Source of the DNA: Pedobacter indicus
Lineage (GTDB): Bacteria > Bacteroidota > Bacteroidia > Sphingobacteriales > Sphingobacteriaceae
Assembly: GCF_003449035.1 (NCBI RefSeq)
Contig: NZ_QRGB01000001.1
Location: forward strand, 1,302,001-1,366,000
DNA: 64,000 nucleotides
Reading direction: 5' to 3'
Position numbers and translations under genes: made by a program. Under the pieces are notes generated by a model. It was not told where the DNA came from, made no database searches, and saw only the letters and a program-made list of their open reading frames with translations. Every line of letters begins with the position of its first letter. Within the stretch, counting starts at the first letter, position 1. Shown here in pieces: positions 1-64,000 of this stretch.

Positions 1-1238
1 GGACGGTAGATATGGAATACAATGTCGTTGAGAAACCTTCCGATCAGATCGAGCTATCTGGTGGGTTCGGTGGGAACCGGATTATCGGAACCTTGGGTCT
101 GACCTTTAATAATTTCTCGACACGGAAGTTATTCGATAAGGGTGCCTGGAAGCCATTGCCGAGAGGAGACGGCCAGAAACTGAGCTTACGTGGGCAAACG
201 AACGGTAAGCAATACCAGTCATATAGTTTCTCATTTTCAGAACCTTGGCTTGGTGGTAAGAAACCAATTTATTTTGGCTTGAGTGCTTTTACATCCTCCT
301 CTTCATATGGTTGGAACCCATGGACCGGAAGGCAGACGGTACCTGATGAGGATATGCAGAGAATCCAGATGGATGGGGTATCTGTGAGTTTAGGTAAGAG
401 ATTGAAATGGCCTGACAATTTCTTCCGAATTAACTATGCACTTAATTTCCAGCGTTACAAGCTCCAGAATTGGCAAAATTATTTATTCGAAACGGGAACC
501 TCTTATAACTTTAACCTGACCCAAGAGATCAGTCGTAACTCATTGGATGCGTTGATTTATCCGACTTCCGGTACGAATTTAAGATTTACAATCCAAGTGA
601 CTCCACCATATTCACTGATGAATAAGACGAACTATGCAACTGCCCCTGATGCTCAACGCTATCGTTGGACCGAGTATCATAAGTGGAAGTTCGATTCACA
701 GTGGTTCCAACGAATATCAGGCAAATTGGTATTAAAAGCACAGGCACAATTCGGTTTCTTAGGAACTTATAGCAGTGCTACCGGTCAGCCTGCGTTTGAA
801 CGCTTTAAACTGGGTGGTGACGGGATGCAGGGTTTTGATTTTATCCAGGGCTCTGAGATCATCGCCATGCGTGGTTATGCCAACGGTTATGTGATTCCAG
901 AAGGTGTTGATGTAAATACAGCAATTAACTCGGGTAGCCCAATTTACACGAAGTATCAGTTAGAGCTTCGTCACCCGATTATGTTGAACGATCAAGCGAC
1001 AGTATTTGGATTGGTTTTCGCTGAAGCGGGTAATACCTGGAATAACTTTAAAGATTTTAATCCATTTAATGTGCGTAGAACGATTGGTGTGGGAGCAAGG
1101 GTATATCTGCCGATCTTCGGGATGTTGGGTATCGACTATGGTCATGCCTTTGATCCGATTCCATTACCTGCCAGCATTCGAGATAACTGGAAGCAAAACT
1201 TTACATTTAGTATCCAACAAAATATCGGCGGGTTCTAG
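1..1238 (+). CDS. bamA: BamA outer-membrane assembly factor, C-terminal part (5' end outside window)
   Basis: Open reading continues to the left edge in the same frame (codons before the ATG at 12 read T-V-D), so this is a partial gene lacking its POTRA repeats. What remains is the Omp85-type 16-strand beta-barrel: alternating aromatic strands, a glycine-rich stretch near VGARVYLPIFGMLGIDYG, and a C-terminal phenylalanine, the usual outer-membrane sorting signal. BamA inserts beta-barrel proteins into the outer membrane. In Bacteroidota it normally lies just upstream of OmpH/Skp genes; here two such genes start at 6420, after an intervening SusC/SusD pair. An intrinsic terminator follows directly. 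A TamA-like Omp85 is possible in principle but the context favours BamA. Confidence 0.9.
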   Translation, partial: TVDMEYNVVEKPSDQIELSGGFGGNRIIGTLGLTFNNFSTRKLFDKGAWKPLPRGDGQKLSLRGQTNGKQYQSYSFSFSEPWLGGKKPIYFGLSAFTSSSSYGWNPWTGRQTVPDEDMQRIQMDGVSVSLGKRLKWPDNFFRINYALNFQRYKLQNWQNYLFETGTSYNFNLTQEISRNSLDALIYPTSGTNLRFTIQVTPPYSLMNKTNYATAPDAQRYRWTEYHKWKFDSQWFQRISGKLVLKAQAQFGFLGTYSSATGQPAFERFKLGGDGMQGFDFIQGSEIIAMRGYANGYVIPEGVDVNTAINSGSPIYTKYQLELRHPIMLNDQATVFGLVFAEAGNTWNNFKDFNPFNVRRTIGVGARVYLPIFGMLGIDYGHAFDPIPLPASIRDNWKQNFTFSIQQNIGGF

Positions 1239-1281
1239 AAAACTAAAAAAAATCTGATTTTCCATACTTGATAAAAAAGTT

Positions 1282-1320
1282 AAAGGAGGCTGATCTTTGG
1301 GGATAGCCTCCTTTATATTT
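1282..1320 (+). terminator. Intrinsic terminator after bamA
   Basis: A perfect 10-bp inverted repeat, AAAGGAGGCT at 1282-1291 and AGCCTCCTTT at 1305-1314, is followed by a T-rich stretch. It separates bamA from the SusC gene downstream. Confidence 0.85.
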
Positions 1321-1364
1321 TGTTTTACTCGTTAATGGATTTTTAATGGAATCAATCCGCATTG

Positions 1365-1395
1365 TATCCGCATTTTTTGGGTGGAAATGCGGATA
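1365..1395. promoter_or_regulatory. 11-bp inverted repeat upstream of susC, possible operator or RNA hairpin
   Basis: TATCCGCATTT at 1365-1375 is exactly mirrored by AAATGCGGATA at 1385-1395 with a 9-base spacer. A further direct copy of ATCCGCATT lies at 1355-1363. There is no T-run after it, so it does not look like a terminator. It lies in the 351-base gap between bamA and susC (1239-1589); I see no convincing -33/-7 promoter and no gene in the remainder of that gap. Confidence 0.5.
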
Positions 1396-1589
1396 TAATG
1401 GACAAATAATCCAGGAAAAATCGTAATGGGTGTCATACAAGTCTACAAATATACATCACCAAATTCTGCTGAGGTTTTATTTCTTTTCAATTTTCTATTT
1501 AGTTAACGGAAGAATTTCGTACTTTAGATTTATTCTCTGGATTGACAGGGGATGGCATACTCACCCATTTGTTAAAATTAATCTAAACT

Positions 1590-4500
1590 ATGAAGCAAAG
1601 ACTTTTACTATTCACTATTTGTTTCTTTTTTTATCTTCATGTTTTTGCTCAATCGCAAGTTACGGGAACCGTAACGGCCGCTAATGGTGATCCGATTGTA
1701 GCAAGCGTGCAGGTGAAAGGAACTACGCAAGGACTGTCTACCGATGTGGACGGCCGGTTCTTGTTGACTGATGTAGCCACCGACGCTGTACTCGTAATAA
1801 CTTCCGTAGGGTATCACAGTCAGGAAGTCAATTTAAATGGAAGAAACAGTATCAATATTGTACTGGAGGTATCTGACCAAGCTCTTGAAGATGTTATTGT
1901 CGTTGCCTACGGAACCTCCACAAGAGGGACCTTTACCGGTTCGGCTTCAACAGTAAATCAGGAAGATATAAAAGATGCACCCTATACGTCGTTTGAGAGT
2001 GCATTGATTGGAAAAGTTCCGGGTATGCAGATTACCAACTCGTCAGGACAGGCCGGTTCGGTTTCAAGTATACGGATCCGTGGTATTGGTTCGATGAATG
2101 CGTCGAATGAACCTCTGTATGTGATCGACGGAGTGCCGGTGGTTTCCGGTAGTAGCGGTCAGCTAGGAGATTACATCTATACCTCCAACAATATTATGAA
2201 TTCGATTAATCCCTCTGATATTGAATCGATTACAGTCTTAAAAGATGCAGCTGCTTCTTCGTTATACGGATCAAGAGCAGCTAATGGTGTTGTTCTTATT
2301 AACACAAAGAAAGGAAAGTTGGGGAAACCGACTATTAACTTCAAATCTTCTGTTGGCTTTACACCTTCATGGGCTACGGATAACCACGAGGCGGCGGGTG
2401 TGCAGGAACAAGTGAACATGCTTTATATGGTGTTTCACGATTATAATACTGCAGGTGGAAAGAGCGATGATGTGGCGAATAGTGATGCATTGAGAAGGTT
2501 AAATAATAAATTCAATCAGCATGGCTACTACTTTGAAACCAACGGTACTGGCCTATACGATAATGTAAACATTCTTGGAATGACTGATGGAATTGAGAAT
2601 AGAGAAGGTCGTTATTTTGATTGGGATGACGCATTATTCCGTACAGGAATGTATCAGACCAATGACCTTTCCGTGAGTGGCGGAACTGACAATACAAAAT
2701 ATTATTCATCACTTTCATACAGTAAGGACGAAAGTCGGATTAAAGTCAATGCTTTCGATCGTATAACGGGAAGAGTAAATCTGTCGCAAAAAATAGGTGA
2801 TTTTATTGATTTTACTTCTAATATCAATATCGCTAAGACAGATCAGGAAGGATTTAACGATACGCGAAATACAAGTTCAAATTACTTTATGCAGACGCGG
2901 AACCTTCTTTGGCCATTGTATTGGCCGACTGACTATTTGACCGGTGATCCTTGGATGGCCCGTTACGGAAGCTACGCTCAAAACAATATTTTCTACGATA
3001 AGGAGTGGGAGAATACATCCCAGACGTTTAGGGTGTCAGCTATTGAAACATTAAACATTCAGCTCTTACCCGAACTTAATTTTAAAACGGTCTTTTCATA
3101 TGATGAATCAGAAATAAAAGATCATATTTACTATAGTTCGCTTCATTATAGTGGCTCGAATACGAATGGTTCAGTTGCAGAAATGAGCACAAATATGAAG
3201 AAAATAGTGTCTTCGAATACACTGACCTATGATAAACAGTTTGGTTTGCATGGATTGAATTTATTAGTGGGTTTTGAGGCGGAAAAAAATCAAACCGATT
3301 ATCAGCGTGCATCGGGTACCGACCTGCCTTCCAGTGCCCTGCATACGGTAGCCACAGCCGGTGAAACCACCGCTAATGCATACTATTGGGGCAGCAATAT
3401 GATGTCTGTTCTATCGAGAGCTGAGTATAATTATGATCAAAAGTATCTGGCTTCAGCTTCTTTTCGTCGCGATGGCTCATCTCGGCTCGGTCCGGACACC
3501 CGTTGGGGAAACTTTTGGTCTGTAGCGGGATCGTGGAGATTGAGTCGGGAAGCATTTTTGCAAGACGTAGACTATCTCAGTGATTTGAGGTTAAGGGCGT
3601 CCTATGGTGTCAATGGAACCTTGCCGTCTTCAAATTATGGATGGCGGTCGATGACTTCATATACTTCTAAATATATGGAACAAGCCGGCGGTGGTATCAG
3701 TACCATTGCAGATGCGAATTTAACATGGGAAACTAACTATACGCTTAACCTCGGATTGGAGTTTGGTTTGCTGGATCAGCGTATTTATGGTACAGTCGAG
3801 TATTTTAATCGTGATTCGAGGGATTTGCTTCAAAATGTGCCAATTTCAAGAGTTACCGGTTTTGGAAGTACGTTGAAGAATGTTGGAGAAATGAACAACC
3901 GTGGTATTGAATTGGAACTTGGTGGTGATATTATACGGAACGAAGATTTCAGATGGAGTGCCAGTATCAATGGATCTTTCATTAAGTCTAAAGTGACGAA
4001 GCTGTATCGTGCTGAAGGTGAAGGGCCGCAGGATATTGTTTGGTACGATCCAACAGGTGGAGATGGGCGTGCGCAATATATCTATCGTGAAGGTGAGCCA
4101 GTACTAGCTTTTTACGGTTACGAGTGGGCAGGTGTAGATCCAGAAAATGGGAAGAATGTTTGGTTTGTGAATGATCCTGAGAATCCCAATGGCGATTTTA
4201 TATTCAATGGACGCGGTGCGAGCTACGATTTCGGTCAAGCCAATGATATTATTCTGGGCAGTGCTCTTCCCGACGTATATGGTGGTTTTAATACAGATTT
4301 AGTTTACAAGAACTTTTCATTAGCTGTTAACTTTAACTATAAAATTGGAGGCTATATTTATGATGGTGCAAACAGAGACGTAGCAGATGACGGATACTAC
4401 TGGGAGCGGATACGTTCACAAGATTACTACGATAATATGTGGACGGCATCCAATACGGGTGGTAGCTTGCCGAAAATAGATGGAAATGACCTGACAGACG

Positions 4501-4757
4501 CTATTCAATACAGTAGCAGACAGATGTTTGACGCTACTTATTTGAGATTAAAAAACTTAACCTTAGCGTATAATCTGCCAAGCCATTTGATTAATCAGAT
4601 CGGGGTGTCAAACGTCAGATTGTATGCCAATGGTACGAATCTGTTAACATTCTCAAAATATAAAATAGGAGATCCTGAGGTGAACCAATACGGTACCCGC
4701 GGCTGGGAGACACCGTTTGGTAGAACATATACTTTTGGTATCGAATTTAGCTTTTAA
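1590..4757 (+). CDS. SusC/RagA-family TonB-linked outer-membrane receptor
   Basis: A 1055-residue TonB-dependent transporter that, with its SusD partner, imports oligosaccharides or other oligomers across the outer membrane. A signal peptide ends near residue 20 (VFAQ). A carboxypeptidase-regulatory-like domain follows (about 23-100, VTGTVTAANGDPI), then the plug (about 115-240) with the SusC hallmarks EPLYVIDGVP near 173 and VLKDAAASSLYGSRAANGV near 213, then a 22-strand type barrel ending in aromatic-rich FGIEFSF. Its stop codon overlaps the start of the SusD gene by one base, so the two are translationally coupled. No sigma/anti-sigma pair or glycoside hydrolase is adjacent, so the substrate cannot be predicted. 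Confidence 0.93.
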   Translation: MKQRLLLFTICFFFYLHVFAQSQVTGTVTAANGDPIVASVQVKGTTQGLSTDVDGRFLLTDVATDAVLVITSVGYHSQEVNLNGRNSINIVLEVSDQALEDVIVVAYGTSTRGTFTGSASTVNQEDIKDAPYTSFESALIGKVPGMQITNSSGQAGSVSSIRIRGIGSMNASNEPLYVIDGVPVVSGSSGQLGDYIYTSNNIMNSINPSDIESITVLKDAAASSLYGSRAANGVVLINTKKGKLGKPTINFKSSVGFTPSWATDNHEAAGVQEQVNMLYMVFHDYNTAGGKSDDVANSDALRRLNNKFNQHGYYFETNGTGLYDNVNILGMTDGIENREGRYFDWDDALFRTGMYQTNDLSVSGGTDNTKYYSSLSYSKDESRIKVNAFDRITGRVNLSQKIGDFIDFTSNINIAKTDQEGFNDTRNTSSNYFMQTRNLLWPLYWPTDYLTGDPWMARYGSYAQNNIFYDKEWENTSQTFRVSAIETLNIQLLPELNFKTVFSYDESEIKDHIYYSSLHYSGSNTNGSVAEMSTNMKKIVSSNTLTYDKQFGLHGLNLLVGFEAEKNQTDYQRASGTDLPSSALHTVATAGETTANAYYWGSNMMSVLSRAEYNYDQKYLASASFRRDGSSRLGPDTRWGNFWSVAGSWRLSREAFLQDVDYLSDLRLRASYGVNGTLPSSNYGWRSMTSYTSKYMEQAGGGISTIADANLTWETNYTLNLGLEFGLLDQRIYGTVEYFNRDSRDLLQNVPISRVTGFGSTLKNVGEMNNRGIELELGGDIIRNEDFRWSASINGSFIKSKVTKLYRAEGEGPQDIVWYDPTGGDGRAQYIYREGEPVLAFYGYEWAGVDPENGKNVWFVNDPENPNGDFIFNGRGASYDFGQANDIILGSALPDVYGGFNTDLVYKNFSLAVNFNYKIGGYIYDGANRDVADDGYYWERIRSQDYYDNMWTASNTGGSLPKIDGNDLTDAIQYSSRQMFDATYLRLKNLTLAYNLPSHLINQIGVSNVRLYANGTNLLTFSKYKIGDPEVNQYGTRGWETPFGRTYTFGIEFSF

Positions 4758-6229
4758 TGAATAACAGTATGAAAATGAAAATATTTAATATTCTAGCAGT
4801 TGGGCTTATTGTGACATCCTTTGCTTCATGTAAAGGGTTCTTGGATGTCGAGCCTAGTAATTCTGGAGACTCTGAGACTTCTATTGCAACACCGGCGGAT
4901 GCCGGTGTAATGATCAATGGGTTGATGCGTAAGATGACCGATTTTGATTACTATGGGCGTAATTTTATCATGTATGGAGATGCTAAGGGAGGGGATTTGA
5001 CGATTTATTCTGCTGGTCGGGGGCTCGACGGGCTTTATACGTTTAACCACGCTCCCTCGAGCGGTAGCTATTCTGGTTTCTGGATTCAGATTTACCACTG
5101 TATATCGCAAGTAAATAGTCTCCTGACAAGCATTGAGCGTTTAGAAGCTGAGGGTACAGAGCACGATTTTAGTGATTATAAGGGCCAAGCGTTGACGGCG
5201 AGGGCGTTGATGTATTTTGACTTAGTTCGGTTGTATGGCAAGGCTTACAATGATGATAAGACCGCATTCGGTGTTCCAAATGTAACTGAGCCATTAGATG
5301 CTTCTGCCCAACCACTGCGTGCTAGTGTAGAAGAAAACTACCAACAGATCATTGCAGATCTAAAAGCAGCGAAGCCTTTGCTGTCCAAAGCGAAATCGAA
5401 CGGTTACCTGAATTATTATGCTAATCTGGCGATACAAGCACGTGTTTATTTGAATATGAATGATTATTCGGCTGCTCTTGCTGCTGCACAGGAGATCATT
5501 AATGAAGGGCCATATAAGCTTTATGAAAATAATGAATGGGTTTCTTCCTGGACTCAGCAGTTTGGCTCAGAGTCTATTTTTGAATTGGCAATGTATCCGA
5601 GCGAAGGCGATTTGGGGACATCATCCTTGAGTTTCTATTTGAGAAGACTAGGGCATGGATCCAGCAGTGCTATGGGTTGGTTTATGGCTAGTGATTACTT
5701 TCTTGACCGGTTGGGGCAAGATGAAGCTGACGTTCGTTGGGGGGTTATGAGCTATGATGAAAGTGGGGAAGACCATCTGGGCTCTTGTTATAAATACAGT
5801 GGTAGCGTTAATCTGGATGGAGACGGTAAAGCTACATCGACTGCAGTGAATATTAAGGTGATCCGTCTGTCTGAAATTTATTTAATTGCTGCCGAAGCGG
5901 CTTTTCATAGCAACAAAGGTCAGGCTGCTGAATACCTCAACGAGATCCGTAAAAGGTCTCCTGGTCTGGCTCCTGCAACTTCCGGATCAATAACAATTGA
6001 TATGATTTTAAATGAGCGAAGCAAAGAATTGTTTGCAGAAGGCCACCGCTTTTTCGACCAGATTCGCCTTAATAAGTCGATCACTTATAACGATGATTTT
6101 CAAGGGGTGCCCGTAGCTCACCGCGAGAAAACGATTGATAGAAGTTTTTATAAGACTATTTTGCCGATTGCAGATTCTGAGATTAAAGCCAATCCAGGTT
6201 TAGCATCGCAACAAAATCCAGGCTACTAA
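4757..6229 (+). CDS. SusD/RagB-family nutrient-binding lipoprotein
   Basis: A 490-residue surface lipoprotein that caps the SusC channel and binds substrate. The lipobox is SFAS-C with the lipidated cysteine at residue 26, followed by KGFLDVEPS, the typical SusD opening. TPR-like helices are visible (ALTARALMYFDLVRLYGKAY, about 145-164) and the C-terminal NERSKELFAEGHRFFDQIRL block (about 415-434) is a SusD signature. Coupled to the preceding SusC by a TAATG overlap; a second possible start lies at 4769. A terminator follows. No carbohydrate enzymes are linked. Confidence 0.92.
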   Translation: MNNSMKMKIFNILAVGLIVTSFASCKGFLDVEPSNSGDSETSIATPADAGVMINGLMRKMTDFDYYGRNFIMYGDAKGGDLTIYSAGRGLDGLYTFNHAPSSGSYSGFWIQIYHCISQVNSLLTSIERLEAEGTEHDFSDYKGQALTARALMYFDLVRLYGKAYNDDKTAFGVPNVTEPLDASAQPLRASVEENYQQIIADLKAAKPLLSKAKSNGYLNYYANLAIQARVYLNMNDYSAALAAAQEIINEGPYKLYENNEWVSSWTQQFGSESIFELAMYPSEGDLGTSSLSFYLRRLGHGSSSAMGWFMASDYFLDRLGQDEADVRWGVMSYDESGEDHLGSCYKYSGSVNLDGDGKATSTAVNIKVIRLSEIYLIAAEAAFHSNKGQAAEYLNEIRKRSPGLAPATSGSITIDMILNERSKELFAEGHRFFDQIRLNKSITYNDDFQGVPVAHREKTIDRSFYKTILPIADSEIKANPGLASQQNPGY

Positions 6230-6254
6230 TCGGTAGTTGAGAATCCTGTCATAC

Positions 6255-6302
6255 AAACCGTGATGGCATCATATTAGTAGATGTCATCACGGTTTTCTTT
6301 TT
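6255..6302 (+). terminator. Intrinsic terminator after susD
   Basis: AAACCGTGATGGCATC (6255-6270) pairs with GATGTCATCACGGTTT (6280-6295) with a single G-T wobble, followed by a T-rich run. Confidence 0.85.
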
Positions 6303-6378
6303 ATTAATATGACCTATCGGGAGGGTGCTCTTTGGATATTATTAACATTTATTAACAAGAATTTAGAAAAAATAGCAT

Positions 6379-6386
6379 TACTTTTG
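6379..6386 (+). promoter_or_regulatory. -7 promoter element for the skp pair
   Basis: TACTTTTG fits the Bacteroidota -7 consensus TAnnTTTG exactly and lies 33 bases before the first OmpH-family start. A clear -33 TTG at the right distance is not evident. Confidence 0.6.
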
Positions 6387-6419
6387 CTTCAACAGCTAAT
6401 TATAGTAGAGGGATAAACT

Positions 6420-6929
6420 ATGAAAAATAAAAAAATCTGGTTAATCGTATTGTTAATGTCATTCTCGACATTTACTTTCGCTCAGCGATTTGCATACGTC
6501 GATAGTGAATCTATTCTGCAACGAATTCCTGAATATACGGCTGCACTTAAGCAGTTAGATGATTTATCTTCTAAATGGCAAAAAGAAGTAGACGCTCAAT
6601 ACGAAGAAATAGAAGAGATGTATCAGGCATATCAGGAAGACCAAGCGAATATGAATGAGCAAATGCGCAGACGTAGGGAAGATATGATTGTTAATAAAGA
6701 GCGAGAGGCAAAAGAGCTACAACGCACTCGGTTTGGTTTTGAGGGTGATCTGTTCAAAGAGCGCGAACGACTTTTGAAGCCGATTGAAACTCGTGTGGAA
6801 AAAGCTGTACAGGCAATTGCTGAAAAAGAAGGTTTGGATATTATTTTGGATAAAGGAACGGAGACTTTCTTATATTCGAATCCGAAATTGGATCGCAGTG
6901 AAGCTGTGATTAAAGAACTAGGTTATTAA
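6420..6929 (+). CDS. OmpH/Skp-family periplasmic chaperone, copy 1
   Basis: A 169-residue secreted protein with a signal peptide ending around TFAQ (residue 22). The body is a long charged coiled coil (about 45-130, rich in E, K, Q, R) flanked by short beta segments (FAYVDSESILQRIPEY at the start, GLDIILDKGTETFLYSN near the end), which is the Skp fold: a trimer holding unfolded outer-membrane proteins for BamA. It is the first of two tandem copies separated by 55 bases, with its own -7 promoter element upstream. The two copies are diverged rather than recent duplicates. Confidence 0.9.
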   Translation: MKNKKIWLIVLLMSFSTFTFAQRFAYVDSESILQRIPEYTAALKQLDDLSSKWQKEVDAQYEEIEEMYQAYQEDQANMNEQMRRRREDMIVNKEREAKELQRTRFGFEGDLFKERERLLKPIETRVEKAVQAIAEKEGLDIILDKGTETFLYSNPKLDRSEAVIKELGY

Positions 6930-6984
6930 TCGCAATAAAAATACAATAAACAAAACAAGTAAACTCAAAAAAAAAACAGAACAA

Positions 6985-7524
6985 TTGAAAATGAAAAACG
7001 TAGTAAAAGCAATAGCTATAGTTGCCGTATTTTTTTGTACGATAGGAGCAGTTAGTGCCCAGCAGAAAGTGGCGCATATTAACTCAGGAGAGGTTTTACA
7101 GGCAATGCCGGAGGTGAAAACAGCAGACGAATCATTTGAGGCTTTTCGTAAGACTAAGTTAGGTGAACTTGAAGCTGTTGATAAAGAGCGCCAAGCTAAG
7201 ATTGCAACTTTTCAGGAAAAATATAAAACATTGACAGAGGAGAACCAAGAAGTTTTAGGTAAGGAGTTGGAAGGGTTGAATCAAGAGATTCAAACTATCG
7301 AACAACGGATAGGCGAACTAGATCAAAAAGCGCAACAAGAGCTTGCTCAGAAAAGAGAGGAATTGTATAAGCCGATTTTAGCTAAAGCGCAAGCAGCTAT
7401 TGCTGCAGTGGCTAAAGAACAAGGTTATGCCTATGTTTTTGACACGCAAAATCAAGCCCTTGTGTATTTTGAAGGTGGGGAAGATATCACCGCTTTGGTT
7501 AAAACAAAGTTGGGTATTCAGTAG
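6985..7524 (+). CDS. OmpH/Skp-family periplasmic chaperone, copy 2
   Basis: A 179-residue secreted protein with a signal peptide ending near VSAQ (residue 26) and the beta start KVAHINSGEVLQAMPEV. A glutamate/lysine/glutamine-rich coiled coil spans about 55-135, and the C-terminal strand motif GYAYVFDTQNQALVYFE fits the Skp/OmpH family. Same operon as copy 1. Tandem OmpH genes after bamA are usual in Bacteroidota; here the bamA end is separated from them by the SusC/SusD pair. A strong terminator follows. Confidence 0.9.
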   Translation: MKMKNVVKAIAIVAVFFCTIGAVSAQQKVAHINSGEVLQAMPEVKTADESFEAFRKTKLGELEAVDKERQAKIATFQEKYKTLTEENQEVLGKELEGLNQEIQTIEQRIGELDQKAQQELAQKREELYKPILAKAQAAIAAVAKEQGYAYVFDTQNQALVYFEGGEDITALVKTKLGIQ

Positions 7525-7542
7525 AAATCTGAAAAGATAAGG

Positions 7543-7582
7543 AAAGGGCCATCTCATGCGTTTGAGGTGGCCCTTTTTCTTT
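7543..7582 (+). terminator. Intrinsic terminator after skp copy 2
   Basis: AAAGGGCCATCTCA (7543-7556) pairs with TGAGGTGGCCCTTT (7563-7576) with one wobble, followed by T-rich sequence. Confidence 0.88.
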
Positions 7583-7630
7583 TTTAAACTTTGTTATAAA
7601 ATAATACTTTTCTAGGCGTTAATAAATACT

Positions 7631-7638
7631 TAATTTTG
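7631..7638 (+). promoter_or_regulatory. -7 promoter element for the long purF paralogue
   Basis: TAATTTTG matches TAnnTTTG exactly, 16 bases before the ATG at 7655. Confidence 0.55.
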
Positions 7639-7654
7639 CATTTCAATTGATGCT

Positions 7655-9565
7655 ATGAGTGACTCAATCAAACACGAGTGCGGTATCGCACTAATCCGCC
7701 TTCTAAAACCATTATCATATTACCAAGAAAAATACGGAACGTCTCTTTACGGTCTGAATAAGCTTTATCTTTTAATGGAGAAGCAGCACAATAGAGGTCA
7801 AGACGGAGCGGGGATTGCGACGATTAAACTGGATGTCAAACCTGGTTATAGATACATCAGTAGGTATAGGGCACTGGGGAAGAATGCAATTTCTGAAATA
7901 TTTGAGCATGTGCAATCGAAGTTTGGAGCCATACAAAAAACGAATCCGGAGAATTTTTTGGATGCGAAATGGTTAAAAGAAAACATGAGTTTTACCGGTG
8001 AGGTCTTGATGGGGCATTTGCGGTATTCAACTCAGAGCAATAATAGCCTGGAAAATTGCCACCCCTTTTTGCGTCAGAACAATTGGAAAACCAGAAATCT
8101 CGTTATTGCCGGTAATTTTAATATGACCAATGTCGATGAATTGTTGGAGCAATTGTTTGAACTGGGGCAACACCCGAAAGAGCAGGTGGACACGGTGACT
8201 GTATTAGAGAAAATAGGTCATTTTTTGGATACAGAGAATAATGTTTTATTCGATCAATTTAAAAAGCAGGGTTATTCAAATGTTGAGATCAGTGAATTGA
8301 TAGCACAAAACCTCGATGTTGCTAATATCTTGAGACGATCTGCTAAAACATGGGATGGCGGCTATGCTATCAATGGAATCTTTGGTCATGGTGATGCATT
8401 TGTCATGCGAGACCCAGCTGGTATCAGACCTGCATTTTATTATCAGGATGATGAAGTTGTTGTGGTTACTTCTGAAAGACCAGCAATCCAGACTGCATTT
8501 AATGTGCCGATTGAGGAAATTAGAGAGATCGACCCAGGGCATGCTTTAATTATAAAACGAAATGGGCAGGTGAGCTTAGAACAGTTTATTGCTCCCCTTG
8601 AGAAAAAAGCATGTTCTTTCGAACGGATATATTTTTCAAGAGGAAGTGACGCGAGTATATACAAAGAACGGAAAATGTTAGGTCAATTGTTATGTGATTC
8701 TGTTCTTAAGTCAATTGATTATAATATTAAGAAGACCGTTTTTGCGTTTATTCCCAATACGGCTGAAATTGCTTATTTTGGTTTGCATGAAGGGATCAAT
8801 AAATATGTAAAGGAACTGCAGGGTCGGAAACTTTTACGGCGCGCAGATAAGATTTCTGACGAGGAAATGAGTGAGATGTTAAATATCTCACCTCGTTTCG
8901 AAAAATTGGTCATAAAAGATGCGAAACTTCGCACATTTATCACGCAGGATGCCGATCGGCAAGATATGGTCGCGCATGTCTATGATACAACCTATGAGGT
9001 CGTTAAGCCAAATGAAGACACGATTGTAGCAATTGATGACTCGATTGTTCGCGGTACCACGCTAAAGCAGAGTATATTGAAGATTCTTGATCGTTTGTCG
9101 CCAAAAAAAATCATCATTGTTTCTTCCGCCCCACAGATCAGATATCCCGATTGCTATGGGATTGACATGTCAAAAATGGGCGAGTTTGTGGCATTTGAAG
9201 CGGCTATCTCATTGTTAAGACAGCGAGGTATGGCGAATATAATTGAAGAGGTTTATCATAAGTGCATACTCTCCCTAAATCAAGAAAAAGAAAAAGTGGT
9301 CAATCATGTGAAGGAGATTTATGATCCTTTTACTTACGATGAGATTTCTGAAGAGATAGCCCGTATCATTACGCCTCACGATATTAATGCTAAAGTTGAG
9401 GTTATTTATCAGACGCTGGATAATTTGCATTTAGCATGTCCTGACCATAAAGGGGATTGGTATTTTTCTGGAGAGTACCCAACCCCTGGAGGTAATAAAG
9501 TTGTGAACAGAGCTTTTATGAATTGGGTAGAAGGGAAGAAAACACGGGCGTATTTTTCAGCTTAG
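7655..9565 (+). CDS. Amidophosphoribosyltransferase, long Bacteroidota form
   Basis: A 636-residue PurF-family enzyme, longer than the usual roughly 500. The N-terminal class II glutaminase begins MSDSIKHECGIA, so the putative nucleophile is Cys9 after a short propeptide, and HNRGQDGAGIAT is the expected substrate loop (about residue 45). The phosphoribosyltransferase half carries the PRPP loop VAIDDSIVRGTT (about 457-468). PurF makes phosphoribosylamine, the first step of purine synthesis. Many Bacteroidota carry this long form beside a canonical PurF, so I infer a paralogue rather than the sole enzyme. The next gene, dCMP deaminase, begins 25 bases later and may be co-transcribed. Confidence 0.82.
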   Translation: MSDSIKHECGIALIRLLKPLSYYQEKYGTSLYGLNKLYLLMEKQHNRGQDGAGIATIKLDVKPGYRYISRYRALGKNAISEIFEHVQSKFGAIQKTNPENFLDAKWLKENMSFTGEVLMGHLRYSTQSNNSLENCHPFLRQNNWKTRNLVIAGNFNMTNVDELLEQLFELGQHPKEQVDTVTVLEKIGHFLDTENNVLFDQFKKQGYSNVEISELIAQNLDVANILRRSAKTWDGGYAINGIFGHGDAFVMRDPAGIRPAFYYQDDEVVVVTSERPAIQTAFNVPIEEIREIDPGHALIIKRNGQVSLEQFIAPLEKKACSFERIYFSRGSDASIYKERKMLGQLLCDSVLKSIDYNIKKTVFAFIPNTAEIAYFGLHEGINKYVKELQGRKLLRRADKISDEEMSEMLNISPRFEKLVIKDAKLRTFITQDADRQDMVAHVYDTTYEVVKPNEDTIVAIDDSIVRGTTLKQSILKILDRLSPKKIIIVSSAPQIRYPDCYGIDMSKMGEFVAFEAAISLLRQRGMANIIEEVYHKCILSLNQEKEKVVNHVKEIYDPFTYDEISEEIARIITPHDINAKVEVIYQTLDNLHLACPDHKGDWYFSGEYPTPGGNKVVNRAFMNWVEGKKTRAYFSA

Positions 9566-9590
9566 TTTTTACTTTTGGACGTTATTAAGA

Positions 9591-10040
9591 ATGGCTAAAC
9601 CAAGTTTTGATGAAATTTTTATGAACCTTGCGGAGGAGCTTTCGAAAAGGTCACATTGCATCAGAGCGCAGGTTGGAGCAGTACTTTCTAAAGACACTCG
9701 TATTATATCTATAGGCTATAATGGTCCCCCGTCGGGAACGCATAACTGTGATGAAGAGTGGCCGGGCGAAGGCTGCGCGAGAGATAGCAAGGGGAGTTGT
9801 TCTTTGGCATTACACGCGGAGCAAAATGCTATCCTTTACGCCGTTAAAAATGGGGCGGATCTGGAGGGTGCTACATTATATACAACTTTGTCACCTTGTC
9901 TGCCATGTGCTAGATTTATTTTCTCGGCAGGTATTGTTCATGTTTTTTACCGACACTCTTACGCTGAATACAAGGGGTTAATTGAAGATGAGGGTATATC
10001 CTTCTTAGAAAGATTCGGTGTGAAAACTTCTCGGATATAG
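9591..10040 (+). CDS. dCMP deaminase family protein
   Basis: A 149-residue zinc deaminase. The catalytic motif HAEQNAI puts the zinc histidine at residue 75 and the proton-shuttling glutamate at 77; the second motif SPCLPCARFIF supplies the two zinc cysteines near 105-108. An extra CDEEWPGEGC stretch (about 51-60) corresponds to the second structural zinc loop of dCMP deaminases. It would convert dCMP to dUMP for thymidylate synthesis. Likely co-transcribed with the purF paralogue 25 bases upstream. Confidence 0.88.
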   Translation: MAKPSFDEIFMNLAEELSKRSHCIRAQVGAVLSKDTRIISIGYNGPPSGTHNCDEEWPGEGCARDSKGSCSLALHAEQNAILYAVKNGADLEGATLYTTLSPCLPCARFIFSAGIVHVFYRHSYAEYKGLIEDEGISFLERFGVKTSRI

Positions 10041-10088
10041 TTTCATTCCAGTTCTTATTTAAGTTATCTTTATCCCATATTTAATAAT

Positions 10089-11933
10089 ATGGGATACAAA
10101 ACCTTTGAAGAATGTGTAAGTGATTTGGAACGCAATGGTCACCTAATCAGAATTAAAGAAGAGGTTGACCCTTATTTAGAAATGGCCGCCATTCACCTTC
10201 GAGTTTACGAGAATCAAGGGCCTGCACTTTACTTCGAGAATATTAAGAATAGTAAATTTCCGGCTGTATCCAATCTGTTTGGTACGTTAGATCGTTCACG
10301 TTTTATTTTTAGAGATACGTTGGATCATGTGAAGCGTCTGGTTGAATTACGGTCAAATCCTTTAAAAGGGCTTAAATCACCTATCAAATCTGTTAAATCT
10401 TTAGGTGTAGGGTTTGGTGCTCTTCCGTTGAAGTCGAGATCGAACCCACCGATTATGTTTGGAAGAGCCCGGATAGACGAGCTTCCACAAATCGTTAACT
10501 GGCCTGATGATGGTGGAGCCTTTATAACAATGCCACAAGTATATACCGAGGATATTGAGAAACCTGGCCCGATGAAAGCGAATATGGGGATGTATCGGAT
10601 CCAACTTAGTGGAAATGACTATCAGTTCAATCGGGAGGTTGGTCTGCATTATCAATTGCATCGAGGTATTGGGATTCATCAAACCAAAGCAAACCAATTG
10701 GGGAAACCCTTAAAAGTCAGCATTTTTGTTGGCGGGCCACCTGCTCATCCTTTAGCAGCGGTCATGCCATTGCCAGAAGGGTTACCTGAATTGGCATTCG
10801 CAGGAGCTTTGGGCAATCGAAGGTTTCGATATTTTTATGACAAGGAGGGCTTTTGTATCTCAGCAGACGCTGATTTTGTTATTACAGGAACTGTGTACCC
10901 AAACGAGAACAAACCTGAAGGGCCTTTTGGGGATCATCTTGGGTATTATAGCTTGGTACATCCGTTTCCGGTTATGAAAGTTCACAATGTATATCATAAG
11001 AAGAATGCGATCTGGTCTTTTACGGTTGTTGGAAGACCTCCGCAGGAAGATACCAGCTTCGGAGCACTTATTCATGATATTACAGGTTCTGCTATTCCTC
11101 AAGAGATTGATGGTCTCCATGCGGTTCACGCTGTAGATGCTGCTGGAGTACATCCGCTACTTTTTGCAATTGGGAGTGAAAGATATACCCCTTACTTGAA
11201 AGATAAGATACCCCAAGAGACGTTGACGATAGCGAATCAAATCCTTGGAAAAAACCAACTGAGTTTGGCGAAGTTTCTTTTTATTTCATCTCACGATGAT
11301 AACCCTCATCTGGATATTCACGATATCCCTGCTTTTTTGACACATATATTGGAAAGGATTGATCCGACCAGGGACTTGCATTTCCAAACTAAAACTACTA
11401 TTGACACGCTCGACTATACGGGTGAAGGTCTTAATTCAGGTTCGAAGGTTGTGATAGCTGGTGTAGGCGATAAAAAAAGAGACTTAGTAACTGAATACCC
11501 CTCTACTTTTCCGTCAGTTCGCGACTTTAGTCATTTTAAGTTGGTATTGCCGGGCGTGGTAGCTGTCGAGTCTCCACGTTTTGATGGATATTCTGAAGAA
11601 CAAGCACGTCTAAAAGCATATACAACGATTTTAGAAGAGAATATAGATTTATTAAAAGGTGTAGGGTTGATTGTTCTTTGTGATGATGCTGACTTTGTGG
11701 CGGCAAACATTAATAATTTTGTGTGGACTACTTTTACGAGGAGCAATCCGTCGCACGATATTTACGGTGTTGGTAGTTTTACGGAGTATAAACACTGGGG
11801 CTGTCGTGGTCCGATAATAATCGACGCCAGGAAAAAGCCACATCATGCGCCTGAACTTATTAAAGACCCTAAAGTAGAAGCTAGAGTTGATCAATTGGGG
11901 TCGAAAGCCGGGTCTTTATATGGGATAATATAG
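10089..11933 (+). CDS. UbiD-family (de)carboxylase
   Basis: A 614-residue UbiD-type decarboxylase dependent on prenylated FMN. Recognisable blocks are ALYFENIK near 40, the FNREVGLHYQLHRGIGIHQT block (about 178-197), the conserved EGPFGDHLGYYS motif (about 276-287) carrying an active-site glutamate, and a C-terminal VDQLGSKAGSLYG. In Bacteroidota such proteins are annotated as 4-hydroxybenzoate or menaquinone-pathway (futalosine-type) decarboxylases; sequence alone does not separate these. No UbiX flavin prenyltransferase is adjacent. Confidence 0.85.
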   Translation: MGYKTFEECVSDLERNGHLIRIKEEVDPYLEMAAIHLRVYENQGPALYFENIKNSKFPAVSNLFGTLDRSRFIFRDTLDHVKRLVELRSNPLKGLKSPIKSVKSLGVGFGALPLKSRSNPPIMFGRARIDELPQIVNWPDDGGAFITMPQVYTEDIEKPGPMKANMGMYRIQLSGNDYQFNREVGLHYQLHRGIGIHQTKANQLGKPLKVSIFVGGPPAHPLAAVMPLPEGLPELAFAGALGNRRFRYFYDKEGFCISADADFVITGTVYPNENKPEGPFGDHLGYYSLVHPFPVMKVHNVYHKKNAIWSFTVVGRPPQEDTSFGALIHDITGSAIPQEIDGLHAVHAVDAAGVHPLLFAIGSERYTPYLKDKIPQETLTIANQILGKNQLSLAKFLFISSHDDNPHLDIHDIPAFLTHILERIDPTRDLHFQTKTTIDTLDYTGEGLNSGSKVVIAGVGDKKRDLVTEYPSTFPSVRDFSHFKLVLPGVVAVESPRFDGYSEEQARLKAYTTILEENIDLLKGVGLIVLCDDADFVAANINNFVWTTFTRSNPSHDIYGVGSFTEYKHWGCRGPIIIDARKKPHHAPELIKDPKVEARVDQLGSKAGSLYGII

Positions 11934-11992
11934 TTTTTTATTTGGACTGATTACAAATAAAGTATATATTCGCACAGTGATAGCGGAATTAT

Positions 11993-12382
11993 ATGTGTAT
12001 CCAGTTTAATCAACTAGAAGAATTATACAAATCAGATATTGGCGAGTTCTGTCAATGCAGTCGTAAAAATTGTTATCGTTTGACGTTTCGGGGCGAGCGG
12101 TTCGATTTAACGGTATCGGACTTTCTCTCGTTTAAGAAAGAGATTGATGCGATTGATATCGTAGCTATACTAACTGATTCCTCCTGCAAGTCGGATACGA
12201 TCATTGTCAATTCTTATAGGACGAAGCGATTTCTTATTCTAAGTATTTTAGAAGTTATTCAATTGAAGGAATTGTTACGGGCGGCAAAGTTTATGGTTCA
12301 ACTGAACAGTATGATTCACGAGTGCCTGAAGTGTCCTCTTACATGCCCTTTGGTTGACCAACGTCTCCAAGCAAGTCAATAA
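11993..12382 (+). CDS. Small cysteine-rich protein, function unknown
   Basis: A 129-residue soluble protein without a signal peptide. Cysteines cluster at the N-terminal end (FCQCSRKNC, about 19-27) and at the C-terminal end (HECLKCPLTCPL, about 109-120), giving CxC-x4-C and CxxCxxxC patterns that could bind zinc or an iron-sulfur cluster. The spacing FCQC...YRLTFRGERFDL...FLSFKKEI recalls small Bacteroidota proteins catalogued as DUF6686, but I hold that loosely. It lies directly upstream of ferritin and on the same strand, although the ferritin gene has its own -7 element. I do not assign a function. Confidence 0.65.
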   Translation: MCIQFNQLEELYKSDIGEFCQCSRKNCYRLTFRGERFDLTVSDFLSFKKEIDAIDIVAILTDSSCKSDTIIVNSYRTKRFLILSILEVIQLKELLRAAKFMVQLNSMIHECLKCPLTCPLVDQRLQASQ

Positions 12383-12459
12383 ACCGTAAAAAATCTCTCG
12401 AGCTTAATTAGATTGAATTTGTATAACGTTTACTGTTAACAAATTACCTCATTGTTTGT

Positions 12460-12467
12460 TATTTTTG
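12460..12467 (+). promoter_or_regulatory. -7 promoter element for ferritin
   Basis: TATTTTTG matches TAnnTTTG exactly. It lies downstream of the in-frame start codon at 12452, which therefore would not be on the mRNA; this supports the ATG at 12512 as the ferritin start. Confidence 0.65.
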
Positions 12468-12511
12468 CACTATACAAACACGATGTTGTGTTGTTGTTAA
12501 TAATTGAAACC

Positions 12512-13039
12512 ATGAAAGATCTACTTCGTTTAAAAACTTCACTGAGAGAAGATATAGAAAACTTACTGAATGAGCAAATTCAATTAGAAGCCCATTCTTC
12601 ATCAATCTATTTAGCCATGTCATCGTGGTGCGATGATCAGGGATTGGATTTCAGCTCTGGTTTTTTCGAAAGGCAATCAGCTGAAGAAAGAAACCACATG
12701 CTAAAGATCTTTAAATATGTAAATGATCGTGGAGGTAGAGCCATTTCTCCAGAGATTAAAAACATCCCAAAAGACTTTGAATCATTCCGATCAGTATTTG
12801 AGTCGGCTTTAGAACAGGAAATGCATGTGACGCAGCAATTGAACAATATTGCTGATAAATGTATGAAAGTAAAAGACTATGTGACATTCCAGTTTTTGCA
12901 ATGGTTCTTAGAGGAGCAGATAGAGGAAGAATACGTGGCACGGCGGATACTTGAGATGTTTGATGTAATTGGGGAAGAGGGTACCGGACGTTGGGAAATT
13001 GACAAACACGTTCAGAAGGTTGCTTATTTAGAAGAGTAA
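12512..13039 (+). CDS. Ferritin (non-haem iron storage)
   Basis: A 175-residue bacterial ferritin of the Ftn type. The four-helix diiron site is visible: NEQIQLEAHSSSIYLAMSSW (first glutamate helix) and ERNHMLKIFKYVNDRGG (second), with FLEEQIEEEYVARRI in helix D. Oxidises Fe(II) and stores it as a mineral in a 24-mer shell in the cytoplasm. The frame is open upstream to 12452, but those 20 residues are hydrophobic and unlike ferritin, and the -7 element sits inside them. A near-perfect terminator follows. Confidence 0.92.
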   Translation: MKDLLRLKTSLREDIENLLNEQIQLEAHSSSIYLAMSSWCDDQGLDFSSGFFERQSAEERNHMLKIFKYVNDRGGRAISPEIKNIPKDFESFRSVFESALEQEMHVTQQLNNIADKCMKVKDYVTFQFLQWFLEEQIEEEYVARRILEMFDVIGEEGTGRWEIDKHVQKVAYLEE

Positions 13040-13057
13040 GTCTCAATAATTTACAGA

Positions 13058-13099
13058 GAAAAGGGTCGCCATTTCAAAATGGCGACCCTTTTCTTTTGT
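13058..13099 (+). terminator. Intrinsic terminator after ferritin
   Basis: A 16-bp perfect stem, 13058-13073 with 13078-13093, has a 4-base loop and T-rich flank. Confidence 0.9.
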
Positions 13100-13193
13100 A
13101 TTAGAACAAAGAAAGTTCTATATTTCGACGAATTCTACTAAGCTCACAAATACTATTCTATGATAAGATCTTGACTTAATCTTGTTGCCGTTT

Positions 13194-15893
13194 ATGCGCT
13201 TTGGTTTATGTTTCTTATTGATCCTATTATCGTTTCTGACCTATGGGCAGCAAACAAGGTCAGTTAGTGGAACTGTTCAGGACACATCAAACGTAAATTT
13301 GGAAGGAGTCAACGTTCGATTAATATCTGCTTCTGATACATTGTCAACGACAACTGATGCGAGTGGCAAGTTTTATTTTGAAGAAGTAAGGTCTGCTGAT
13401 TTTCGTTTGGTTTTTAGTTTACTAGGTTTTCAACTCCAAGATAATTTTTATCGTGTAAATCCGCTATATCTTAGCAATCAGTTAATAACAGTGATTTTAA
13501 AGCCTCAGCGCAATATCCTTAAGGAGGTAGTGGTGTTCGCAGTACCGATTGAAATTAAAGGAGATACGGTGCAATACAATGCTGCAGCTTACCAATTTGG
13601 AGAAGGGGCCTTATTAGAAGAGCTTTTAAAGAAACTACAAGGAGTTGAGGTTAAAAGATCAGGAAAAGTGGTAGCGCACGGGGTCCCCGTTTCGAGAGTA
13701 AAGGTGAATAACAAAGATTTTTTCGGAGGGGATGTATTGACTGCTACACGAAATTTGCCGGCCGAGATAGTTGAAAATATACAAGTAATCGATGATTATG
13801 GAGACCAGGCCAATTTTACTGGAATAAAAGGTTCTTCTCCCGAAAAGATCATCAATATTACGATCAAGGAAGACCGTAACCGCGGTATGTTTGGGCAAGT
13901 GACTACAGGGCTGGGCACAGATCATCGATACTTGGGAAGTGTTTCGGCCAACAGTTTCGATAACGAAAGGCAGTTGTCGGTACTGGGATCGGTTAATAAT
14001 ACGAATTCAAGTTTATTTAGTTTTGGTGATGTCACGGGTGCTGGAGGGCGTGAAAGTACTAGTTCTGATCTGAGTAGTATGATCGAGACAGATGATGGGA
14101 TTAATAAAACGAATTCAGTCGGGTTAAATTTTCGGAATACACTTTCTGAGAAAATCACAATGTACGGTGGTTACGTTTTTGTAAATCGGGCAAATGAGAC
14201 TAAAGGAAGTACGGATATTACGAGTAATTTTCAGAGTGGCGCCATTGTTAGTGAAGAAACACGAGACTTAAACTCAGTTAATGACAGGCATACATTGGTC
14301 TGGAATGTAGAGTCAAAATTGTCGGATCGCACTTACCTGAAGGTAAGTCCTAATTTATCATATCAGATGAGCAATGGGGATTCGGATGGAGCTAGCCTTA
14401 TTGAAAGTGGTTTTTTAACAACGTCAAGGCAAATTTGGAGTGCCGATGAGTCCTTTTCGCCACGGGGTGACCTGGATGTGTTTTTTAATCATCGTTTTAA
14501 AAAGGAAGGGAGGCGTTTTGGTATGACAATACACGGTGATTTGAGTGAAGATGACAAAGAGAACAGCGTAAGTGAATCTAATATTCATATTGATTCGAGT
14601 TATACCGATCCGTTACGAAGGGTTGAGCGTTATAGCCAATCTTTGTTTAACGATCGTGACGTGAAGAATTTTTCCTTACAAGGTTCATTTATCGAGCCAA
14701 TTGGGGACAGAAGCATCATCGAATTAAATTTTGAACACACGTATGCCTCCTATAATAACAGTAGAAAGACAATCAACATTGGTAACTATGGTTCGACTTT
14801 GCCGGTTTCTGACTCTACAAGACTAAATTATGAATATCAGTATCAGATTGATCGCGTGGGATTTAATTTCCAATATAATGATGATCAAACTACATATACT
14901 ATCGGTTTCGGACTGCAACCCACAATATTACGAGGGCATGCGCACAGGGACACTGCGACGAATCGATATGATATGAACCTGATTCCCAGTCTACGAGTGG
15001 CATATAGGATAAATAAGTTTAGTAATTTTTCGATATACTACCAGGGGAAAAATAATCAACCTGATTTTTCGCAGATACAACCTATTCAGGACCGGACAAA
15101 CTCTCAGAATATTGTGTTTGGAAATCCCTTATTGAAGAGCGAATTTATTAATCAAATAAGTTTGCAGTATCGTAGTTTTGATTTGAAATCGGGCAATTCG
15201 TTTTTTAGTAATTTTACTTTTCAGAATATTAAAGATAAAATCGTTGTTAACCGTGTGTCCGTTCCAAATACTACAAAACAATGGACCAGCTTTCAAAACA
15301 CCTCCGGATATTTTGATGCCAATGCGTATTATCTTTATTCCCTCTCGTTAATTGAGGAGGTATTGAATATCAATCTTAGTGGGTCGGCTATCTACACTAA
15401 TAATATATCGTTTATTAACTATCAGAAGAATAAAGGTCGTTACTTGGTATATACGCAAGGCTTGCAAACTTCATTGATGCAAGAAGACTGGTTAGATTTG
15501 GATGTCAGAGGGTCTTATACACTGAATCATACGGCTAACTCTTTGGCATCCTTACAGGATCATGTTGCCAGTACGTGGATGTTTGGTATGGGTGGCAAGA
15601 CCTATTTTGGGAATTGGGCCTTTAGTTTTGATATATCGCAACGGGTGAATAATGGCTATAGCGACTTTGTCAATGCAAATCCTACTATCTTGAACGCATA
15701 TTTTGAAAGAACTTTTCTGAAAAATAATCGTGGGGCGTTACGTATACAAGCTTATGATCTATTTAACCAAAATACGGGCGTAAGTCATGATGTATATGGC
15801 AATGAAACTTACCAAACTCGTAATAATCGACTTGGGCGTTATTTTTTAGTGTCCTTAAATTTCCGTTTACAAAAATTTCCAGATCTTAAATAA
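13194..15893 (+). CDS. Large outer-membrane beta-barrel protein with carboxypeptidase-regulatory-like domain
   Basis: An 899-residue outer-membrane protein (899 from the ATG at 13194; the frame also allows TTG at 13182). The signal peptide ends near LTYGQ, a CarboxypepD-reg-like beta domain follows (SVSGTVQDTSNVNLEGVNVRL), then a plug-like region with the motif FGEGALLEELLKKLQGVEV and a long barrel ending in FLVSLNFRLQKF. This arrangement fits the TonB-receptor-like barrel family common in Sphingobacteriaceae (OMP_b-brl_3 type), which lacks a SusD partner. The substrate is unknown. The oxidoreductase starts one base after its stop codon, so the two are probably co-transcribed although functionally unrelated. 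Confidence 0.8.
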   Translation: MRFGLCFLLILLSFLTYGQQTRSVSGTVQDTSNVNLEGVNVRLISASDTLSTTTDASGKFYFEEVRSADFRLVFSLLGFQLQDNFYRVNPLYLSNQLITVILKPQRNILKEVVVFAVPIEIKGDTVQYNAAAYQFGEGALLEELLKKLQGVEVKRSGKVVAHGVPVSRVKVNNKDFFGGDVLTATRNLPAEIVENIQVIDDYGDQANFTGIKGSSPEKIINITIKEDRNRGMFGQVTTGLGTDHRYLGSVSANSFDNERQLSVLGSVNNTNSSLFSFGDVTGAGGRESTSSDLSSMIETDDGINKTNSVGLNFRNTLSEKITMYGGYVFVNRANETKGSTDITSNFQSGAIVSEETRDLNSVNDRHTLVWNVESKLSDRTYLKVSPNLSYQMSNGDSDGASLIESGFLTTSRQIWSADESFSPRGDLDVFFNHRFKKEGRRFGMTIHGDLSEDDKENSVSESNIHIDSSYTDPLRRVERYSQSLFNDRDVKNFSLQGSFIEPIGDRSIIELNFEHTYASYNNSRKTINIGNYGSTLPVSDSTRLNYEYQYQIDRVGFNFQYNDDQTTYTIGFGLQPTILRGHAHRDTATNRYDMNLIPSLRVAYRINKFSNFSIYYQGKNNQPDFSQIQPIQDRTNSQNIVFGNPLLKSEFINQISLQYRSFDLKSGNSFFSNFTFQNIKDKIVVNRVSVPNTTKQWTSFQNTSGYFDANAYYLYSLSLIEEVLNINLSGSAIYTNNISFINYQKNKGRYLVYTQGLQTSLMQEDWLDLDVRGSYTLNHTANSLASLQDHVASTWMFGMGGKTYFGNWAFSFDISQRVNNGYSDFVNANPTILNAYFERTFLKNNRGALRIQAYDLFNQNTGVSHDVYGNETYQTRNNRLGRYFLVSLNFRLQKFPDLK

Positions 15894-15894
15894 T

Positions 15895-16863
15895 ATGAAA
15901 GCGATACAATATGATTCGCCAGGCGAGGCAAGCGTCCTCTATGTTACTGAGCTTGATCCTCCAACTTGTCGGCCTCACGAAGTACTAATTAGGGTGAAAG
16001 CTTCGGGAATTAATCGACCGGACATATTTCAACGACGTGGCAATTATAATGCACCTGCTGGAACTGTGCAAAATATTCCTGGTTTGGAGGTGAGTGGGAC
16101 CGTTACTGCCACTGGTAGCCACGTGAGTCGTTTGAATATTGGCGATGATGTATGTGCTATACTTAGTGGTGGCGGATATTCGGATACGGTGTGTGTCGAC
16201 GAACGTTTGTGTATGATAAAGCCATCAAATCTTTCTTTTACCGAGGCGGCGTCTTTGCCGGAAACAGTTTTAACCGTGTGGCATAATGTATTTCAGCGAG
16301 GCGGTCTCTCGAAGGATGAGTCGATTTTGGTTCATGGCGGAAGTGGTGGGATTGGTATAACAGCAATCCAGCTAGCACGGATTTTTGGGAAACAGGTATA
16401 CGTTACAGCCGGGTCTGACGAAAAATGCAATGCCTGTGTTAATTTGGGCGCTACAGAGGCCATCAATTATCAGCAAAAGGACTTTGAAAAAGTTTTACAG
16501 GATAAAACGATTGACATTATTTTAGATATGATCGGAGGGAGTTACTTTGCAAAAAATATTCGCTTACTTAATACCGAAGGTAGATTAATCTATATCAACG
16601 CGATGGAGGGAGCAAAGGTTGAACTGAATATTATGGAAGTGATGAAGAAAAGACTAACTATCTCGGGCAGCACCCTGCGCAGTCGAACTATTGAATTCAA
16701 AGGTTCTCTGTGCCGTGAGGTGGAGAAGTATCTATGGCCGAAAATTGAACAAGGTCAGTTCGTGCCGGTGATAGATCGTACGTTTTCGTATGAAAACGTT
16801 GGTGATGCACATCGATATCTTGAGAACGGGCAACATTTTGGAAAAATTGTCTTGACATGGTAA
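15895..16863 (+). CDS. NAD(P)H:quinone oxidoreductase, zinc-free MDR family
   Basis: A 322-residue medium-chain dehydrogenase/reductase. The N-terminal GroES-like domain has [18 protein letters not shown], typical of the quinone reductase PIG3/TP53I3 branch, which lacks catalytic zinc. The Rossmann half has the nucleotide loop [16 protein letters not shown] (about 142-157). Probably reduces quinones or enones with NADPH. Starts one base after the barrel protein, and its end overlaps the longest guaA frame, so the cluster is tightly packed. Confidence 0.85.
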
Positions 16864-16895
16864 GTGAATCAATTGGAATTCCTAACTTTGAGCCC

Positions 16896-18446
16896 ATGCA
16901 AGAAAAGATTATCATCCTGGACTTTGGGTCACAATATACCCAATTAATTGCTCGTAGAGTAAGGGAACTAAACGTTTATTGTGAAATCCATCCGTTTAAT
17001 AATCCGCCTGAAATAGGTTCTGATGTAAAAGGTGTTATATTATCTGGAAGTCCCTATTCCGTTCATCAGGATGATGCGCCTGTATTTGATTATTCTGCAA
17101 TACATGGATCCTTACCTCTGCTTGGTGTTTGCTATGGTGCTCAATACATTGCCAATCAATCTGGAGGTACTGTTGCTCCGTCTGAGATTAGAGAATACGG
17201 AAGAGCTAGTTTGCAATATATCGCTGATAACAATCCTTTATTTAAAAACATCCAAAAGGACTCAGTAGTATGGATGTCACACGGAGATACGATCTCTAAA
17301 GTTCCAACTAATTTTCAGGTTTTAGCTAGTACTGATCATGTACGTGTGGCTGCATATCAGATTGAAGGAACACAAACCTACGGTATCCAGTTTCATCCTG
17401 AAGTAACACATAGTGCTGACGGAAAAGTATTGTTGGAAAATTTCTTAGTTGATATATGTCACTGTAGTCAAGATTGGACGCCGGACGCTTTTGTTGAAAA
17501 TACAATTGACAGTTTAAAGAAAGAAATTGGTAATGACCATGTGATTCTTGCTCTTTCAGGCGGTGTAGACTCATCAGTTGCAGCTATATTATTACATCAG
17601 GCAATTGGTGATCGTTTACATTGTGTGTTTGTCGATAATGGACTGTTAAGGAAAAATGAGTTTGAACAAGTGCTGGACTCATATAAACATATGGGTTTAA
17701 ACATCAAAGGTGTTGATGCGAAGGCAAGGTTTTACAAACAATTGGAGGGGGTTAAGGACCCTGAAAGAAAAAGAAAAATCATCGGCGGCATATTTATTGA
17801 AGTGTTTGACGATGCAGCTCATGAGATAGAAAATCAATTGCCAGCGGGTGATACCGTAAAATGGTTAGGACAAGGAACAATATATCCGGACGTGATCGAA
17901 TCGATATCTGTTAATGGACCTTCGGCAACGATCAAGTCTCATCATAATGTGGGTGGACTACCTGATTTTATGAAATTAAAAGTGGTTGAGCCATTGAAGA
18001 CTTTATTTAAAGACGAGGTAAGGAGGGTCGGAAAGGCATTGGAGATGGATCCTGCTATTTTGGGTAGACATCCTTTTCCGGGTCCGGGGTTGGCGATTCG
18101 CATATTGGGAGATATAACTGCGGAGAAAGTAAGAATTTTACAGGAAGCCGACGCAATTTATATCCGTAATTTGAGAGAAGCAGGATGGTATGACAAGGTA
18201 TGGCAGGCGGGTGCGATTTTTCTACCGGTTCAGTCGGTTGGGGTGATGGGGGACGAAAGAACATATGAACATGTTATCTGTTTACGTGCAGTAGGCTCTA
18301 CGGATGGAATGACAGCAGATTGGATTCACTTACCTTATGAGCTACTATCGAAAATATCTAATGAAATAATTAACCATGTCAAAGGAATCAACAGAGTTGT
18401 TTATGACATCAGTTCAAAGCCACCAGCGACAATTGAGTGGGAGTAG
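16896..18446 (+). CDS. guaA: GMP synthase (glutamine-hydrolysing)
   Basis: A 516-residue two-domain enzyme converting XMP to GMP. The N-terminal class I amidotransferase has GVCYGAQ with nucleophile Cys79 and the FHPEVTHS histidine/glutamate pair. The ATP-pyrophosphatase domain has the PP-loop [12 protein letters not shown] near 220, and the C-terminal dimerisation domain carries the [13 protein letters not shown] signature. I chose ATG 16896 ([11 protein letters not shown]) because the extra 13 residues from 16857 are not family-like and would overlap the previous gene. Its 3' end overlaps the next lipoprotein gene. Confidence 0.96.
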
Positions 18447-19647
18447 GGTTCTAATAGTTCTGATGGTATTGGTGTTCTTAAGTAGTTGTTCTATTTTTAG
18501 ACCAACTGCACCTCCGGTAAAAACGGAGCCGAAAGAAGAGCCCATTGAACCCGAAGAGCCGAAAGAAGTCGAAAAAGAAGAAACCCCGGTTGAACCTACT
18601 GTTAACTCCGTAGTTCTGTTACTTCCGTTTCAACTAAATCGTATAGCGGGAGAACCTAGTCGGGAGGACGTGAAGCGAGTATCTGTCCCTTTAGATTTCT
18701 ACCAAGGGTTTAAACTTGCTATGGATAATCTTACTCAGCGAGGGAATAATTTTAAACTAACAGTATTGGATTCACGTGATAATGCGGTAGAGAATAGACG
18801 TATGGCGGTGAGTCCCGAAGTGCAGTCTGCCGACTTAATTGTCGGACCCATATTCCCTCAAGAAATAGAAGTTTTCTCTAGCTCATCGAAAGCGGGTCAC
18901 GCCCTGCAGGTTTCACCGTTGGCGGCGTCAAAACCATCGCAGTTCATGCATCCAAATTTGGTAAGTCTGATAGCTCCCATAGATTTACATAGCTTCGGTA
19001 TAGCAGACTATATTGAAAAGATTCATCGTCGTGATGATCAGGTGATTTTGATTAATAAAGCTGATGAAGAAAGTGTTGAATTTTTGACACCGTTAAAAAG
19101 AAGCTTTGGAGAAAAGGGTATCCAGTTTACGGAAGTTAATGATGTAAATAAGGTTCGTGATATTCTTAATTTGGTAGGTAACAATATTATAGTCGTAGGC
19201 TCCACGAATAAATATGCAGTAAACAGTATTTTAACTGGCCTTGTAGATCTAAAGGATGAATTGGATGTTAAGATCGATTTATTTGGACATCCAAATTGGA
19301 GTCGTGGTTCATTCGATACCTTTAACTTGGAGTTATTGAACACGAAAATTTCCACCTCATTTTATGTAAATGCTGATAAGTCGACTGTAAGAGATTTTCA
19401 ACGAAAATATAGAGACGAATTTAAAATCGAGCCAACCGAATACGCCTACAAGGGTTTTGATACTGGTTTTTTCTTTGGGTACATGTTGGCTAAATACGGT
19501 AAAGACTATCCGCAACATTTGACAGAAGAAACCTATGCGGGTGTCCAAACAGACTATCGTTTCGAAAGGAACTCAGCTTGGGGTTATGTGAATACTTTCG
19601 TGCGTATATTAGAGTTTAATGGGTACAAATATGTACCGGTTAATTAG
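18403..19647 (+). CDS. Lipoprotein with type 1 periplasmic-binding-protein fold
   Basis: A lipoprotein (414 residues from 18403; 18376 also possible) with lipobox FLSS-C followed by a Pro/Glu-rich linker (about 35-65) that would span from the membrane. The rest has the two-lobed receptor-family ligand-binding fold: [48 protein letters not shown]. This resembles LppC/LpoA- or amino-acid-binding-like lipoproteins of Bacteroidota. No transporter is next to it, so a sensory, cell-wall or scaffold role is as likely as uptake. Its beginning overlaps the guaA 3' end by 44 bases in another frame. Confidence 0.75.
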
Positions 19648-19666
19648 ACTCTGAATAAGCTGAATA

Positions 19667-20836
19667 ATGAATGTAAAGCGCCTACGCCAACAAATAAGTA
19701 CTTTTAAAAATATTCTCGACCAATATAGCTTCGATATTCCTCTCTCTCGCTTCTTAAGTAATTACTTTAGAAGGAATAAGCAAATGGGGTCTAAGGATCG
19801 AAAAATTGCCCGACGGCTAGTTTTTAACTATTTTAGACTTGGTGTGGCTTTTCCTGATTACGAGTTGGAAGCTAAGTTGGCTATTGCCGAGTATCTGTGC
19901 ACAAATTCCAGTGATTTTGTCGAGTTGCTCGAGCCGTCATTGTTATCTACTATTGGAAAACCGATAGAGCAAAAACTTCAACATCTGAAAAGTTCATATG
20001 ACTTTACTCCGAGTCAATGTTTTCCTTTACCTGAGATGATTTCAGATAAGATTAATGTAGATGATTTTTTGGTCAGTCATTTTGATCAACGTCGCTTATT
20101 TATCAGAATGAAATTGGGAAGTGAGCGATATGTGATGGACTTGATATCAGAAAATAATATTGAATTTACGAGACTTGGACCTTTGACTCTCCAACTAGAA
20201 GCAGATAGTCAGCTCGATAAAATTAAGGAAATAGCAGGACATTACGAGGTACAAGATCTAAGCTCTCAGCGAACGATCGATTTTTTTCGTCCGGAAGACG
20301 GAGATAGCTGGTGGGATGCATGTGCCGCATCAGGAGGAAAGGCACTTTTATTAATCGAGAAGAACCCGACTATTCGATTACTTGTTTCGGACATACGGGT
20401 CAGTATTCTTCGCAATCTTGATGAGCGATTTGACAAAGCGGGAATTAGAATTCCCTATCGAAAGAAGGTTATCGACCTAACGAAAGGTGCAAAAGCCAGC
20501 ATAGGTGATGAAAAGTTCGACGGTATTATTATTGATGCTCCGTGCTCAGGATCTGGTACATGGGGAAGATCTCCCGAACAAATGTCGTCATTTACTCTCG
20601 AAAAACTTAAATATTATAGTCAATTGCAACGGCAGATTTTACTTGGTGTGATCAAGCATGTAAAGATAGGTAAACCTATTATCTACATGACTTGTTCCGT
20701 TTATCAAGAAGAAAATGAAGACCATGTTCAGTTTTTATCTGAAAATGGATTTCAGATAGAAACAATGGACTATTTAGAAGGTAGTGATGAAGGGGCGGAC
20801 ACATTATTTGCAGCTCGTATGATTCGGATCATTTAA
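19667..20836 (+). CDS. RsmB/NOP-family rRNA (cytosine-C5) methyltransferase
   Basis: A 389-residue SAM-dependent RNA m5C methyltransferase. Both cysteine motifs are present: DAPCSGSG near 289 (leaving-group cysteine) and TCSVY near 341 (nucleophile). The SAM loop is DACAASGGKALLLIE. The N-terminal part is an RsmB-like RNA-binding region with RKIARRLVFNYFRLG. Start follows the upstream lipoprotein by 19 bases. It is tail-to-tail with marC, overlapping by 4 bases. The target base is not predictable from sequence alone. Confidence 0.88.
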   Translation: MNVKRLRQQISTFKNILDQYSFDIPLSRFLSNYFRRNKQMGSKDRKIARRLVFNYFRLGVAFPDYELEAKLAIAEYLCTNSSDFVELLEPSLLSTIGKPIEQKLQHLKSSYDFTPSQCFPLPEMISDKINVDDFLVSHFDQRRLFIRMKLGSERYVMDLISENNIEFTRLGPLTLQLEADSQLDKIKEIAGHYEVQDLSSQRTIDFFRPEDGDSWWDACAASGGKALLLIEKNPTIRLLVSDIRVSILRNLDERFDKAGIRIPYRKKVIDLTKGAKASIGDEKFDGIIIDAPCSGSGTWGRSPEQMSSFTLEKLKYYSQLQRQILLGVIKHVKIGKPIIYMTCSVYQEENEDHVQFLSENGFQIETMDYLEGSDEGADTLFAARMIRII

Positions 20837-21399
20837 AAACCTGTATTCGACCGAAATAGCTTAATGGCAATTGCTAACAGGATTATTCCGAAAGCTTTAC
20901 GAAGTACGCTCAAGCCATTCTTTCCAAGTAATTTTTCCAGACGATAGGTGTTCTTTAATACTAGGTAAACGACTATAAAATTCAAAACAATTCCTATTAT
21001 AATGTTTTGTGTGGCAAATTCCGCCTTTAAAGAGAGAAGAGTGGTAAGCGTTCCTGCCCCCGCAATTAAAGGAAAGGCTAGAGGTATGATGGAGGCTGTT
21101 TCATGACTATCTTCTTTAAAAACTGTAATACCAAGCACCATTTCCATCGCTATGAAAAAAATTACTAATGACCCAGCTATTGCAAAAGAAGCGACATCTA
21201 CTCCAATAATGTTGAGCAGCTCCTCTCCGATAAAAAGAAAGGCCAACATGATCCCCATCGCAACCAGACATGTTTTTTCCGATTGAATCTTTCCAACTTT
21301 TTGTCGTAAGTCGATTATAATGGGGATCGATCCTAAAATATCGATGATAGCAAATAGTATCATTGATACCGAAAGAATCTCTTTAAAGTTAAAATACAT
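20833..21399 (-). CDS. MarC-family integral membrane protein
   Basis: A 188-residue protein with about six hydrophobic segments, including FAIIDILGSIPIIIDL near the N-terminus, matching the MarC (UPF0056) family with PLAFPLIAGAGTLTTLL in the middle. The family is slightly longer on average (about 200-220). Function is unsettled; not a proven antibiotic exporter despite the name. It lies 61 bases downstream of the amino-acid permease on the same strand and may share its transcript. Confidence 0.85.
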   Translation of the reverse strand: MYFNFKEILSVSMILFAIIDILGSIPIIIDLRQKVGKIQSEKTCLVAMGIMLAFLFIGEELLNIIGVDVASFAIAGSLVIFFIAMEMVLGITVFKEDSHETASIIPLAFPLIAGAGTLTTLLSLKAEFATQNIIIGIVLNFIVVYLVLKNTYRLEKLLGKNGLSVLRKAFGIILLAIAIKLFRSNTGF

Positions 21400-21460
21400 A
21401 TAATATGTTGATTATTAATCTATTCTATTGTTTCCATTCGTAAGCAATACGAAAGTTTTT

Positions 21461-22957
21461 TTAAATATTGCCGTTTCGGATTTTGCTGTGTTTCTTCCCA
21501 TAAATTAAATAAATAATGATACCAATGGTCATCCATATTCCAAGCCTTTCCCAACTTTCGATTGGTAGCGACCCCATCAATAATACACACACAATTACTC
21601 CCAAGATTGGTATCACCGGAACAAAAGGTGTTCTAAACGGCCGATAGGCGTTTGGATCTGTCTTTCTCAATATAACGATACCGATACATACTAAAGAGAA
21701 GGCAAATAATGCTCCAATACTTACCATATGTCCGAGATCCGAGATTGGAACAAAACCTGCAAAACCACTTACAAATATCATAAATATTAAATTAGTTTTC
21801 CAAGGCGTTTGTTTCTTCGATAAATCGGAAAAAAGTTTTGGTAGCAGCCCGTCTTTGCTCATACTGTAAAATACACGACTTTGACCTAAAAGCATGACGA
21901 GGATTACGGATGTGTAGCCAGTCAAGATCGCGATCATCAAAAACTGATTTAAGAACGTGTACCCTGTTACAGCGAAAGCTGTTGTTACCGGACTCGCGTC
22001 GTTTTCGAATTCGGTGTAATTCGCCAAGCCAGTCATGACGAAGGAAAAGAAGAAATATATAACAGTACATACAATGAGAGATCCAATAATACCAATCGGC
22101 ATGTCTTTTTGGGGATTTTTCGCTTCCTGCGCAGCCGTACTAACGGCATCAAAACCAATAAACGCAAAAAACACAACACCAGCACCGCGCATAATACCTG
22201 TAATTCCATATTCACCAAAATACCCCTCTTTAAAGAAATCAAATAAACCTATTTGTCCTGATTTTAAAAGCTCTTCCCCAGTGTTTGTAGGAATAAAGGG
22301 AGTATGGTTTGCTGAATCCATAAAAGACCAACCCAGGCAAATAAAAATAAGGACCACTGCCAGCTTGATGACCACCAACATGTTGTTTACAAATGAAGAT
22401 TCAGCTGTTCCTCTGATTAATAGGAGTGATAGCAAACAGACTATTACTACTGCCGGAAGATTTATAATTCCAGTTTCAGTGAGCCCTGTTGCCGTTTCGT
22501 AGGTTTCCCATGGGCCATGCAAGAGAAACTGTGGAATGTTCAAGCCAAAGCCTCCGAGGAACTGACTGAAGTATTGTGACCAGCTTACAGCGACTGTTGC
22601 GGCACTTAAGGCATATTCAAGTACTAGATCCCACCCGATAATCCATGCAATCCACTCACCCATAGTAGCGTAGGCGTATGTATAAGCGCTACCAGCGACC
22701 GGTATCATTGATGCAAATTCTGCGTAACACAATCCGGCCAGACCGCAAACTAATGCAGCTAAGATATACGATATCGTGACTGCCGGTCCTGCATTTTCTG
22801 CCGCAACAATTCCTGTGAGTGAAAATAAACCGGCACCGATGATCGCGCCGACACCCAAAGCAACTAAATGATAGCTTGTTAATGTTCGTTTGAGAGTTCC
22901 TTCTCCCATTTCTTTTGCTTCATCTACAAGTAGTGATATTGATTTTTTAAATAACAT
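21461..22957 (-). CDS. APC-superfamily amino-acid permease
   Basis: A 498-residue permease of the cationic amino-acid transporter branch (YfnA/CAT-like). About 12 membrane segments are visible; the helix 1 motif GVGAIIGAGLFSLTG (about 36-50) and GFDAVSTAAQEAKNPQKDMP in the central loop are family hallmarks. Imports amino acids by proton symport; the exact substrate is unknown. The promoter has a TACGTTTG -7 element just upstream. Confidence 0.9.
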   Translation of the reverse strand: MLFKKSISLLVDEAKEMGEGTLKRTLTSYHLVALGVGAIIGAGLFSLTGIVAAENAGPAVTISYILAALVCGLAGLCYAEFASMIPVAGSAYTYAYATMGEWIAWIIGWDLVLEYALSAATVAVSWSQYFSQFLGGFGLNIPQFLLHGPWETYETATGLTETGIINLPAVVIVCLLSLLLIRGTAESSFVNNMLVVIKLAVVLIFICLGWSFMDSANHTPFIPTNTGEELLKSGQIGLFDFFKEGYFGEYGITGIMRGAGVVFFAFIGFDAVSTAAQEAKNPQKDMPIGIIGSLIVCTVIYFFFSFVMTGLANYTEFENDASPVTTAFAVTGYTFLNQFLMIAILTGYTSVILVMLLGQSRVFYSMSKDGLLPKLFSDLSKKQTPWKTNLIFMIFVSGFAGFVPISDLGHMVSIGALFAFSLVCIGIVILRKTDPNAYRPFRTPFVPVIPILGVIVCVLLMGSLPIESWERLGIWMTIGIIIYLIYGKKHSKIRNGNI

Positions 22958-23002
22958 GCTTTTCGAATAGTTTCTCTTTTCGGTTTATGTAGAATATGAG
23001 AT

Positions 23003-23010
23003 CAAACGTA
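23003..23010 (-). promoter_or_regulatory. -7 promoter element for the amino-acid permease
   Basis: On the minus strand this reads TACGTTTG, an exact TAnnTTTG match, 45 bases before the permease ATG. A TTG at -33 is not evident. Confidence 0.5.
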
Positions 23011-23026
23011 CAAATTTTTGATTAAA

Positions 23027-23070
23027 AACATAAAAAGCGACTAGGTTTTTCCTAAGTCGCTTTTTATGTT
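23027..23070 (-). terminator. Terminator downstream of the pyrophosphatase
   Basis: An inverted repeat of about 19 bp (AACATAAAAAGCGACT.. with its mirror, one bulge) with T-rich sequence on the minus strand. It lies between the pyrophosphatase stop and the permease promoter. Confidence 0.85.
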
Positions 23071-23093
23071 TTTCTTAAAAAAAGAGAGAACGT

Positions 23094-25307
23094 TTAATTC
23101 AATTTTTCGAATTGGTTGATTTCCGTATTTGTAATTACAACCTCTATCGGCTCAGAAACTTTATTATGGAGGGCCTTTGCTTCGCTATGGTTTCCTTCAT
23201 TGATGTGCGGAGCTATGATCAACGAAACGATAGACATAAGTTTGATTAATATATTCATAGATGGACCCGATGTGTCTTTAAAAGGATCACCAACGGTGTC
23301 TCCGGTAACTGATGCCTTATGAGGTTCAGAGTTTTTGTAATGAACTTGCCCGTCGATTTCAACTCCCTTTTCAAATGATTTCTTGGCATTATCCCAGGCA
23401 CCACCGGCATTATTTTGGAATATTCCCATTAGCACACCCGATACAGTAACACCTGCTAAAAGTCCTCCAAGTACTTCTGGTCCGAATATAAATCCTATAA
23501 TAACCGGAACAAGAATCGCGATTGCACCAGGTAACATCATTTCTTTGAGCGAAGCATTTGTAGAGATCGCAACACATTTTTGATATTCCGGCTTCGCTTT
23601 ATATTCCATTATTCCTGGAATTTCTTTGAACTGTCTTCTAACTTCTTTAACCATCTCCATGGCGGCACGGCCCACGGCCGAAATACATAATGATGAAAAT
23701 ATAAATGGAATCATACCTCCGACAAAGAGGCCAGCTAAGACTTCTGCTTTGTAAATATCAATTTGATCAATACCAGCAAGCCCAACAAATGCTGCAAATA
23801 ATGCAAGCGAAGTCAGCGCTGCAGATGCAATGGCGAACCCTTTACCTGTGGCGGCGGTTGTGTTGCCTACTGCATCCAGATTGTCCGTGCGGTCCCGCAC
23901 TTCATCGGGGAGTTGGCTCATCTCTGCAATACCTCCCGCGTTATCTGCAACAGGGCCAAATGCATCTATTGCTAGCTGCATCGCTGTTGTAGCCATCATT
24001 CCTGCTGCAGCTATCGCAACACCATAAAAACCGGCAAAGTGATATGAGCCATAAATCCCACCAGCAAGAACCAAAATAGGGATAACCGTAGATTCCATCC
24101 CTATAGCGAGACCACCTATAATATTGGTGGCATGACCGGTTGACGATTGTTTAATAATTGACAAAACTGGTCGTTTACCCATTGAAGTAAAGTATTCGGT
24201 TACATAACTCATTAGAGCGCCTACAATTAGCCCCACCATAATGGAAAGGAAAACATCTGTATTGCTAAATTCATAGCCTCTTAATACCATTGTTTCTGGC
24301 ATGATCCATTTGACAGCAAAGAAAGACGCGATTGCTGTTAGGATAATGGAAGCCCAGTTGCCGAGGTTGAGGGCATTTTGAACGTTACTGGTTTCGTTTT
24401 TGATTTTTACAAGAGATGTAGAAATAATGGAAAAAAGCAGCCCCAGTCCAGCGATAACCATTGGCAGTAAGATAGGCGCTATGCCGTCAAAGCTATCGTT
24501 AGAAATAATTTCTCGTCCCAAAACCATGGTTGCTAACAAGGTTGCGACAAACGAACCAAAAAGGTCAGCACCCATGCCGGCAACATCACCAACGTTGTCA
24601 CCGACATTGTCGGCGATTGTTGCGGGGTTACGAACGTCATCTTCTGGAATCCCAGCTTCAACTTTACCTACCAAGTCTGCACCTACATCGGCGGCTTTTG
24701 TGTAAATACCACCACCTACACGTGCAAAAAGAGCGATCGATTCGGCACCCAATGAAAAACCAGCCAATACCTCGAGAGCCTTTTCCATTTCTAATCCATT
24801 GACTGAACCTCCGGTATTAATAACGTATAACTGGTAAAAAACAATGAATAAACTTCCTAATCCTAGAATGGCCAATCCTACGACCCCGATTCCCATGACA
24901 CTTCCAGCAGTAAAAGAAACTTTTAAGGCTTTTGCGAGACTCGTGCGTGCAGCTTGCGTGGTACGAACATTGGCTTTTGTTGCTATATTCATGCCGATAT
25001 AACCCGCAAGAGCCGAAGTAAAAGCACCTATAACAAATGAAATAGCGATGACCCAACTTGAAGTCTCAACGAGTGTTCCAGAGTAACCTAGAATAATTGC
25101 CGCAATAATAACAAAATAGGAAAGGACTTTCCATTCAGCTTTCAGAAAAGCCATCGCGCCATCCGCTATGTAACCTGCCAAGGTGCGCATATTTTCGTCG
25201 CCTGCTTCCTGTTTTGAGACCCATGCGCTTTTCGTGATCATCACAATAAGGCCAATTATGCCAACTAGTGGTATGGCATAGATTAGATTGTTCTGTAAAA
25301 ATTCCAT
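23094..25307 (-). CDS. hppA: Membrane-bound ion-pumping pyrophosphatase
   Basis: A 737-residue integral membrane enzyme of about 16 helices that hydrolyses pyrophosphate to pump H+ or Na+. The substrate-site motif [20 protein letters not shown] is intact, as is [13 protein letters not shown] near the C-terminus. In [12 protein letters not shown] the alanine and glycine replace the Lys/Thr of the K+-independent class, so this should be a K+-dependent enzyme; in Bacteroidota several of these pump Na+. The pumped ion cannot be read from what I can see. Good promoter upstream. Confidence 0.95.
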
Positions 25308-25362
25308 TATTAGTAAGTTAAAATCTAGGTAAATATAGCTCGTTATTCGTCAACGAGAAAAC

Positions 25363-25392
25363 CAAAAATAAGATGGTTATTCTAATAATCAA
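25363..25392 (-). promoter_or_regulatory. Promoter of the pyrophosphatase gene
   Basis: On the minus strand a -33 TTG (25392-25390) and a -7 TATTTTTG (25370-25363) are separated by 19 bases, the standard Bacteroidota spacing. The predicted leader is about 50 bases. Confidence 0.75.
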
Positions 25393-26007
25393 ATTTATTT
25401 TAAACTATTTATAGACTTTAAGTCAGTTTTATTTATCCTATTCCTAGTCATAATGAAGGTGAAATCGGCAAAGTACCCCAGTTCCTTTCCTGTCCTCCCC
25501 ATAAATACCGAAAATCAGGGGGCGCATAGGGGACTCATAGGAGAGAGACAGGGGTGGCACATCGAACGAAACTTGGACAAAGGATGCTCCGAAGCGATGC
25601 TCGTTTACATGGTGTTTTGTTTAAATTCCCTCGAGACCTTGTTCGGATTCATAGGTGAACTTTTACTGAATTATTTGCTGATTTATCCCTGTTTTCGTTG
25701 ATTTATACGGGAACAATAGGGAATTAATAGATAATTAATTGCTAAATACCCTTTACAAGGGTCTTACCAAGGTGCCCGAAGGTGATTTTTGTTTTTCATC
25801 TTTTTTGCGTTGATCTTGTACATGCTCATCGTCCGTTCTATCGTTCTGCACTTTGATAAGCGGACTCATGGTGAAGAAATCTTTGATAAAGGCAAACTGG
25901 TTGGTTTGAAACAAATTGAACGATTAAATTTTCTTTGCGTAAAATTGAAATCAAGTACTATTTAAAATGCACGACGAATTAGTTTAATACTTTTTAATAA
26001 TAAATAC
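25393..26007. other. Long non-coding gap between hppA and the str operon
   Basis: About 600 bases without a convincing gene. A short open frame at 25453-25701 has no recognisable protein features. The middle part (25480-25620) is purine- and G-rich compared with its AT-rich flanks, and a small inverted repeat ACCCTT-TAC-AAGGGT lies at 25748-25762. I recognise no tRNA, small RNA or mobile element. Confidence 0.5.
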
Positions 26008-26038
26008 TTGATATATAAAGGGATTTGCTATATCTTTG
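26008..26038 (+). promoter_or_regulatory. Promoter of the str operon
   Basis: TTG (26008-26010), a 20-base spacer, and TATCTTTG (26031-26038): a textbook Bacteroidota -33/-7 pair. The leader to rpsL is about 40 bases. Confidence 0.85.
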
Positions 26039-26083
26039 CAATCCTAAAAAGTAAATAGGAATAAATAAATTAAAAAACACTAA

Positions 26084-26479
26084 ATGCCTACTATTCAACA
26101 ACTAGTAAGAAAAGGTAGAGTAGCTTTGGTTGACAAGAGTAAGTCGCCAGCATTGGACAGCTGTCCACAGCGAAGAGGTGTATGTACTCGTGTGTACACC
26201 ACTACCCCTAAAAAGCCAAACTCGGCTATGCGTAAAGTTGCACGTGTACGTTTGACAAATGGAAAAGAAGTAAACGCTTATATTCCAGGAGAAGGACACA
26301 ATTTGCAAGAACACTCAATTGTATTAATTCGCGGTGGTCGTGTGAAAGACCTTCCTGGAGTACGTTATCATATTGTTCGTGGTGCTTTAGATACTTCCGG
26401 TGTTGCTGGTCGTAACCAACGTCGTTCTAAGTACGGAACAAAGCGTCCTAAACCAGGGCAAGCAGCAGCAAAAAAATAA
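26084..26479 (+). CDS. rpsL: Ribosomal protein S12
   Basis: A 131-residue small-subunit protein at the decoding site. Motifs [17 protein letters not shown] (residues about 41-57) and [17 protein letters not shown] near 85 are invariant family blocks. Lys42 of the TPKKPNSA loop is the usual streptomycin-resistance position and is wild type here. First gene of the str operon, 22 bases before rpsG. Confidence 0.98.
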
Positions 26480-26501
26480 TTAAATTTAGGAGAAATTAGA
26501 G

Positions 26502-26969
26502 ATGAGAAAGTCAAAACCAAAAAAACGAATCATTTTGCCTGATCCAAAATTTAATGATGCTCAGGTAACTCGTTTTGTGAATAATATGATGTACGATGGA
26601 AAGAAATCTATCGCTTATTCAATATTTTATGATGCTGTTCAATTAGTAGAAGAAAAAACTAGTGAGAACGGTTTAGAAGCTTGGAGAAAAGCTTTAAATA
26701 ATGTTATGCCATCTGTAGAAGTGAAATCCCGTCGTGTTGGTGGGGCAAACTTCCAAGTTCCTACAGAAGTACGTCCTGAGCGTAAAATTGCTTTGGGTAT
26801 GAAATGGTTAATAAACTACGCACGTAAAAGAGGTGAAAAAACCATGCATGAAAAATTAGCGGGAGAAATTATCTCTGCTTCTAAAGGTGAAGGTGCAGCA
26901 GTTAAGAAAAAAGAAGACGTACATAAAATGGCTGAAGCCAATAAGGCATTCTCGCATTTCAGATTCTAA
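26502..26969 (+). CDS. rpsG: Ribosomal protein S7
   Basis: A 155-residue primary 16S rRNA-binding protein that nucleates the 30S head. [18 protein letters not shown] at the start and the block [23 protein letters not shown] (about 76-98) are diagnostic. Preceded by a good ribosome-binding site (TAGGAGA at 26487-26493), unusual in this phylum. In many bacteria S7 autoregulates the str operon at the S12/S7 junction. A hairpin lies between it and fusA. Confidence 0.98.
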
Positions 26970-26995
26970 TCTTAACACTTTATGTTCGATATTAT

Positions 26996-27046
26996 CACAC
27001 CGACAGTTTTTTCTTCAAAGGAATGAAATTGTCGGTGTGTTATTTT
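26996..27046 (+). other. Intercistronic hairpin between rpsG and fusA
   Basis: CACACCGACA (26996-27005) pairs perfectly with TGTCGGTGTG (27030-27039), followed by TTATTTTT. It resembles a weak terminator, so it may attenuate fusA transcription or act as a processing site. TATTTTTG at 27041-27048 also matches a -7 element, but no -33 is properly spaced. Confidence 0.55.
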
Positions 27047-27073
27047 TGATACAAAAAACGAAAAAAATAGATC

Positions 27074-29182
27074 ATGTCAAGAGACTTAAAATTCACTAGA
27101 AATATTGGTATCGCTGCTCACATTGATGCCGGTAAAACGACAACTACTGAGCGTATTCTTTTCTATTCTGGGGTTAACCATAAACTAGGAGAGACACACG
27201 AAGGTTCAGCGACTACCGACTGGATGGCGCAAGAGCAGGAGCGTGGAATTACGATTACCTCAGCGGCTGTAACCGTGGGCTGGAAATACAGAAACAATCA
27301 ATATCATATTAATATTATAGACACGCCGGGGCACGTTGACTTTACCGTAGAGGTAAATCGATCTCTTCGTGTTTTAGATGGGTTGGTATTCTTATTTTCT
27401 GCTGTTGATGGCGTTGAACCTCAATCGGAAACTAACTGGCGCTTAGCAAATAATTACAATGTTCCTCGGATTGGTTTTGTTAATAAAATGGATCGCTCCG
27501 GAGCTGACTTTTTGAAAGTTGTTGGTCAAGTTCGCGAAATGCTGGGAAGCCATGCGGTTCCTTTACAATTACCAATTGGGTCGGAAGATACGTTCAAAGG
27601 TGTTGTCGATCTGATCAATAACCGTGGTATAATTTGGAACGAAGAAGATAAAGGAATGACCTTTACTGAGGTTCCGATTCCAGATGAGTTATTGGAAGAA
27701 ACAGCAGTTTGGAGAGAAAAACTTTTAGAAGCTGTTGCTGATTATGATGAAACCTTAATGGAAAAATTCTTTGATGATCCTGATTCAATCACTGAACGGG
27801 AAATCTTAGATGCTCTTCGTGCAGCGACACTTGACGCAAAGATTGTACCGATGGTATGCGGTTCTTCTTTTAAAAATAAGGGTGTTCAGACTATGTTGGA
27901 TTATGTGATGGAGTTGCTTCCTTCACCCCTGGATGTTGAGGCTATTGAAGGAATTAACCCTAAAACTGAAGCTCCAGTATCTCGCAAACCTGATGTTAAA
28001 GAACCTTTTTCTGCATTGGCATTTAAGATTGCAACTGATCCATTTGTTGGTCGTCTTTGCTTCATCCGTGTATATTCTGGTAATCTAGATGCTGGTTCAT
28101 ATGTGTATAATACGCGTTCGGATAATAAAGAGCGTATTTCTCGTATTTTCCAAATGCACGCTAATAAGCAAAATGCTATTCCTAATGTTGGAGCTGGAGA
28201 TATCGCTGCAGTTGTAGGATTTAAAGATATTAAAACTGGAGATACTCTTTGTGATGAAAAACATCCGATTGTATTAGAGTCCATGGACTTCCCTGATCCA
28301 GTAATCGGTTTGGCCATTGAACCAAAAACTCAAGCTGATGTTGATAAGTTAGGTATGGCTCTTGCAAAATTAGCTGAAGAAGACCCAACTTTCCAAGTGA
28401 AGAGTGATGATGATACTGGTCAGACAGTTATTTCTGGAATGGGGGAACTGCACTTAGATGTATTAATAGATCGCTTAAAACGCGAGTTTAAAGTTGAAAT
28501 TAATCAAGGTGCTCCTCAGGTAGCTTACAAAGAGGCTATCACGGGAACAGTTCAACATCGGGAGACTTATAAGAAACAAACTGGCGGTCGTGGTAAATTT
28601 GCTGATATTCAGGTTGTAGTGTCTCCAATTGATGAGGGTAAAACCGGATTGCAGTTTGAAAATGAAATCGTCGGAGGTGCTATTCCACGTGAATACATTC
28701 CTTCAGTACAAAAAGGTTTTGAGTCTTCAATGGTGAATGGTGTGCTAGCAGGTTTCCCTGTGAGCGATATGAAAGTGCGTTTAATAGACGGGTCGTTCCA
28801 CCCTGTGGATTCAGACTCATTGTCTTTTGAAATCGCTGCTCGTGCAGCCTTCCGTGCCGCTCTTCCAAAATGTTCTCCTGTTTTGATGGAACCCATCATG
28901 AAAATTGAAGTTCTAACCCCAGAAGAGAACATGGGTGATGTAATGGGTGATTTAAATCGTCGTCGTGGACAATTGCAAGGTATGGACAGTCGTAATGGAG
29001 TTCAAGTGATTAAAGCTCTTGTACCGCTTTCAGAAATGTTTGGGTATGTAACTCAGTTACGTACGATCACGTCTGGTCGCGCAACGTCAACAATGGAATT
29101 TGATCACTATGAAGCTGCACCGCGAAACGTTCAAGAGGAAGTTGTCGCTAAGTCGAAAGGTAAAGTATCTTCCGAAGATTAA
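27074..29182 (+). CDS. fusA: Elongation factor G
   Basis: A 702-residue translocase GTPase. G1 AHIDAGKTT (about 16-24), G2 region [11 protein letters not shown]3 DTPGHVDFT and G4 NKMDRSG are all present. The domains II-V are complete, ending in a usual Glu/Lys-rich tail. Drives ribosomal translocation and, with RRF, recycling. Follows rpsG after 104 bases containing a hairpin. Confidence 0.98.
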
Positions 29183-29198
29183 TATAGAATACTAACTG

Positions 29199-29228
29199 CT
29201 GACTGTTACAAATTGCTCTAACAGTCGG
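29199..29228 (+). other. Intercistronic hairpin between fusA and rpsJ
   Basis: GACTGTTA (29201-29208) pairs with TAACAGTC (29219-29226), extendable by two pairs. No T-run follows, so it is more likely an mRNA stability or processing element than a terminator. Confidence 0.5.
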
Positions 29229-29245
29229 TACAAAAAACAAAAATA

Positions 29246-29551
29246 ATGAGCCAAAGAATTAGAATTAAATTAAAATCGTACGACTACAACTTGGTTGATA
29301 AGTCTGCTGAAAAAATTGTCAAAACTGTTAAACCTACTGGCGCTGTGGTAAGTGGACCTATCCCTTTGCCAACAGAGAAAAAGATTTACACGGTTTTACG
29401 TTCACCGCACGTAAATAAGAAAGCGCGCGAGCAATTTCAATTATGTGCTTATAAAAGACTGTTAGATATTTACAGTTCAAATTCAAAAACTGTAGATGCT
29501 TTGATGAAACTTGAGTTACCAAGTGGAGTGGAAGTAGAGATCAAAGTTTAA
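29246..29551 (+). CDS. rpsJ: Ribosomal protein S10
   Basis: A 101-residue 30S protein (NusE), with [21 protein letters not shown] and [25 protein letters not shown]. Also partners NusB in antitermination. It is the last gene of this str unit: a strong terminator follows and the next gene is mgtE, so rplC and the rest of the S10 operon are not adjacent. Confidence 0.97.
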
Positions 29552-29566
29552 ATACAAACGATTTTA

Positions 29567-29607
29567 TAAAAAAAGGCCAGAGTAATTCTACTTTGGCCTT
29601 TTTTTAT
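29567..29607 (+). terminator. Terminator after rpsJ
   Basis: AAAAAGGCCAGAGTA pairs with TACTTTGGCCTTTTT (one wobble) and runs into a seven-T tract. It closes the str operon. Confidence 0.9.
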
Positions 29608-29716
29608 GCATAATATTTGTTAAAAAATCAATGCGTTTTTCGTTGTTCTGCTTTAAAAACGCGACTTTTGTGCGAGTTTAATTCTCATAATTATGTAACG
29701 CTCTAAATTACTTCTT

Positions 29717-31096
29717 ATGGATGAGATGGAAATGTTAGCAGATCAAGTCAAATTGCTACTTGCTGAAGGAGATCCTGTTAAACTGAATGAATATTTAGAT
29801 AATCTAAACATTTCTGATGTCGAGGGTTTAATAGATGAACTTCCTGAGTACGCTGATATCTTTATTTCAACCTTAAGTATAAATCGAGCAGTTAATGTTT
29901 TTAGGATCTTAGACTTTCCGACTCAGGAAAGAATCGTAAAGAAGCTATCGGGTCCGAAGATAGCTGAACTAATAAATGAATTACCACCTGATGATAGAAC
30001 TTCATTTTTTAGTGAGTTGCATGGCGACGCAGTAAAGAAACTAATCATCCTGTTGCCTCCGGCGGATCGGAAAGAAGCGTTGTCACTATTAGGCTATCCG
30101 GAAGAGAGTGTTGGCCGTCTGATGACACCAGATTACATAACTGTAAAAGAGGAGTGGAGTGTTGCAAAGGTCCTTGAACATATCAGGAAATACGGAAAAA
30201 ATTCAGAAACAATTGATGTTATTTACGTTATAGATGATAAAGGTGTTTTATTGGATGATATCAGAATTCGTGAAATCTTATTGGTCAAACCTGATGTACT
30301 GATCAGTGATTTGATGGATAATCGTTTAATTTCGCTCAGAGCTAATGACCCACAGGAAGAGGCTATCAATGTTTTCAGAATGAACAATCGTGTAGCGTTA
30401 CCGGTGACAGATGATCAGCAGATTATGTTAGGTATTGTTACAGTTGATGATATTCTTTGGGTGGCGAATGAAGAATATACGGAAGATATGCAGCGAATAG
30501 GGGGTACCCAGGCATTAGACGAGCCTTATATGGATATGTCTATCATCAATCTCGTGAAGAAGCGTGCCGGGTGGCTGGTGTTACTCTTTTTTGGTCAGCT
30601 CTTTACGGCGTCGGTGATGGGACATTATGAGGCTCAGTTGGCTGGAGCACTAATACTCGCTGTTTTTATTCCGCTAATTATGTCCAGCGGTGGGAATAGT
30701 GGTTCTCAAGCCTCCACGCTGATTATTCAATCAATGGCTATGAGTGATGTAACCTTGAATGATTGGTGGAACGTTATGAAACGGGAAATTATTTCAGGGC
30801 TAATGCTAGGACTAATACTTGGGTCACTCGGTTTTTTGCGTATTTATGTTCAACATGCTGCTTTCGGAGATATGGGGGAACATTGGTTTCTTATAGCAAT
30901 TGTCGTTAGCTTGTCACTTATTGGCGTTGTTACATGGGGGTCGTTGATAGGTTCTATGTTGCCTTTTATCCTAAGGCGCTTTGGTGCAGACCCCGCTACG
31001 TCATCAACCCCATTTGTGGCTACTTTAGTTGACGTAACAGGGTTGATTTTGTATTTCTCCATTGCATCTTACATCTTGGAAGGGCTTCTTTTTTAA
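29717..31096 (+). CDS. mgtE: MgtE-type magnesium transporter
   Basis: A 459-residue Mg2+ channel/transporter. The N-terminal helical sensor domain (LPPDDRTSFFSEL) leads to a CBS pair (about 125-250; GRLMTPDYITV and VTDDQQIMLGIVTVDDIL), then five membrane helices with the pore motif SSGGNSGSQASTLIIQS (about 328-344). Cytosolic Mg2+ gates the pore through the CBS domains. Transcribed alone; faces a 5' gap with no exact -7 motif. Confidence 0.93.
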   Translation: MDEMEMLADQVKLLLAEGDPVKLNEYLDNLNISDVEGLIDELPEYADIFISTLSINRAVNVFRILDFPTQERIVKKLSGPKIAELINELPPDDRTSFFSELHGDAVKKLIILLPPADRKEALSLLGYPEESVGRLMTPDYITVKEEWSVAKVLEHIRKYGKNSETIDVIYVIDDKGVLLDDIRIREILLVKPDVLISDLMDNRLISLRANDPQEEAINVFRMNNRVALPVTDDQQIMLGIVTVDDILWVANEEYTEDMQRIGGTQALDEPYMDMSIINLVKKRAGWLVLLFFGQLFTASVMGHYEAQLAGALILAVFIPLIMSSGGNSGSQASTLIIQSMAMSDVTLNDWWNVMKREIISGLMLGLILGSLGFLRIYVQHAAFGDMGEHWFLIAIVVSLSLIGVVTWGSLIGSMLPFILRRFGADPATSSTPFVATLVDVTGLILYFSIASYILEGLLF

Positions 31097-31198
31097 TTAA
31101 ATTGCTAACAAGGATACTTTGTTTGTTGCTCCCATTTTGCTTGTTGCTTCGATAAAGATTAACTTCGTGGATTAAGAGTAATGTTTCTATTGTTCTGT

Positions 31199-32206
31199 AT
31201 GGAGTTAAATGAAAATAAAGTAGCGGTAATAGGTGGCGGAAGCTGGGCAACGGCTATTGTGAAAATGTTGATAGATAATCGTAAGTCGAAAAGTCTATAC
31301 TGGTGGATGCGAAATGAGGATACTATTAAATCGATTATAGAAGAAGGGAGAAACCCCAATTACCTTAGCGCTGTCGAAGTGACTGTCGATCCTAACAATA
31401 TAAGTACGGATATTAACTATATTATTCAACAAGCAACTATTGTCATTCTCTGCGTTCCCGCGGCTTTTCTCAATGAAACCTTAAGTTCCGTGAAGGCTGA
31501 AGAACTAGAAAACAAGATTATTGTTTCGGCGATAAAGGGGATTGTTCCTGAAACGAATCAAATCATTGGAGAGTTTCTGCAAGTTGAGTATAATGTTCCT
31601 GTTAATAACATAGCCGTTATTAGTGGACCCTGTCATGCAGAAGAGGTGTCTCAAAAGAAATTATCTTATTTGACACTAGCTTCGCAAGCGCCGGAGACTG
31701 CGAGCTTGATCGCGTCGTTACTTTCGACGAACTATATAAATACAATACTTTCAGACGATGTTTACGGGGTAGAATATGCCGCGGTATTGAAAAATATTTA
31801 TGCCATTGCCAGCGGGATCTGCCATGGAGTTGGATTTGGAGATAATTTTCAAGCAGTTTTGATATCAAATGCTATCCGGGAAATGGCCTCTTTCCTTAAA
31901 GTTGTTCACCCGATAGAACGGGACATAGAAGAGTCGGCTTATTTAGGCGATTTGTTGGTTACGGCTTACTCTCAATTTAGCAGAAATCGTACATTTGGGA
32001 ATATGATAGGTAAAGGATATACGGTCCGCTCTGCTCAACTGGAGATGAACATGGTCGCAGAGGGATATTACGCCAGCAAGTGCGTTCATCAAATTAGTAA
32101 ACGCTATGACTTGGACTTGCCGATTTGTCGTATGGTTTACTCAATTCTTTATGAAAAACATTCTTCAGTAATGGAAGCCCGATTATTAGCGGGATTATTA
32201 ACCTAA
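31199..32206 (+). CDS. gpsA: Glycerol-3-phosphate dehydrogenase [NAD(P)+]
   Basis: A 335-residue cytosolic dehydrogenase making sn-glycerol 3-phosphate for phospholipids. NAD(P) loop is VAVIGGGSWATAIVKML, and the conserved catalytic region YAAVLKNIYAIASGICHGVG and DNFQAVLISNAIREM are intact. Start: ATG 31199 (MELNENKVAVIGG) fits the family better than 31181, which adds MFLLFC. 34 bases before the GGT gene, so an operon is possible. Confidence 0.92.
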   Translation: MELNENKVAVIGGGSWATAIVKMLIDNRKSKSLYWWMRNEDTIKSIIEEGRNPNYLSAVEVTVDPNNISTDINYIIQQATIVILCVPAAFLNETLSSVKAEELENKIIVSAIKGIVPETNQIIGEFLQVEYNVPVNNIAVISGPCHAEEVSQKKLSYLTLASQAPETASLIASLLSTNYINTILSDDVYGVEYAAVLKNIYAIASGICHGVGFGDNFQAVLISNAIREMASFLKVVHPIERDIEESAYLGDLLVTAYSQFSRNRTFGNMIGKGYTVRSAQLEMNMVAEGYYASKCVHQISKRYDLDLPICRMVYSILYEKHSSVMEARLLAGLLT

Positions 32207-32240
32207 GTAGAAATAAATAAAATATTCAAAAATTACCTCA

Positions 32241-34019
32241 ATGAAACAACACTTTAATATTCGCATTCCTGTCACCTTGCTTGTCGTTACTTTTATGGTA
32301 TTCAGCAGCGGTTGCAAAATCTTTCAGAAGAAACCATCGACTGATACAACAACACCGCAAACGCAGGTTGAAAAAAATGGCGAGTTGCGTGATGAAATTA
32401 AAGATGAAAAGGGTTATCGAAATGGAATGGTGGTATCCGCTCATCCGGTTGCTTCTGAGGTGGGAGTGGCTATATTAAAGAAAGGAGGTAATGCGGTCGA
32501 TGCAGCTGTTGCAGTCCAGTTTGCTTTGGCTGTCGTGTATCCGAATGCCGGAAACCTAGGAGGTGGAGGTTTTTTAGTATATCGTTCAGCAAGAGGAGAA
32601 GTAGCTAGTTTAGATTTTCGGGAGAAAGCACCTGGCGAGGCATTCCGCGATATGTATCTTGACATGCACGGTGAGCCAATTGTTGATTTATCATTAAGAA
32701 GTCAGTTGGCATCTGGAGTGCCGGGTTCCGTTGATGGAATGGTAAAGGCACATCAAAAATATGGGAAACTTTCTTGGAAAGAGCTGCTTCAACCATCAGT
32801 TGATTTGGCTAGAAAGGGGTTTGCTCTCACAGCTATGCAAGCTCGAGAAATTAATTCGAGGAGAGAAAGCTTTTTAAAATACAATCCTGAAGGAACCGTA
32901 TTTACGTCAAAGCAAAATTGGTCAGAAGGCGACAACTTCCTCCAACCTGAATTGGCTCACACGCTTGAGCTAATCAGAGATCAAGGTAGAAAAGGTTTTT
33001 ATGAAGGTGAGACCGCTGATAAAATAGTAGCTGAAATGAAAAGTGGGAATGGTATCATCAGTTTACAAGACTTAAAAGACTATGAAGCTCAGTGGCGTAA
33101 GCCCGTAATAGGCTCCTACCGAGGATATAAGGTAATCTCAATGCCTCCGCCGTCGAGCGGTGGAATAGCTTTATTGCAGATGCTTCACAGTGTAGAAGCA
33201 TTTCCGCTTGGTCGCTGGGGTTTTCAGAGTGATTCAACCGTACAGGTAATGATTGAAGCTGAAAGACGGGTTTACGCAGATCGTGCTGAGCATTTAGGCG
33301 ATCCTGATTTCTATCAAGTTCCTCAAAATCAATTGATAAATTTAAAATACAATGCTATTCGTATGAGTGATATGAACTTCGATCAAGCTACTCCGAGTGC
33401 CGCAATACATGCGGGTAGTGTCGGAGCTGTAGCTGAAAGTGAAGAAACCACTCATTTTTCAATTGTTGACAAAGAAGGGAATGCGGTTTCGTTGACAACA
33501 ACTCTAAATGGTTCCTATGGGTCACAGGTTGTTGTAAAAGGTGCGGGATTCTTATTGAATAATGAAATGGATGATTTTTCAGTTAAGCCAGGTGCGCCTA
33601 ATATGTTTGGTTTAATCGGTGGAAAAGCCAACAGTATAGAACCAGGGAAGAGAATGCTAAGTTCTATGACACCGACTATTCTAGAAAAAGATGGAAAATT
33701 ATTTATGGTTGTCGGAACTCCAGGAGGTTCAACTATTATGACTTCAGTATTTCAAACAATCTTGAATGTCATTGATTGGAATATGGGTATGCAGCAAGCC
33801 GTTGATGCGCCACGTTTTCATCATCAATGGTTACCAGACCATGTAGATGCCGAAGCAGCTTCGTTCACACCTGAGTTGAGAAGCAGATTGAGTCAAAAAG
33901 GTTATAATATAAAAGAACGCGGTGCTATCGGCCGAGTAGACGCTATTTTGGTTTCTGAGAGTGGGGTCTTGACAGGCGGTGCAGACCAACGGGGGGATGA
34001 TAAAGCTGTCGGATATTAG
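32241..34019 (+). CDS. ggt: Gamma-glutamyltransferase, lipoprotein form
   Basis: A 592-residue N-terminal-nucleophile hydrolase. The autocleavage site TTHFSIVDKEGNAVS has the catalytic threonine at 403, splitting the enzyme into large and small subunits. Also seen are the FHHQWLPD block and LLNNEMDDFSVKPG lid. A lipobox (FSSG-C, cysteine 25) anchors it at the periplasmic or outer-membrane face. It cleaves glutathione and gamma-glutamyl compounds and may supply cysteine. Bidirectional terminator after it. Confidence 0.95.
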   Translation: MKQHFNIRIPVTLLVVTFMVFSSGCKIFQKKPSTDTTTPQTQVEKNGELRDEIKDEKGYRNGMVVSAHPVASEVGVAILKKGGNAVDAAVAVQFALAVVYPNAGNLGGGGFLVYRSARGEVASLDFREKAPGEAFRDMYLDMHGEPIVDLSLRSQLASGVPGSVDGMVKAHQKYGKLSWKELLQPSVDLARKGFALTAMQAREINSRRESFLKYNPEGTVFTSKQNWSEGDNFLQPELAHTLELIRDQGRKGFYEGETADKIVAEMKSGNGIISLQDLKDYEAQWRKPVIGSYRGYKVISMPPPSSGGIALLQMLHSVEAFPLGRWGFQSDSTVQVMIEAERRVYADRAEHLGDPDFYQVPQNQLINLKYNAIRMSDMNFDQATPSAAIHAGSVGAVAESEETTHFSIVDKEGNAVSLTTTLNGSYGSQVVVKGAGFLLNNEMDDFSVKPGAPNMFGLIGGKANSIEPGKRMLSSMTPTILEKDGKLFMVVGTPGGSTIMTSVFQTILNVIDWNMGMQQAVDAPRFHHQWLPDHVDAEAASFTPELRSRLSQKGYNIKERGAIGRVDAILVSESGVLTGGADQRGDDKAVGY

Positions 34020-34041
34020 AGCCTTGAGGTCTATCTACTAT

Positions 34042-34090
34042 AAAACAAGAAGCGGGAATTCTATTTGAACTCCCGCTTCTTGTTTTAATA
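34042..34090. terminator. Bidirectional terminator between ggt and the helicase
   Basis: AAAACAAGAAGCGGGA (34042-34057) is the exact complement of TCCCGCTTCTTGTTTT (34071-34086), giving poly-T on both strands between convergent genes. Confidence 0.92.
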
Positions 34091-34100
34091 ATTATCCGTT

Positions 34101-35909
34101 TTACCAACGTTTCTTCATTTCGCTTTTCGTTCTTCCTGAGAAGTCACGAAAACCAGAGTCCTGTTTCTCTTTCGCCCGTCTGTCATAGCCATTTCTCGAT
34201 TTTGCCTCGCCTCGGGAAGATCCCTTTGATGAGAATCCGTTTCTTGGCTTTGAGTTTCGACGACGTCCTTCACTTGGTCGGGCGCCGGCATTTTCTATAC
34301 GTACTTCGCGTCCGTTAAACTCAATATTCTTAAAGCCAGAATATAAGCTGTCAACAATTTTGTCCTCAACCTCGAAGAAAGAATATACACCCTTAAGGTC
34401 AATTTTACCAACTGACTTCCCGCTTACTTTACCATTATTGCAAATAAAGCCTAACAAACTGCCTCTGTTGAATTCATCTACAGATCCAAGGTTAATAAAT
34501 AGGCGAGTATATCCAGATTCAGTTCCATTTCTTCTAGAACGACCGGATCGGTCATTTTTGTCATTGATGCGAACATTATCTGTATCAACATTTAAGTCCT
34601 TAGCATCCTTGTAGTATTCTAGGAAGCGGTTAAATTCAACCGATGCAAAGCGCTTTATTAAATCTTCTTTGCTTAGGTCTCCAAACTCTTCCATGATACG
34701 AGGAACATAAGGAGCTATCTGCTCCTCGTTTACAGTTACGTTTTGAACGTTATGAATCATACCGAACAATTGTTTCTCGCAAACCTCAAATCCACTAGGA
34801 ACTTCAGCTTTTATAAATTTCTTGCCGATAATTCGCTCTATCTGTCTGATTTTTCCTAGTTCCTTTACATTGATGATTGAGATAGACACGCCCGATTTTC
34901 CAGCACGGGCAGTACGACCACTTCTGTGTGTATAGTTTTCTACCTCGTCAGGAAGCGAATAGTTAATAACGTGGGTTACATTGTTAACGTCGATTCCTCG
35001 AGATGCCACATCGGTAGCTATTAACAGCTGAATGCTACGGTCTCGGTATTGCTTCATTACCTTGTCCCTTTGTTGTTGGGATAAATCTCCGTGCAAAGCA
35101 TTGGCATTGTAGCCGTCTTTGATCAAAGCTTCGGCAATATCTTGCGTTTCAATTTTTGTGCGACAGAATACAATCCCAAATATTCCCGGGTTGTAGTCTA
35201 TAATACGTTTAAAGGTTGAAAACTTATCGGCTGCTCGTACGACATAGTACTCATGCTCGATGTTTTCATTTCCTGTATTTTCTGTCCCCATTGTCAATTC
35301 AACCGGATCAGTCATATACTGTTTCGCTATTTTACGCACTTCACGTGGCATGGTCGCAGAAAATAACCATGTTTTTTTCTCTTCCGGAGTGGTAGACAAA
35401 ATATTGTTAATGTCCTCTTGGAAGCCCATGTTTAACATTTCATCGGCTTCATCTAAGACAACGTATTTTACATTTGAGAAATCAATTGCGTTTCTTCCAA
35501 GAATATCTAACATTCTTCCTGGTGTTGCCACAACAATCTGTACGCCGCGACGTATTTGACGAAGTTGATCACTAATGCTGGCACCGCCATAGACGGATAC
35601 GATGTGCACGTTGCTCAGATTTTTCGCATATTTCTTTAAGTCGTTAGAAATTTGCAAACAAAGTTCCCTAGTAGGGCATAGGATCAATGCCTGAGGGTGT
35701 TTTTGTGAAAAGTCGAGTAGTTCTAATAGAGGCAGGCCAAAGGCTGCTGTCTTTCCGGTTCCTGTTTGGGCTAATCCGACAAAGTCGTTGCTGCCTTCAA
35801 GTAAAACGGGAACGGACTGTTCCTGAATAGGAGTAGGTTTTTCAAAACCTAATTCTGTTAAGGCATTAACAATATCATGACGGATCCCCAGTTCAATAAA
35901 TGGGTTCAT
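34101..35909 (-). CDS. DEAD-box RNA helicase with C-terminal RNA-binding domain
   Basis: A 602-residue DeaD/CsdA-type ATP-dependent helicase. Motifs in order: Q motif (TPIQEQSVPV), AQTGTGKTAAF (I), DEADEMLNMGF (II), SATMP (III), HRSGRTARAGKSG (VI). A DbpA-like RNA-binding domain (about 465-545; RLFINLGSVDEFNRGSLLGF) is followed by an Arg/Ser/Gly-rich tail. Remodels structured RNA in ribosome assembly and cold response. A minus-strand TACCTTTG -7 element lies upstream. Confidence 0.95.
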   Translation of the reverse strand: MNPFIELGIRHDIVNALTELGFEKPTPIQEQSVPVLLEGSNDFVGLAQTGTGKTAAFGLPLLELLDFSQKHPQALILCPTRELCLQISNDLKKYAKNLSNVHIVSVYGGASISDQLRQIRRGVQIVVATPGRMLDILGRNAIDFSNVKYVVLDEADEMLNMGFQEDINNILSTTPEEKKTWLFSATMPREVRKIAKQYMTDPVELTMGTENTGNENIEHEYYVVRAADKFSTFKRIIDYNPGIFGIVFCRTKIETQDIAEALIKDGYNANALHGDLSQQQRDKVMKQYRDRSIQLLIATDVASRGIDVNNVTHVINYSLPDEVENYTHRSGRTARAGKSGVSISIINVKELGKIRQIERIIGKKFIKAEVPSGFEVCEKQLFGMIHNVQNVTVNEEQIAPYVPRIMEEFGDLSKEDLIKRFASVEFNRFLEYYKDAKDLNVDTDNVRINDKNDRSGRSRRNGTESGYTRLFINLGSVDEFNRGSLLGFICNNGKVSGKSVGKIDLKGVYSFFEVEDKIVDSLYSGFKNIEFNGREVRIENAGARPSEGRRRNSKPRNGFSSKGSSRGEAKSRNGYDRRAKEKQDSGFRDFSGRTKSEMKKRW

Positions 35910-35949
35910 GATGTAAATAACACGATAGGCCTAATTGCCTAAGGCGGTG

Positions 35950-35957
35950 CAAAGGTA
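35950..35957 (-). promoter_or_regulatory. -7 promoter element for the helicase
   Basis: Minus strand TACCTTTG, an exact TAnnTTTG, 40 bases before the helicase start. Confidence 0.55.
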
Positions 35958-36000
35958 GGAAAATAATTTTTAAAATCTTAGTTAAATTTTTCTATTTTTT

Positions 36001-36477
36001 TTAGCCTCTTAAGCGATCTACAGACTTAATCAGTTTTTCGTCTTTACGAATACCTTTAATTGCGAGTAAAATGAAGACTGCCGCGATGGGTATTAAAAGG
36101 GCCCCTATGCCAATATTTTCCAAGTGCAGCTTTTTATTGACCACTTCAGTTGCTTGACTAGCCGAAAAATACAGCCATATTCCTAATAAGATGATGAGGG
36201 CAAAATTGAGATAAGATAATTGCAATTGTTTTTTTCGATCTCTGAAGTAAAAGATAATCACTAACGGCAAGAGCGACACAAGTACAGTTGCAATTGTCTG
36301 CAATATAAATGATTCCGTTTGTATAACTCCGTCTGACACGCCTTGATAGATCCCAGTTATTTTTACGGCCATTGCCGTACCGAAGTTATCGAAATACTGT
36401 AAATATGGGAATAAGAAAAGAAGCAAGACAGTTAAGCTTGCTAAAAGTAACCATACAGTTTGAATACGTTGAATCAT
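36001..36477 (-). CDS. DUF4293-family small membrane protein
   Basis: A 158-residue protein with four hydrophobic segments (TVWLLLASLTVLLLFLFPYL; a second near 60-80; 88-107; 125-145) and basic loops. The opening MIQRIQTVWLLLA and overall layout match the Bacteroidota-restricted DUF4293 family, whose function is unknown. It is divergent from truA across 94 bases. No enzymatic motif is visible. Confidence 0.8.
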   Translation of the reverse strand: MIQRIQTVWLLLASLTVLLLFLFPYLQYFDNFGTAMAVKITGIYQGVSDGVIQTESFILQTIATVLVSLLPLVIIFYFRDRKKQLQLSYLNFALIILLGIWLYFSASQATEVVNKKLHLENIGIGALLIPIAAVFILLAIKGIRKDEKLIKSVDRLRG

Positions 36478-36582
36478 CGCTATTTTATTTTAAAAATACA
36501 AATATAAGATTAAGGCGCTTGTCGCAAAATTGTTTTACGTGAACAAATAAATTGTTGTCGTTATTTCTAGTATGAGAATCCT

Positions 36583-36590
36583 TATCTTTG
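36583..36590 (+). promoter_or_regulatory. -7 promoter element for truA that overlaps the annotatable upstream ATG
   Basis: TATCTTTG, an exact match, lies between the ATG at 36572 and the GTG at 36596. If used, transcription would begin around the GTG, which decides the start in favour of GTG. Confidence 0.5.
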
Positions 36591-36595
36591 CTACA

Positions 36596-37366
36596 GTGAG
36601 AAAAGACCAGCATAGATACTGTATAGAAATTGCTTATAAAGGATCCAATTACCACGGATGGCAGATTCAAGATAATGCAGTAACTGTACAGGAGCTAATT
36701 GATAAAGCACTGACCACTATTTTACGGCAGGAAGTTAAGACTACTGGCTGTGGCCGCACAGATACAGGGGTTCACGCAAGGCAGTTATTTGCACATTTTG
36801 ATCTGGAAGAATCTAACAGTACGCTTGATGTTTTTCAAATTAAAAACAGTCTAAACTCTATACTTCCTATTGATATCACAGTTAAGGATTTATTTCCTGT
36901 TGAGCCTGATTTTCATGCTCGTTTCGATGCGGTTTCGCGAAGTTATGAGTATCACGTTCATTTTGGTAAAAACCCATTCTTAAATGGCTTTTCATGGCAA
37001 TTGAGAGAGCTTCCGGACGTCGATAAAATGAATGAAGCAGCTCAGATTATGAAAGAATATAGAGACTTTAGTTGTTTCAGTAAGTCGCATACGCAAGTTC
37101 ATACAAATAATTGTGATATTTACATTGCAGAATGGAAATGGATTGCAGACGATCGGTTGGTTTTCTTTATAAGCGCCAACCGCTTTTTACGTAATATGGT
37201 ACGCGCTATTGTGGGGACTTTGATTTCTATAGGAAACGATTCGAAAAAGCCAGCGGAGTCCATTCGCCAAATTATAGAGAGTAAAAACCGTTCCCTCGCC
37301 GGGACGTCTGTGCCAGCTTGTGGCTTATATCTCACAAAAGTACGTTATAAGGATATCGAAATATAA
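36596..37366 (+). CDS. truA: tRNA pseudouridine(38-40) synthase
   Basis: A 256-residue enzyme modifying the anticodon stem of tRNAs. IEIAYKGSNYHGWQIQ at the N-terminus and GCGRTDTGVHARQLFAHFD (catalytic aspartate in RTDTG) are diagnostic; FLRNMVRAIVGTL near 208 is the C-terminal block. I chose GTG 36596 over ATG 36572, because the eight extra residues (MRILIFAT) are not family-like and overlap the -7 element. It reads into the ABC transporter 5 bases later. Confidence 0.92.
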   Translation: MRKDQHRYCIEIAYKGSNYHGWQIQDNAVTVQELIDKALTTILRQEVKTTGCGRTDTGVHARQLFAHFDLEESNSTLDVFQIKNSLNSILPIDITVKDLFPVEPDFHARFDAVSRSYEYHVHFGKNPFLNGFSWQLRELPDVDKMNEAAQIMKEYRDFSCFSKSHTQVHTNNCDIYIAEWKWIADDRLVFFISANRFLRNMVRAIVGTLISIGNDSKKPAESIRQIIESKNRSLAGTSVPACGLYLTKVRYKDIEI

Positions 37367-37371
37367 GAAGC

Positions 37372-39132
37372 ATGAGTGAAAAGGTAACCGGTAAAACATA
37401 CGATGTTCAGCTGTTGCGTCGAATCTTGGTTTATATGAAGCCCTACCGGGGTGTTTTCATTTGGTCTGTCGTTCTCACATTGATCATGGCCGCAATAGCT
37501 CCCCTACTTCCTGTTATGGTGGAGCATACGCTTGACAATTATATTTTAGAAGCAGATTATAATGGCCTGTCTAAGATGGCCTTGTTGATGCTGGCGTTAT
37601 TGTTATTTCAAACACTTGTCCGTTATTTTCATACTCTATTGACCAACACACTTGGGCAATCCGTTATTCGTGATCTCCGGAGCAACGTCTTTCAGCACAT
37701 TTTGCAGCTAAGGTTGAAATATTTTGATAAAACACCATTGGGGCGACTGATCACACGTACTGTATCTGATTTGGAAACAATATCTGATATCTTCTCACAG
37801 GGTTTAATTCAAATTATTGGAGATATTCTTCAGCTAGCTGTAATTCTCGGGGTTATGTTTTACACAGACTGGCGCCTAACTCTTATTGTTCTGATTCCGA
37901 TGCCTGTTATGTTGGTCGCAACCTACTATTTTAAGGAAGCTATGAAAGCCTCCTTCCAGGACGTTCGTACCTGGGTGTCGCGTTTAAACACTTTTCTACA
38001 GGAGCATATTTCAGGCGTTGCTATCATTCAATATTTCGGAAGAGAAAAACAAGAGTATGAAAAGTTCCTTCCGATTAATGCCGAACATAGGAATGCGCAT
38101 ATCAGAGCTAACTGGTATTTTTCTATTTTCTTTCCTGTAATTGAGATTATCATGGCAATAGCACTAGGTTTACTGGTCTGGTATGGGAGTAAATCTATCT
38201 TAAACGAAACCACCTCACCCGGTGTGGTCGTAGCCTTCATTATGTATATTAATATGATCTTTCGGCCAGTTCGGGAGTTGATTGACAAGTTTAATACCTT
38301 ACAAATGGGTATGGTTGGGGCAGAGCGAGTATTCTCCGTATTGGATACAGACGAAAAGACGGATAATAAGGGGATATTACAGCCAGATGTACTAAAAGGA
38401 AAAATAGAGTTTTCCAATGTCTGGTTTGCTTATAATGAAGAGAAATGGGTGTTGAAGGATATCTCTTTTACGCTTGAACCTGGTCAAACCTTGGCATTAG
38501 TCGGAGCAACCGGTGCCGGGAAATCATCCATTATTAATATTCTAAGCCGTTTTTATGAAATTAATAAGGGAAGCATTAAAGTGGACGGAGTCGATATTCG
38601 GGAATACGAACTAAACTATTTACGAAAACGTATCGCGACTGTACATCAAGATGTTTTTCTTTTTTCAGATACTGTTGAAAACAATATTAATTTATTGGAT
38701 CCTTCCATTAGTCGAGAGCAAATTATTGAAGCAGCACGGTCAATCGGTGCAGATAAGTTTATTGATAGATTACCGAATGGCTTTGACTACCAAGTTCAGG
38801 AAAGAGGGGCCACGTTGTCCTCTGGTCAGTCGCAGATGGTATCATTTATTCGAGCTTTGGTTCATAAACCAAATATTTTGGTGCTAGATGAGGCAACATC
38901 TTCTGTAGACACCGAAACGGAAGAGTTAATTCAACAGGCTATTGAAAAGCTAATGGAAAATCGAAGTGCGATTGTTATTGCGCATCGGCTGTCGACAATT
39001 CAAAAAGCTGACAAAATTATTGTCCTCGATCAGGGGGAAATAAAGGAAATCGGTAATCATCAAGAGCTATTAAGGTTAAACGGTTATTATAAGCGCTTAT
39101 ATGATTTACAGTTTAATTCTTTAGGAATTTGA
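37372..39132 (+). CDS. ABC exporter half-transporter (MsbA-like)
   Basis: A 586-residue protein with six transmembrane helices (about 25-310) fused to one nucleotide-binding domain. Walker A GATGAGKSS, Walker B ILVLDEATSSVD and the switch histidine (IVIAHRLS) are intact; the signature is LSSGQ rather than LSGGQ. Probably a homodimer exporting lipid or drugs; heterodimer partner not seen nearby. Five bases downstream of truA, so co-transcribed. Confidence 0.9.
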   Translation: MSEKVTGKTYDVQLLRRILVYMKPYRGVFIWSVVLTLIMAAIAPLLPVMVEHTLDNYILEADYNGLSKMALLMLALLLFQTLVRYFHTLLTNTLGQSVIRDLRSNVFQHILQLRLKYFDKTPLGRLITRTVSDLETISDIFSQGLIQIIGDILQLAVILGVMFYTDWRLTLIVLIPMPVMLVATYYFKEAMKASFQDVRTWVSRLNTFLQEHISGVAIIQYFGREKQEYEKFLPINAEHRNAHIRANWYFSIFFPVIEIIMAIALGLLVWYGSKSILNETTSPGVVVAFIMYINMIFRPVRELIDKFNTLQMGMVGAERVFSVLDTDEKTDNKGILQPDVLKGKIEFSNVWFAYNEEKWVLKDISFTLEPGQTLALVGATGAGKSSIINILSRFYEINKGSIKVDGVDIREYELNYLRKRIATVHQDVFLFSDTVENNINLLDPSISREQIIEAARSIGADKFIDRLPNGFDYQVQERGATLSSGQSQMVSFIRALVHKPNILVLDEATSSVDTETEELIQQAIEKLMENRSAIVIAHRLSTIQKADKIIVLDQGEIKEIGNHQELLRLNGYYKRLYDLQFNSLGI

Positions 39133-39143
39133 TTTAAAATAGT

Positions 39144-39151
39144 TACTTTTG
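39144..39151 (+). promoter_or_regulatory. -7 promoter element for sucD
   Basis: TACTTTTG matches TAnnTTTG exactly, 19 bases before the sucD start. Confidence 0.55.
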
Positions 39152-39170
39152 CTTAACAAAAATTATACCC

Positions 39171-40052
39171 ATGAGTGTACTCGTAAATAAAGATTCTAAA
39201 GTTATCGTTCAAGGATTCACAGGGAACGAAGGTACCTATCATGCATCTCAAATGATAGAGTATGGTACTCAAGTAGTTGGAGGTGTAACTCCAGGTAAAG
39301 GAGGACAGGAACACCTAGACCGTCCTGTATTCAATACTGTTGCAGAGGCTGTTCAAGCTACTGGTGCTAATGTTTCTATCATATTCGTTCCACCAGCATT
39401 TGCTGCCGATGCGATTATGGAAGCCGCTGCTGCCGGAATAGAAGTTATCGTTTGTATTACAGAAGGAATTCCTACAAAGGATATGATCCAAGTTAAATCT
39501 TATTTAAGCGATAAGAACTCTCGTTTAATCGGGCCAAACTGTCCAGGGGTAATTACTGCAGATGAGTCTAAAATTGGTATCATGCCTGGTTTTATCTTTA
39601 AAAAGGGTACGGTGGGTGTAGTTTCAAAATCTGGTACACTTACGTATGAGGCCGTAGATCAGACAGTAAAAGCAGGACTGGGCATTAGTACAGCCATTGG
39701 TATCGGGGGCGACCCAATTATCGGAACAACAACCAAAGAGGCGGTTGAATTATTAATGAACGATCCTGAAACAGAAGGTATCATCATGATTGGTGAGATT
39801 GGAGGAGGAATGGAAGCTGAAGCTGCTCGTTGGATTAAAGAACATGGAACGAAGCCAGTAGTTGGATTTATTGCAGGCCAAACTGCGCCTCCGGGACGTA
39901 GGATGGGACACGCGGGAGCTATCGTTGGTGGTGCTGAAGATACAGCAGCTGCAAAAATGGCAATCATGCAAGAATGTGGAATCCGCGTGGTAGAATCACC
40001 AGCTGAAATCGGAAAAGCAATGGCAGAAGAATTAAATTCAGTGACAACATAA
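39171..40052 (+). CDS. sucD: Succinate-CoA ligase subunit alpha
   Basis: A 293-residue TCA-cycle enzyme subunit. The CoA-binding Rossmann region carries [18 protein letters not shown], and the phosphorylated active-site histidine is His247 in [10 protein letters not shown]. It should pair with the beta subunit SucC, which is not in this window; in many Bacteroidota the two genes are unlinked. Own promoter and terminator show it is a single-gene unit. Confidence 0.96.
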
Positions 40053-40101
40053 AATACATTTGTTACTTTTAACTTATTTGTAACGTTAAAAGATGTTAAT
40101 T

Positions 40102-40137
40102 AAAAGCCTGACATTCGTGATGTCAGGCTTTTTTTGT
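40102..40137 (+). terminator. Terminator after sucD
   Basis: AAAAGCCTGACA (40102-40113) pairs perfectly with TGTCAGGCTTTT (40121-40132), then more T. Confidence 0.9.
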
Positions 40138-40199
40138 AACTTGTATAAGGGTCTGAGGATTTTGACTCTCTTTTATAATAAAAATTTAATTTAGCTGAA

Positions 40200-40733
40200 A
40201 TGAAAAAGGCTAGCTTTCTTCTGTTTGATATGATAGCTATAATTCTACTGTTTAATGTAGCTTGCAATAGTACGAGCGCAAAAGATAAATTGAGTCAACA
40301 TAAGCAGTCAGCAAAGGAAGAAGAGGCAATGATAACTAACCACGAGGAGGTACAAAAAATGGATACAACACAATACAACAAGCTTACACCAGAAGAAGAG
40401 TATGTTATTTTACGGAAAGGTACTGAGCGCCCTTTTACAGGTGAATTATTGGACAATAAGGAGAAGGGTACCTATGTGTGCAAGCAATGCAACGCGCCGC
40501 TATACAAGTCAGAGGATAAATTTGAGAGTCATTGTGGATGGCCCAGTTTCGATGACGAGATTGAAGGAGCTGTAAAACGTGTGCCTGACCCTGACGGTAT
40601 GCGAACTGAAATTATATGTGCAAACTGCGGGGGGCATCTCGGTCATGTATTTCTCGGCGAACGTTTTACTGAAAAAAACACACGTCACTGTGTAAATTCG
40701 ATTTCAATGAAGTTTGTTCCGGGTGAAAAGTAA
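40200..40733 (+). CDS. msrB: Peptide-methionine (R)-S-oxide reductase, lipoprotein form
   Basis: A 177-residue MsrB with an N-terminal lipobox (FNVA-C, cysteine 22), so it repairs oxidised methionine in the periplasm or at a membrane surface. Two zinc CxxC pairs are present (CKQC and CANC) and the catalytic cysteine is Cys164 in RHCVNS. The core spans about 60-175; the linker (25-60) is charged and acidic. No MsrA is adjacent. Confidence 0.94.
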
Positions 40734-40772
40734 AAGACTTGCTACGTAACTGAAATTTCTGGTATTAAAATC

Positions 40773-40815
40773 TAAAATCCGTATTTTTAACGATTTGAAA
40801 ATACGGATTTTTAGT
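40773..40815 (+). terminator. Terminator after msrB
   Basis: TAAAATCCGTATTTT (40773-40787) pairs with AAAATACGGATTTT (40798-40811), followed by T-rich sequence. Confidence 0.82.
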
Positions 40816-40853
40816 TTTAACCGTTCTTGAACTATCTTAACAAGGAATTAAGT

Positions 40854-43223
40854 TTGAAAAAAACAGCTCTTTATATACTACTAAATATACTACTAAGCAT
40901 TTGCTTCCTATCAGTTAATTCATTTGCTCAGAGCAAATTAACTTCTTATGTAGATCCTTTTATCGGGACCGGCGGACACGGACATACTTTTCCCGGAGCG
41001 GTCGTCCCATTTGGGATGGTTCAGCTAAGCCCCGATAACGGAAAGGGCGGTTGGGACTGGGTGAGTGGGTATCATTATAGCGACAATCATATCGCGGGTT
41101 TCAGTCATATGCATCTTAGTGGAACTGGAATTGGGGATTGGTTAGATATCTCTGTAATGCCACTACTTAAACCATTAGATAGCAGAGACTCTATCGTAAC
41201 ACCAGCCACCTTTTCACATAGCAATGAACAAGCATCTCCGGGATATTATTCGGTTCGCTTAGACAATGGAATTGTAGCCGAGCTAACAACATCTGAGCGC
41301 GTGGGTTACCATCGGTATACCTTCCCGGTAAATTCTGAACCAACAATACGATTCGACCTATCCTTTACTCAAAACTGGGATGCGCCAACTGAAACTTTTA
41401 TTAAAAAACTGACTGATACAACTTTTATCGGATATCGTTATTCTACTGGGTGGGCAAATAAGCAGCGTGTTTATTTTGCAGCAAAAACGTCTAAACCGGT
41501 TCAAGCCTTTTATTTGAAAGGAGAAGTTGATATCGAGGTAGGGGAAATTCCTGTCGGATTGAAGACAGAAGAGAAAGGTAAAGGAGTGTCTTCACAACTT
41601 GTTTTTCAGCCAGCGGGAACTCCGCAAACTATCGAGATGAAAGTGGCATTGTCTATGACCAGTACGGACAAGGCACTACTTGCTCTGGATGAACTAGGGC
41701 ATTGGAACTTTAATGAAGCAAGAGCTTCCGCTGATGCTAAATGGGAGAAAGAATTAAGCAAAATAGAAATTCGCACGCCGAGTGAGCGTCTAAAGCGAAT
41801 CTTCTATACAGCACTTTATCATACCGCCATTGCGCCGACGACTTACTCTGATATCGATGGTGAATATAAGAATGCCAATGACGAAGTCCTCCAAATGCCA
41901 AACGGAGGAACTCGTTATACGCTGTTTTCATTGTGGGATACATTCCGTGCGCTAAATCCTCTGTTTACACTTACGCAGCCAGACCGATATGGTGATATGC
42001 TCAATAGCATGCTCGCTTTTCATAACGAAAACGGACTATTGCCAGTATGGGATCTAAGCACAGCTGAAACAAACACGATGACCGGATATCATGCTGTCCC
42101 TGTTCTGGCTGACGCAATTTTAAAGAACTGGCCGGGATTAGATAAAGAACGTGCCTATCAAGCGATGAAGAATAGCGCTAATCAAGATACACGAAAAGTT
42201 CCTGACTATATCCAATATGGCTATGTTCCACAAGATAAAAGTGGTCATAGTGCGACGATGACACTTGAATATGGATACGATGATTGGGCTATTGCAGCCG
42301 TTGCCAAGAAGCTTGGAAAAACTCAAGATTACCAACAGTTCTCAAAAAGGGCACTAGCATACAAACATATTTTTGATAAGAATACAGGCTTTATGCGCGC
42401 CAAAAATAGTGACAGTTCTTGGGCGATTCCTTTTGATCCTTTTTATTCGGAACACGACGTCGATAAAGCTCATTATATGGAAGGAAATGCGTGGCAACAT
42501 TCTTTTTTTGTTCCACATGACGTGTTAGGTTTAAAACAGCTCTATGGTGACGACGGATTGGAAAAGAAGCTCGATTCACTGTTTAGTATCAGCTCCAAAA
42601 TCACGGGGGAAAATGCGTCACCGGATATCAGCGGGTTCATCGGACAATATGCCCATGGTAACGAACCAAGCCATCATATCGCTTATATGTACACCTTTTT
42701 TGGGAAACCATGGAAAACACAGTCATTAGTTCGGCAGATAGTAGATTCAATGTACCATGATCGACCAGATGGTTATGCTGGTAATGAAGATGCAGGACAG
42801 ATGAGTGCATGGGCCGTTTGGAATATCGCCGGTCTCTATCCGGCAAACCCTGTGGGCGGCGAGTATGTAATCGGTAGTCCGATGGTCGATGGTGTCACCA
42901 TTAACTTAGCGGGTGATAAAGAATTGGAAATAAGAGTATTGAACAATAGCCCTTCAAATAAATATGTCCAATCTGTGCAGTTCAACGGCAAAACACATAG
43001 CAAAAGCTACTTTATGCACAAGGATCTCATTCAGGGTGGGGAAATCATCTTTACCATGGGTCCTGAACCAAATAAAAATTGGGGAACCGATGAGTCTTGG
43101 TGGCCTGCATCTTTTGTAAATAATCATCAATTGCAAGAAACAATTGAAAATAATGAGGAAGAAAAGAAAGAAGGAGGATTCTTTAAGTCGATCGGTGAAT
43201 TCTTTAAAAATATCTTCAAATAA
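40854..43223 (+). CDS. GH92 family alpha-mannosidase, secreted
   Basis: A 789-residue glycoside hydrolase of family 92 (Ca2+-dependent inverting exo-alpha-mannosidases). The N-terminal block YVDPFIGTGGHGHTFPGAVV and PFGMVQLSPD are diagnostic, as are the middle block SLWDTFRALNPLFTL and the C-terminal NEDAGQMSAWAVWNIAGLYP. The signal peptide ends near SFAQ. I prefer TTG 40854 to TTG 40827; neither is ATG. An extra C-terminal tail of about 28 residues is Glu/Lys-rich and ends in an amphipathic FFKSIGEFFKNIFK. RlpA follows one base after the stop. Confidence 0.93.
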   Translation: MKKTALYILLNILLSICFLSVNSFAQSKLTSYVDPFIGTGGHGHTFPGAVVPFGMVQLSPDNGKGGWDWVSGYHYSDNHIAGFSHMHLSGTGIGDWLDISVMPLLKPLDSRDSIVTPATFSHSNEQASPGYYSVRLDNGIVAELTTSERVGYHRYTFPVNSEPTIRFDLSFTQNWDAPTETFIKKLTDTTFIGYRYSTGWANKQRVYFAAKTSKPVQAFYLKGEVDIEVGEIPVGLKTEEKGKGVSSQLVFQPAGTPQTIEMKVALSMTSTDKALLALDELGHWNFNEARASADAKWEKELSKIEIRTPSERLKRIFYTALYHTAIAPTTYSDIDGEYKNANDEVLQMPNGGTRYTLFSLWDTFRALNPLFTLTQPDRYGDMLNSMLAFHNENGLLPVWDLSTAETNTMTGYHAVPVLADAILKNWPGLDKERAYQAMKNSANQDTRKVPDYIQYGYVPQDKSGHSATMTLEYGYDDWAIAAVAKKLGKTQDYQQFSKRALAYKHIFDKNTGFMRAKNSDSSWAIPFDPFYSEHDVDKAHYMEGNAWQHSFFVPHDVLGLKQLYGDDGLEKKLDSLFSISSKITGENASPDISGFIGQYAHGNEPSHHIAYMYTFFGKPWKTQSLVRQIVDSMYHDRPDGYAGNEDAGQMSAWAVWNIAGLYPANPVGGEYVIGSPMVDGVTINLAGDKELEIRVLNNSPSNKYVQSVQFNGKTHSKSYFMHKDLIQGGEIIFTMGPEPNKNWGTDESWWPASFVNNHQLQETIENNEEEKKEGGFFKSIGEFFKNIFK

Positions 43224-43224
43224 G

Positions 43225-43599
43225 ATGAAGTTCGCATTGAGGGTGTTATTGATCTTGTTCATTGCTGCTTCGGTAACTTCATGTGCTCCAAAAATCACAC
43301 AAAGAGGTAAAGCATCCTACTATGCGGATAAGTTCAAAAACCGACCAACGGCCAGTGGCGAGCGTTATAAGCCGGGGCGGTTGACAGCCGCACACAAAAC
43401 ACTTCCCTTCGGAACAAAAGTAACTGTGATTAATAGGCAGAATGGCCAGCGCGTCAAGGTAGTAATAAACGATCGGGGACCCTTTGTTTCAGGTCGTATT
43501 ATCGACGTTTCCAGAAAAGCTGCGAAGCGATTGAATATGATCCGGTCGGGTGTTGTGGACGTGCAGATTAAGTACAAACGACCTAAATCTAAACGGTGA
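43225..43599 (+). CDS. rlpA: RlpA-like septal lipoprotein (double-psi beta-barrel)
   Basis: A 124-residue lipoprotein with lipobox SVTS-C and a compact DPBB domain: KASYYADKFKNRPTASGERY, LPFGTKVTVINR, VVINDRGPF and RIIDVSRKAAKRL, with the catalytic aspartate (NDRGP). RlpA cleaves denuded peptidoglycan glycan strands. It lacks the C-terminal SPOR domain of larger RlpAs. The ATG at 43225 is immediately after GH92; the longer frame overlapping it is a shadow. The end overlaps the convergent HsdR-N gene by 11 bases. Confidence 0.9.
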   Translation: MKFALRVLLILFIAASVTSCAPKITQRGKASYYADKFKNRPTASGERYKPGRLTAAHKTLPFGTKVTVINRQNGQRVKVVINDRGPFVSGRIIDVSRKAAKRLNMIRSGVVDVQIKYKRPKSKR

Positions 43600-44044
43600 A
43601 ATCAGGTAGGTCTTCTATATACTGGTAGCTTTTCCGTTCAAAATCGATATGACAATAATAATGTTGGAGTCCGTTACTTACAACCAATAGTGGTACGCGA
43701 TGAATGAGGTTATATCGTGCAATTTGATCAAAAGCCTCTTGTGTAATCTTTACGGATGGTGCTTTAAACTCTGCGATCAAAATCTTTTCTCCAGTGCGGT
43801 TGAATATCAATAAATCAGTTCTCTTTTGAAGTTCGTTAAGTTTTAACCCCCCTTCACATTGAATCAGGGTTTTTGGGTATCGCTTTTGATTAATGAGGTA
43901 TTGTATCCAATGTTGTCTAACCCATTCTTCTGGTGTTACCAGAAGATACCGTTTTCTTAGTTCATCGAAGATAAAAACCTTACCATCTTCTTGTTTCAAT
44001 CGAAAAGGATAAGGGGGAAGATTTAGGGGGATTCCTTTAAACAT
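43589..44044 (-). CDS. HsdR N-terminal-domain protein (stand-alone nuclease-like fold)
   Basis: A 151-residue protein equivalent to the N-terminal nuclease domain of type I restriction subunit R, without the helicase. It carries the PD-(D/E)xK pattern: RTDLLIF (aspartate near 92) and ILIAEFKAP (Glu-x-Lys near 107). The start MFKGIPLNLPPYPF is conserved in Bacteroidota, where this gene is often found divergent to holA, as here. A restriction role is unlikely because there is no HsdM/HsdS; a DNA-maintenance role linked to replication is an inference. Confidence 0.82.
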   Translation of the reverse strand: MFKGIPLNLPPYPFRLKQEDGKVFIFDELRKRYLLVTPEEWVRQHWIQYLINQKRYPKTLIQCEGGLKLNELQKRTDLLIFNRTGEKILIAEFKAPSVKITQEAFDQIARYNLIHRVPLLVVSNGLQHYYCHIDFERKSYQYIEDLPDFTV

Positions 44045-44047
44045 CTC

Positions 44048-44077
44048 CCAAAAATACTTATTTTTGGTTGCTTACAA
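44048..44077. promoter_or_regulatory. Mirror-image divergent promoters between the HsdR-N gene and holA
   Basis: CCAAAAATA-CT-TATTTTTGG (44048-44067) is a perfect inverted repeat holding a TATTTTTG -7 element on each strand. The minus promoter also has a TTG (CAA at 44075-44077) 18 bases upstream. The plus element is 41 bases before the holA ATG. Confidence 0.65.
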
Positions 44078-44107
44078 AACCACTTCCGGACGATAATAGA
44101 ACGAAGA

Positions 44108-45121
44108 ATGACCTTTCAAAATATATTAGCAGATCTAAAAGCAAAGAAATATGCACCGCTCTACTTACTACATGGAGAGGAGTCTTTCTTTATTGATCAG
44201 ATTACCGACTATATCGAAGATCATGTCTTGAGTGAAGCTGAAAAGGGATTCAACCAAACTATTTTATACGGAAAAGAAACCGATTTTATAACCATCGTCA
44301 ACTCTGCCAAAAGGTACCCCATGATGGCTGAGTATCAAGTCATAATAATCAAAGAAGCTCAATCGCTCGATTGGAACAGGGATGCATCGGTTTCGGTTTT
44401 AAATAGCTATTTAGAGAATCCTCTTAATAGTACGATCCTGGTGTTTGACTATAAGCACGGGAAATTCGATAAAAGAAAAAAGACCTATAAGCTTTTTCAG
44501 AGTAAAGGCGTTGCGCTTGAGGCTAATAAGCTCTATGATAACCAAGTCGCTGGCTGGATCACCGATTATTGTAAGAAAGCTAGCTATCGAATTCAGCCGG
44601 AAGCGGCTGCTTTGATGGCTGAATATTTGGGTTCCGATCTGTCAAAGATTGTGAACGAAATAGAGAAGATCTTTCTTAATACCAAGTCAGATAAAGAAAT
44701 AAGCACGGACGATATTCAGAAGAATATTGGAATTTCAAAAGACTTCAACGTTTTCGAGCTTAATAAGGCTCTAGGTTATAAAAATATCTTCAAAGCCAAT
44801 CAAATAGTCGATTATTTCATTGCCAATCCCAAATCAAACCCACCACCCCTTGTTTTTGGCTCTTTGACAACTTATTTTGTTAAAGTGCTGCGTTATCATT
44901 ACTCACCAGATAAGAATCGAAACTCCCTAGCAAAAGTAATAGGAGTCAGCCTAAACTTTGTAGACGAATACGTTGCGGCTGGCCGAAATTATAGCAAATG
45001 GAAGGTGTTTCAAATTATCCATCTTCTTCGGGAATATGATATGAAGTCAAAAGGTGTTGATAATCCAAGCAATCTGACAGGACCGCTCCTGCGTGAACTT
45101 GTCTATAAAATTCTTCATTAA
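44108..45121 (+). CDS. holA: DNA polymerase III delta subunit
   Basis: A 337-residue clamp-loader subunit. ILADLKAKKYAPLYLLHGEESFFIDQITDYIED at the N-terminus and GSDLSKIVNEIEKI near 178 match HolA; the C-terminal part is helical (LLREYDMKSKGVDNP). It opens the sliding clamp together with delta-prime and tau. Transcribed divergently from the HsdR-N gene by a shared dyad promoter. Confidence 0.93.
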   Translation: MTFQNILADLKAKKYAPLYLLHGEESFFIDQITDYIEDHVLSEAEKGFNQTILYGKETDFITIVNSAKRYPMMAEYQVIIIKEAQSLDWNRDASVSVLNSYLENPLNSTILVFDYKHGKFDKRKKTYKLFQSKGVALEANKLYDNQVAGWITDYCKKASYRIQPEAAALMAEYLGSDLSKIVNEIEKIFLNTKSDKEISTDDIQKNIGISKDFNVFELNKALGYKNIFKANQIVDYFIANPKSNPPPLVFGSLTTYFVKVLRYHYSPDKNRNSLAKVIGVSLNFVDEYVAAGRNYSKWKVFQIIHLLREYDMKSKGVDNPSNLTGPLLRELVYKILH

Positions 45122-45143
45122 AAGTCAAAGCTAGCTATTATAA

Positions 45144-46421
45144 CTAATAATTTTTATTCTGTGACTTGGTTTCCGCGTTACGATTGCCAAAAAGCAATCG
45201 TGCTTGACTTTTCCAGCCTCCAACAATCACATCATCAATACCATCAGCGTTAACATCTCCAACAGTCATATCCCAACCTCGCGATACAACAGATGCAGGG
45301 ATTGCCTTTTGAGTTACATCTGTAAAATTACCAGATCCATCGTTCTCGTAAGCCCGAAGTTGATCAGGGTTGAAGCCCGGTATCTCGACTGTGCCAACCA
45401 AAAGATCCAGATCACCATCCCCGTCAAAGTCGATAAAGTGGCTCGCGTATGAAGAAAATTTGTTTTTGGGCATACGACTCTCAGTTTCATCCGCAAAATT
45501 TGCGTTTCCATCATTGATAAGAATACGCATTTGCGGATCTTTCACCCATTCTCCACCATTGCTAGTCAAGTTAGAGAATACAGCATCCAAGTCCTGATCT
45601 CCGTCCACATCGGCGAGTAAGATCATTCTTGTCTCAAGTGGCACTAATAACTCAAATCCCTCCGTTTTTTCAGTAAAAACACCCTTGCCATCATTAATCA
45701 ATAATCGATTTGGCGGCACCTCATTTCCGACCATCATATCAAGATCTCCGTCCCCATCAAGATCAGCCAACGCGATCGATTGAGTTTTGTCGTTTATTTG
45801 TGGTAGATGGGACTTCGTAGCGTCGATAAAAGTTCCTGGATTGTCAGGAACATTCAGCCACAGAAAGTTTTGTCCTGCCTCTCCTGAATTTCCTATGACG
45901 ATATCCACCAGTCCATCGCCATTAACATCGCCTATATCAAGTCCATTTCCCTCGCTTTTCGCCAGCAGACGCTCATGCGCTGCCGTAAATGTTCCATCTC
46001 CATTTCCTAAATAGAATTCATGGTTTTGATCATCTTCAGCAACAAAAATCAGATCGATATGCCCATCCTGATTAAAATCAGCACTACGTACGTGCTCCGT
46101 ATCGTATTTCACATCGCTGAATACGCCCCTTTTCCAAGTAAACTTTCCGGTTCCGTCATTTAAATAAAGGCGATTTACATCAAGCTCAACCCCACATACC
46201 GCATCCAGATCTCCATCTCCATCAACGTCGACTAGGAGCGGGTTCAAAATATGTAATTCAGGAGCTATGGGAAAATGAGTGTCAGTAACATCCGTGAAAA
46301 GTAAACTATCATCTGTCTGTTGGCCATCTATATTGCTTCGTGTGGAACTAGAGGACGTATTACAAGCAAACAGTATACATATCATAGTGCAGACTGCCAG
46401 GTTTAGGAGAAGAGTTTTCAT
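45144..46421 (-). CDS. FG-GAP/VCBS-repeat lipoprotein
   Basis: A 425-residue lipoprotein (lipobox LFAC; start ATG 46421, the frame opens at 46454). It has about eight beta-propeller-type repeats with Ca2+-binding DxDGDGDLD cores, e.g. VDVDGDGDLDAV, DFNQDGHIDLIF, DVNGDGLVDIVIG, DFDGDGDLDLLVG. Such proteins are surface-exposed and may bind glycans or other partners; no catalytic domain is visible. Divergent from the AI-2E-type permease gene. No companion secretion genes. Confidence 0.82.
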   Translation of the reverse strand: MKTLLLNLAVCTMICILFACNTSSSSTRSNIDGQQTDDSLLFTDVTDTHFPIAPELHILNPLLVDVDGDGDLDAVCGVELDVNRLYLNDGTGKFTWKRGVFSDVKYDTEHVRSADFNQDGHIDLIFVAEDDQNHEFYLGNGDGTFTAAHERLLAKSEGNGLDIGDVNGDGLVDIVIGNSGEAGQNFLWLNVPDNPGTFIDATKSHLPQINDKTQSIALADLDGDGDLDMMVGNEVPPNRLLINDGKGVFTEKTEGFELLVPLETRMILLADVDGDQDLDAVFSNLTSNGGEWVKDPQMRILINDGNANFADETESRMPKNKFSSYASHFIDFDGDGDLDLLVGTVEIPGFNPDQLRAYENDGSGNFTDVTQKAIPASVVSRGWDMTVGDVNADGIDDVIVGGWKSQARLLFGNRNAETKSQNKNY

Positions 46422-46496
46422 AAAGGTAAATGCTTTGGTTGACATAGATAACATTTAGGCTTACTTTTTGTTTACCAAAATATGTAAACCCAACTT

Positions 46497-47579
46497 ATGC
46501 AGAAACTACAACGATTTACCTACTTCTTGTTTTTTATTAGTCTGGCTGTCTGTGTTTTATATTTTGCCAGGGAGTTTCTTATTCCCTTAGCTCTTTCGGG
46601 TGTTCTGGCGACCTTATTTATTGGTTTCTGCACGAAGCTTGAAAACAGAGGGATGAACAGAGGAATGTCAAGTCTCTGCGCAATTTTATTGTTCCTTGGA
46701 GCAGTTGCGATAATTGTTTTCTTGCTCACCTGGAAGTTAAATGATCTTGCAGAAAACATAGAGGGGATGGAGGAGCAGATTGTGGGGCTGTTTGATAGTA
46801 TGAAGTCGTGGATCAACGAGAAGATAGGTGTCTCTGCACAGAAGCAGGACGAAATGATCAAGCAGACAGAAAGTGCTAATGGAGAAAACGGTAATATGCT
46901 CTTTAACTTTGCCAGCGGGACAGTTAACGTACTAATCAAAACGATATTGGTTATCGTATATATGTATTTATTCCTTTATTTCCGATCCCGAATTAAAAAG
47001 TTTATCTTGATGATGGTTCCAAAAAGTCAAGACGGAAAAGCAGAGCGGGTAATTGAAAAGTCAGCAAAAGTCTCACAGCAATATTTAAGCGGACTATCAA
47101 AAATGATCTTACTCCTGTGGATTATGTATGGTATTGGTTTTTCCATCGTTGGTGTTGAGAATGCCATCTTCTTTGCTGTTCTATGTGGTATACTAGAAAT
47201 AGTTCCTTTTATTGGCAATATTACCGGAACTTCCATTACGGTGTTGGCTGTAGTAGCCCAAGGTGGAGGCAGTAATCAAATTATCGGTGTAGTGGCTATT
47301 TATCTCTTTGTTCAGTTTATTCAAACTTACCTTATCGAACCCTTAGTAGTTGGAGATGAAGTAAATATCAACCCTTTATTCACGATCATTATTCTAGTGG
47401 CCGGTGAGCTTATCTGGGGAATACCAGGCATGATACTCGCTATCCCGCTCTTGGGTATTGTTAAAATCATTTGCGATAGCGTCCCTCAATTGCAACCCTA
47501 CGGCTATCTGATAGGCTCAGACAGAAAACGTAAAACGAGCCTAATCGACAAGGTAAAAAATCTTTTTGATAAGAAATAG
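46497..47579 (+). CDS. AI-2E-family (PerM/YdiK-like) transporter
   Basis: A 360-residue membrane protein with about eight helices and the family segment IPFIGNITGTSITVLAVVAQ...(middle) and LIEPLVVGDEVNINPLFTIIILVAGELIWG at the C-terminal half. Named for TqsA/AI-2 export, but most homologues are uncharacterised; a Na+/H+ or small-molecule role is equally possible. The soluble segment near 90-135 is hydrophilic and charged. Monocistronic. Confidence 0.85.
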   Translation: MQKLQRFTYFLFFISLAVCVLYFAREFLIPLALSGVLATLFIGFCTKLENRGMNRGMSSLCAILLFLGAVAIIVFLLTWKLNDLAENIEGMEEQIVGLFDSMKSWINEKIGVSAQKQDEMIKQTESANGENGNMLFNFASGTVNVLIKTILVIVYMYLFLYFRSRIKKFILMMVPKSQDGKAERVIEKSAKVSQQYLSGLSKMILLLWIMYGIGFSIVGVENAIFFAVLCGILEIVPFIGNITGTSITVLAVVAQGGGSNQIIGVVAIYLFVQFIQTYLIEPLVVGDEVNINPLFTIIILVAGELIWGIPGMILAIPLLGIVKIICDSVPQLQPYGYLIGSDRKRKTSLIDKVKNLFDKK

Positions 47580-47650
47580 TTCCAATTTTTGTTATTGTGT
47601 AATAAAATGTCCTATTTTTAGAATTTACTAAATTGAATTTATGTGATTAT

Positions 47651-49489
47651 ATGAAAAGGTATCTACTTCTACTAATCGCCGTATGCTTCTTCATCCCGGC
47701 AATCTCTTATGCACAGCAAAATGGCTGGCAATTAAAAACTGACAAAATCGTAAGTACTTGGGCTGAAAATATCGATGTAACAAATGTTCATCAAGAATAT
47801 CCACGTCCACAGATGGTTAGGGAAGATTGGGTCAATTTGAATGGCTTGTGGGATTATGCAATTACACCAAAGGAGGCAAACAAACCTGCTAATTTCGAAG
47901 GAAATATACTCGTGCCTTTTGCGGTTGAGTCTGCGCTTTCCGGAGTAGGGCGAACCGTAGGCAAGGATAGCATATTATGGTATAATACCAATTTTAAAGC
48001 GCCGTCCTCGCGAAATAAAAGACTGCTGCTTCACTTTGGGGCGGTCGATTGGAAGTCCGAGATATTTATCAATGGACAATCAGTTGCTACCCACGAAGGC
48101 GGTTTTGATCCTTTCACAGTAGATATTACAGATTATGTGAAAGGGAGAACACAAGAGCTGACTGTCAAGGTTTGGGATCCGACAGATGAAGGACCACAAC
48201 CACGTGGTAAACAAATCCGTAATCCTCATGGCATTTGGTATACGCCTGTAACCGGTATCTGGCAGACAGTATGGATAGAAGCTGTGCCAGAAACACATAT
48301 CGTATCGACCAAACATACTCCAGATATTGATAATGAAGAGCTGAGCTTCACTGCTAAAGTTGCCAATGCGAAGGCTGGCGATCAACTGCGGGTGACAGTT
48401 CTTGATGGGCAACAGGAAGTAAGCTCACAAGAGTTTGGAGTAAATGAAGAGATAAAATTAGCAATAACCAACCAGAAGCTCTGGTCGCCTGAAAACCCAC
48501 ATTTATATGATTTAAATATTGAATTGCTAAGAAATGGCAAGGTTATCGATCAAGTAGACAGCTATTTTGCAATGCGTAAAATATCGATGGAGAAAGACTC
48601 GAAAGGTATACAACGTATGCTGTTGAACAATGAATTTGTGTTTCAGTATGGACCGTTAGATCAGGGTTGGTGGCCAGATGGACTGTATACAGCACCGTCT
48701 GATGAGGCATTGAAGTTTGATGTTATTAAAACCAAAGAAATGGGCTTCAATATGATTCGTAAACATATCAAAGTTGAACCAGCTCGTTGGTACTATCACT
48801 GTGATCAACTGGGCATGCTCGTATGGCAAGATATGCCAAGCGGTGATTTGGGCAATCGTTGGGACTCAAGACCTGGTGTATTTGGTTTAGCGACAGAACA
48901 AGACCGTTCAGCTGAATCAGAAGCCTACTACAAGAAAGAATGGAATTTGATTATGGATGCACTTCATAACTTCCCTTCAATCGTCATGTGGGTTCCATTT
49001 AACGAGGCTTGGGGGCAGTTCAAAACAAAAGAAATTACTGAATGGACAATGGAGAAAGACCCTTCCAGAATAGTAAATAGCGCAAGTGGGGGTAATTTTC
49101 ATCCCACAGGACATATTGTCGATTTACATAACTACCCCGAACCTGCAATGCCAAGTCCGGATTTATTTGGAGAAGACTATATCTTGATTCTCGGCGAATT
49201 TGGTGGCTTAGGTTTGCCGGTAGATGATCATGTTTGGCAGCAGAAGGATAACTGGGGATACCAAAGCTTTAAGACACCCGATGAGTTGTTTGATCGCTAC
49301 TCAGCTTTAATGGATCGAATTCCCAATTTAATCCGTGCCGGACTTTCTGGCGCAGTTTACACACAAACAACTGATGTTGAGGTCGAAGTAAATGGTCTGA
49401 TGACATATGATCGTAAAGTAATCAAGATCCCGGTAGAGAAACTGAAGCAAGTACATCAGAAACTCTATGATCCATCTTTGGTGGATTGA
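47651..49489 (+). CDS. GH2-family glycoside hydrolase, secreted
   Basis: A 612-residue family 2 hydrolase. Signal peptide to ISYAQ; sugar-binding domain (LLLHFGAVDWKSEIFINGQ), immunoglobulin-like domain, then TIM barrel. The acid/base is Glu452 (VPFNEAWGQ) and the nucleophile is probably Glu516 (LGEFGG). Members include beta-galactosidases, beta-glucuronidases and mannosidases; the exact sugar cannot be fixed here. Start: ATG 47651 preferred to the TTG at 47633. A terminator follows. Confidence 0.9.
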   Translation: MKRYLLLLIAVCFFIPAISYAQQNGWQLKTDKIVSTWAENIDVTNVHQEYPRPQMVREDWVNLNGLWDYAITPKEANKPANFEGNILVPFAVESALSGVGRTVGKDSILWYNTNFKAPSSRNKRLLLHFGAVDWKSEIFINGQSVATHEGGFDPFTVDITDYVKGRTQELTVKVWDPTDEGPQPRGKQIRNPHGIWYTPVTGIWQTVWIEAVPETHIVSTKHTPDIDNEELSFTAKVANAKAGDQLRVTVLDGQQEVSSQEFGVNEEIKLAITNQKLWSPENPHLYDLNIELLRNGKVIDQVDSYFAMRKISMEKDSKGIQRMLLNNEFVFQYGPLDQGWWPDGLYTAPSDEALKFDVIKTKEMGFNMIRKHIKVEPARWYYHCDQLGMLVWQDMPSGDLGNRWDSRPGVFGLATEQDRSAESEAYYKKEWNLIMDALHNFPSIVMWVPFNEAWGQFKTKEITEWTMEKDPSRIVNSASGGNFHPTGHIVDLHNYPEPAMPSPDLFGEDYILILGEFGGLGLPVDDHVWQQKDNWGYQSFKTPDELFDRYSALMDRIPNLIRAGLSGAVYTQTTDVEVEVNGLMTYDRKVIKIPVEKLKQVHQKLYDPSLVD

Positions 49490-49495
49490 TTTCTT

Positions 49496-49538
49496 GGCCA
49501 CATAAATTTCACGTTTATGTGGCTAAATTTTTATTCTT
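49496..49538 (+). terminator. Terminator after the GH2 gene
   Basis: GGCCACATAAA (49496-49506) pairs with TTTATGTGGCT (49514-49524) with one wobble, then a T-rich tract. Confidence 0.85.
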
Positions 49539-49621
49539 TTAATGTCAAATAAAAAAACACGTTCCCAAAAAGTAGTGGATATAATGCTAATTTATTAGTT
49601 TTGGGGAATAAACATACATAT

Positions 49622-51130
49622 ATGTCATCACATACGAATGATAAAGAGGAGTTTGAAGGATTTATCAGTGACTTTAAACAAACATTACATTACTTATTTC
49701 ACGAGAAAGAAAATATAAACAAGCTTAGTCTTGAAAGAGGACTTCCGGCAGAAGTTTGGCATGGTATCATGTCTAAGACGCCTCTTTCCGTGGCTATCCC
49801 TTCTGAATATGGGGGGCGGGGAGCTATTGTAAAGGAATGTTTAAGCATACTTTCTGCGGCCTCGTATGAGTCTTTATCACTTTCCCTAACTTTTGGAATC
49901 AATATCGCGCTATTTCTTGAGCCGGTTGCTAAGTATGCCAACGATGAAGTAAAGCAGGACATTTTCAATCGTTTTCTTCAAGAAGAAAACATGGGCGGAC
50001 TGATGATTACTGAGCCCGATTACGGAAGTGATGCCCTCAATATGAAAACTTATAATGAGGAGGTTGACGGCATTTACCGGATAAAAGGAACCAAACATTG
50101 GCAAGGGCTTACAGGGATGGCTGACTATTGGTTAATCGCCTCCCGACGAAAATTAAATGATTCTGATCTAGCTCGAGATATTGATTTTTTTATTGCAGAC
50201 GGTCGCATAGACAAGCAAAAGATAGTTGTAGAGGAGTTATACAATAATCCCGGACTTTATATTATCCCTTATGGGCTTAATAAAATAGATATCGAAGTTC
50301 CTTCCAAGTTCAAATTAAACCCAGAATCGACGGGTATTAAAATGATGTTGGATATTCTACACCGTAGCCGTTTCCAGTTTCCAGGCATGGGAATGGGTTT
50401 TATTACAAGGATGCTTGATGAAGCCACCAAACATTGTGAAAATCGTATCGTTGGTGCAGGCAATTTGTTGTGTATGGATCAGGTTCAGTACCAATTGTCG
50501 CGAATCCAAACAGCTTATACTATTTGTTCCGCGATGTGCTTCAAAAGTAGCTCCGTAAGCGGTATCGATCATAATCTTGCTGCCGAAGGGTTGGAGGCGA
50601 ACACCATGAAAGCAGTAGTGACCGATCTGATGCATGAGTCGGCTCAAACTTATACTCAACTTTCCGGAGCCAATGGTTATCGAATGGAACATGTTGGCGG
50701 TCGCGGAATTATGGATAGCCGTCCTTTCCAAATCTTTGAAGGGTCTAATGAAATGCTCTACTCACAGATTGCCGAGATGGTGACCCGTCAAATGAGGAAG
50801 CAAAAACAAGCCAACCTTATGGAATACTTGTTGACTTACGCACCTACAAAAGAGTCGGTTTCCCACTTCAAAAAACATGTTGATTTTTCTATTAACGGAA
50901 CCATCCCTCAGCGCAAGCTGGTGGATTTAGGGCGTGCAATTGCGCGCATTATCTGTATTGGTTATGTCCTTGAAATGGAAGCTGCCGGATTCCGTAAAGA
51001 TTTAGTAGAAAATACGATTAAAAACGTTCAGCAAGAAGTTGCCGCCCTCATTAGTGCGTACCATCACAGCAGCGATACACAAGTAATCGTCGATTATAAG
51101 GATAATAGCGGCTGGTATTCCTTCGTTTGA
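49622..51130 (+). CDS. Acyl-CoA dehydrogenase family protein
   Basis: A 502-residue FAD enzyme of the acyl-CoA dehydrogenase fold. FAD/substrate block MITEPDYGSDALNMKTY (about 129) and KGTKHWQGLTGMADYW are visible; the catalytic base is likely Glu373 in FEGSNEM (family consensus YEGTxEI). ATG 49622 preferred over TTG 49601. Would oxidise an acyl-CoA to the trans-2-enoyl form, but the chain length and physiological role are unclear; no thiolase or hydratase is linked. Confidence 0.86.
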   Translation: MSSHTNDKEEFEGFISDFKQTLHYLFHEKENINKLSLERGLPAEVWHGIMSKTPLSVAIPSEYGGRGAIVKECLSILSAASYESLSLSLTFGINIALFLEPVAKYANDEVKQDIFNRFLQEENMGGLMITEPDYGSDALNMKTYNEEVDGIYRIKGTKHWQGLTGMADYWLIASRRKLNDSDLARDIDFFIADGRIDKQKIVVEELYNNPGLYIIPYGLNKIDIEVPSKFKLNPESTGIKMMLDILHRSRFQFPGMGMGFITRMLDEATKHCENRIVGAGNLLCMDQVQYQLSRIQTAYTICSAMCFKSSSVSGIDHNLAAEGLEANTMKAVVTDLMHESAQTYTQLSGANGYRMEHVGGRGIMDSRPFQIFEGSNEMLYSQIAEMVTRQMRKQKQANLMEYLLTYAPTKESVSHFKKHVDFSINGTIPQRKLVDLGRAIARIICIGYVLEMEAAGFRKDLVENTIKNVQQEVAALISAYHHSSDTQVIVDYKDNSGWYSFV

Positions 51131-51204
51131 TGTTATGAAGTAACCTTAAGTGAAGTAAGCTCATGAAACTAAGTCGGCTTAATGCCGCATCGGTTTTATA
51201 CAGC

Positions 51205-52566
51205 TTATTTGATAAAAGGATGTTCCCAAGGACTTCTATACGGGCGTCTCAAGCGCTGTGTAGCTTCAGGATCATTTATGCATATTCTCATTTTCGGATC
51301 ATAACTCACTGGTCGTTTAAGTTCCATTGCTATATTCGCTAAAATGCAGCTTGCTGTGGAAATATGGCCCTCCTCTATATCAGCAACCGGGAGATGGTCG
51401 CCTTCGATAGCTGCTATCAAGTTTTGCATATGCCTTCTTGTTGCTGGTGCGGCATTGAGTTCTATTCTCGGTTCTTTTAGATCCTCAGGAAACTCTTCTT
51501 TCTCATAAACGACGTCTTTTACAATCCGTTCACCTTTGCCTTGTGGAACAAATTCATATTTCATCGTACTTCCTTTGAGCGTTCCTTTTTCTCCATGAAT
51601 CACAAAAGCCCAAGGGTATTCCGGGTCAGCCGGTGTACCCCAAGTTCGGTGCTGCCAAACACACTCCAGTTCATCATATTCAAAAATTGCCGTTTGTGTA
51701 TCCGCTATATTTGATTTTCCATCCTTCTGTACATAAATACCACCAGTTGCGCTGATTCGTTTTGGCCAACCCAGATTAAGAAGCCAGCGTACGGCATCAA
51801 ACATATGAACACACATATCGCCAGTGATCCCGTTCCCATACTCCATAAAGGTACGCCACCAGCTACCATGAGGTAATCCATCATACGGTCGTAATGGCGC
51901 AGGCCCCGTCCACAACTCATAATTCAGGAAATCGGGTACAGGCTCTATTGGCGGATTACCGTTTTTTCTCATATGATAATAACAGCACATATCCACATGA
52001 GCTATTTTACCCAATAAACCCTTGTCAATAATATTTTCCTTGGCGTCTATTAGGTGCGGAGTGCTTCGTCGCTGTGTGCCGACTTGTACTTTGCGATTAA
52101 GTCTTCGAGCTGTCGCCAAAATAGCCTCACCCTCCAGTACATCCACACTAACGGGCTTCTGTAAATAAAGATGCGCACCAGCTTTCATGGCGTCGACGGC
52201 CTGGCGCGCGTGCCAATGATCCGGCGTGCCGATAATGACTATGTCGAAACGATGATCAGCCAGCATCTTCCGGTAATCCTCATAAAGGTGTGGAACTTTT
52301 CCAGAAGCCTGTCGTCCACTGATCAGCTGTCCTGCCTCCTTTAAGTGTCTTTCGTCTACATCGCACACCGCAACAACATTGACATCACTAACCTGTATCA
52401 GTCTGAACAGATCGCTTTTGCCATACCATCCCGCTCCGATTAACCCCACTCTTAATCCGTTCAATTCACCGGCAGAAACCAGCCCGCTACTTTGCAGTGC
52501 GGAAAGTGTTAACACCGCACCCATACCTTGAATAAATTTCTTTCGGTTCAGGTTGTATCTGTTCAT
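51205..52566 (-). CDS. Gfo/Idh/MocA-family oxidoreductase, exported type
   Basis: A 453-residue NAD(P)-dependent sugar oxidoreductase-like protein. The N-terminal NRKKFIQGMGAVLTL is a Tat-like signal with Arg-Lys in place of twin arginine. Rossmann loop VGLIGAGWYGKSDL, catalytic-lysine motif YLQKPVS, and a C2-type beta-sheet domain follow. Exported members act on glycosides in polysaccharide breakdown, possibly with a bound nucleotide. ATG 52566 preferred to TTG 52572. Convergent with the acyl-CoA dehydrogenase and divergent from the SDR. Confidence 0.88.
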   Translation of the reverse strand: MNRYNLNRKKFIQGMGAVLTLSALQSSGLVSAGELNGLRVGLIGAGWYGKSDLFRLIQVSDVNVVAVCDVDERHLKEAGQLISGRQASGKVPHLYEDYRKMLADHRFDIVIIGTPDHWHARQAVDAMKAGAHLYLQKPVSVDVLEGEAILATARRLNRKVQVGTQRRSTPHLIDAKENIIDKGLLGKIAHVDMCCYYHMRKNGNPPIEPVPDFLNYELWTGPAPLRPYDGLPHGSWWRTFMEYGNGITGDMCVHMFDAVRWLLNLGWPKRISATGGIYVQKDGKSNIADTQTAIFEYDELECVWQHRTWGTPADPEYPWAFVIHGEKGTLKGSTMKYEFVPQGKGERIVKDVVYEKEEFPEDLKEPRIELNAAPATRRHMQNLIAAIEGDHLPVADIEEGHISTASCILANIAMELKRPVSYDPKMRICINDPEATQRLRRPYRSPWEHPFIK

Positions 52567-52804
52567 GGTCAATTAATTTTAGGGACGTATACAAATCGGT
52601 TTTAGTTTTTCTTTCGAAAACAACGAAATAAAGATAATGTTTAACTGCGTATTTTGAATCCCATCGACAGTAAAATCAACGACAAGTCACAACACATTTG
52701 CAATCAAATATTTTCCAAAACTTTTTGTGACTTATTTGTTTACCAAATGAAAGCTGTTGTCTTTATAAGCAACAAAAAATCATCTATAAAAAAACAAAAT
52801 TAAA

Positions 52805-53560
52805 ATGGGACAGCTAGAAAACAAAGTCGCGGTAATTACAGGAGCTGCATCGGGCATCGGAAAGGCGACCGCCTTACTTTTTGCCAAAGAAAAAGCTAAA
52901 GTGGTTGTTAGCGATATTAACGAAGAAGACGGAAATAAAACTGTTGAAGAGATTAAAGCCGCTGGTGGCAATGCCATTTTTGTGAAAGCAAATACCGCGA
53001 GTGTGGAAGATAATGAGCATTTGGTAAAAGAGACCGTAAAAGCCTTTGGAGGTTTGCATATTTCTGTAAACAATGCAGGGGTTGGAAGTGAATTTTCCAA
53101 GGTAGCTGACGTAAAGTTGGAAGATTGGAAACGTGTGATCGACATTAACTTGTCAGGCGTGTTTTATGGAATGAAGTATCAGATTCCCGCCATGATCAAG
53201 TCTGGAGGAGGAAGTGTGATTAATATAGCCTCTATCTTGGGGCAAACTGCTTTCGGCGGTTCATCTGCATACGTAGCTGCTAAGCACGGGGTTGTTGGTT
53301 TAACTAAAACTGGTGCTATCGATCATGCTTCAGATCAAGTCCGTGTTAATGCCATCGGCCCAGGGTTCGTATATTCGGGTCTGGTAAATGAAGATACTAT
53401 GGGAAAAGAAGCTATCAAGGACCTAGAGCAAAAACATGCTATGCATCGTTTGGGTGAACCTGAAGAGGTCGCCGCCACTTGTCTTTTCTTAGCATCAGAT
53501 GCATCATCTTTTGTCACCGGCGCGTATTATCCTGTTGACGGAGGTTATTTAGCATTTTAA
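52805..53560 (+). CDS. Short-chain dehydrogenase/reductase
   Basis: A 251-residue classical SDR. Cofactor loop GAASGIGKATAL (about 13-24), NNAG at about 89-92, catalytic Tyr156 and Lys160 in YVAAK, and C-terminal FVTGAYYPVDGGYL. Substrate undetermined; probably a sugar or polyol alcohol given the divergent Gfo/Idh gene, an inference. The 232-base divergent gap carries AT-rich sequence and a TTTGTTTACCAAA element but no exact promoter pair. Confidence 0.9.
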   Translation: MGQLENKVAVITGAASGIGKATALLFAKEKAKVVVSDINEEDGNKTVEEIKAAGGNAIFVKANTASVEDNEHLVKETVKAFGGLHISVNNAGVGSEFSKVADVKLEDWKRVIDINLSGVFYGMKYQIPAMIKSGGGSVINIASILGQTAFGGSSAYVAAKHGVVGLTKTGAIDHASDQVRVNAIGPGFVYSGLVNEDTMGKEAIKDLEQKHAMHRLGEPEEVAATCLFLASDASSFVTGAYYPVDGGYLAF

Positions 53561-53569
53561 AATTTTTTA

Positions 53570-54059
53570 GTTCATTTATTTAACTACCCGCACCTTATAG
53601 AGTTTGATGTCAGGTATATGAATTCGCTTTGAAGGGTTTGTCAGGTAAATATTATGAGTCCACCAGCTTTCTTCAGCAATTGTATAGACGAGTTTGTTTG
53701 TTCTCGGATTGTAATTTCCTGATTTGGTATTGTGCTTGTCCTTAAGAGGTTCAAATACAGTAAAGGTTTGGGTGCTTATGCGTCGAATTGGCTACTGCTA
53801 TGCGGTTGTTTGGAAGCAAGTCAGCCGAGTGAGCCATGGGTGTCTTAGCGTAAAATTCAACCTTACGGCTAGCAATATCAAGGACGATGGTCGCTCCGCC
53901 AGATGATGTAAGTAATAATTTCTTATTGTCAAAGATCGGCTTACATTCATCAAGGGGAACAAGCAATCTTTGGTATTCTGACGGAATATCAGAAGCCTCT
54001 GTAGTAGACCATGTCCATACTATTTCAGATTGAATATAAGTTTTATCTAAGTTATCAAT
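53570..54059 (-). pseudogene. Remnant of a DUF6528-family gene
   Basis: On the minus strand an open stretch from 54059 to 53750 encodes IVWTWSTTEASDIPSEYQRL, DECKPIFDNKKLLLTSSGGA and PMAHSADLLPNNRIAVANST, ending in a stop after NLYCI. After the break, in a shifted frame, it continues FEPLKDKHNTKSGNYNPRT, EESWWTHNIY and PDIKLYKVRVVK to a stop at about 53578. These blocks, in this order, are the ones I recognise in Bacteroidota DUF6528 proteins. The central part (more than a hundred residues in intact members) is missing, the frame is shifted, and no start or signal peptide is found upstream. This gap therefore holds a decayed gene, not an empty intergenic region. Confidence 0.75.
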
Positions 54060-54153
54060 CGTGTGTCAACTTCGTGTTAAGAATATTTTTTTGTATCCAT
54101 CTGCATATGGCATATAGACAATTTTAAACGATATTAGCCGTAGAAATTGTGTA

Positions 54154-55062
54154 ATGGTTAACTTCGTTTTGATAGCTTTTTGCATTCTTATCGGAATGCT
54201 CTTCAGCAAATATAAATTGGTGCCCCAAGATTCGTATAAAGGCATTAATTCATGGCTGATATATATTGCTTTGCCAGCAGTCTCATTCAGGTATCTTCCA
54301 AAGGTAGAATGGACGCCCACGATGTTTTTTCCAGTACTGGCGATGTTTGTTGTATGGGTTGGCGGATGGCTATTTTCCGAATTGATCAGCCGAAAAAAAA
54401 GCTACAGACAACGCTCTAGAAGTACGCTTGAATTAGCTACTGGCTATAGCAATACATCTTTCATCGGTTTCCCTTTAGTAGCAGCTTATTTTGGTGAAGA
54501 AAATCTGGGCATTGCGATGATTTGTGATCAGACATCTTTTATCATACTTTCAACCGCGGGAATTATCAGTGCATTAAGAGCAAAAGGGAGAGGGGAGAAC
54601 ATAAACTCCAAGCTTGTATACAGAAGGCTGATTACCTTTCCACCACTTATTGCATGCTTGCTGTCACTTATGCTCGGGCCGTTTATTGATTTCAGTTTTG
54701 CAGATTCTTTTTTAGATATATTAGTCGCGACTTTAGCGCCCATGGCTCTTTTTTCCATTGGTCTGCAACTAAGGTTCTCGGGATGGAAGAAACAGTTACC
54801 CCAGATTTCTTTGTCGCTATTCTACAAACTCCTCTTAGCGCCACTAATTATTTTTGTTTTGGCACTTAGTTTAGGGGTTCGTGACGATATCGGTCGGGTG
54901 AGCGTACTGGAAGCCGCCATGCCTACTTTGGTCAGCAGCAGCATCATTGCCGAGCAGTATGGCTTAAACACCAAGTTGCTCAACCTGATCATTGGCGTAG
55001 GAATCATTTTAGGTCTATTTACTACTGCTGTTTGGCAGTTCATCCTGAAATCTTATTTATGA
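54154..55062 (+). CDS. AEC-family (auxin-efflux-carrier-like) transporter
   Basis: A 302-residue permease with ten predicted helices. Family hallmarks are the helix 1-2 LIGMLFSKYKLVP start, the middle ATGYSNTSFIGFPLVAAYFG, and the C-terminal block LEAAMPTLVSSSIIAEQYGLNTKL. Bacterial AEC members export or import small organic acids such as malate. Faces the 2TM protein tail-to-tail with a 6-base overlap. Confidence 0.88.
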   Translation: MVNFVLIAFCILIGMLFSKYKLVPQDSYKGINSWLIYIALPAVSFRYLPKVEWTPTMFFPVLAMFVVWVGGWLFSELISRKKSYRQRSRSTLELATGYSNTSFIGFPLVAAYFGEENLGIAMICDQTSFIILSTAGIISALRAKGRGENINSKLVYRRLITFPPLIACLLSLMLGPFIDFSFADSFLDILVATLAPMALFSIGLQLRFSGWKKQLPQISLSLFYKLLLAPLIIFVLALSLGVRDDIGRVSVLEAAMPTLVSSSIIAEQYGLNTKLLNLIIGVGIILGLFTTAVWQFILKSYL

Positions 55063-55548
55063 TCCAAAATGTTCTGCTAGGTAATCGCCGGTTCTTTGTT
55101 TTGCAAGATGTTGGAAAGCCTCATTTTTTGGTATAGAAATTTCTTCTTGCAAATTTTCGATTTCGATTCTATTGTCTAGTATTTCTGAGTATAACCTGTT
55201 AACCTCCTCTTGCGGCAGGCAGTCGTCATTAATGTCAATCATCAATCTTTCAAGTTTATTAAACAGCTGAACGTAACGTACTTTCAAGTCTCCTAATTTC
55301 AGAAGATCCCTGTCGCTCATCACGATCTGATTATTAAAATTGACAGTAACTTCGCTGACAAAAAGGAGCACGCAGGCAATCATTGCAGCAGGTTGCCAAA
55401 AGAAAAACAGCGCTGCGCCTAAAAGGGCGATAAGAATGATCATTTTCTTATAGTTATTACGTCTCTTTTTTATCTTCAAAGAATACAGAGATGTATATTC
55501 CACGCCAAGTTTGGCGTCATGCAGTGCATTCCACACTTTGTCTTTCAT
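55057..55548 (-). CDS. Unrecognised 163-residue two-helix membrane protein
   Basis: I cannot name a family. A short N-terminal helix (about 1-20) and a very basic KIKKRRNNYKK stretch precede two membrane segments (about 35-50 and 52-66), then a long charged helical tail (about 80-160) with LVRYVQLFNKLERLM-type heptads. This layout, with both termini probably cytosolic, resembles the SLATT two-TM effectors linked to nucleotide-signalling systems, but there is no nucleotidyltransferase, SLOG or other partner nearby, so this is only a resemblance. Confidence 0.6.
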   Translation of the reverse strand: MKDKVWNALHDAKLGVEYTSLYSLKIKKRRNNYKKMIILIALLGAALFFFWQPAAMIACVLLFVSEVTVNFNNQIVMSDRDLLKLGDLKVRYVQLFNKLERLMIDINDDCLPQEEVNRLYSEILDNRIEIENLQEEISIPKNEAFQHLAKQRTGDYLAEHFGS

Positions 55549-55670
55549 GGTTTGGTCGTTGTTTCTTAGTAAATAACGTGTAGATCTTTTATTTTAAAGC
55601 AAGACTATGACATTTGTGGACTAATATACTTCTATCTTTGATAGAAAAATAAAAAAATAAAAATAGTATT

Positions 55671-56237
55671 ATGACATTCCAAGAATACTCTACTGGTTTT
55701 GAGAAAATAGTGAACACGCCGTCGGCAGAACAGGCAGCCCCTTATGATAATTCCGATTATATTGATTATACGAAATTGAATTGGTCACGGATGAACCGCT
55801 GGCTGAAAAAAGGTAAACTTTCTGAAGGCCTAAAAAGTATAATTCACCAGATCAATGCACCACAGCGGTGGATTGTTATCACTGAGCCTTGGTGTGGTGA
55901 TGCGGCACATAGTGTTCCGTTTATTGAGTTGGCAAGTCGCGAAAACCCTTTAATAAATGTTTCATATGAACTACGTGATAGTGAACCTTTTCGAATCAAT
56001 GAATACTTAACCAACGGGTCTAAGTCCATTCCTAAGCTCGTTATACGAGATGCCGAAGGAAATGATTTAGCAACATGGGGACCGCGACCTAAAGCTTGTC
56101 AGGATGTTTACGAAAAGCTGATAGCAGAAAATGCAGACTTTGAGAAAACGAAAACTGAAATTCAGCACTGGTACAATAGTAATAAAGGGCACGATATTCA
56201 AGAAGAATTACTTGCCCTCTTCAAAGCCATCTCCTAG
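55671..56237 (+). CDS. Thioredoxin-fold protein with a single active-site cysteine
   Basis: A 188-residue cytosolic protein of the Bacteroidota thioredoxin-like family (Thioredoxin_9 type). The active-site segment is EPWCGDAAH with Cys75 and no second cysteine at the usual CxxC position; the cis-proline is in KSIPKLV (about 120). It may act as a monothiol reductant or a redox-independent binding protein rather than a classical thioredoxin. Convergent with purC. Confidence 0.8.
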   Translation: MTFQEYSTGFEKIVNTPSAEQAAPYDNSDYIDYTKLNWSRMNRWLKKGKLSEGLKSIIHQINAPQRWIVITEPWCGDAAHSVPFIELASRENPLINVSYELRDSEPFRINEYLTNGSKSIPKLVIRDAEGNDLATWGPRPKACQDVYEKLIAENADFEKTKTEIQHWYNSNKGHDIQEELLALFKAIS

Positions 56238-56247
56238 TCATTTGTTT

Positions 56248-56934
56248 TTATTGACCAAGAAATAGTTTCTCTAATTCCAACGGTGGTATATATTCGCCGT
56301 CCTTGTACACGCGCATATTACCACCTGAAATTTCATCGATCAATAGCAGTTGACCGTTACTCTTGTCGTGTCCAAATTCAAGCTTAATATCGTACAGATC
56401 CAAGCCTTTTTTTGCTAACTCCTCTTTTACGATATCGCAGATTTGCTGTGTTAGCTTTTTGAGCTCTTGATAATCTGATTTAGATAGAATACCTAACATC
56501 TCTAGCGCGTCATCCGATATCGTCGGGTCACCGCGTTCGTCGTCTTTAATCGTTACTTCCACGAAACGGTCAAGTTCCTGGCCTTCTTCACAATATGCAG
56601 CATAACGTCTAAGAAAACTACCCACTGCACGATATCTGCAAATAACTTCTAAACCCTTGCCTATCACCTGCGCGTCCTTCACTGTCATCGACACATCGTC
56701 CAGATCTGCAGAAATAAAGTGTGTAGGGATATTACTACTGTTAATCAACTCGTAGAAATACTGCGTCATTTTCAGTCCCGATTTCCCGGCACCTTCGATG
56801 CTCAACCCTACAGTATTAGCACCTGGGTCAAAAACTCCATTTTCTCCCGTTACGTCATCTTTAAACTTCAATAGAATTTGGCTGTTGCCTAAACTATAAA
56901 CATCCTTGGTTTTTCCTTTATATATAAGCTGCAT
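56248..56934 (-). CDS. purC: Phosphoribosylaminoimidazole-succinocarboxamide synthase, short form
   Basis: A 228-residue SAICAR synthase (step 8 of purine synthesis). IYKGKTKDVYSL, VICRYRAVGSFLRRY (substrate site), IKLEFGHDKSNGQLLLIDEI and SGGNMRVYKDG are diagnostic. It is short like Firmicutes PurC, whereas the usual Bacteroidota enzyme is nearer 300 residues. ATG 56934 preferred to the TTG at 56955. It may therefore be transferred, or an added paralogue. Single-gene unit. Confidence 0.88.
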   Translation of the reverse strand: MQLIYKGKTKDVYSLGNSQILLKFKDDVTGENGVFDPGANTVGLSIEGAGKSGLKMTQYFYELINSSNIPTHFISADLDDVSMTVKDAQVIGKGLEVICRYRAVGSFLRRYAAYCEEGQELDRFVEVTIKDDERGDPTISDDALEMLGILSKSDYQELKKLTQQICDIVKEELAKKGLDLYDIKLEFGHDKSNGQLLLIDEISGGNMRVYKDGEYIPPLELEKLFLGQ

Positions 56935-57071
56935 ACGATTTGTAATTTTCGGCAAATTAAAAAAATATCTGTGTAATACAGTAATATCTTGTAGTTTCGC
57001 TTTTCACTAAAGTTAAATTGATGGCCTAAAGACATTAACAATACTTAAGAGCAATCAAAAAAGCCAGGATC

Positions 57072-57437
57072 ATGGAAGTTGAAATTCACACCAGAAATAA
57101 TATTGATATCGCTGAAATTACCTCAGATGACGTTATAATCAAAACCATTGATGATGGAGTGGACATCGTAGGTACAACCTATTTTCAAGGCTGTGAGAAA
57201 GTCATTCTACATAAACAAAACATTACCCCTGATTTTTTTGATTTAAAGAATAGAATGGCCGGTGAAATTCTCCAGAAGTTTTCTACTTATCGTATTCAAT
57301 TGGCGATAATTGGAGACTTTTCTAACTTAATGAGCGAAAGCAAAAGTTTAAAAGATTTTATCTACGAAAGTAATCAAGGGAGACAAGTTAATTTTTTGAA
57401 CTCAGTAGAGGAAGCAATCGAACGTTTCTCCGCTTAA
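57072..57437 (+). CDS. DUF4180-family protein
   Basis: A 121-residue soluble protein. The pattern DGVDIVGTTYFQGCEKVILHKQNITPDFFDLKNRMAGEILQKFSTYRIQLAIIGDF matches the DUF4180 family, found beside nucleotide or regulatory genes in many bacteria, with no known function. It is divergent from purC and 128 bases upstream of the stop of the convergent SusD gene. Starts ATG 57072. Confidence 0.82.
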   Translation: MEVEIHTRNNIDIAEITSDDVIIKTIDDGVDIVGTTYFQGCEKVILHKQNITPDFFDLKNRMAGEILQKFSTYRIQLAIIGDFSNLMSESKSLKDFIYESNQGRQVNFLNSVEEAIERFSA

Positions 57438-57502
57438 TACCGTTCTGTTTAGTGTTGTTTTAGCGATGCCAATAATGCATAATATCCAAACTAACTCACT
57501 AA

Positions 57503-57540
57503 CAATAAAATGCGAAGGCCGATCATGTTGACCGGCCTCA
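57503..57540 (-). terminator. Terminator after the second SusD
   Basis: An imperfect inverted repeat, AGGCCGATCA / TGACCGGCCT (57516-57525 and 57530-57539), followed on the minus strand by ATTTTATTG. It lies downstream of the minus-strand SusC/SusD pair. Confidence 0.7.
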
Positions 57541-57564
57541 CATTATAAAACTAAAAACAAAGCA

Positions 57565-59262
57565 TTATTTCTGAGTTAAAGCACCATCACTACGGTCAAT
57601 TTCCACCTGTGGTATTGGCCAATATTCGGCACCAGCACTGAAGGTTAAACCTTTATAAGAAGAAAGATACTCACCTTCAAAAGCCGAATAGCTTTCAATG
57701 GTTTCCTTCGCTATTCCCCAACGTACCAGATCAAAGAATCGATGACCTTCCAGAGCCAGCTCCAACCGGCGTTCAAACCGAACTGCAGTTCTCGCTTGCT
57801 CCTGATTCGCAAAAGAAGGATAAGGTTTAACCGAGTATGCCGCTGCATTCGCTCCTGAAGCTGTCTTTTTTGGTGCTAATTTAGCCGCACGATTACGGAC
57901 ATCATTGACCAGTTTTAATGCGCCTGCCAAGTTCCCTAATTCAACTTCACATTCCGCAGCCATTAACCAAACATCTGCCAATCGTATGATATTCACATCC
58001 AAGCCAGTGATATAATTTTCACCCGGAGCAGCGTTGGTTGCGAACTGTGATTGAGGAATCATTGTTTTTATTCCCACAAACGGCCCTGCATAATTAGCGT
58101 CACGTATCCACGCATTACCTGGCATAATGCCGTAATCCAAATAAGAAACACCCCTGCGTCCAACGGTATAATCCAAACGTGGATCAAACCGGATAGAAAC
58201 ATCTAAGCTATAAGAGCCCGTTGGGTTTTCTAGATCAGATAAATAGGGATCGTCCCGATAGCTCTTGTCCAAATAAGGCAAACCATTTGCGTCAACTTGG
58301 TAAGCATTGACTAAATCAATAGTAGGTTGGTAAAAGCCACAGCAACCCACCGGAGAGCTGCCATATAATCCGGATAACATATCTCCGACATTGGCATTGT
58401 CTGCAGATCCGTTGGAGTTGATTGCATGTTTAGAAACCATTACCACTTCATCTCCATTTTCCGTTGTCACATCAAAATTATTCCAGAACGGCATGGAAAC
58501 CAAATCTTTGCCGGCCATTACCTGCTTAAACAGCGGTAGCGCCTCGGCATGTTTATTTTGATAAAGGTAAAGTTTGCCCAAATAAGCGCGAGCGGCATTT
58601 TTATCCATACGACCAGCTTCGCCGTTGATCTTGCTCTCAGGTAGAGCATCGATAGCAAATTTTAAATCTTCCTCAATTAGTGGCGTTATGTCCTGATCAT
58701 TCGGCGTTGTTTTTGCCTCTTCCGTTGTCATGGCTTCGGTAATGACAGGTAGGTTTCTAAAAACCCTCCATAAGAAAAAGTAGTAATGTGCGCGCAACAT
58801 TCTTGCTTCGCCCTGTATTTCGGTAGCACGTTCTGGCGTGATCTCTTGTGGCCCTTCTTGGTCTGCTGCCAAGAGTTTTAACGTATTGTTACATCTGAGT
58901 ACCCCCTCATAATACACTTGCCACATTGTACTCAAATTATCATTGGTACTGATCGTGTTGTAAGACTCGATCATATTCATAGGCGTCTGGTCCGTAAGCT
59001 CTGATCCTTTGTGGGCATTGTCAGACGCCAGTTCGCCGAATATCCATTGGCTAGGCGCAGACGCATAGTTTCCCCAAGTGCCACTGACATTCCCATTTAG
59101 TATACTGTATGCGCCAATCAGCGCCGCCTCTACACCTTCTTTATTGCCGACTTGCGGTTCAGAAAGCTGTCCTTGAGGTAGTTTCTGTAAGAATTCTTTA
59201 CCACAGGAGCTAATGAACAACATTCCTGCACTCAAAAGAATTATTAATTTATTTCGTTTCAT
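57565..59262 (-). CDS. SusD/RagB-family lipoprotein of the second pair
   Basis: A 565-residue substrate-binding lipoprotein with lipobox FISS-C (cysteine 20). TPR helices carry GEARMLRAHYYFFLWRVFRNLPV and AYLGKLYLYQNKHAEALPLF; the C-terminal RFERRLELALEGHRFFDLVRW is the SusD signature. It has a Cys-Cys pair in GSSPVGCCGF, possibly a disulfide. Starts 29 bases after the SusC stop and forms one transcript with it. Confidence 0.93.
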   Translation of the reverse strand: MKRNKLIILLSAGMLFISSCGKEFLQKLPQGQLSEPQVGNKEGVEAALIGAYSILNGNVSGTWGNYASAPSQWIFGELASDNAHKGSELTDQTPMNMIESYNTISTNDNLSTMWQVYYEGVLRCNNTLKLLAADQEGPQEITPERATEIQGEARMLRAHYYFFLWRVFRNLPVITEAMTTEEAKTTPNDQDITPLIEEDLKFAIDALPESKINGEAGRMDKNAARAYLGKLYLYQNKHAEALPLFKQVMAGKDLVSMPFWNNFDVTTENGDEVVMVSKHAINSNGSADNANVGDMLSGLYGSSPVGCCGFYQPTIDLVNAYQVDANGLPYLDKSYRDDPYLSDLENPTGSYSLDVSIRFDPRLDYTVGRRGVSYLDYGIMPGNAWIRDANYAGPFVGIKTMIPQSQFATNAAPGENYITGLDVNIIRLADVWLMAAECEVELGNLAGALKLVNDVRNRAAKLAPKKTASGANAAAYSVKPYPSFANQEQARTAVRFERRLELALEGHRFFDLVRWGIAKETIESYSAFEGEYLSSYKGLTFSAGAEYWPIPQVEIDRSDGALTQK

Positions 59263-59291
59263 AATTATTCTAGTTAATGTTTGTCTGACAA

Positions 59292-62200
59292 TTAAAATCC
59301 TAAATTCAGTCCGAATGTATATTGACGAGCTTGTGGATATACACCAAAATCAACCCCCAGAGCCGGATAGGCCGATGGAGTAGCTGATACTTCCGGATCT
59401 AAACCTTCGTATTTCGTAAACGTAAACAAGTTCGTAACCCCAAAATAGACCCTTAAATTGGTGAAAGAAGTACTTTTTCCAAATAGTTTATCAGTAGGAA
59501 CGTTGTAACCTAACTGAAGATTTTTAACTTTCAGGAAGCTGCCGTCTTGTATGTAGTAAGTCGATGTGGCATATTCCAACGCGCTGGTTTTGTCATTTGG
59601 ATCCGGTAAGGAAGGAACGCTGCTACCGGGATTTGATTCGCTCCATGCATTCAATATTCGGGTACTTTTCTGACCTTTGAATACACCAAAATCAGTGAAA
59701 TACCGAGTCGCTTCGTACAGGTCATTTCCTTGTGAACCATATAGATACACAAGAAGATCGAAGTTCTTATAATTTGCGTTTATGTTGAACGAATAGACAA
59801 AATCGGGATGTGGGTTACCGATAATCGTTCGGTCGCCAGGGTCAATTTCACCATTATTATTAACATCAGCATATTTCAATCCTCCTGGTCTTGCATCATC
59901 ATAAGACGGAGAATTCTGTACATCTTGTTCGTTTTGATAGATACCTACAACCTGATACCCATAGAAAGATCCAAAAGGCTGACCTTTTTGCATAATAGAA
60001 GTCTCCATACTTCTAAACACACCGTAGTTTACCTGTGATACAGACGGTGCTAGTTCTTCAACTTTGTTTACATAACGTGAGAAGTTGGCGGATAAATCAA
60101 ACGTAAAAGGTTTTTCCTGACGGTAGCCATAGTGATAGCCCAATGAGAATTCAAAACCTTTATTACTCATATCACCGATGTTTTGATAAGGCGATGCGGC
60201 TCGTCCAGCCGCAGCGGCTGGCAGAGGAACCAAGAATAGCATATCGGTCGTCTGCTTATTGAACCAGTCAAATGACCCGTCAAAATCTCCATTAAGTACA
60301 GTAAAGTCAATACCCACGTTCAACGATTTTACCTGCTCCCATTTGATATCCGGATTAGCATAAGAGTTTTGCCAGATACCGTTAACCACACCATCAGAAA
60401 TCGGATAGGATGATTGTGTAAGTGACGCCAAATACCTGTTCAGGTATTGGAAACCCGGTATACGTTGGTTACCCGTAACACCGTAACCGGCACGGAGTTT
60501 CAGATCAGTTAGCCATTCAGCGCCTTGGGCAAACTCCTCTTGTGAAATCCGCCATGCCCCACTAATTCCCGGAAAAACACCATATAGGTTATTCTCTCCA
60601 AAGTTTGAAGAACCGTCACGACGGCCAATCACGCTTAATAGATACCTGTCTTTATAAGCATAATCTGCTTTACCCATAATAGAGAACATACTCCCCAATG
60701 AGCCGCTCCCGTTGTTGTTGAAATTGGTACTTCCCGAACTTAAGTATAGGTAATCTAGGCTATTCATAATGAAATATCCGTTCCGACTTCCATCTATACC
60801 TCTATTTTGAGTCTGAAAAGCCTCGGTGCCGACCATCACATTTAAGCTATGGTCATCACCCAATTCAGGACGGTAGTTTAATGTATTTGTCCAGGTCCAC
60901 TCGGTCGTATAGCCGTGGTATTCGCTCATGCCATTGTTAAAACTACCTTCTGAAAATTCAGGGTTAGGATAGTTATAGCTGACGCCATTATAATTTTCAT
61001 AACGAAGACCGAAGCTGGATCTCAATGTCAAGCCTTCAATGAAATCATATTCGGCAAAAGCATTCCCAAAAAAGAAGTTCGATCGGTTCAGATTATCCTT
61101 TGCACGGTAGGCCATCGCAACAGGGTTCTGTCCGTTACCCAATCCACTTCCAAAAGAACCAGCAAAGTTTCCTCCTTCATCATAAACCGGGATAATATTT
61201 TGGATGCGGTATGCGAACCCAAGTACAGAGCCTTCACCTTGATACCCGCCGGCAGTGTTCGGATTAACACCCATCCCGAAACCTTGCGTAAAGTTGTACG
61301 ACATGTTTTCTCCAAACCGCAACTTCTTGTCGAAGGCATTAAATTGTGTATTGGTCCGAATGTTATAACGCTTAAATCCTGTATGGATCAGACTGCCGAC
61401 TTGATCCAGATAGCCGCCAGAAACGGCATATTTTGCAGATTCGGTACCCCCGGTTACGCTCAGTTGGTAAGACTGAATTGGTGCGGTTTGGGACAGCTCC
61501 TCAATCCAGTTCGTACCTTGTTTATTTGCCTTTGTGATTTGATAGAAAGAAGCCCTGTCTTTAGCAAAATAATTGTATTTACTCATATCTGCGTCCTCTG
61601 GCGTCACATCCCAATTCGTGGCTTCACCGGCAAGTAAATAATCCGGAAGTTCAAGGTTTGTGCCTGCAAATTTGTTGTCAATATCTAAAATCTGCTGCGG
61701 AGTTAGCATATCGGGGAACGAACCCTTATTCGGTATCCCCGCGCCGGCGTATAGATCCAGGTTTATACGCGTTTTTCCTTCCAAACCACTTTTTGTGGTA
61801 ACAATGACCACCCCATTATTTGCGCGGGCTCCATAAATAGATGCAGCTGATGCGTCCTTTAGCACCTGCATACTTTCAATATCATTTTGGTTTAGCCAGC
61901 TGAGTTTTCCTTCATAAGGCACACCGTCGATAATATAAAGAGGTTCGTTGTTGTTGATTGTACTGTACCCGCGAATACGGATTTGTGGTGTTGAGCCAGG
62001 AGCCCCATCGTTTACAATCTGTACACCAGTAGCCCGGCCCTGTAATGCTTCCACGGCGCTACCTGCAGGTTGTGATTTTAGCTCCGTTACGTTAACTACC
62101 GCCACAGATCCGGTCAAATCCTTTTTTCGTTGAGAGCTATAGCCCGTAACTACTACTTCATTCAGGTCACTGCTGTCTTCTGAAAGTTCAATTTTGATCG

Positions 62201-62567
62201 CCTGATCTGATGATGTAACGGTATATCGCGCTGTAACAAATCCTAAAAAGCTGACTTCGAGTATATCGTTTGGTTCAGCATCGATAACGAAATTTCCAGA
62301 AGCATCCGTTGTGGTACCCGTTGTTTTCCCGACGATTTTAATAGTTGCTCCTGGAATTGGTAATTGGTCTGCTTGGTTGATGACCGTTCCTTTTACCGGA
62401 GTTTGCACGACATTCAATAATGAATGCGTAGAGATTTTGTTCCATACTGAACCTTCCGATGCGGTTGCACTGCCCATAACGAGCATACCCATGGAAATCA
62501 GTAGCCCATTCTTTAACGATCTTTTGGAAACGAAAGAACGGCTATGGAATTTCATAGTTTTTCCCAT
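59292..62567 (-). CDS. SusC/RagA-family TonB-linked receptor of the second pair
   Basis: A 1091-residue TonB-dependent transporter. The first 35 residues are a signal region (GLLISMGMLVMGSATA); then a CarboxypepD-like beta domain (TPVKGTVINQADQLPIPGATI, about 57), the DLNEVVVTGYSSQ TonB-box region, plug with EPLYIIDGVPYEG (about 207) and SMQVLKDASAASIYGARAN. Barrel ends with FGLNLGF. ATG 62567 or 62555 possible. The neighbouring sulfatase and cupin suggest a sulfated glycan as substrate, which is an inference. Confidence 0.94.
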   Translation of the reverse strand: MGKTMKFHSRSFVSKRSLKNGLLISMGMLVMGSATASEGSVWNKISTHSLLNVVQTPVKGTVINQADQLPIPGATIKIVGKTTGTTTDASGNFVIDAEPNDILEVSFLGFVTARYTVTSSDQAIKIELSEDSSDLNEVVVTGYSSQRKKDLTGSVAVVNVTELKSQPAGSAVEALQGRATGVQIVNDGAPGSTPQIRIRGYSTINNNEPLYIIDGVPYEGKLSWLNQNDIESMQVLKDASAASIYGARANNGVVIVTTKSGLEGKTRINLDLYAGAGIPNKGSFPDMLTPQQILDIDNKFAGTNLELPDYLLAGEATNWDVTPEDADMSKYNYFAKDRASFYQITKANKQGTNWIEELSQTAPIQSYQLSVTGGTESAKYAVSGGYLDQVGSLIHTGFKRYNIRTNTQFNAFDKKLRFGENMSYNFTQGFGMGVNPNTAGGYQGEGSVLGFAYRIQNIIPVYDEGGNFAGSFGSGLGNGQNPVAMAYRAKDNLNRSNFFFGNAFAEYDFIEGLTLRSSFGLRYENYNGVSYNYPNPEFSEGSFNNGMSEYHGYTTEWTWTNTLNYRPELGDDHSLNVMVGTEAFQTQNRGIDGSRNGYFIMNSLDYLYLSSGSTNFNNNGSGSLGSMFSIMGKADYAYKDRYLLSVIGRRDGSSNFGENNLYGVFPGISGAWRISQEEFAQGAEWLTDLKLRAGYGVTGNQRIPGFQYLNRYLASLTQSSYPISDGVVNGIWQNSYANPDIKWEQVKSLNVGIDFTVLNGDFDGSFDWFNKQTTDMLFLVPLPAAAAGRAASPYQNIGDMSNKGFEFSLGYHYGYRQEKPFTFDLSANFSRYVNKVEELAPSVSQVNYGVFRSMETSIMQKGQPFGSFYGYQVVGIYQNEQDVQNSPSYDDARPGGLKYADVNNNGEIDPGDRTIIGNPHPDFVYSFNINANYKNFDLLVYLYGSQGNDLYEATRYFTDFGVFKGQKSTRILNAWSESNPGSSVPSLPDPNDKTSALEYATSTYYIQDGSFLKVKNLQLGYNVPTDKLFGKSTSFTNLRVYFGVTNLFTFTKYEGLDPEVSATPSAYPALGVDFGVYPQARQYTFGLNLGF

Positions 62568-62989
62568 AATAGATTTTGTTTTTTGGTTGATGATTAGGTG
62601 ATTATCATAATTTTGGACATAACATATCCGTTAACCAACTGTAGTTCAGTTGATCTTGTGCACAAACAAATAGGTTTATGCGAAGAAGAGTTACTTCTTT
62701 TTACTAATTGATACTGGTGTTTAGGTTGGGGTTAAGTAGCTGTGTTTCATTCAGTTGATAATTTATGTTTATATAATTTTTTGATTTTAATAAAACCCAT
62801 AAATCCTGATCAACCAATAAACACACACAAAGTCCTCCGACGGCATCTAATCAACCCAGCGATAAAATCACAAAAGGAGGGACACGATCACAGAATAAAA
62901 TAGGCCTAGTAGTTAGTTTGTTTTAGGTACACTAAGCTATGAATTATTTTTTAGAAAACTGAATTCCGGAAATTATTATTTCGCCCCGA
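62568..62989. other. Leader region between the second SusC and the cupin, with repeated elements
   Basis: A gene-free 422 bases. It holds a dyad CAACTG-TAGTT-CAGTTG at 62636-62652, a palindrome TTGTGCACAA at 62656-62665, and TTCAGTTGAT repeated at 62645-62654 and 62750-62759 (start-to-start spacing 105 bases, about ten helical turns). No exact TAnnTTTG was found on the minus strand. Confidence 0.55.
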
Positions 62990-63289
62990 TCATTCCCCTT
63001 GTGACAAGATACATAGGCTATCTGCCCTAGCTTCGACAGAATGCATCACTCCAACAGGTATATCGACTTCGTCATACTGGTCAAGTTCAATCGTTCTGTT
63101 TTCTTCCTTATAAACGACAGATCCTTCCATAACCGTTAGTTTGGATTTGATGTGTGCCTTGTGCTCTTTCAAAATCATCCCATTGTTAAAAGCCATGATC
63201 AGGACCTTAAACCCTGAACCTTGATGTAATGATTGAGCAACCGGGCCTCTCGATGTTTTCAACTTTTCTTTTACTTCCTTGATTGTCAT
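62990..63289 (-). CDS. Small cupin-domain protein
   Basis: A 99-residue single cupin barrel. The segments KEHKAHIKSKLTVMEGSVVYKEENRTIELDQYDEVDIP resemble cupin motifs, with VGVMHSVEA giving motif 2 (PxxxxHxxxA). The first metal histidines appear as KEHKAH. No enzyme function can be assigned; it might act on a sugar or oxidised product, or be a sensor. Divergent from the sulfatase gene. Confidence 0.7.
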   Translation of the reverse strand: MTIKEVKEKLKTSRGPVAQSLHQGSGFKVLIMAFNNGMILKEHKAHIKSKLTVMEGSVVYKEENRTIELDQYDEVDIPVGVMHSVEARADSLCILSQGE

Positions 63290-63362
63290 ATGCAGAGTTT
63301 TTATTTAGTGATTGAAATTCCAAATAGCATAAAAATAGCAATAAAAGATGGAGTCTTGATAT

Positions 63363-63386
63363 AATTGGTCAAGCTTGCTCCAATTT
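63363..63386. promoter_or_regulatory. Candidate operator between cupin and sulfatase
   Basis: AATTGG (63363-63368) and CCAATT (63380-63385) are inverted, spaced 11 bases, and enclose the perfect palindrome CAAGCTTG (63370-63377). It lies in the 117-base divergent region. Confidence 0.5.
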
Positions 63387-63406
63387 TATTTTTTTACATT
63401 TACGTT

Positions 63407-64000
63407 ATGAGTACATATTACAATATGAATATCTCCATTTGGGTCGCTATCTTTTTGATCTTATTTGGTGGCAAACAAGAGGTTAGAGGATCAGAAGACC
63501 CCAAAAAACCAAACATTATTTTTATTTTAATAGATGATATGGGGTGGGCAGATCTTTCCAGCTTCGGAAATCCTGATGCTCAGACCCCCAATATTGATCG
63601 ATTGGCTTCAGAGGGAATAAGCTTCGACCAATTCTACGTCAATGCACCCATATGTTCCCCTTCGCGTACCGCAATCTTAACAGGCACTTATCCACAACGT
63701 TGGGATATCACATCATATTTATCCAACCGCAAGGAAAATGCGGAACGCGGATTAGCAAACTGGTTGGATCTTTCTGCGCCGACTTTAGCCAAAGACTTAA
63801 AGCGAGCTGGATATGCTACCGGTCATTTCGGAAAATGGCATATGGGCGGACAACGAGACGTTGCCGAGGCACCAGCAATTGCCGAATATGGATTTGATAA
63901 GTCACTGACAAACTTTGAAGGGATGGGGCCTAAATTGTTACCACTCACTAAGAATGCCAAAGGTGAAGTGGGCCGGATCTGGGAAGATGCAGAACGGCTC
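63407..64000 (+). CDS. Secreted formylglycine-type sulfatase, N-terminal part (3' end outside window)
   Basis: 198 codons are inside the window. A hydrophobic start (ISIWVAIFLILFGG) serves as a signal. The sulfatase block follows: PNIIFILIDDMGWADLSSFG carries the two metal-binding aspartates, and Cys83 in CSPSR is the residue converted to formylglycine (C-x-P-x-R class). A second block is GHFGKWHMGG. Starts at 63407 or 63425. It removes sulfate from a glycan or other ester, presumably for the SusC/SusD pair. Confidence 0.9.
   Translation, partial: MSTYYNMNISIWVAIFLILFGGKQEVRGSEDPKKPNIIFILIDDMGWADLSSFGNPDAQTPNIDRLASEGISFDQFYVNAPICSPSRTAILTGTYPQRWDITSYLSNRKENAERGLANWLDLSAPTLAKDLKRAGYATGHFGKWHMGGQRDVAEAPAIAEYGFDKSLTNFEGMGPKLLPLTKNAKGEVGRIWEDAERL

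Follow-up and report, generated by a model that had tools for sequence, protein, structure and literature searches.

Warman, Grainger and colleagues have described bidirectional promoters in E. coli and further prokaryotes (PMC12825309). In these, a pseudo-symmetric core lies between divergent genes and admits a single polymerase at any one time; both directions use one -10 element, and the distance between the start sites is commonly 10, 18 or 23 bp. At the five E. coli promoters of this kind that were tested, the basal level of transcription did not suffice for effective competition, and one direction could be repressed when the other was substantially activated. The primary-sigma promoter of Bacteroidota is described as TTTG at -33 and TAnnTTTG at -7 in three studies (PMC6847099, PMC9723704, PMC7366714). 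Between the -7 element and the transcription start there are 4-5 nt (PMC6847099), and in F. psychrophilum the -7 element occupies -12 to -5 (PMC9723704). Leaderless mRNAs make up 5.5% of the mRNAs in F. psychrophilum (PMC9723704), about 3.7% of the 5' UTRs in B. thetaiotaomicron are shorter than 10 nt (PMC7366714), and leaderless signals were reported in 1 of 37 Bacteroidetes/Chlorobi genomes by a survey that sought a Pribnow-type box (PMC3160421). How does a divergent gene pair of this phylum compare with these systems?

The pair lies in the window, that is, the whole stretch of 64,000 nucleotides that was analysed. HsdR_N (PF13588; 43589-44044, minus strand) encodes a predicted single-domain PD-(D/E)XK nuclease of 151 aa (Pfam E 1e-36), and holA (44108-45121, plus strand) encodes DNA polymerase III subunit delta, 337 aa (TIGR01128, 242.4 bits against a cut-off of 80). 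The two genes diverge from their starts at 44044 and 44108, with 63 nt between them. At the other end of HsdR_N an RlpA-like (DPBB) gene converges on it, and the 3' ends overlap by 11 bp at 43589-43599. The original prediction placed in the gap a perfect 9-bp inverted repeat carrying one -7 element per strand, two bases apart, and this is exactly what is found at 44048-44067. The dyad, CCAAAAATA-CT-TATTTTTGG, spans both strands with a 2-nt loop. The -7 element of HsdR_N, TATTTTTG, is at 44049-44056 on the minus strand and ends 4 nt before the ATG; that of the probable holA promoter, again TATTTTTG, is at 44059-44066 on the plus strand. Each is an exact TAnnTTTG (TAHHTTTG), the two are separated by 2 bp, and no further exact TAHHTTTG occurs on either strand between 43960 and 44130. 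When one mismatch is allowed, the element beside HsdR_N is still the sole plus-strand candidate from 43960 to the holA ATG.

The remaining promoter parts were assigned by eye. A possible -33 element of HsdR_N, TTTG, is at 44075-44078 on the minus strand with an 18-nt spacer (consensus from PMC6847099), and a possible -33 element of holA, TTTA (3 of 4), is at 44036-44039 on the plus strand with a 19-nt spacer, within the coding start of HsdR_N. The holA-side element is weak, and the -33 element is weak in F. johnsoniae as well (PMC6847099). In the gap of Albibacterium bauzanense type (locus L002), no clear minus-strand -33 element was seen by eye. With the distance of 4-5 nt from the -7 element to the start (PMC6847099), transcription of HsdR_N is predicted to start at 44044 on the minus strand, on the A of its ATG, and that of holA at about 44071 on the plus strand, giving a 37-nt leader. 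A scan with a sigma-70 type consensus, which is unfit for Bacteroidota, gave 5 promoter-like sites where shuffled sequences averaged 3.4 (sd 2.1), and the same promoter and terminator scan found no terminator. Elsewhere in the window, at 13057-13094, 18-bp arms form a perfect inverted repeat around a 2-nt loop; it may be a terminator.

Like the promoters of Warman et al., the site has a pseudo-symmetric core between divergent genes and would take one polymerase at a time. Unlike them, with their shared -10 element (PMC12825309), it has two -7 elements that do not overlap. Its predicted starts are 27 bp apart. It resembles the primary-sigma promoters of Bacteroidota in having an exact -7 element on both strands and a plausible -33 element on one (PMC6847099, PMC9723704, PMC7366714), and it differs from them in the back-to-back placement only.

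Is the dyad itself surprising? When the 69 bp spanning both start codons were shuffled 2000 times, an equal or better repeat arose 4 times, a figure that overstates the surprise because back-to-back TAnnTTTG elements alone give 6 matching pairs. Only the pairs at the two n positions and one pair flanking the motif come on top of these. Since its arms are mostly the two promoter elements, the repeat by itself adds little. Perfect arms of at least 9 bp with a loop of at most 6 occur at 7 distinct places in the 64-kb window, one of them within the HsdR_N coding sequence, where a second perfect 9-bp inverted repeat is seen at 43926-43946.

The location of such sites is more informative than their number. 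Across the window's own genome, the pattern CAAANNTAN{0,8}TANNTTTG has 10 sites versus 7 for a reversed control pattern, and divergent gaps hold 7 of the 10 pattern sites (the HsdR_N/holA site included) versus 0 of the 7 control sites. This bias indicates that the pair tends toward places of divergent promoters, and does so at a number of unrelated gene pairs. Besides the HsdR_N/holA gap, six divergent gaps of this genome have a back-to-back TAnnTTTG pair, one of them upstream of tRNA-Pro, and the arrangement is therefore not special to HsdR_N and holA. The window and 400 kb of further stretches, 464 kb together, contain 35 divergent gaps shorter than 400 nt, 5674 nt in total, and the pair is present in 2 of these gaps, HsdR_N/holA and one other. 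In 81 genomes of the family the pattern was counted 1071 times versus 981 for the control, with more sites in 41 genomes and fewer in 28. The family-wide excess over the control is weak. As that count is barely above the control, it is only the location test in the own genome that argues for function.

Is the dyad as old as the gene pair? At 177 of 189 Sphingobacteriaceae loci, among which some genomes are counted twice because two collections were used, holA stands divergently beside HsdR_N; 11 of the remaining 12 loci are without a holA match in the fetched flank, and one has a negative gap. The 144 distinct gaps have a median length of 101 nt and a range of 39-971 nt, and 81 of them are 110 nt or shorter, so that a looser overlap of promoters may be common. 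Exact back-to-back -7 elements within 8 bp, counted with the plain TANNTTTG, are present in 4 of the 144 distinct gaps, and the pair abuts HsdR_N in three: the window, Albibacterium bauzanense (L002/L031) and bacterium A37T11 (L077/L197), the last of which belongs to a genus other than that of the first two. The genome of the window and one further genome examined are of the genus of Albibacterium bauzanense, and the gap of the further genome (L002) is identical to the Albibacterium bauzanense gap (L031). With the limits loosened to a total of one mismatch and a spacing of up to 10 bp, a pair is found in 9 of 81 distinct gaps and abuts HsdR_N in 5. As judged from these gaps, the gene pair is old and the back-to-back dyad is not. 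The expectation that relatives with the same gene pair would keep the dyad did not hold, for the exact HsdR_N-abutting pair is missing from 141 of the 144 distinct gaps. With three gaps in 144, the dyad is ruled out as a conserved regulatory device of the whole family. At several loci of the same class outside the family (L141, L148, L149, L150 and L157), the gap between HsdR_N and holA is about 20-35 nt, and a -7 element with at most one mismatch still abuts HsdR_N.

A different feature of the locus, absent from the original prediction, goes much deeper. The -7 element of HsdR_N ends so close to the ATG that the start should fall on the start codon itself, and a leaderless mRNA is predicted. 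A -7 element with at most one mismatch is located 3-5 nt before the HsdR_N start codon in 45 of 92 distinct upstream sequences of the family (24 exact), and shuffles gave a mean of 2.5 and a maximum of 7. At least one member of 15 of the 24 family genera has this placement; no sampled member has it in the other 9, and it is rare in some of the 15, two examples being genera with 1 of 9 and 1 of 8. Outside the family and within the class, 17 of 18 loci have it (9 exact), and outside the class 0 of 6 do; among weaker-scoring distant loci the number is 6 of 20 with any in-frame start allowed. For control genes of the own genome, 17 of 334 have a -7 element with at most one mismatch at 3-5 nt (5 exact), and for flanking genes of the relatives (flanks of L031-L110) it is 1 of 279 (none exact), the starts of these control genes being those of the longest ATG frame, which dilutes both controls somewhat. 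The leaderless-type placement, as read from the upstream sequences, is conserved while the dyad is not. Because leaderless mRNAs are rare in the phylum, this conserved start is the more notable feature of the locus. It is like the leaderless mRNAs known from Bacteroidota in that the spacing of the -7 element predicts a start on the AUG; unlike those described in PMC9723704 and PMC7366714, it is predicted from sequence only, yet it is conserved across families of the class.

What kind of gene keeps such a start? The product scores 125.8 bits with the Pfam model HSDR_N_2 (cut-off 25), and the E-D-ExK residues of a PD-(D/E)XK nuclease are kept. Residues E64, D77, E92, K94, Q107 and Y111, which we take to be the catalytic and QxxxY residues of this fold, are invariant in 23 of 23 aligned sequences. 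BsaXI, a Type IIB restriction-modification protein, is the best fold match of the predicted model (pLDDT 89.1), with E 2e-4 and a TM-score by query of 0.52-0.58; an HsdR fragment follows (E 1e-3, 0.37), and no solved structure related by sequence was found up to E 1. Unlike HsdR of the Type I restriction enzymes, the 151-aa protein is without a helicase motor, and its Pfam matches are HSDR_N domains only. Of the neighbouring genes, holA and the RlpA-like (DPBB) gene are the two given a family. With PADLOC, models of type I methyltransferases were hit in their N-terminal part at E 4e-10 and 1e-5, and two further hits were weaker. HsdR_N is present in 98 of 101 family genomes and in all 91 good ones, in 201 of 201 good genomes of an order sample (those listed all being Sphingobacteriaceae), and in 78 of 148 genomes of a phylum sample. 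The family genomes that have the gene show one strong match each, and 2 of 101 have a weak second one. This presence in every good family genome, as a single strong match, argues against a defence system. Near universal and mostly single, the gene seems to have a housekeeping role rather than one in restriction. Among the literature matches listed, none is a study of the HsdR/holA pair or of the HsdR_N nuclease.

The holA side seems to have a different history. In 53 of 80 distinct family upstream sequences, a -7 element with at most one mismatch is located 4-10 nt before the holA start (shuffle mean 4.7, maximum 11); 15 loci from outside the family gave no such element near the start. The window and Albibacterium bauzanense are without this near-ATG element, their best match at that place having 3 mismatches. 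The same two species have the exact back-to-back pair. The absence of the near-ATG element, together with a good plus-strand -7 element beside HsdR_N, suggests a shift of the holA promoter within this genus. The longer palindrome of Albibacterium bauzanense would agree, as we infer from the sequences of the two species, with the -7 region of HsdR_N having been duplicated in inverted orientation.

What then is the site? Probably it is a two-way promoter of the Bacteroidota type, composed of an old leaderless HsdR_N promoter and a gained, abutting holA promoter. The -7 elements of two primary-sigma promoters would stand back to back with 2 bp between them, and the -33 and spacer regions of the two would cross. 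The HsdR_N promoter would be the old one, giving a leaderless or nearly leaderless mRNA from the AUG, and the holA promoter would be derived in the genus, most sampled relatives having a holA -7 element close to the holA start codon. The tight spacing is a local peculiarity, and the site is probably an ordinary variant of the known two-way promoters. The plus-strand copy might instead be there by chance, the -7 element of HsdR_N alone being used and the copy being a by-product of AT-rich symmetry. The genome-wide counts little above those of the control (10 versus 7 in the own genome, 1071 versus 981 in the 81 genomes) and the weak holA -33 element would agree with that, but both species examined in the genus keep an exact plus-strand -7 element at the site, and there is no other candidate near the holA start; chance is an unlikely explanation. 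Might the dyad be an operator, at which a dimeric regulator covers both -7 elements and represses both genes together? In Albibacterium bauzanense the symmetry does exceed the -7 elements, with 14-bp arms, 13 matches and a 4-nt loop (0 of 2000 shuffles). Against an operator, the two species have different symmetric bases beyond the -7 elements, one C/G pair in the window versus ATCTTT/AAAGAT in Albibacterium bauzanense, the loop is 2 nt in the former versus 4 in the latter, and in the other distinct gaps no perfect repeat with arms of at least 8 was found at the same place (81 gaps, imperfect repeats being invisible to this search). We hold such an operator to be highly improbable.

There is a further question of concern, whether the geometry couples the two genes. 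It had been claimed that RNA polymerase could bind in only one direction at a time, and that this ties the expression of the nuclease-fold protein to that of the replication subunit. The first part is plausible, since two polymerases would hardly fit on -7 elements 2 bp apart and exclusion is expected. The second part finds no such backing. A shared switch, in which polymerase bound one way shuts off the other and so couples expression of the nuclease and the clamp-loader subunit, could draw on the 2-bp separation and the predicted starts 27 bp apart, which make simultaneous binding unlikely, and on the divergent order at 177 of 189 loci with so many short gaps. It is very unlikely nevertheless: no more than 3 of the 144 distinct gaps have the exact pair next to HsdR_N, the gap length varies from 39 to 971 nt, and there was little basal competition at the five bidirectional promoters of E. 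coli, which were too weak at the basal level for exclusion to matter (PMC12825309). Unless HsdR_N or holA is strongly activated, independence of the two genes is the better default. In the two-way promoter that we prefer, RNA polymerase would take one orientation at a time, and at housekeeping activity the cost to either gene would probably be small, leaving no regulatory effect. One may go further and suppose that HsdR_N is a deeply conserved leaderless gene of Bacteroidia, and that in Albibacterium an inverted copy of its -7 region became a new holA promoter, with the result that the two mRNAs compete for the polymerase site; this extended scenario is doubtful.

If the two-way promoter reading is true, it would show what a two-way promoter can be like with the unusual sigma factor of Bacteroidota: in place of one shared -10 element, two separate -7 elements would stand back to back. 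It would also give the family a near-universal nuclease gene with a conserved leaderless-type start.
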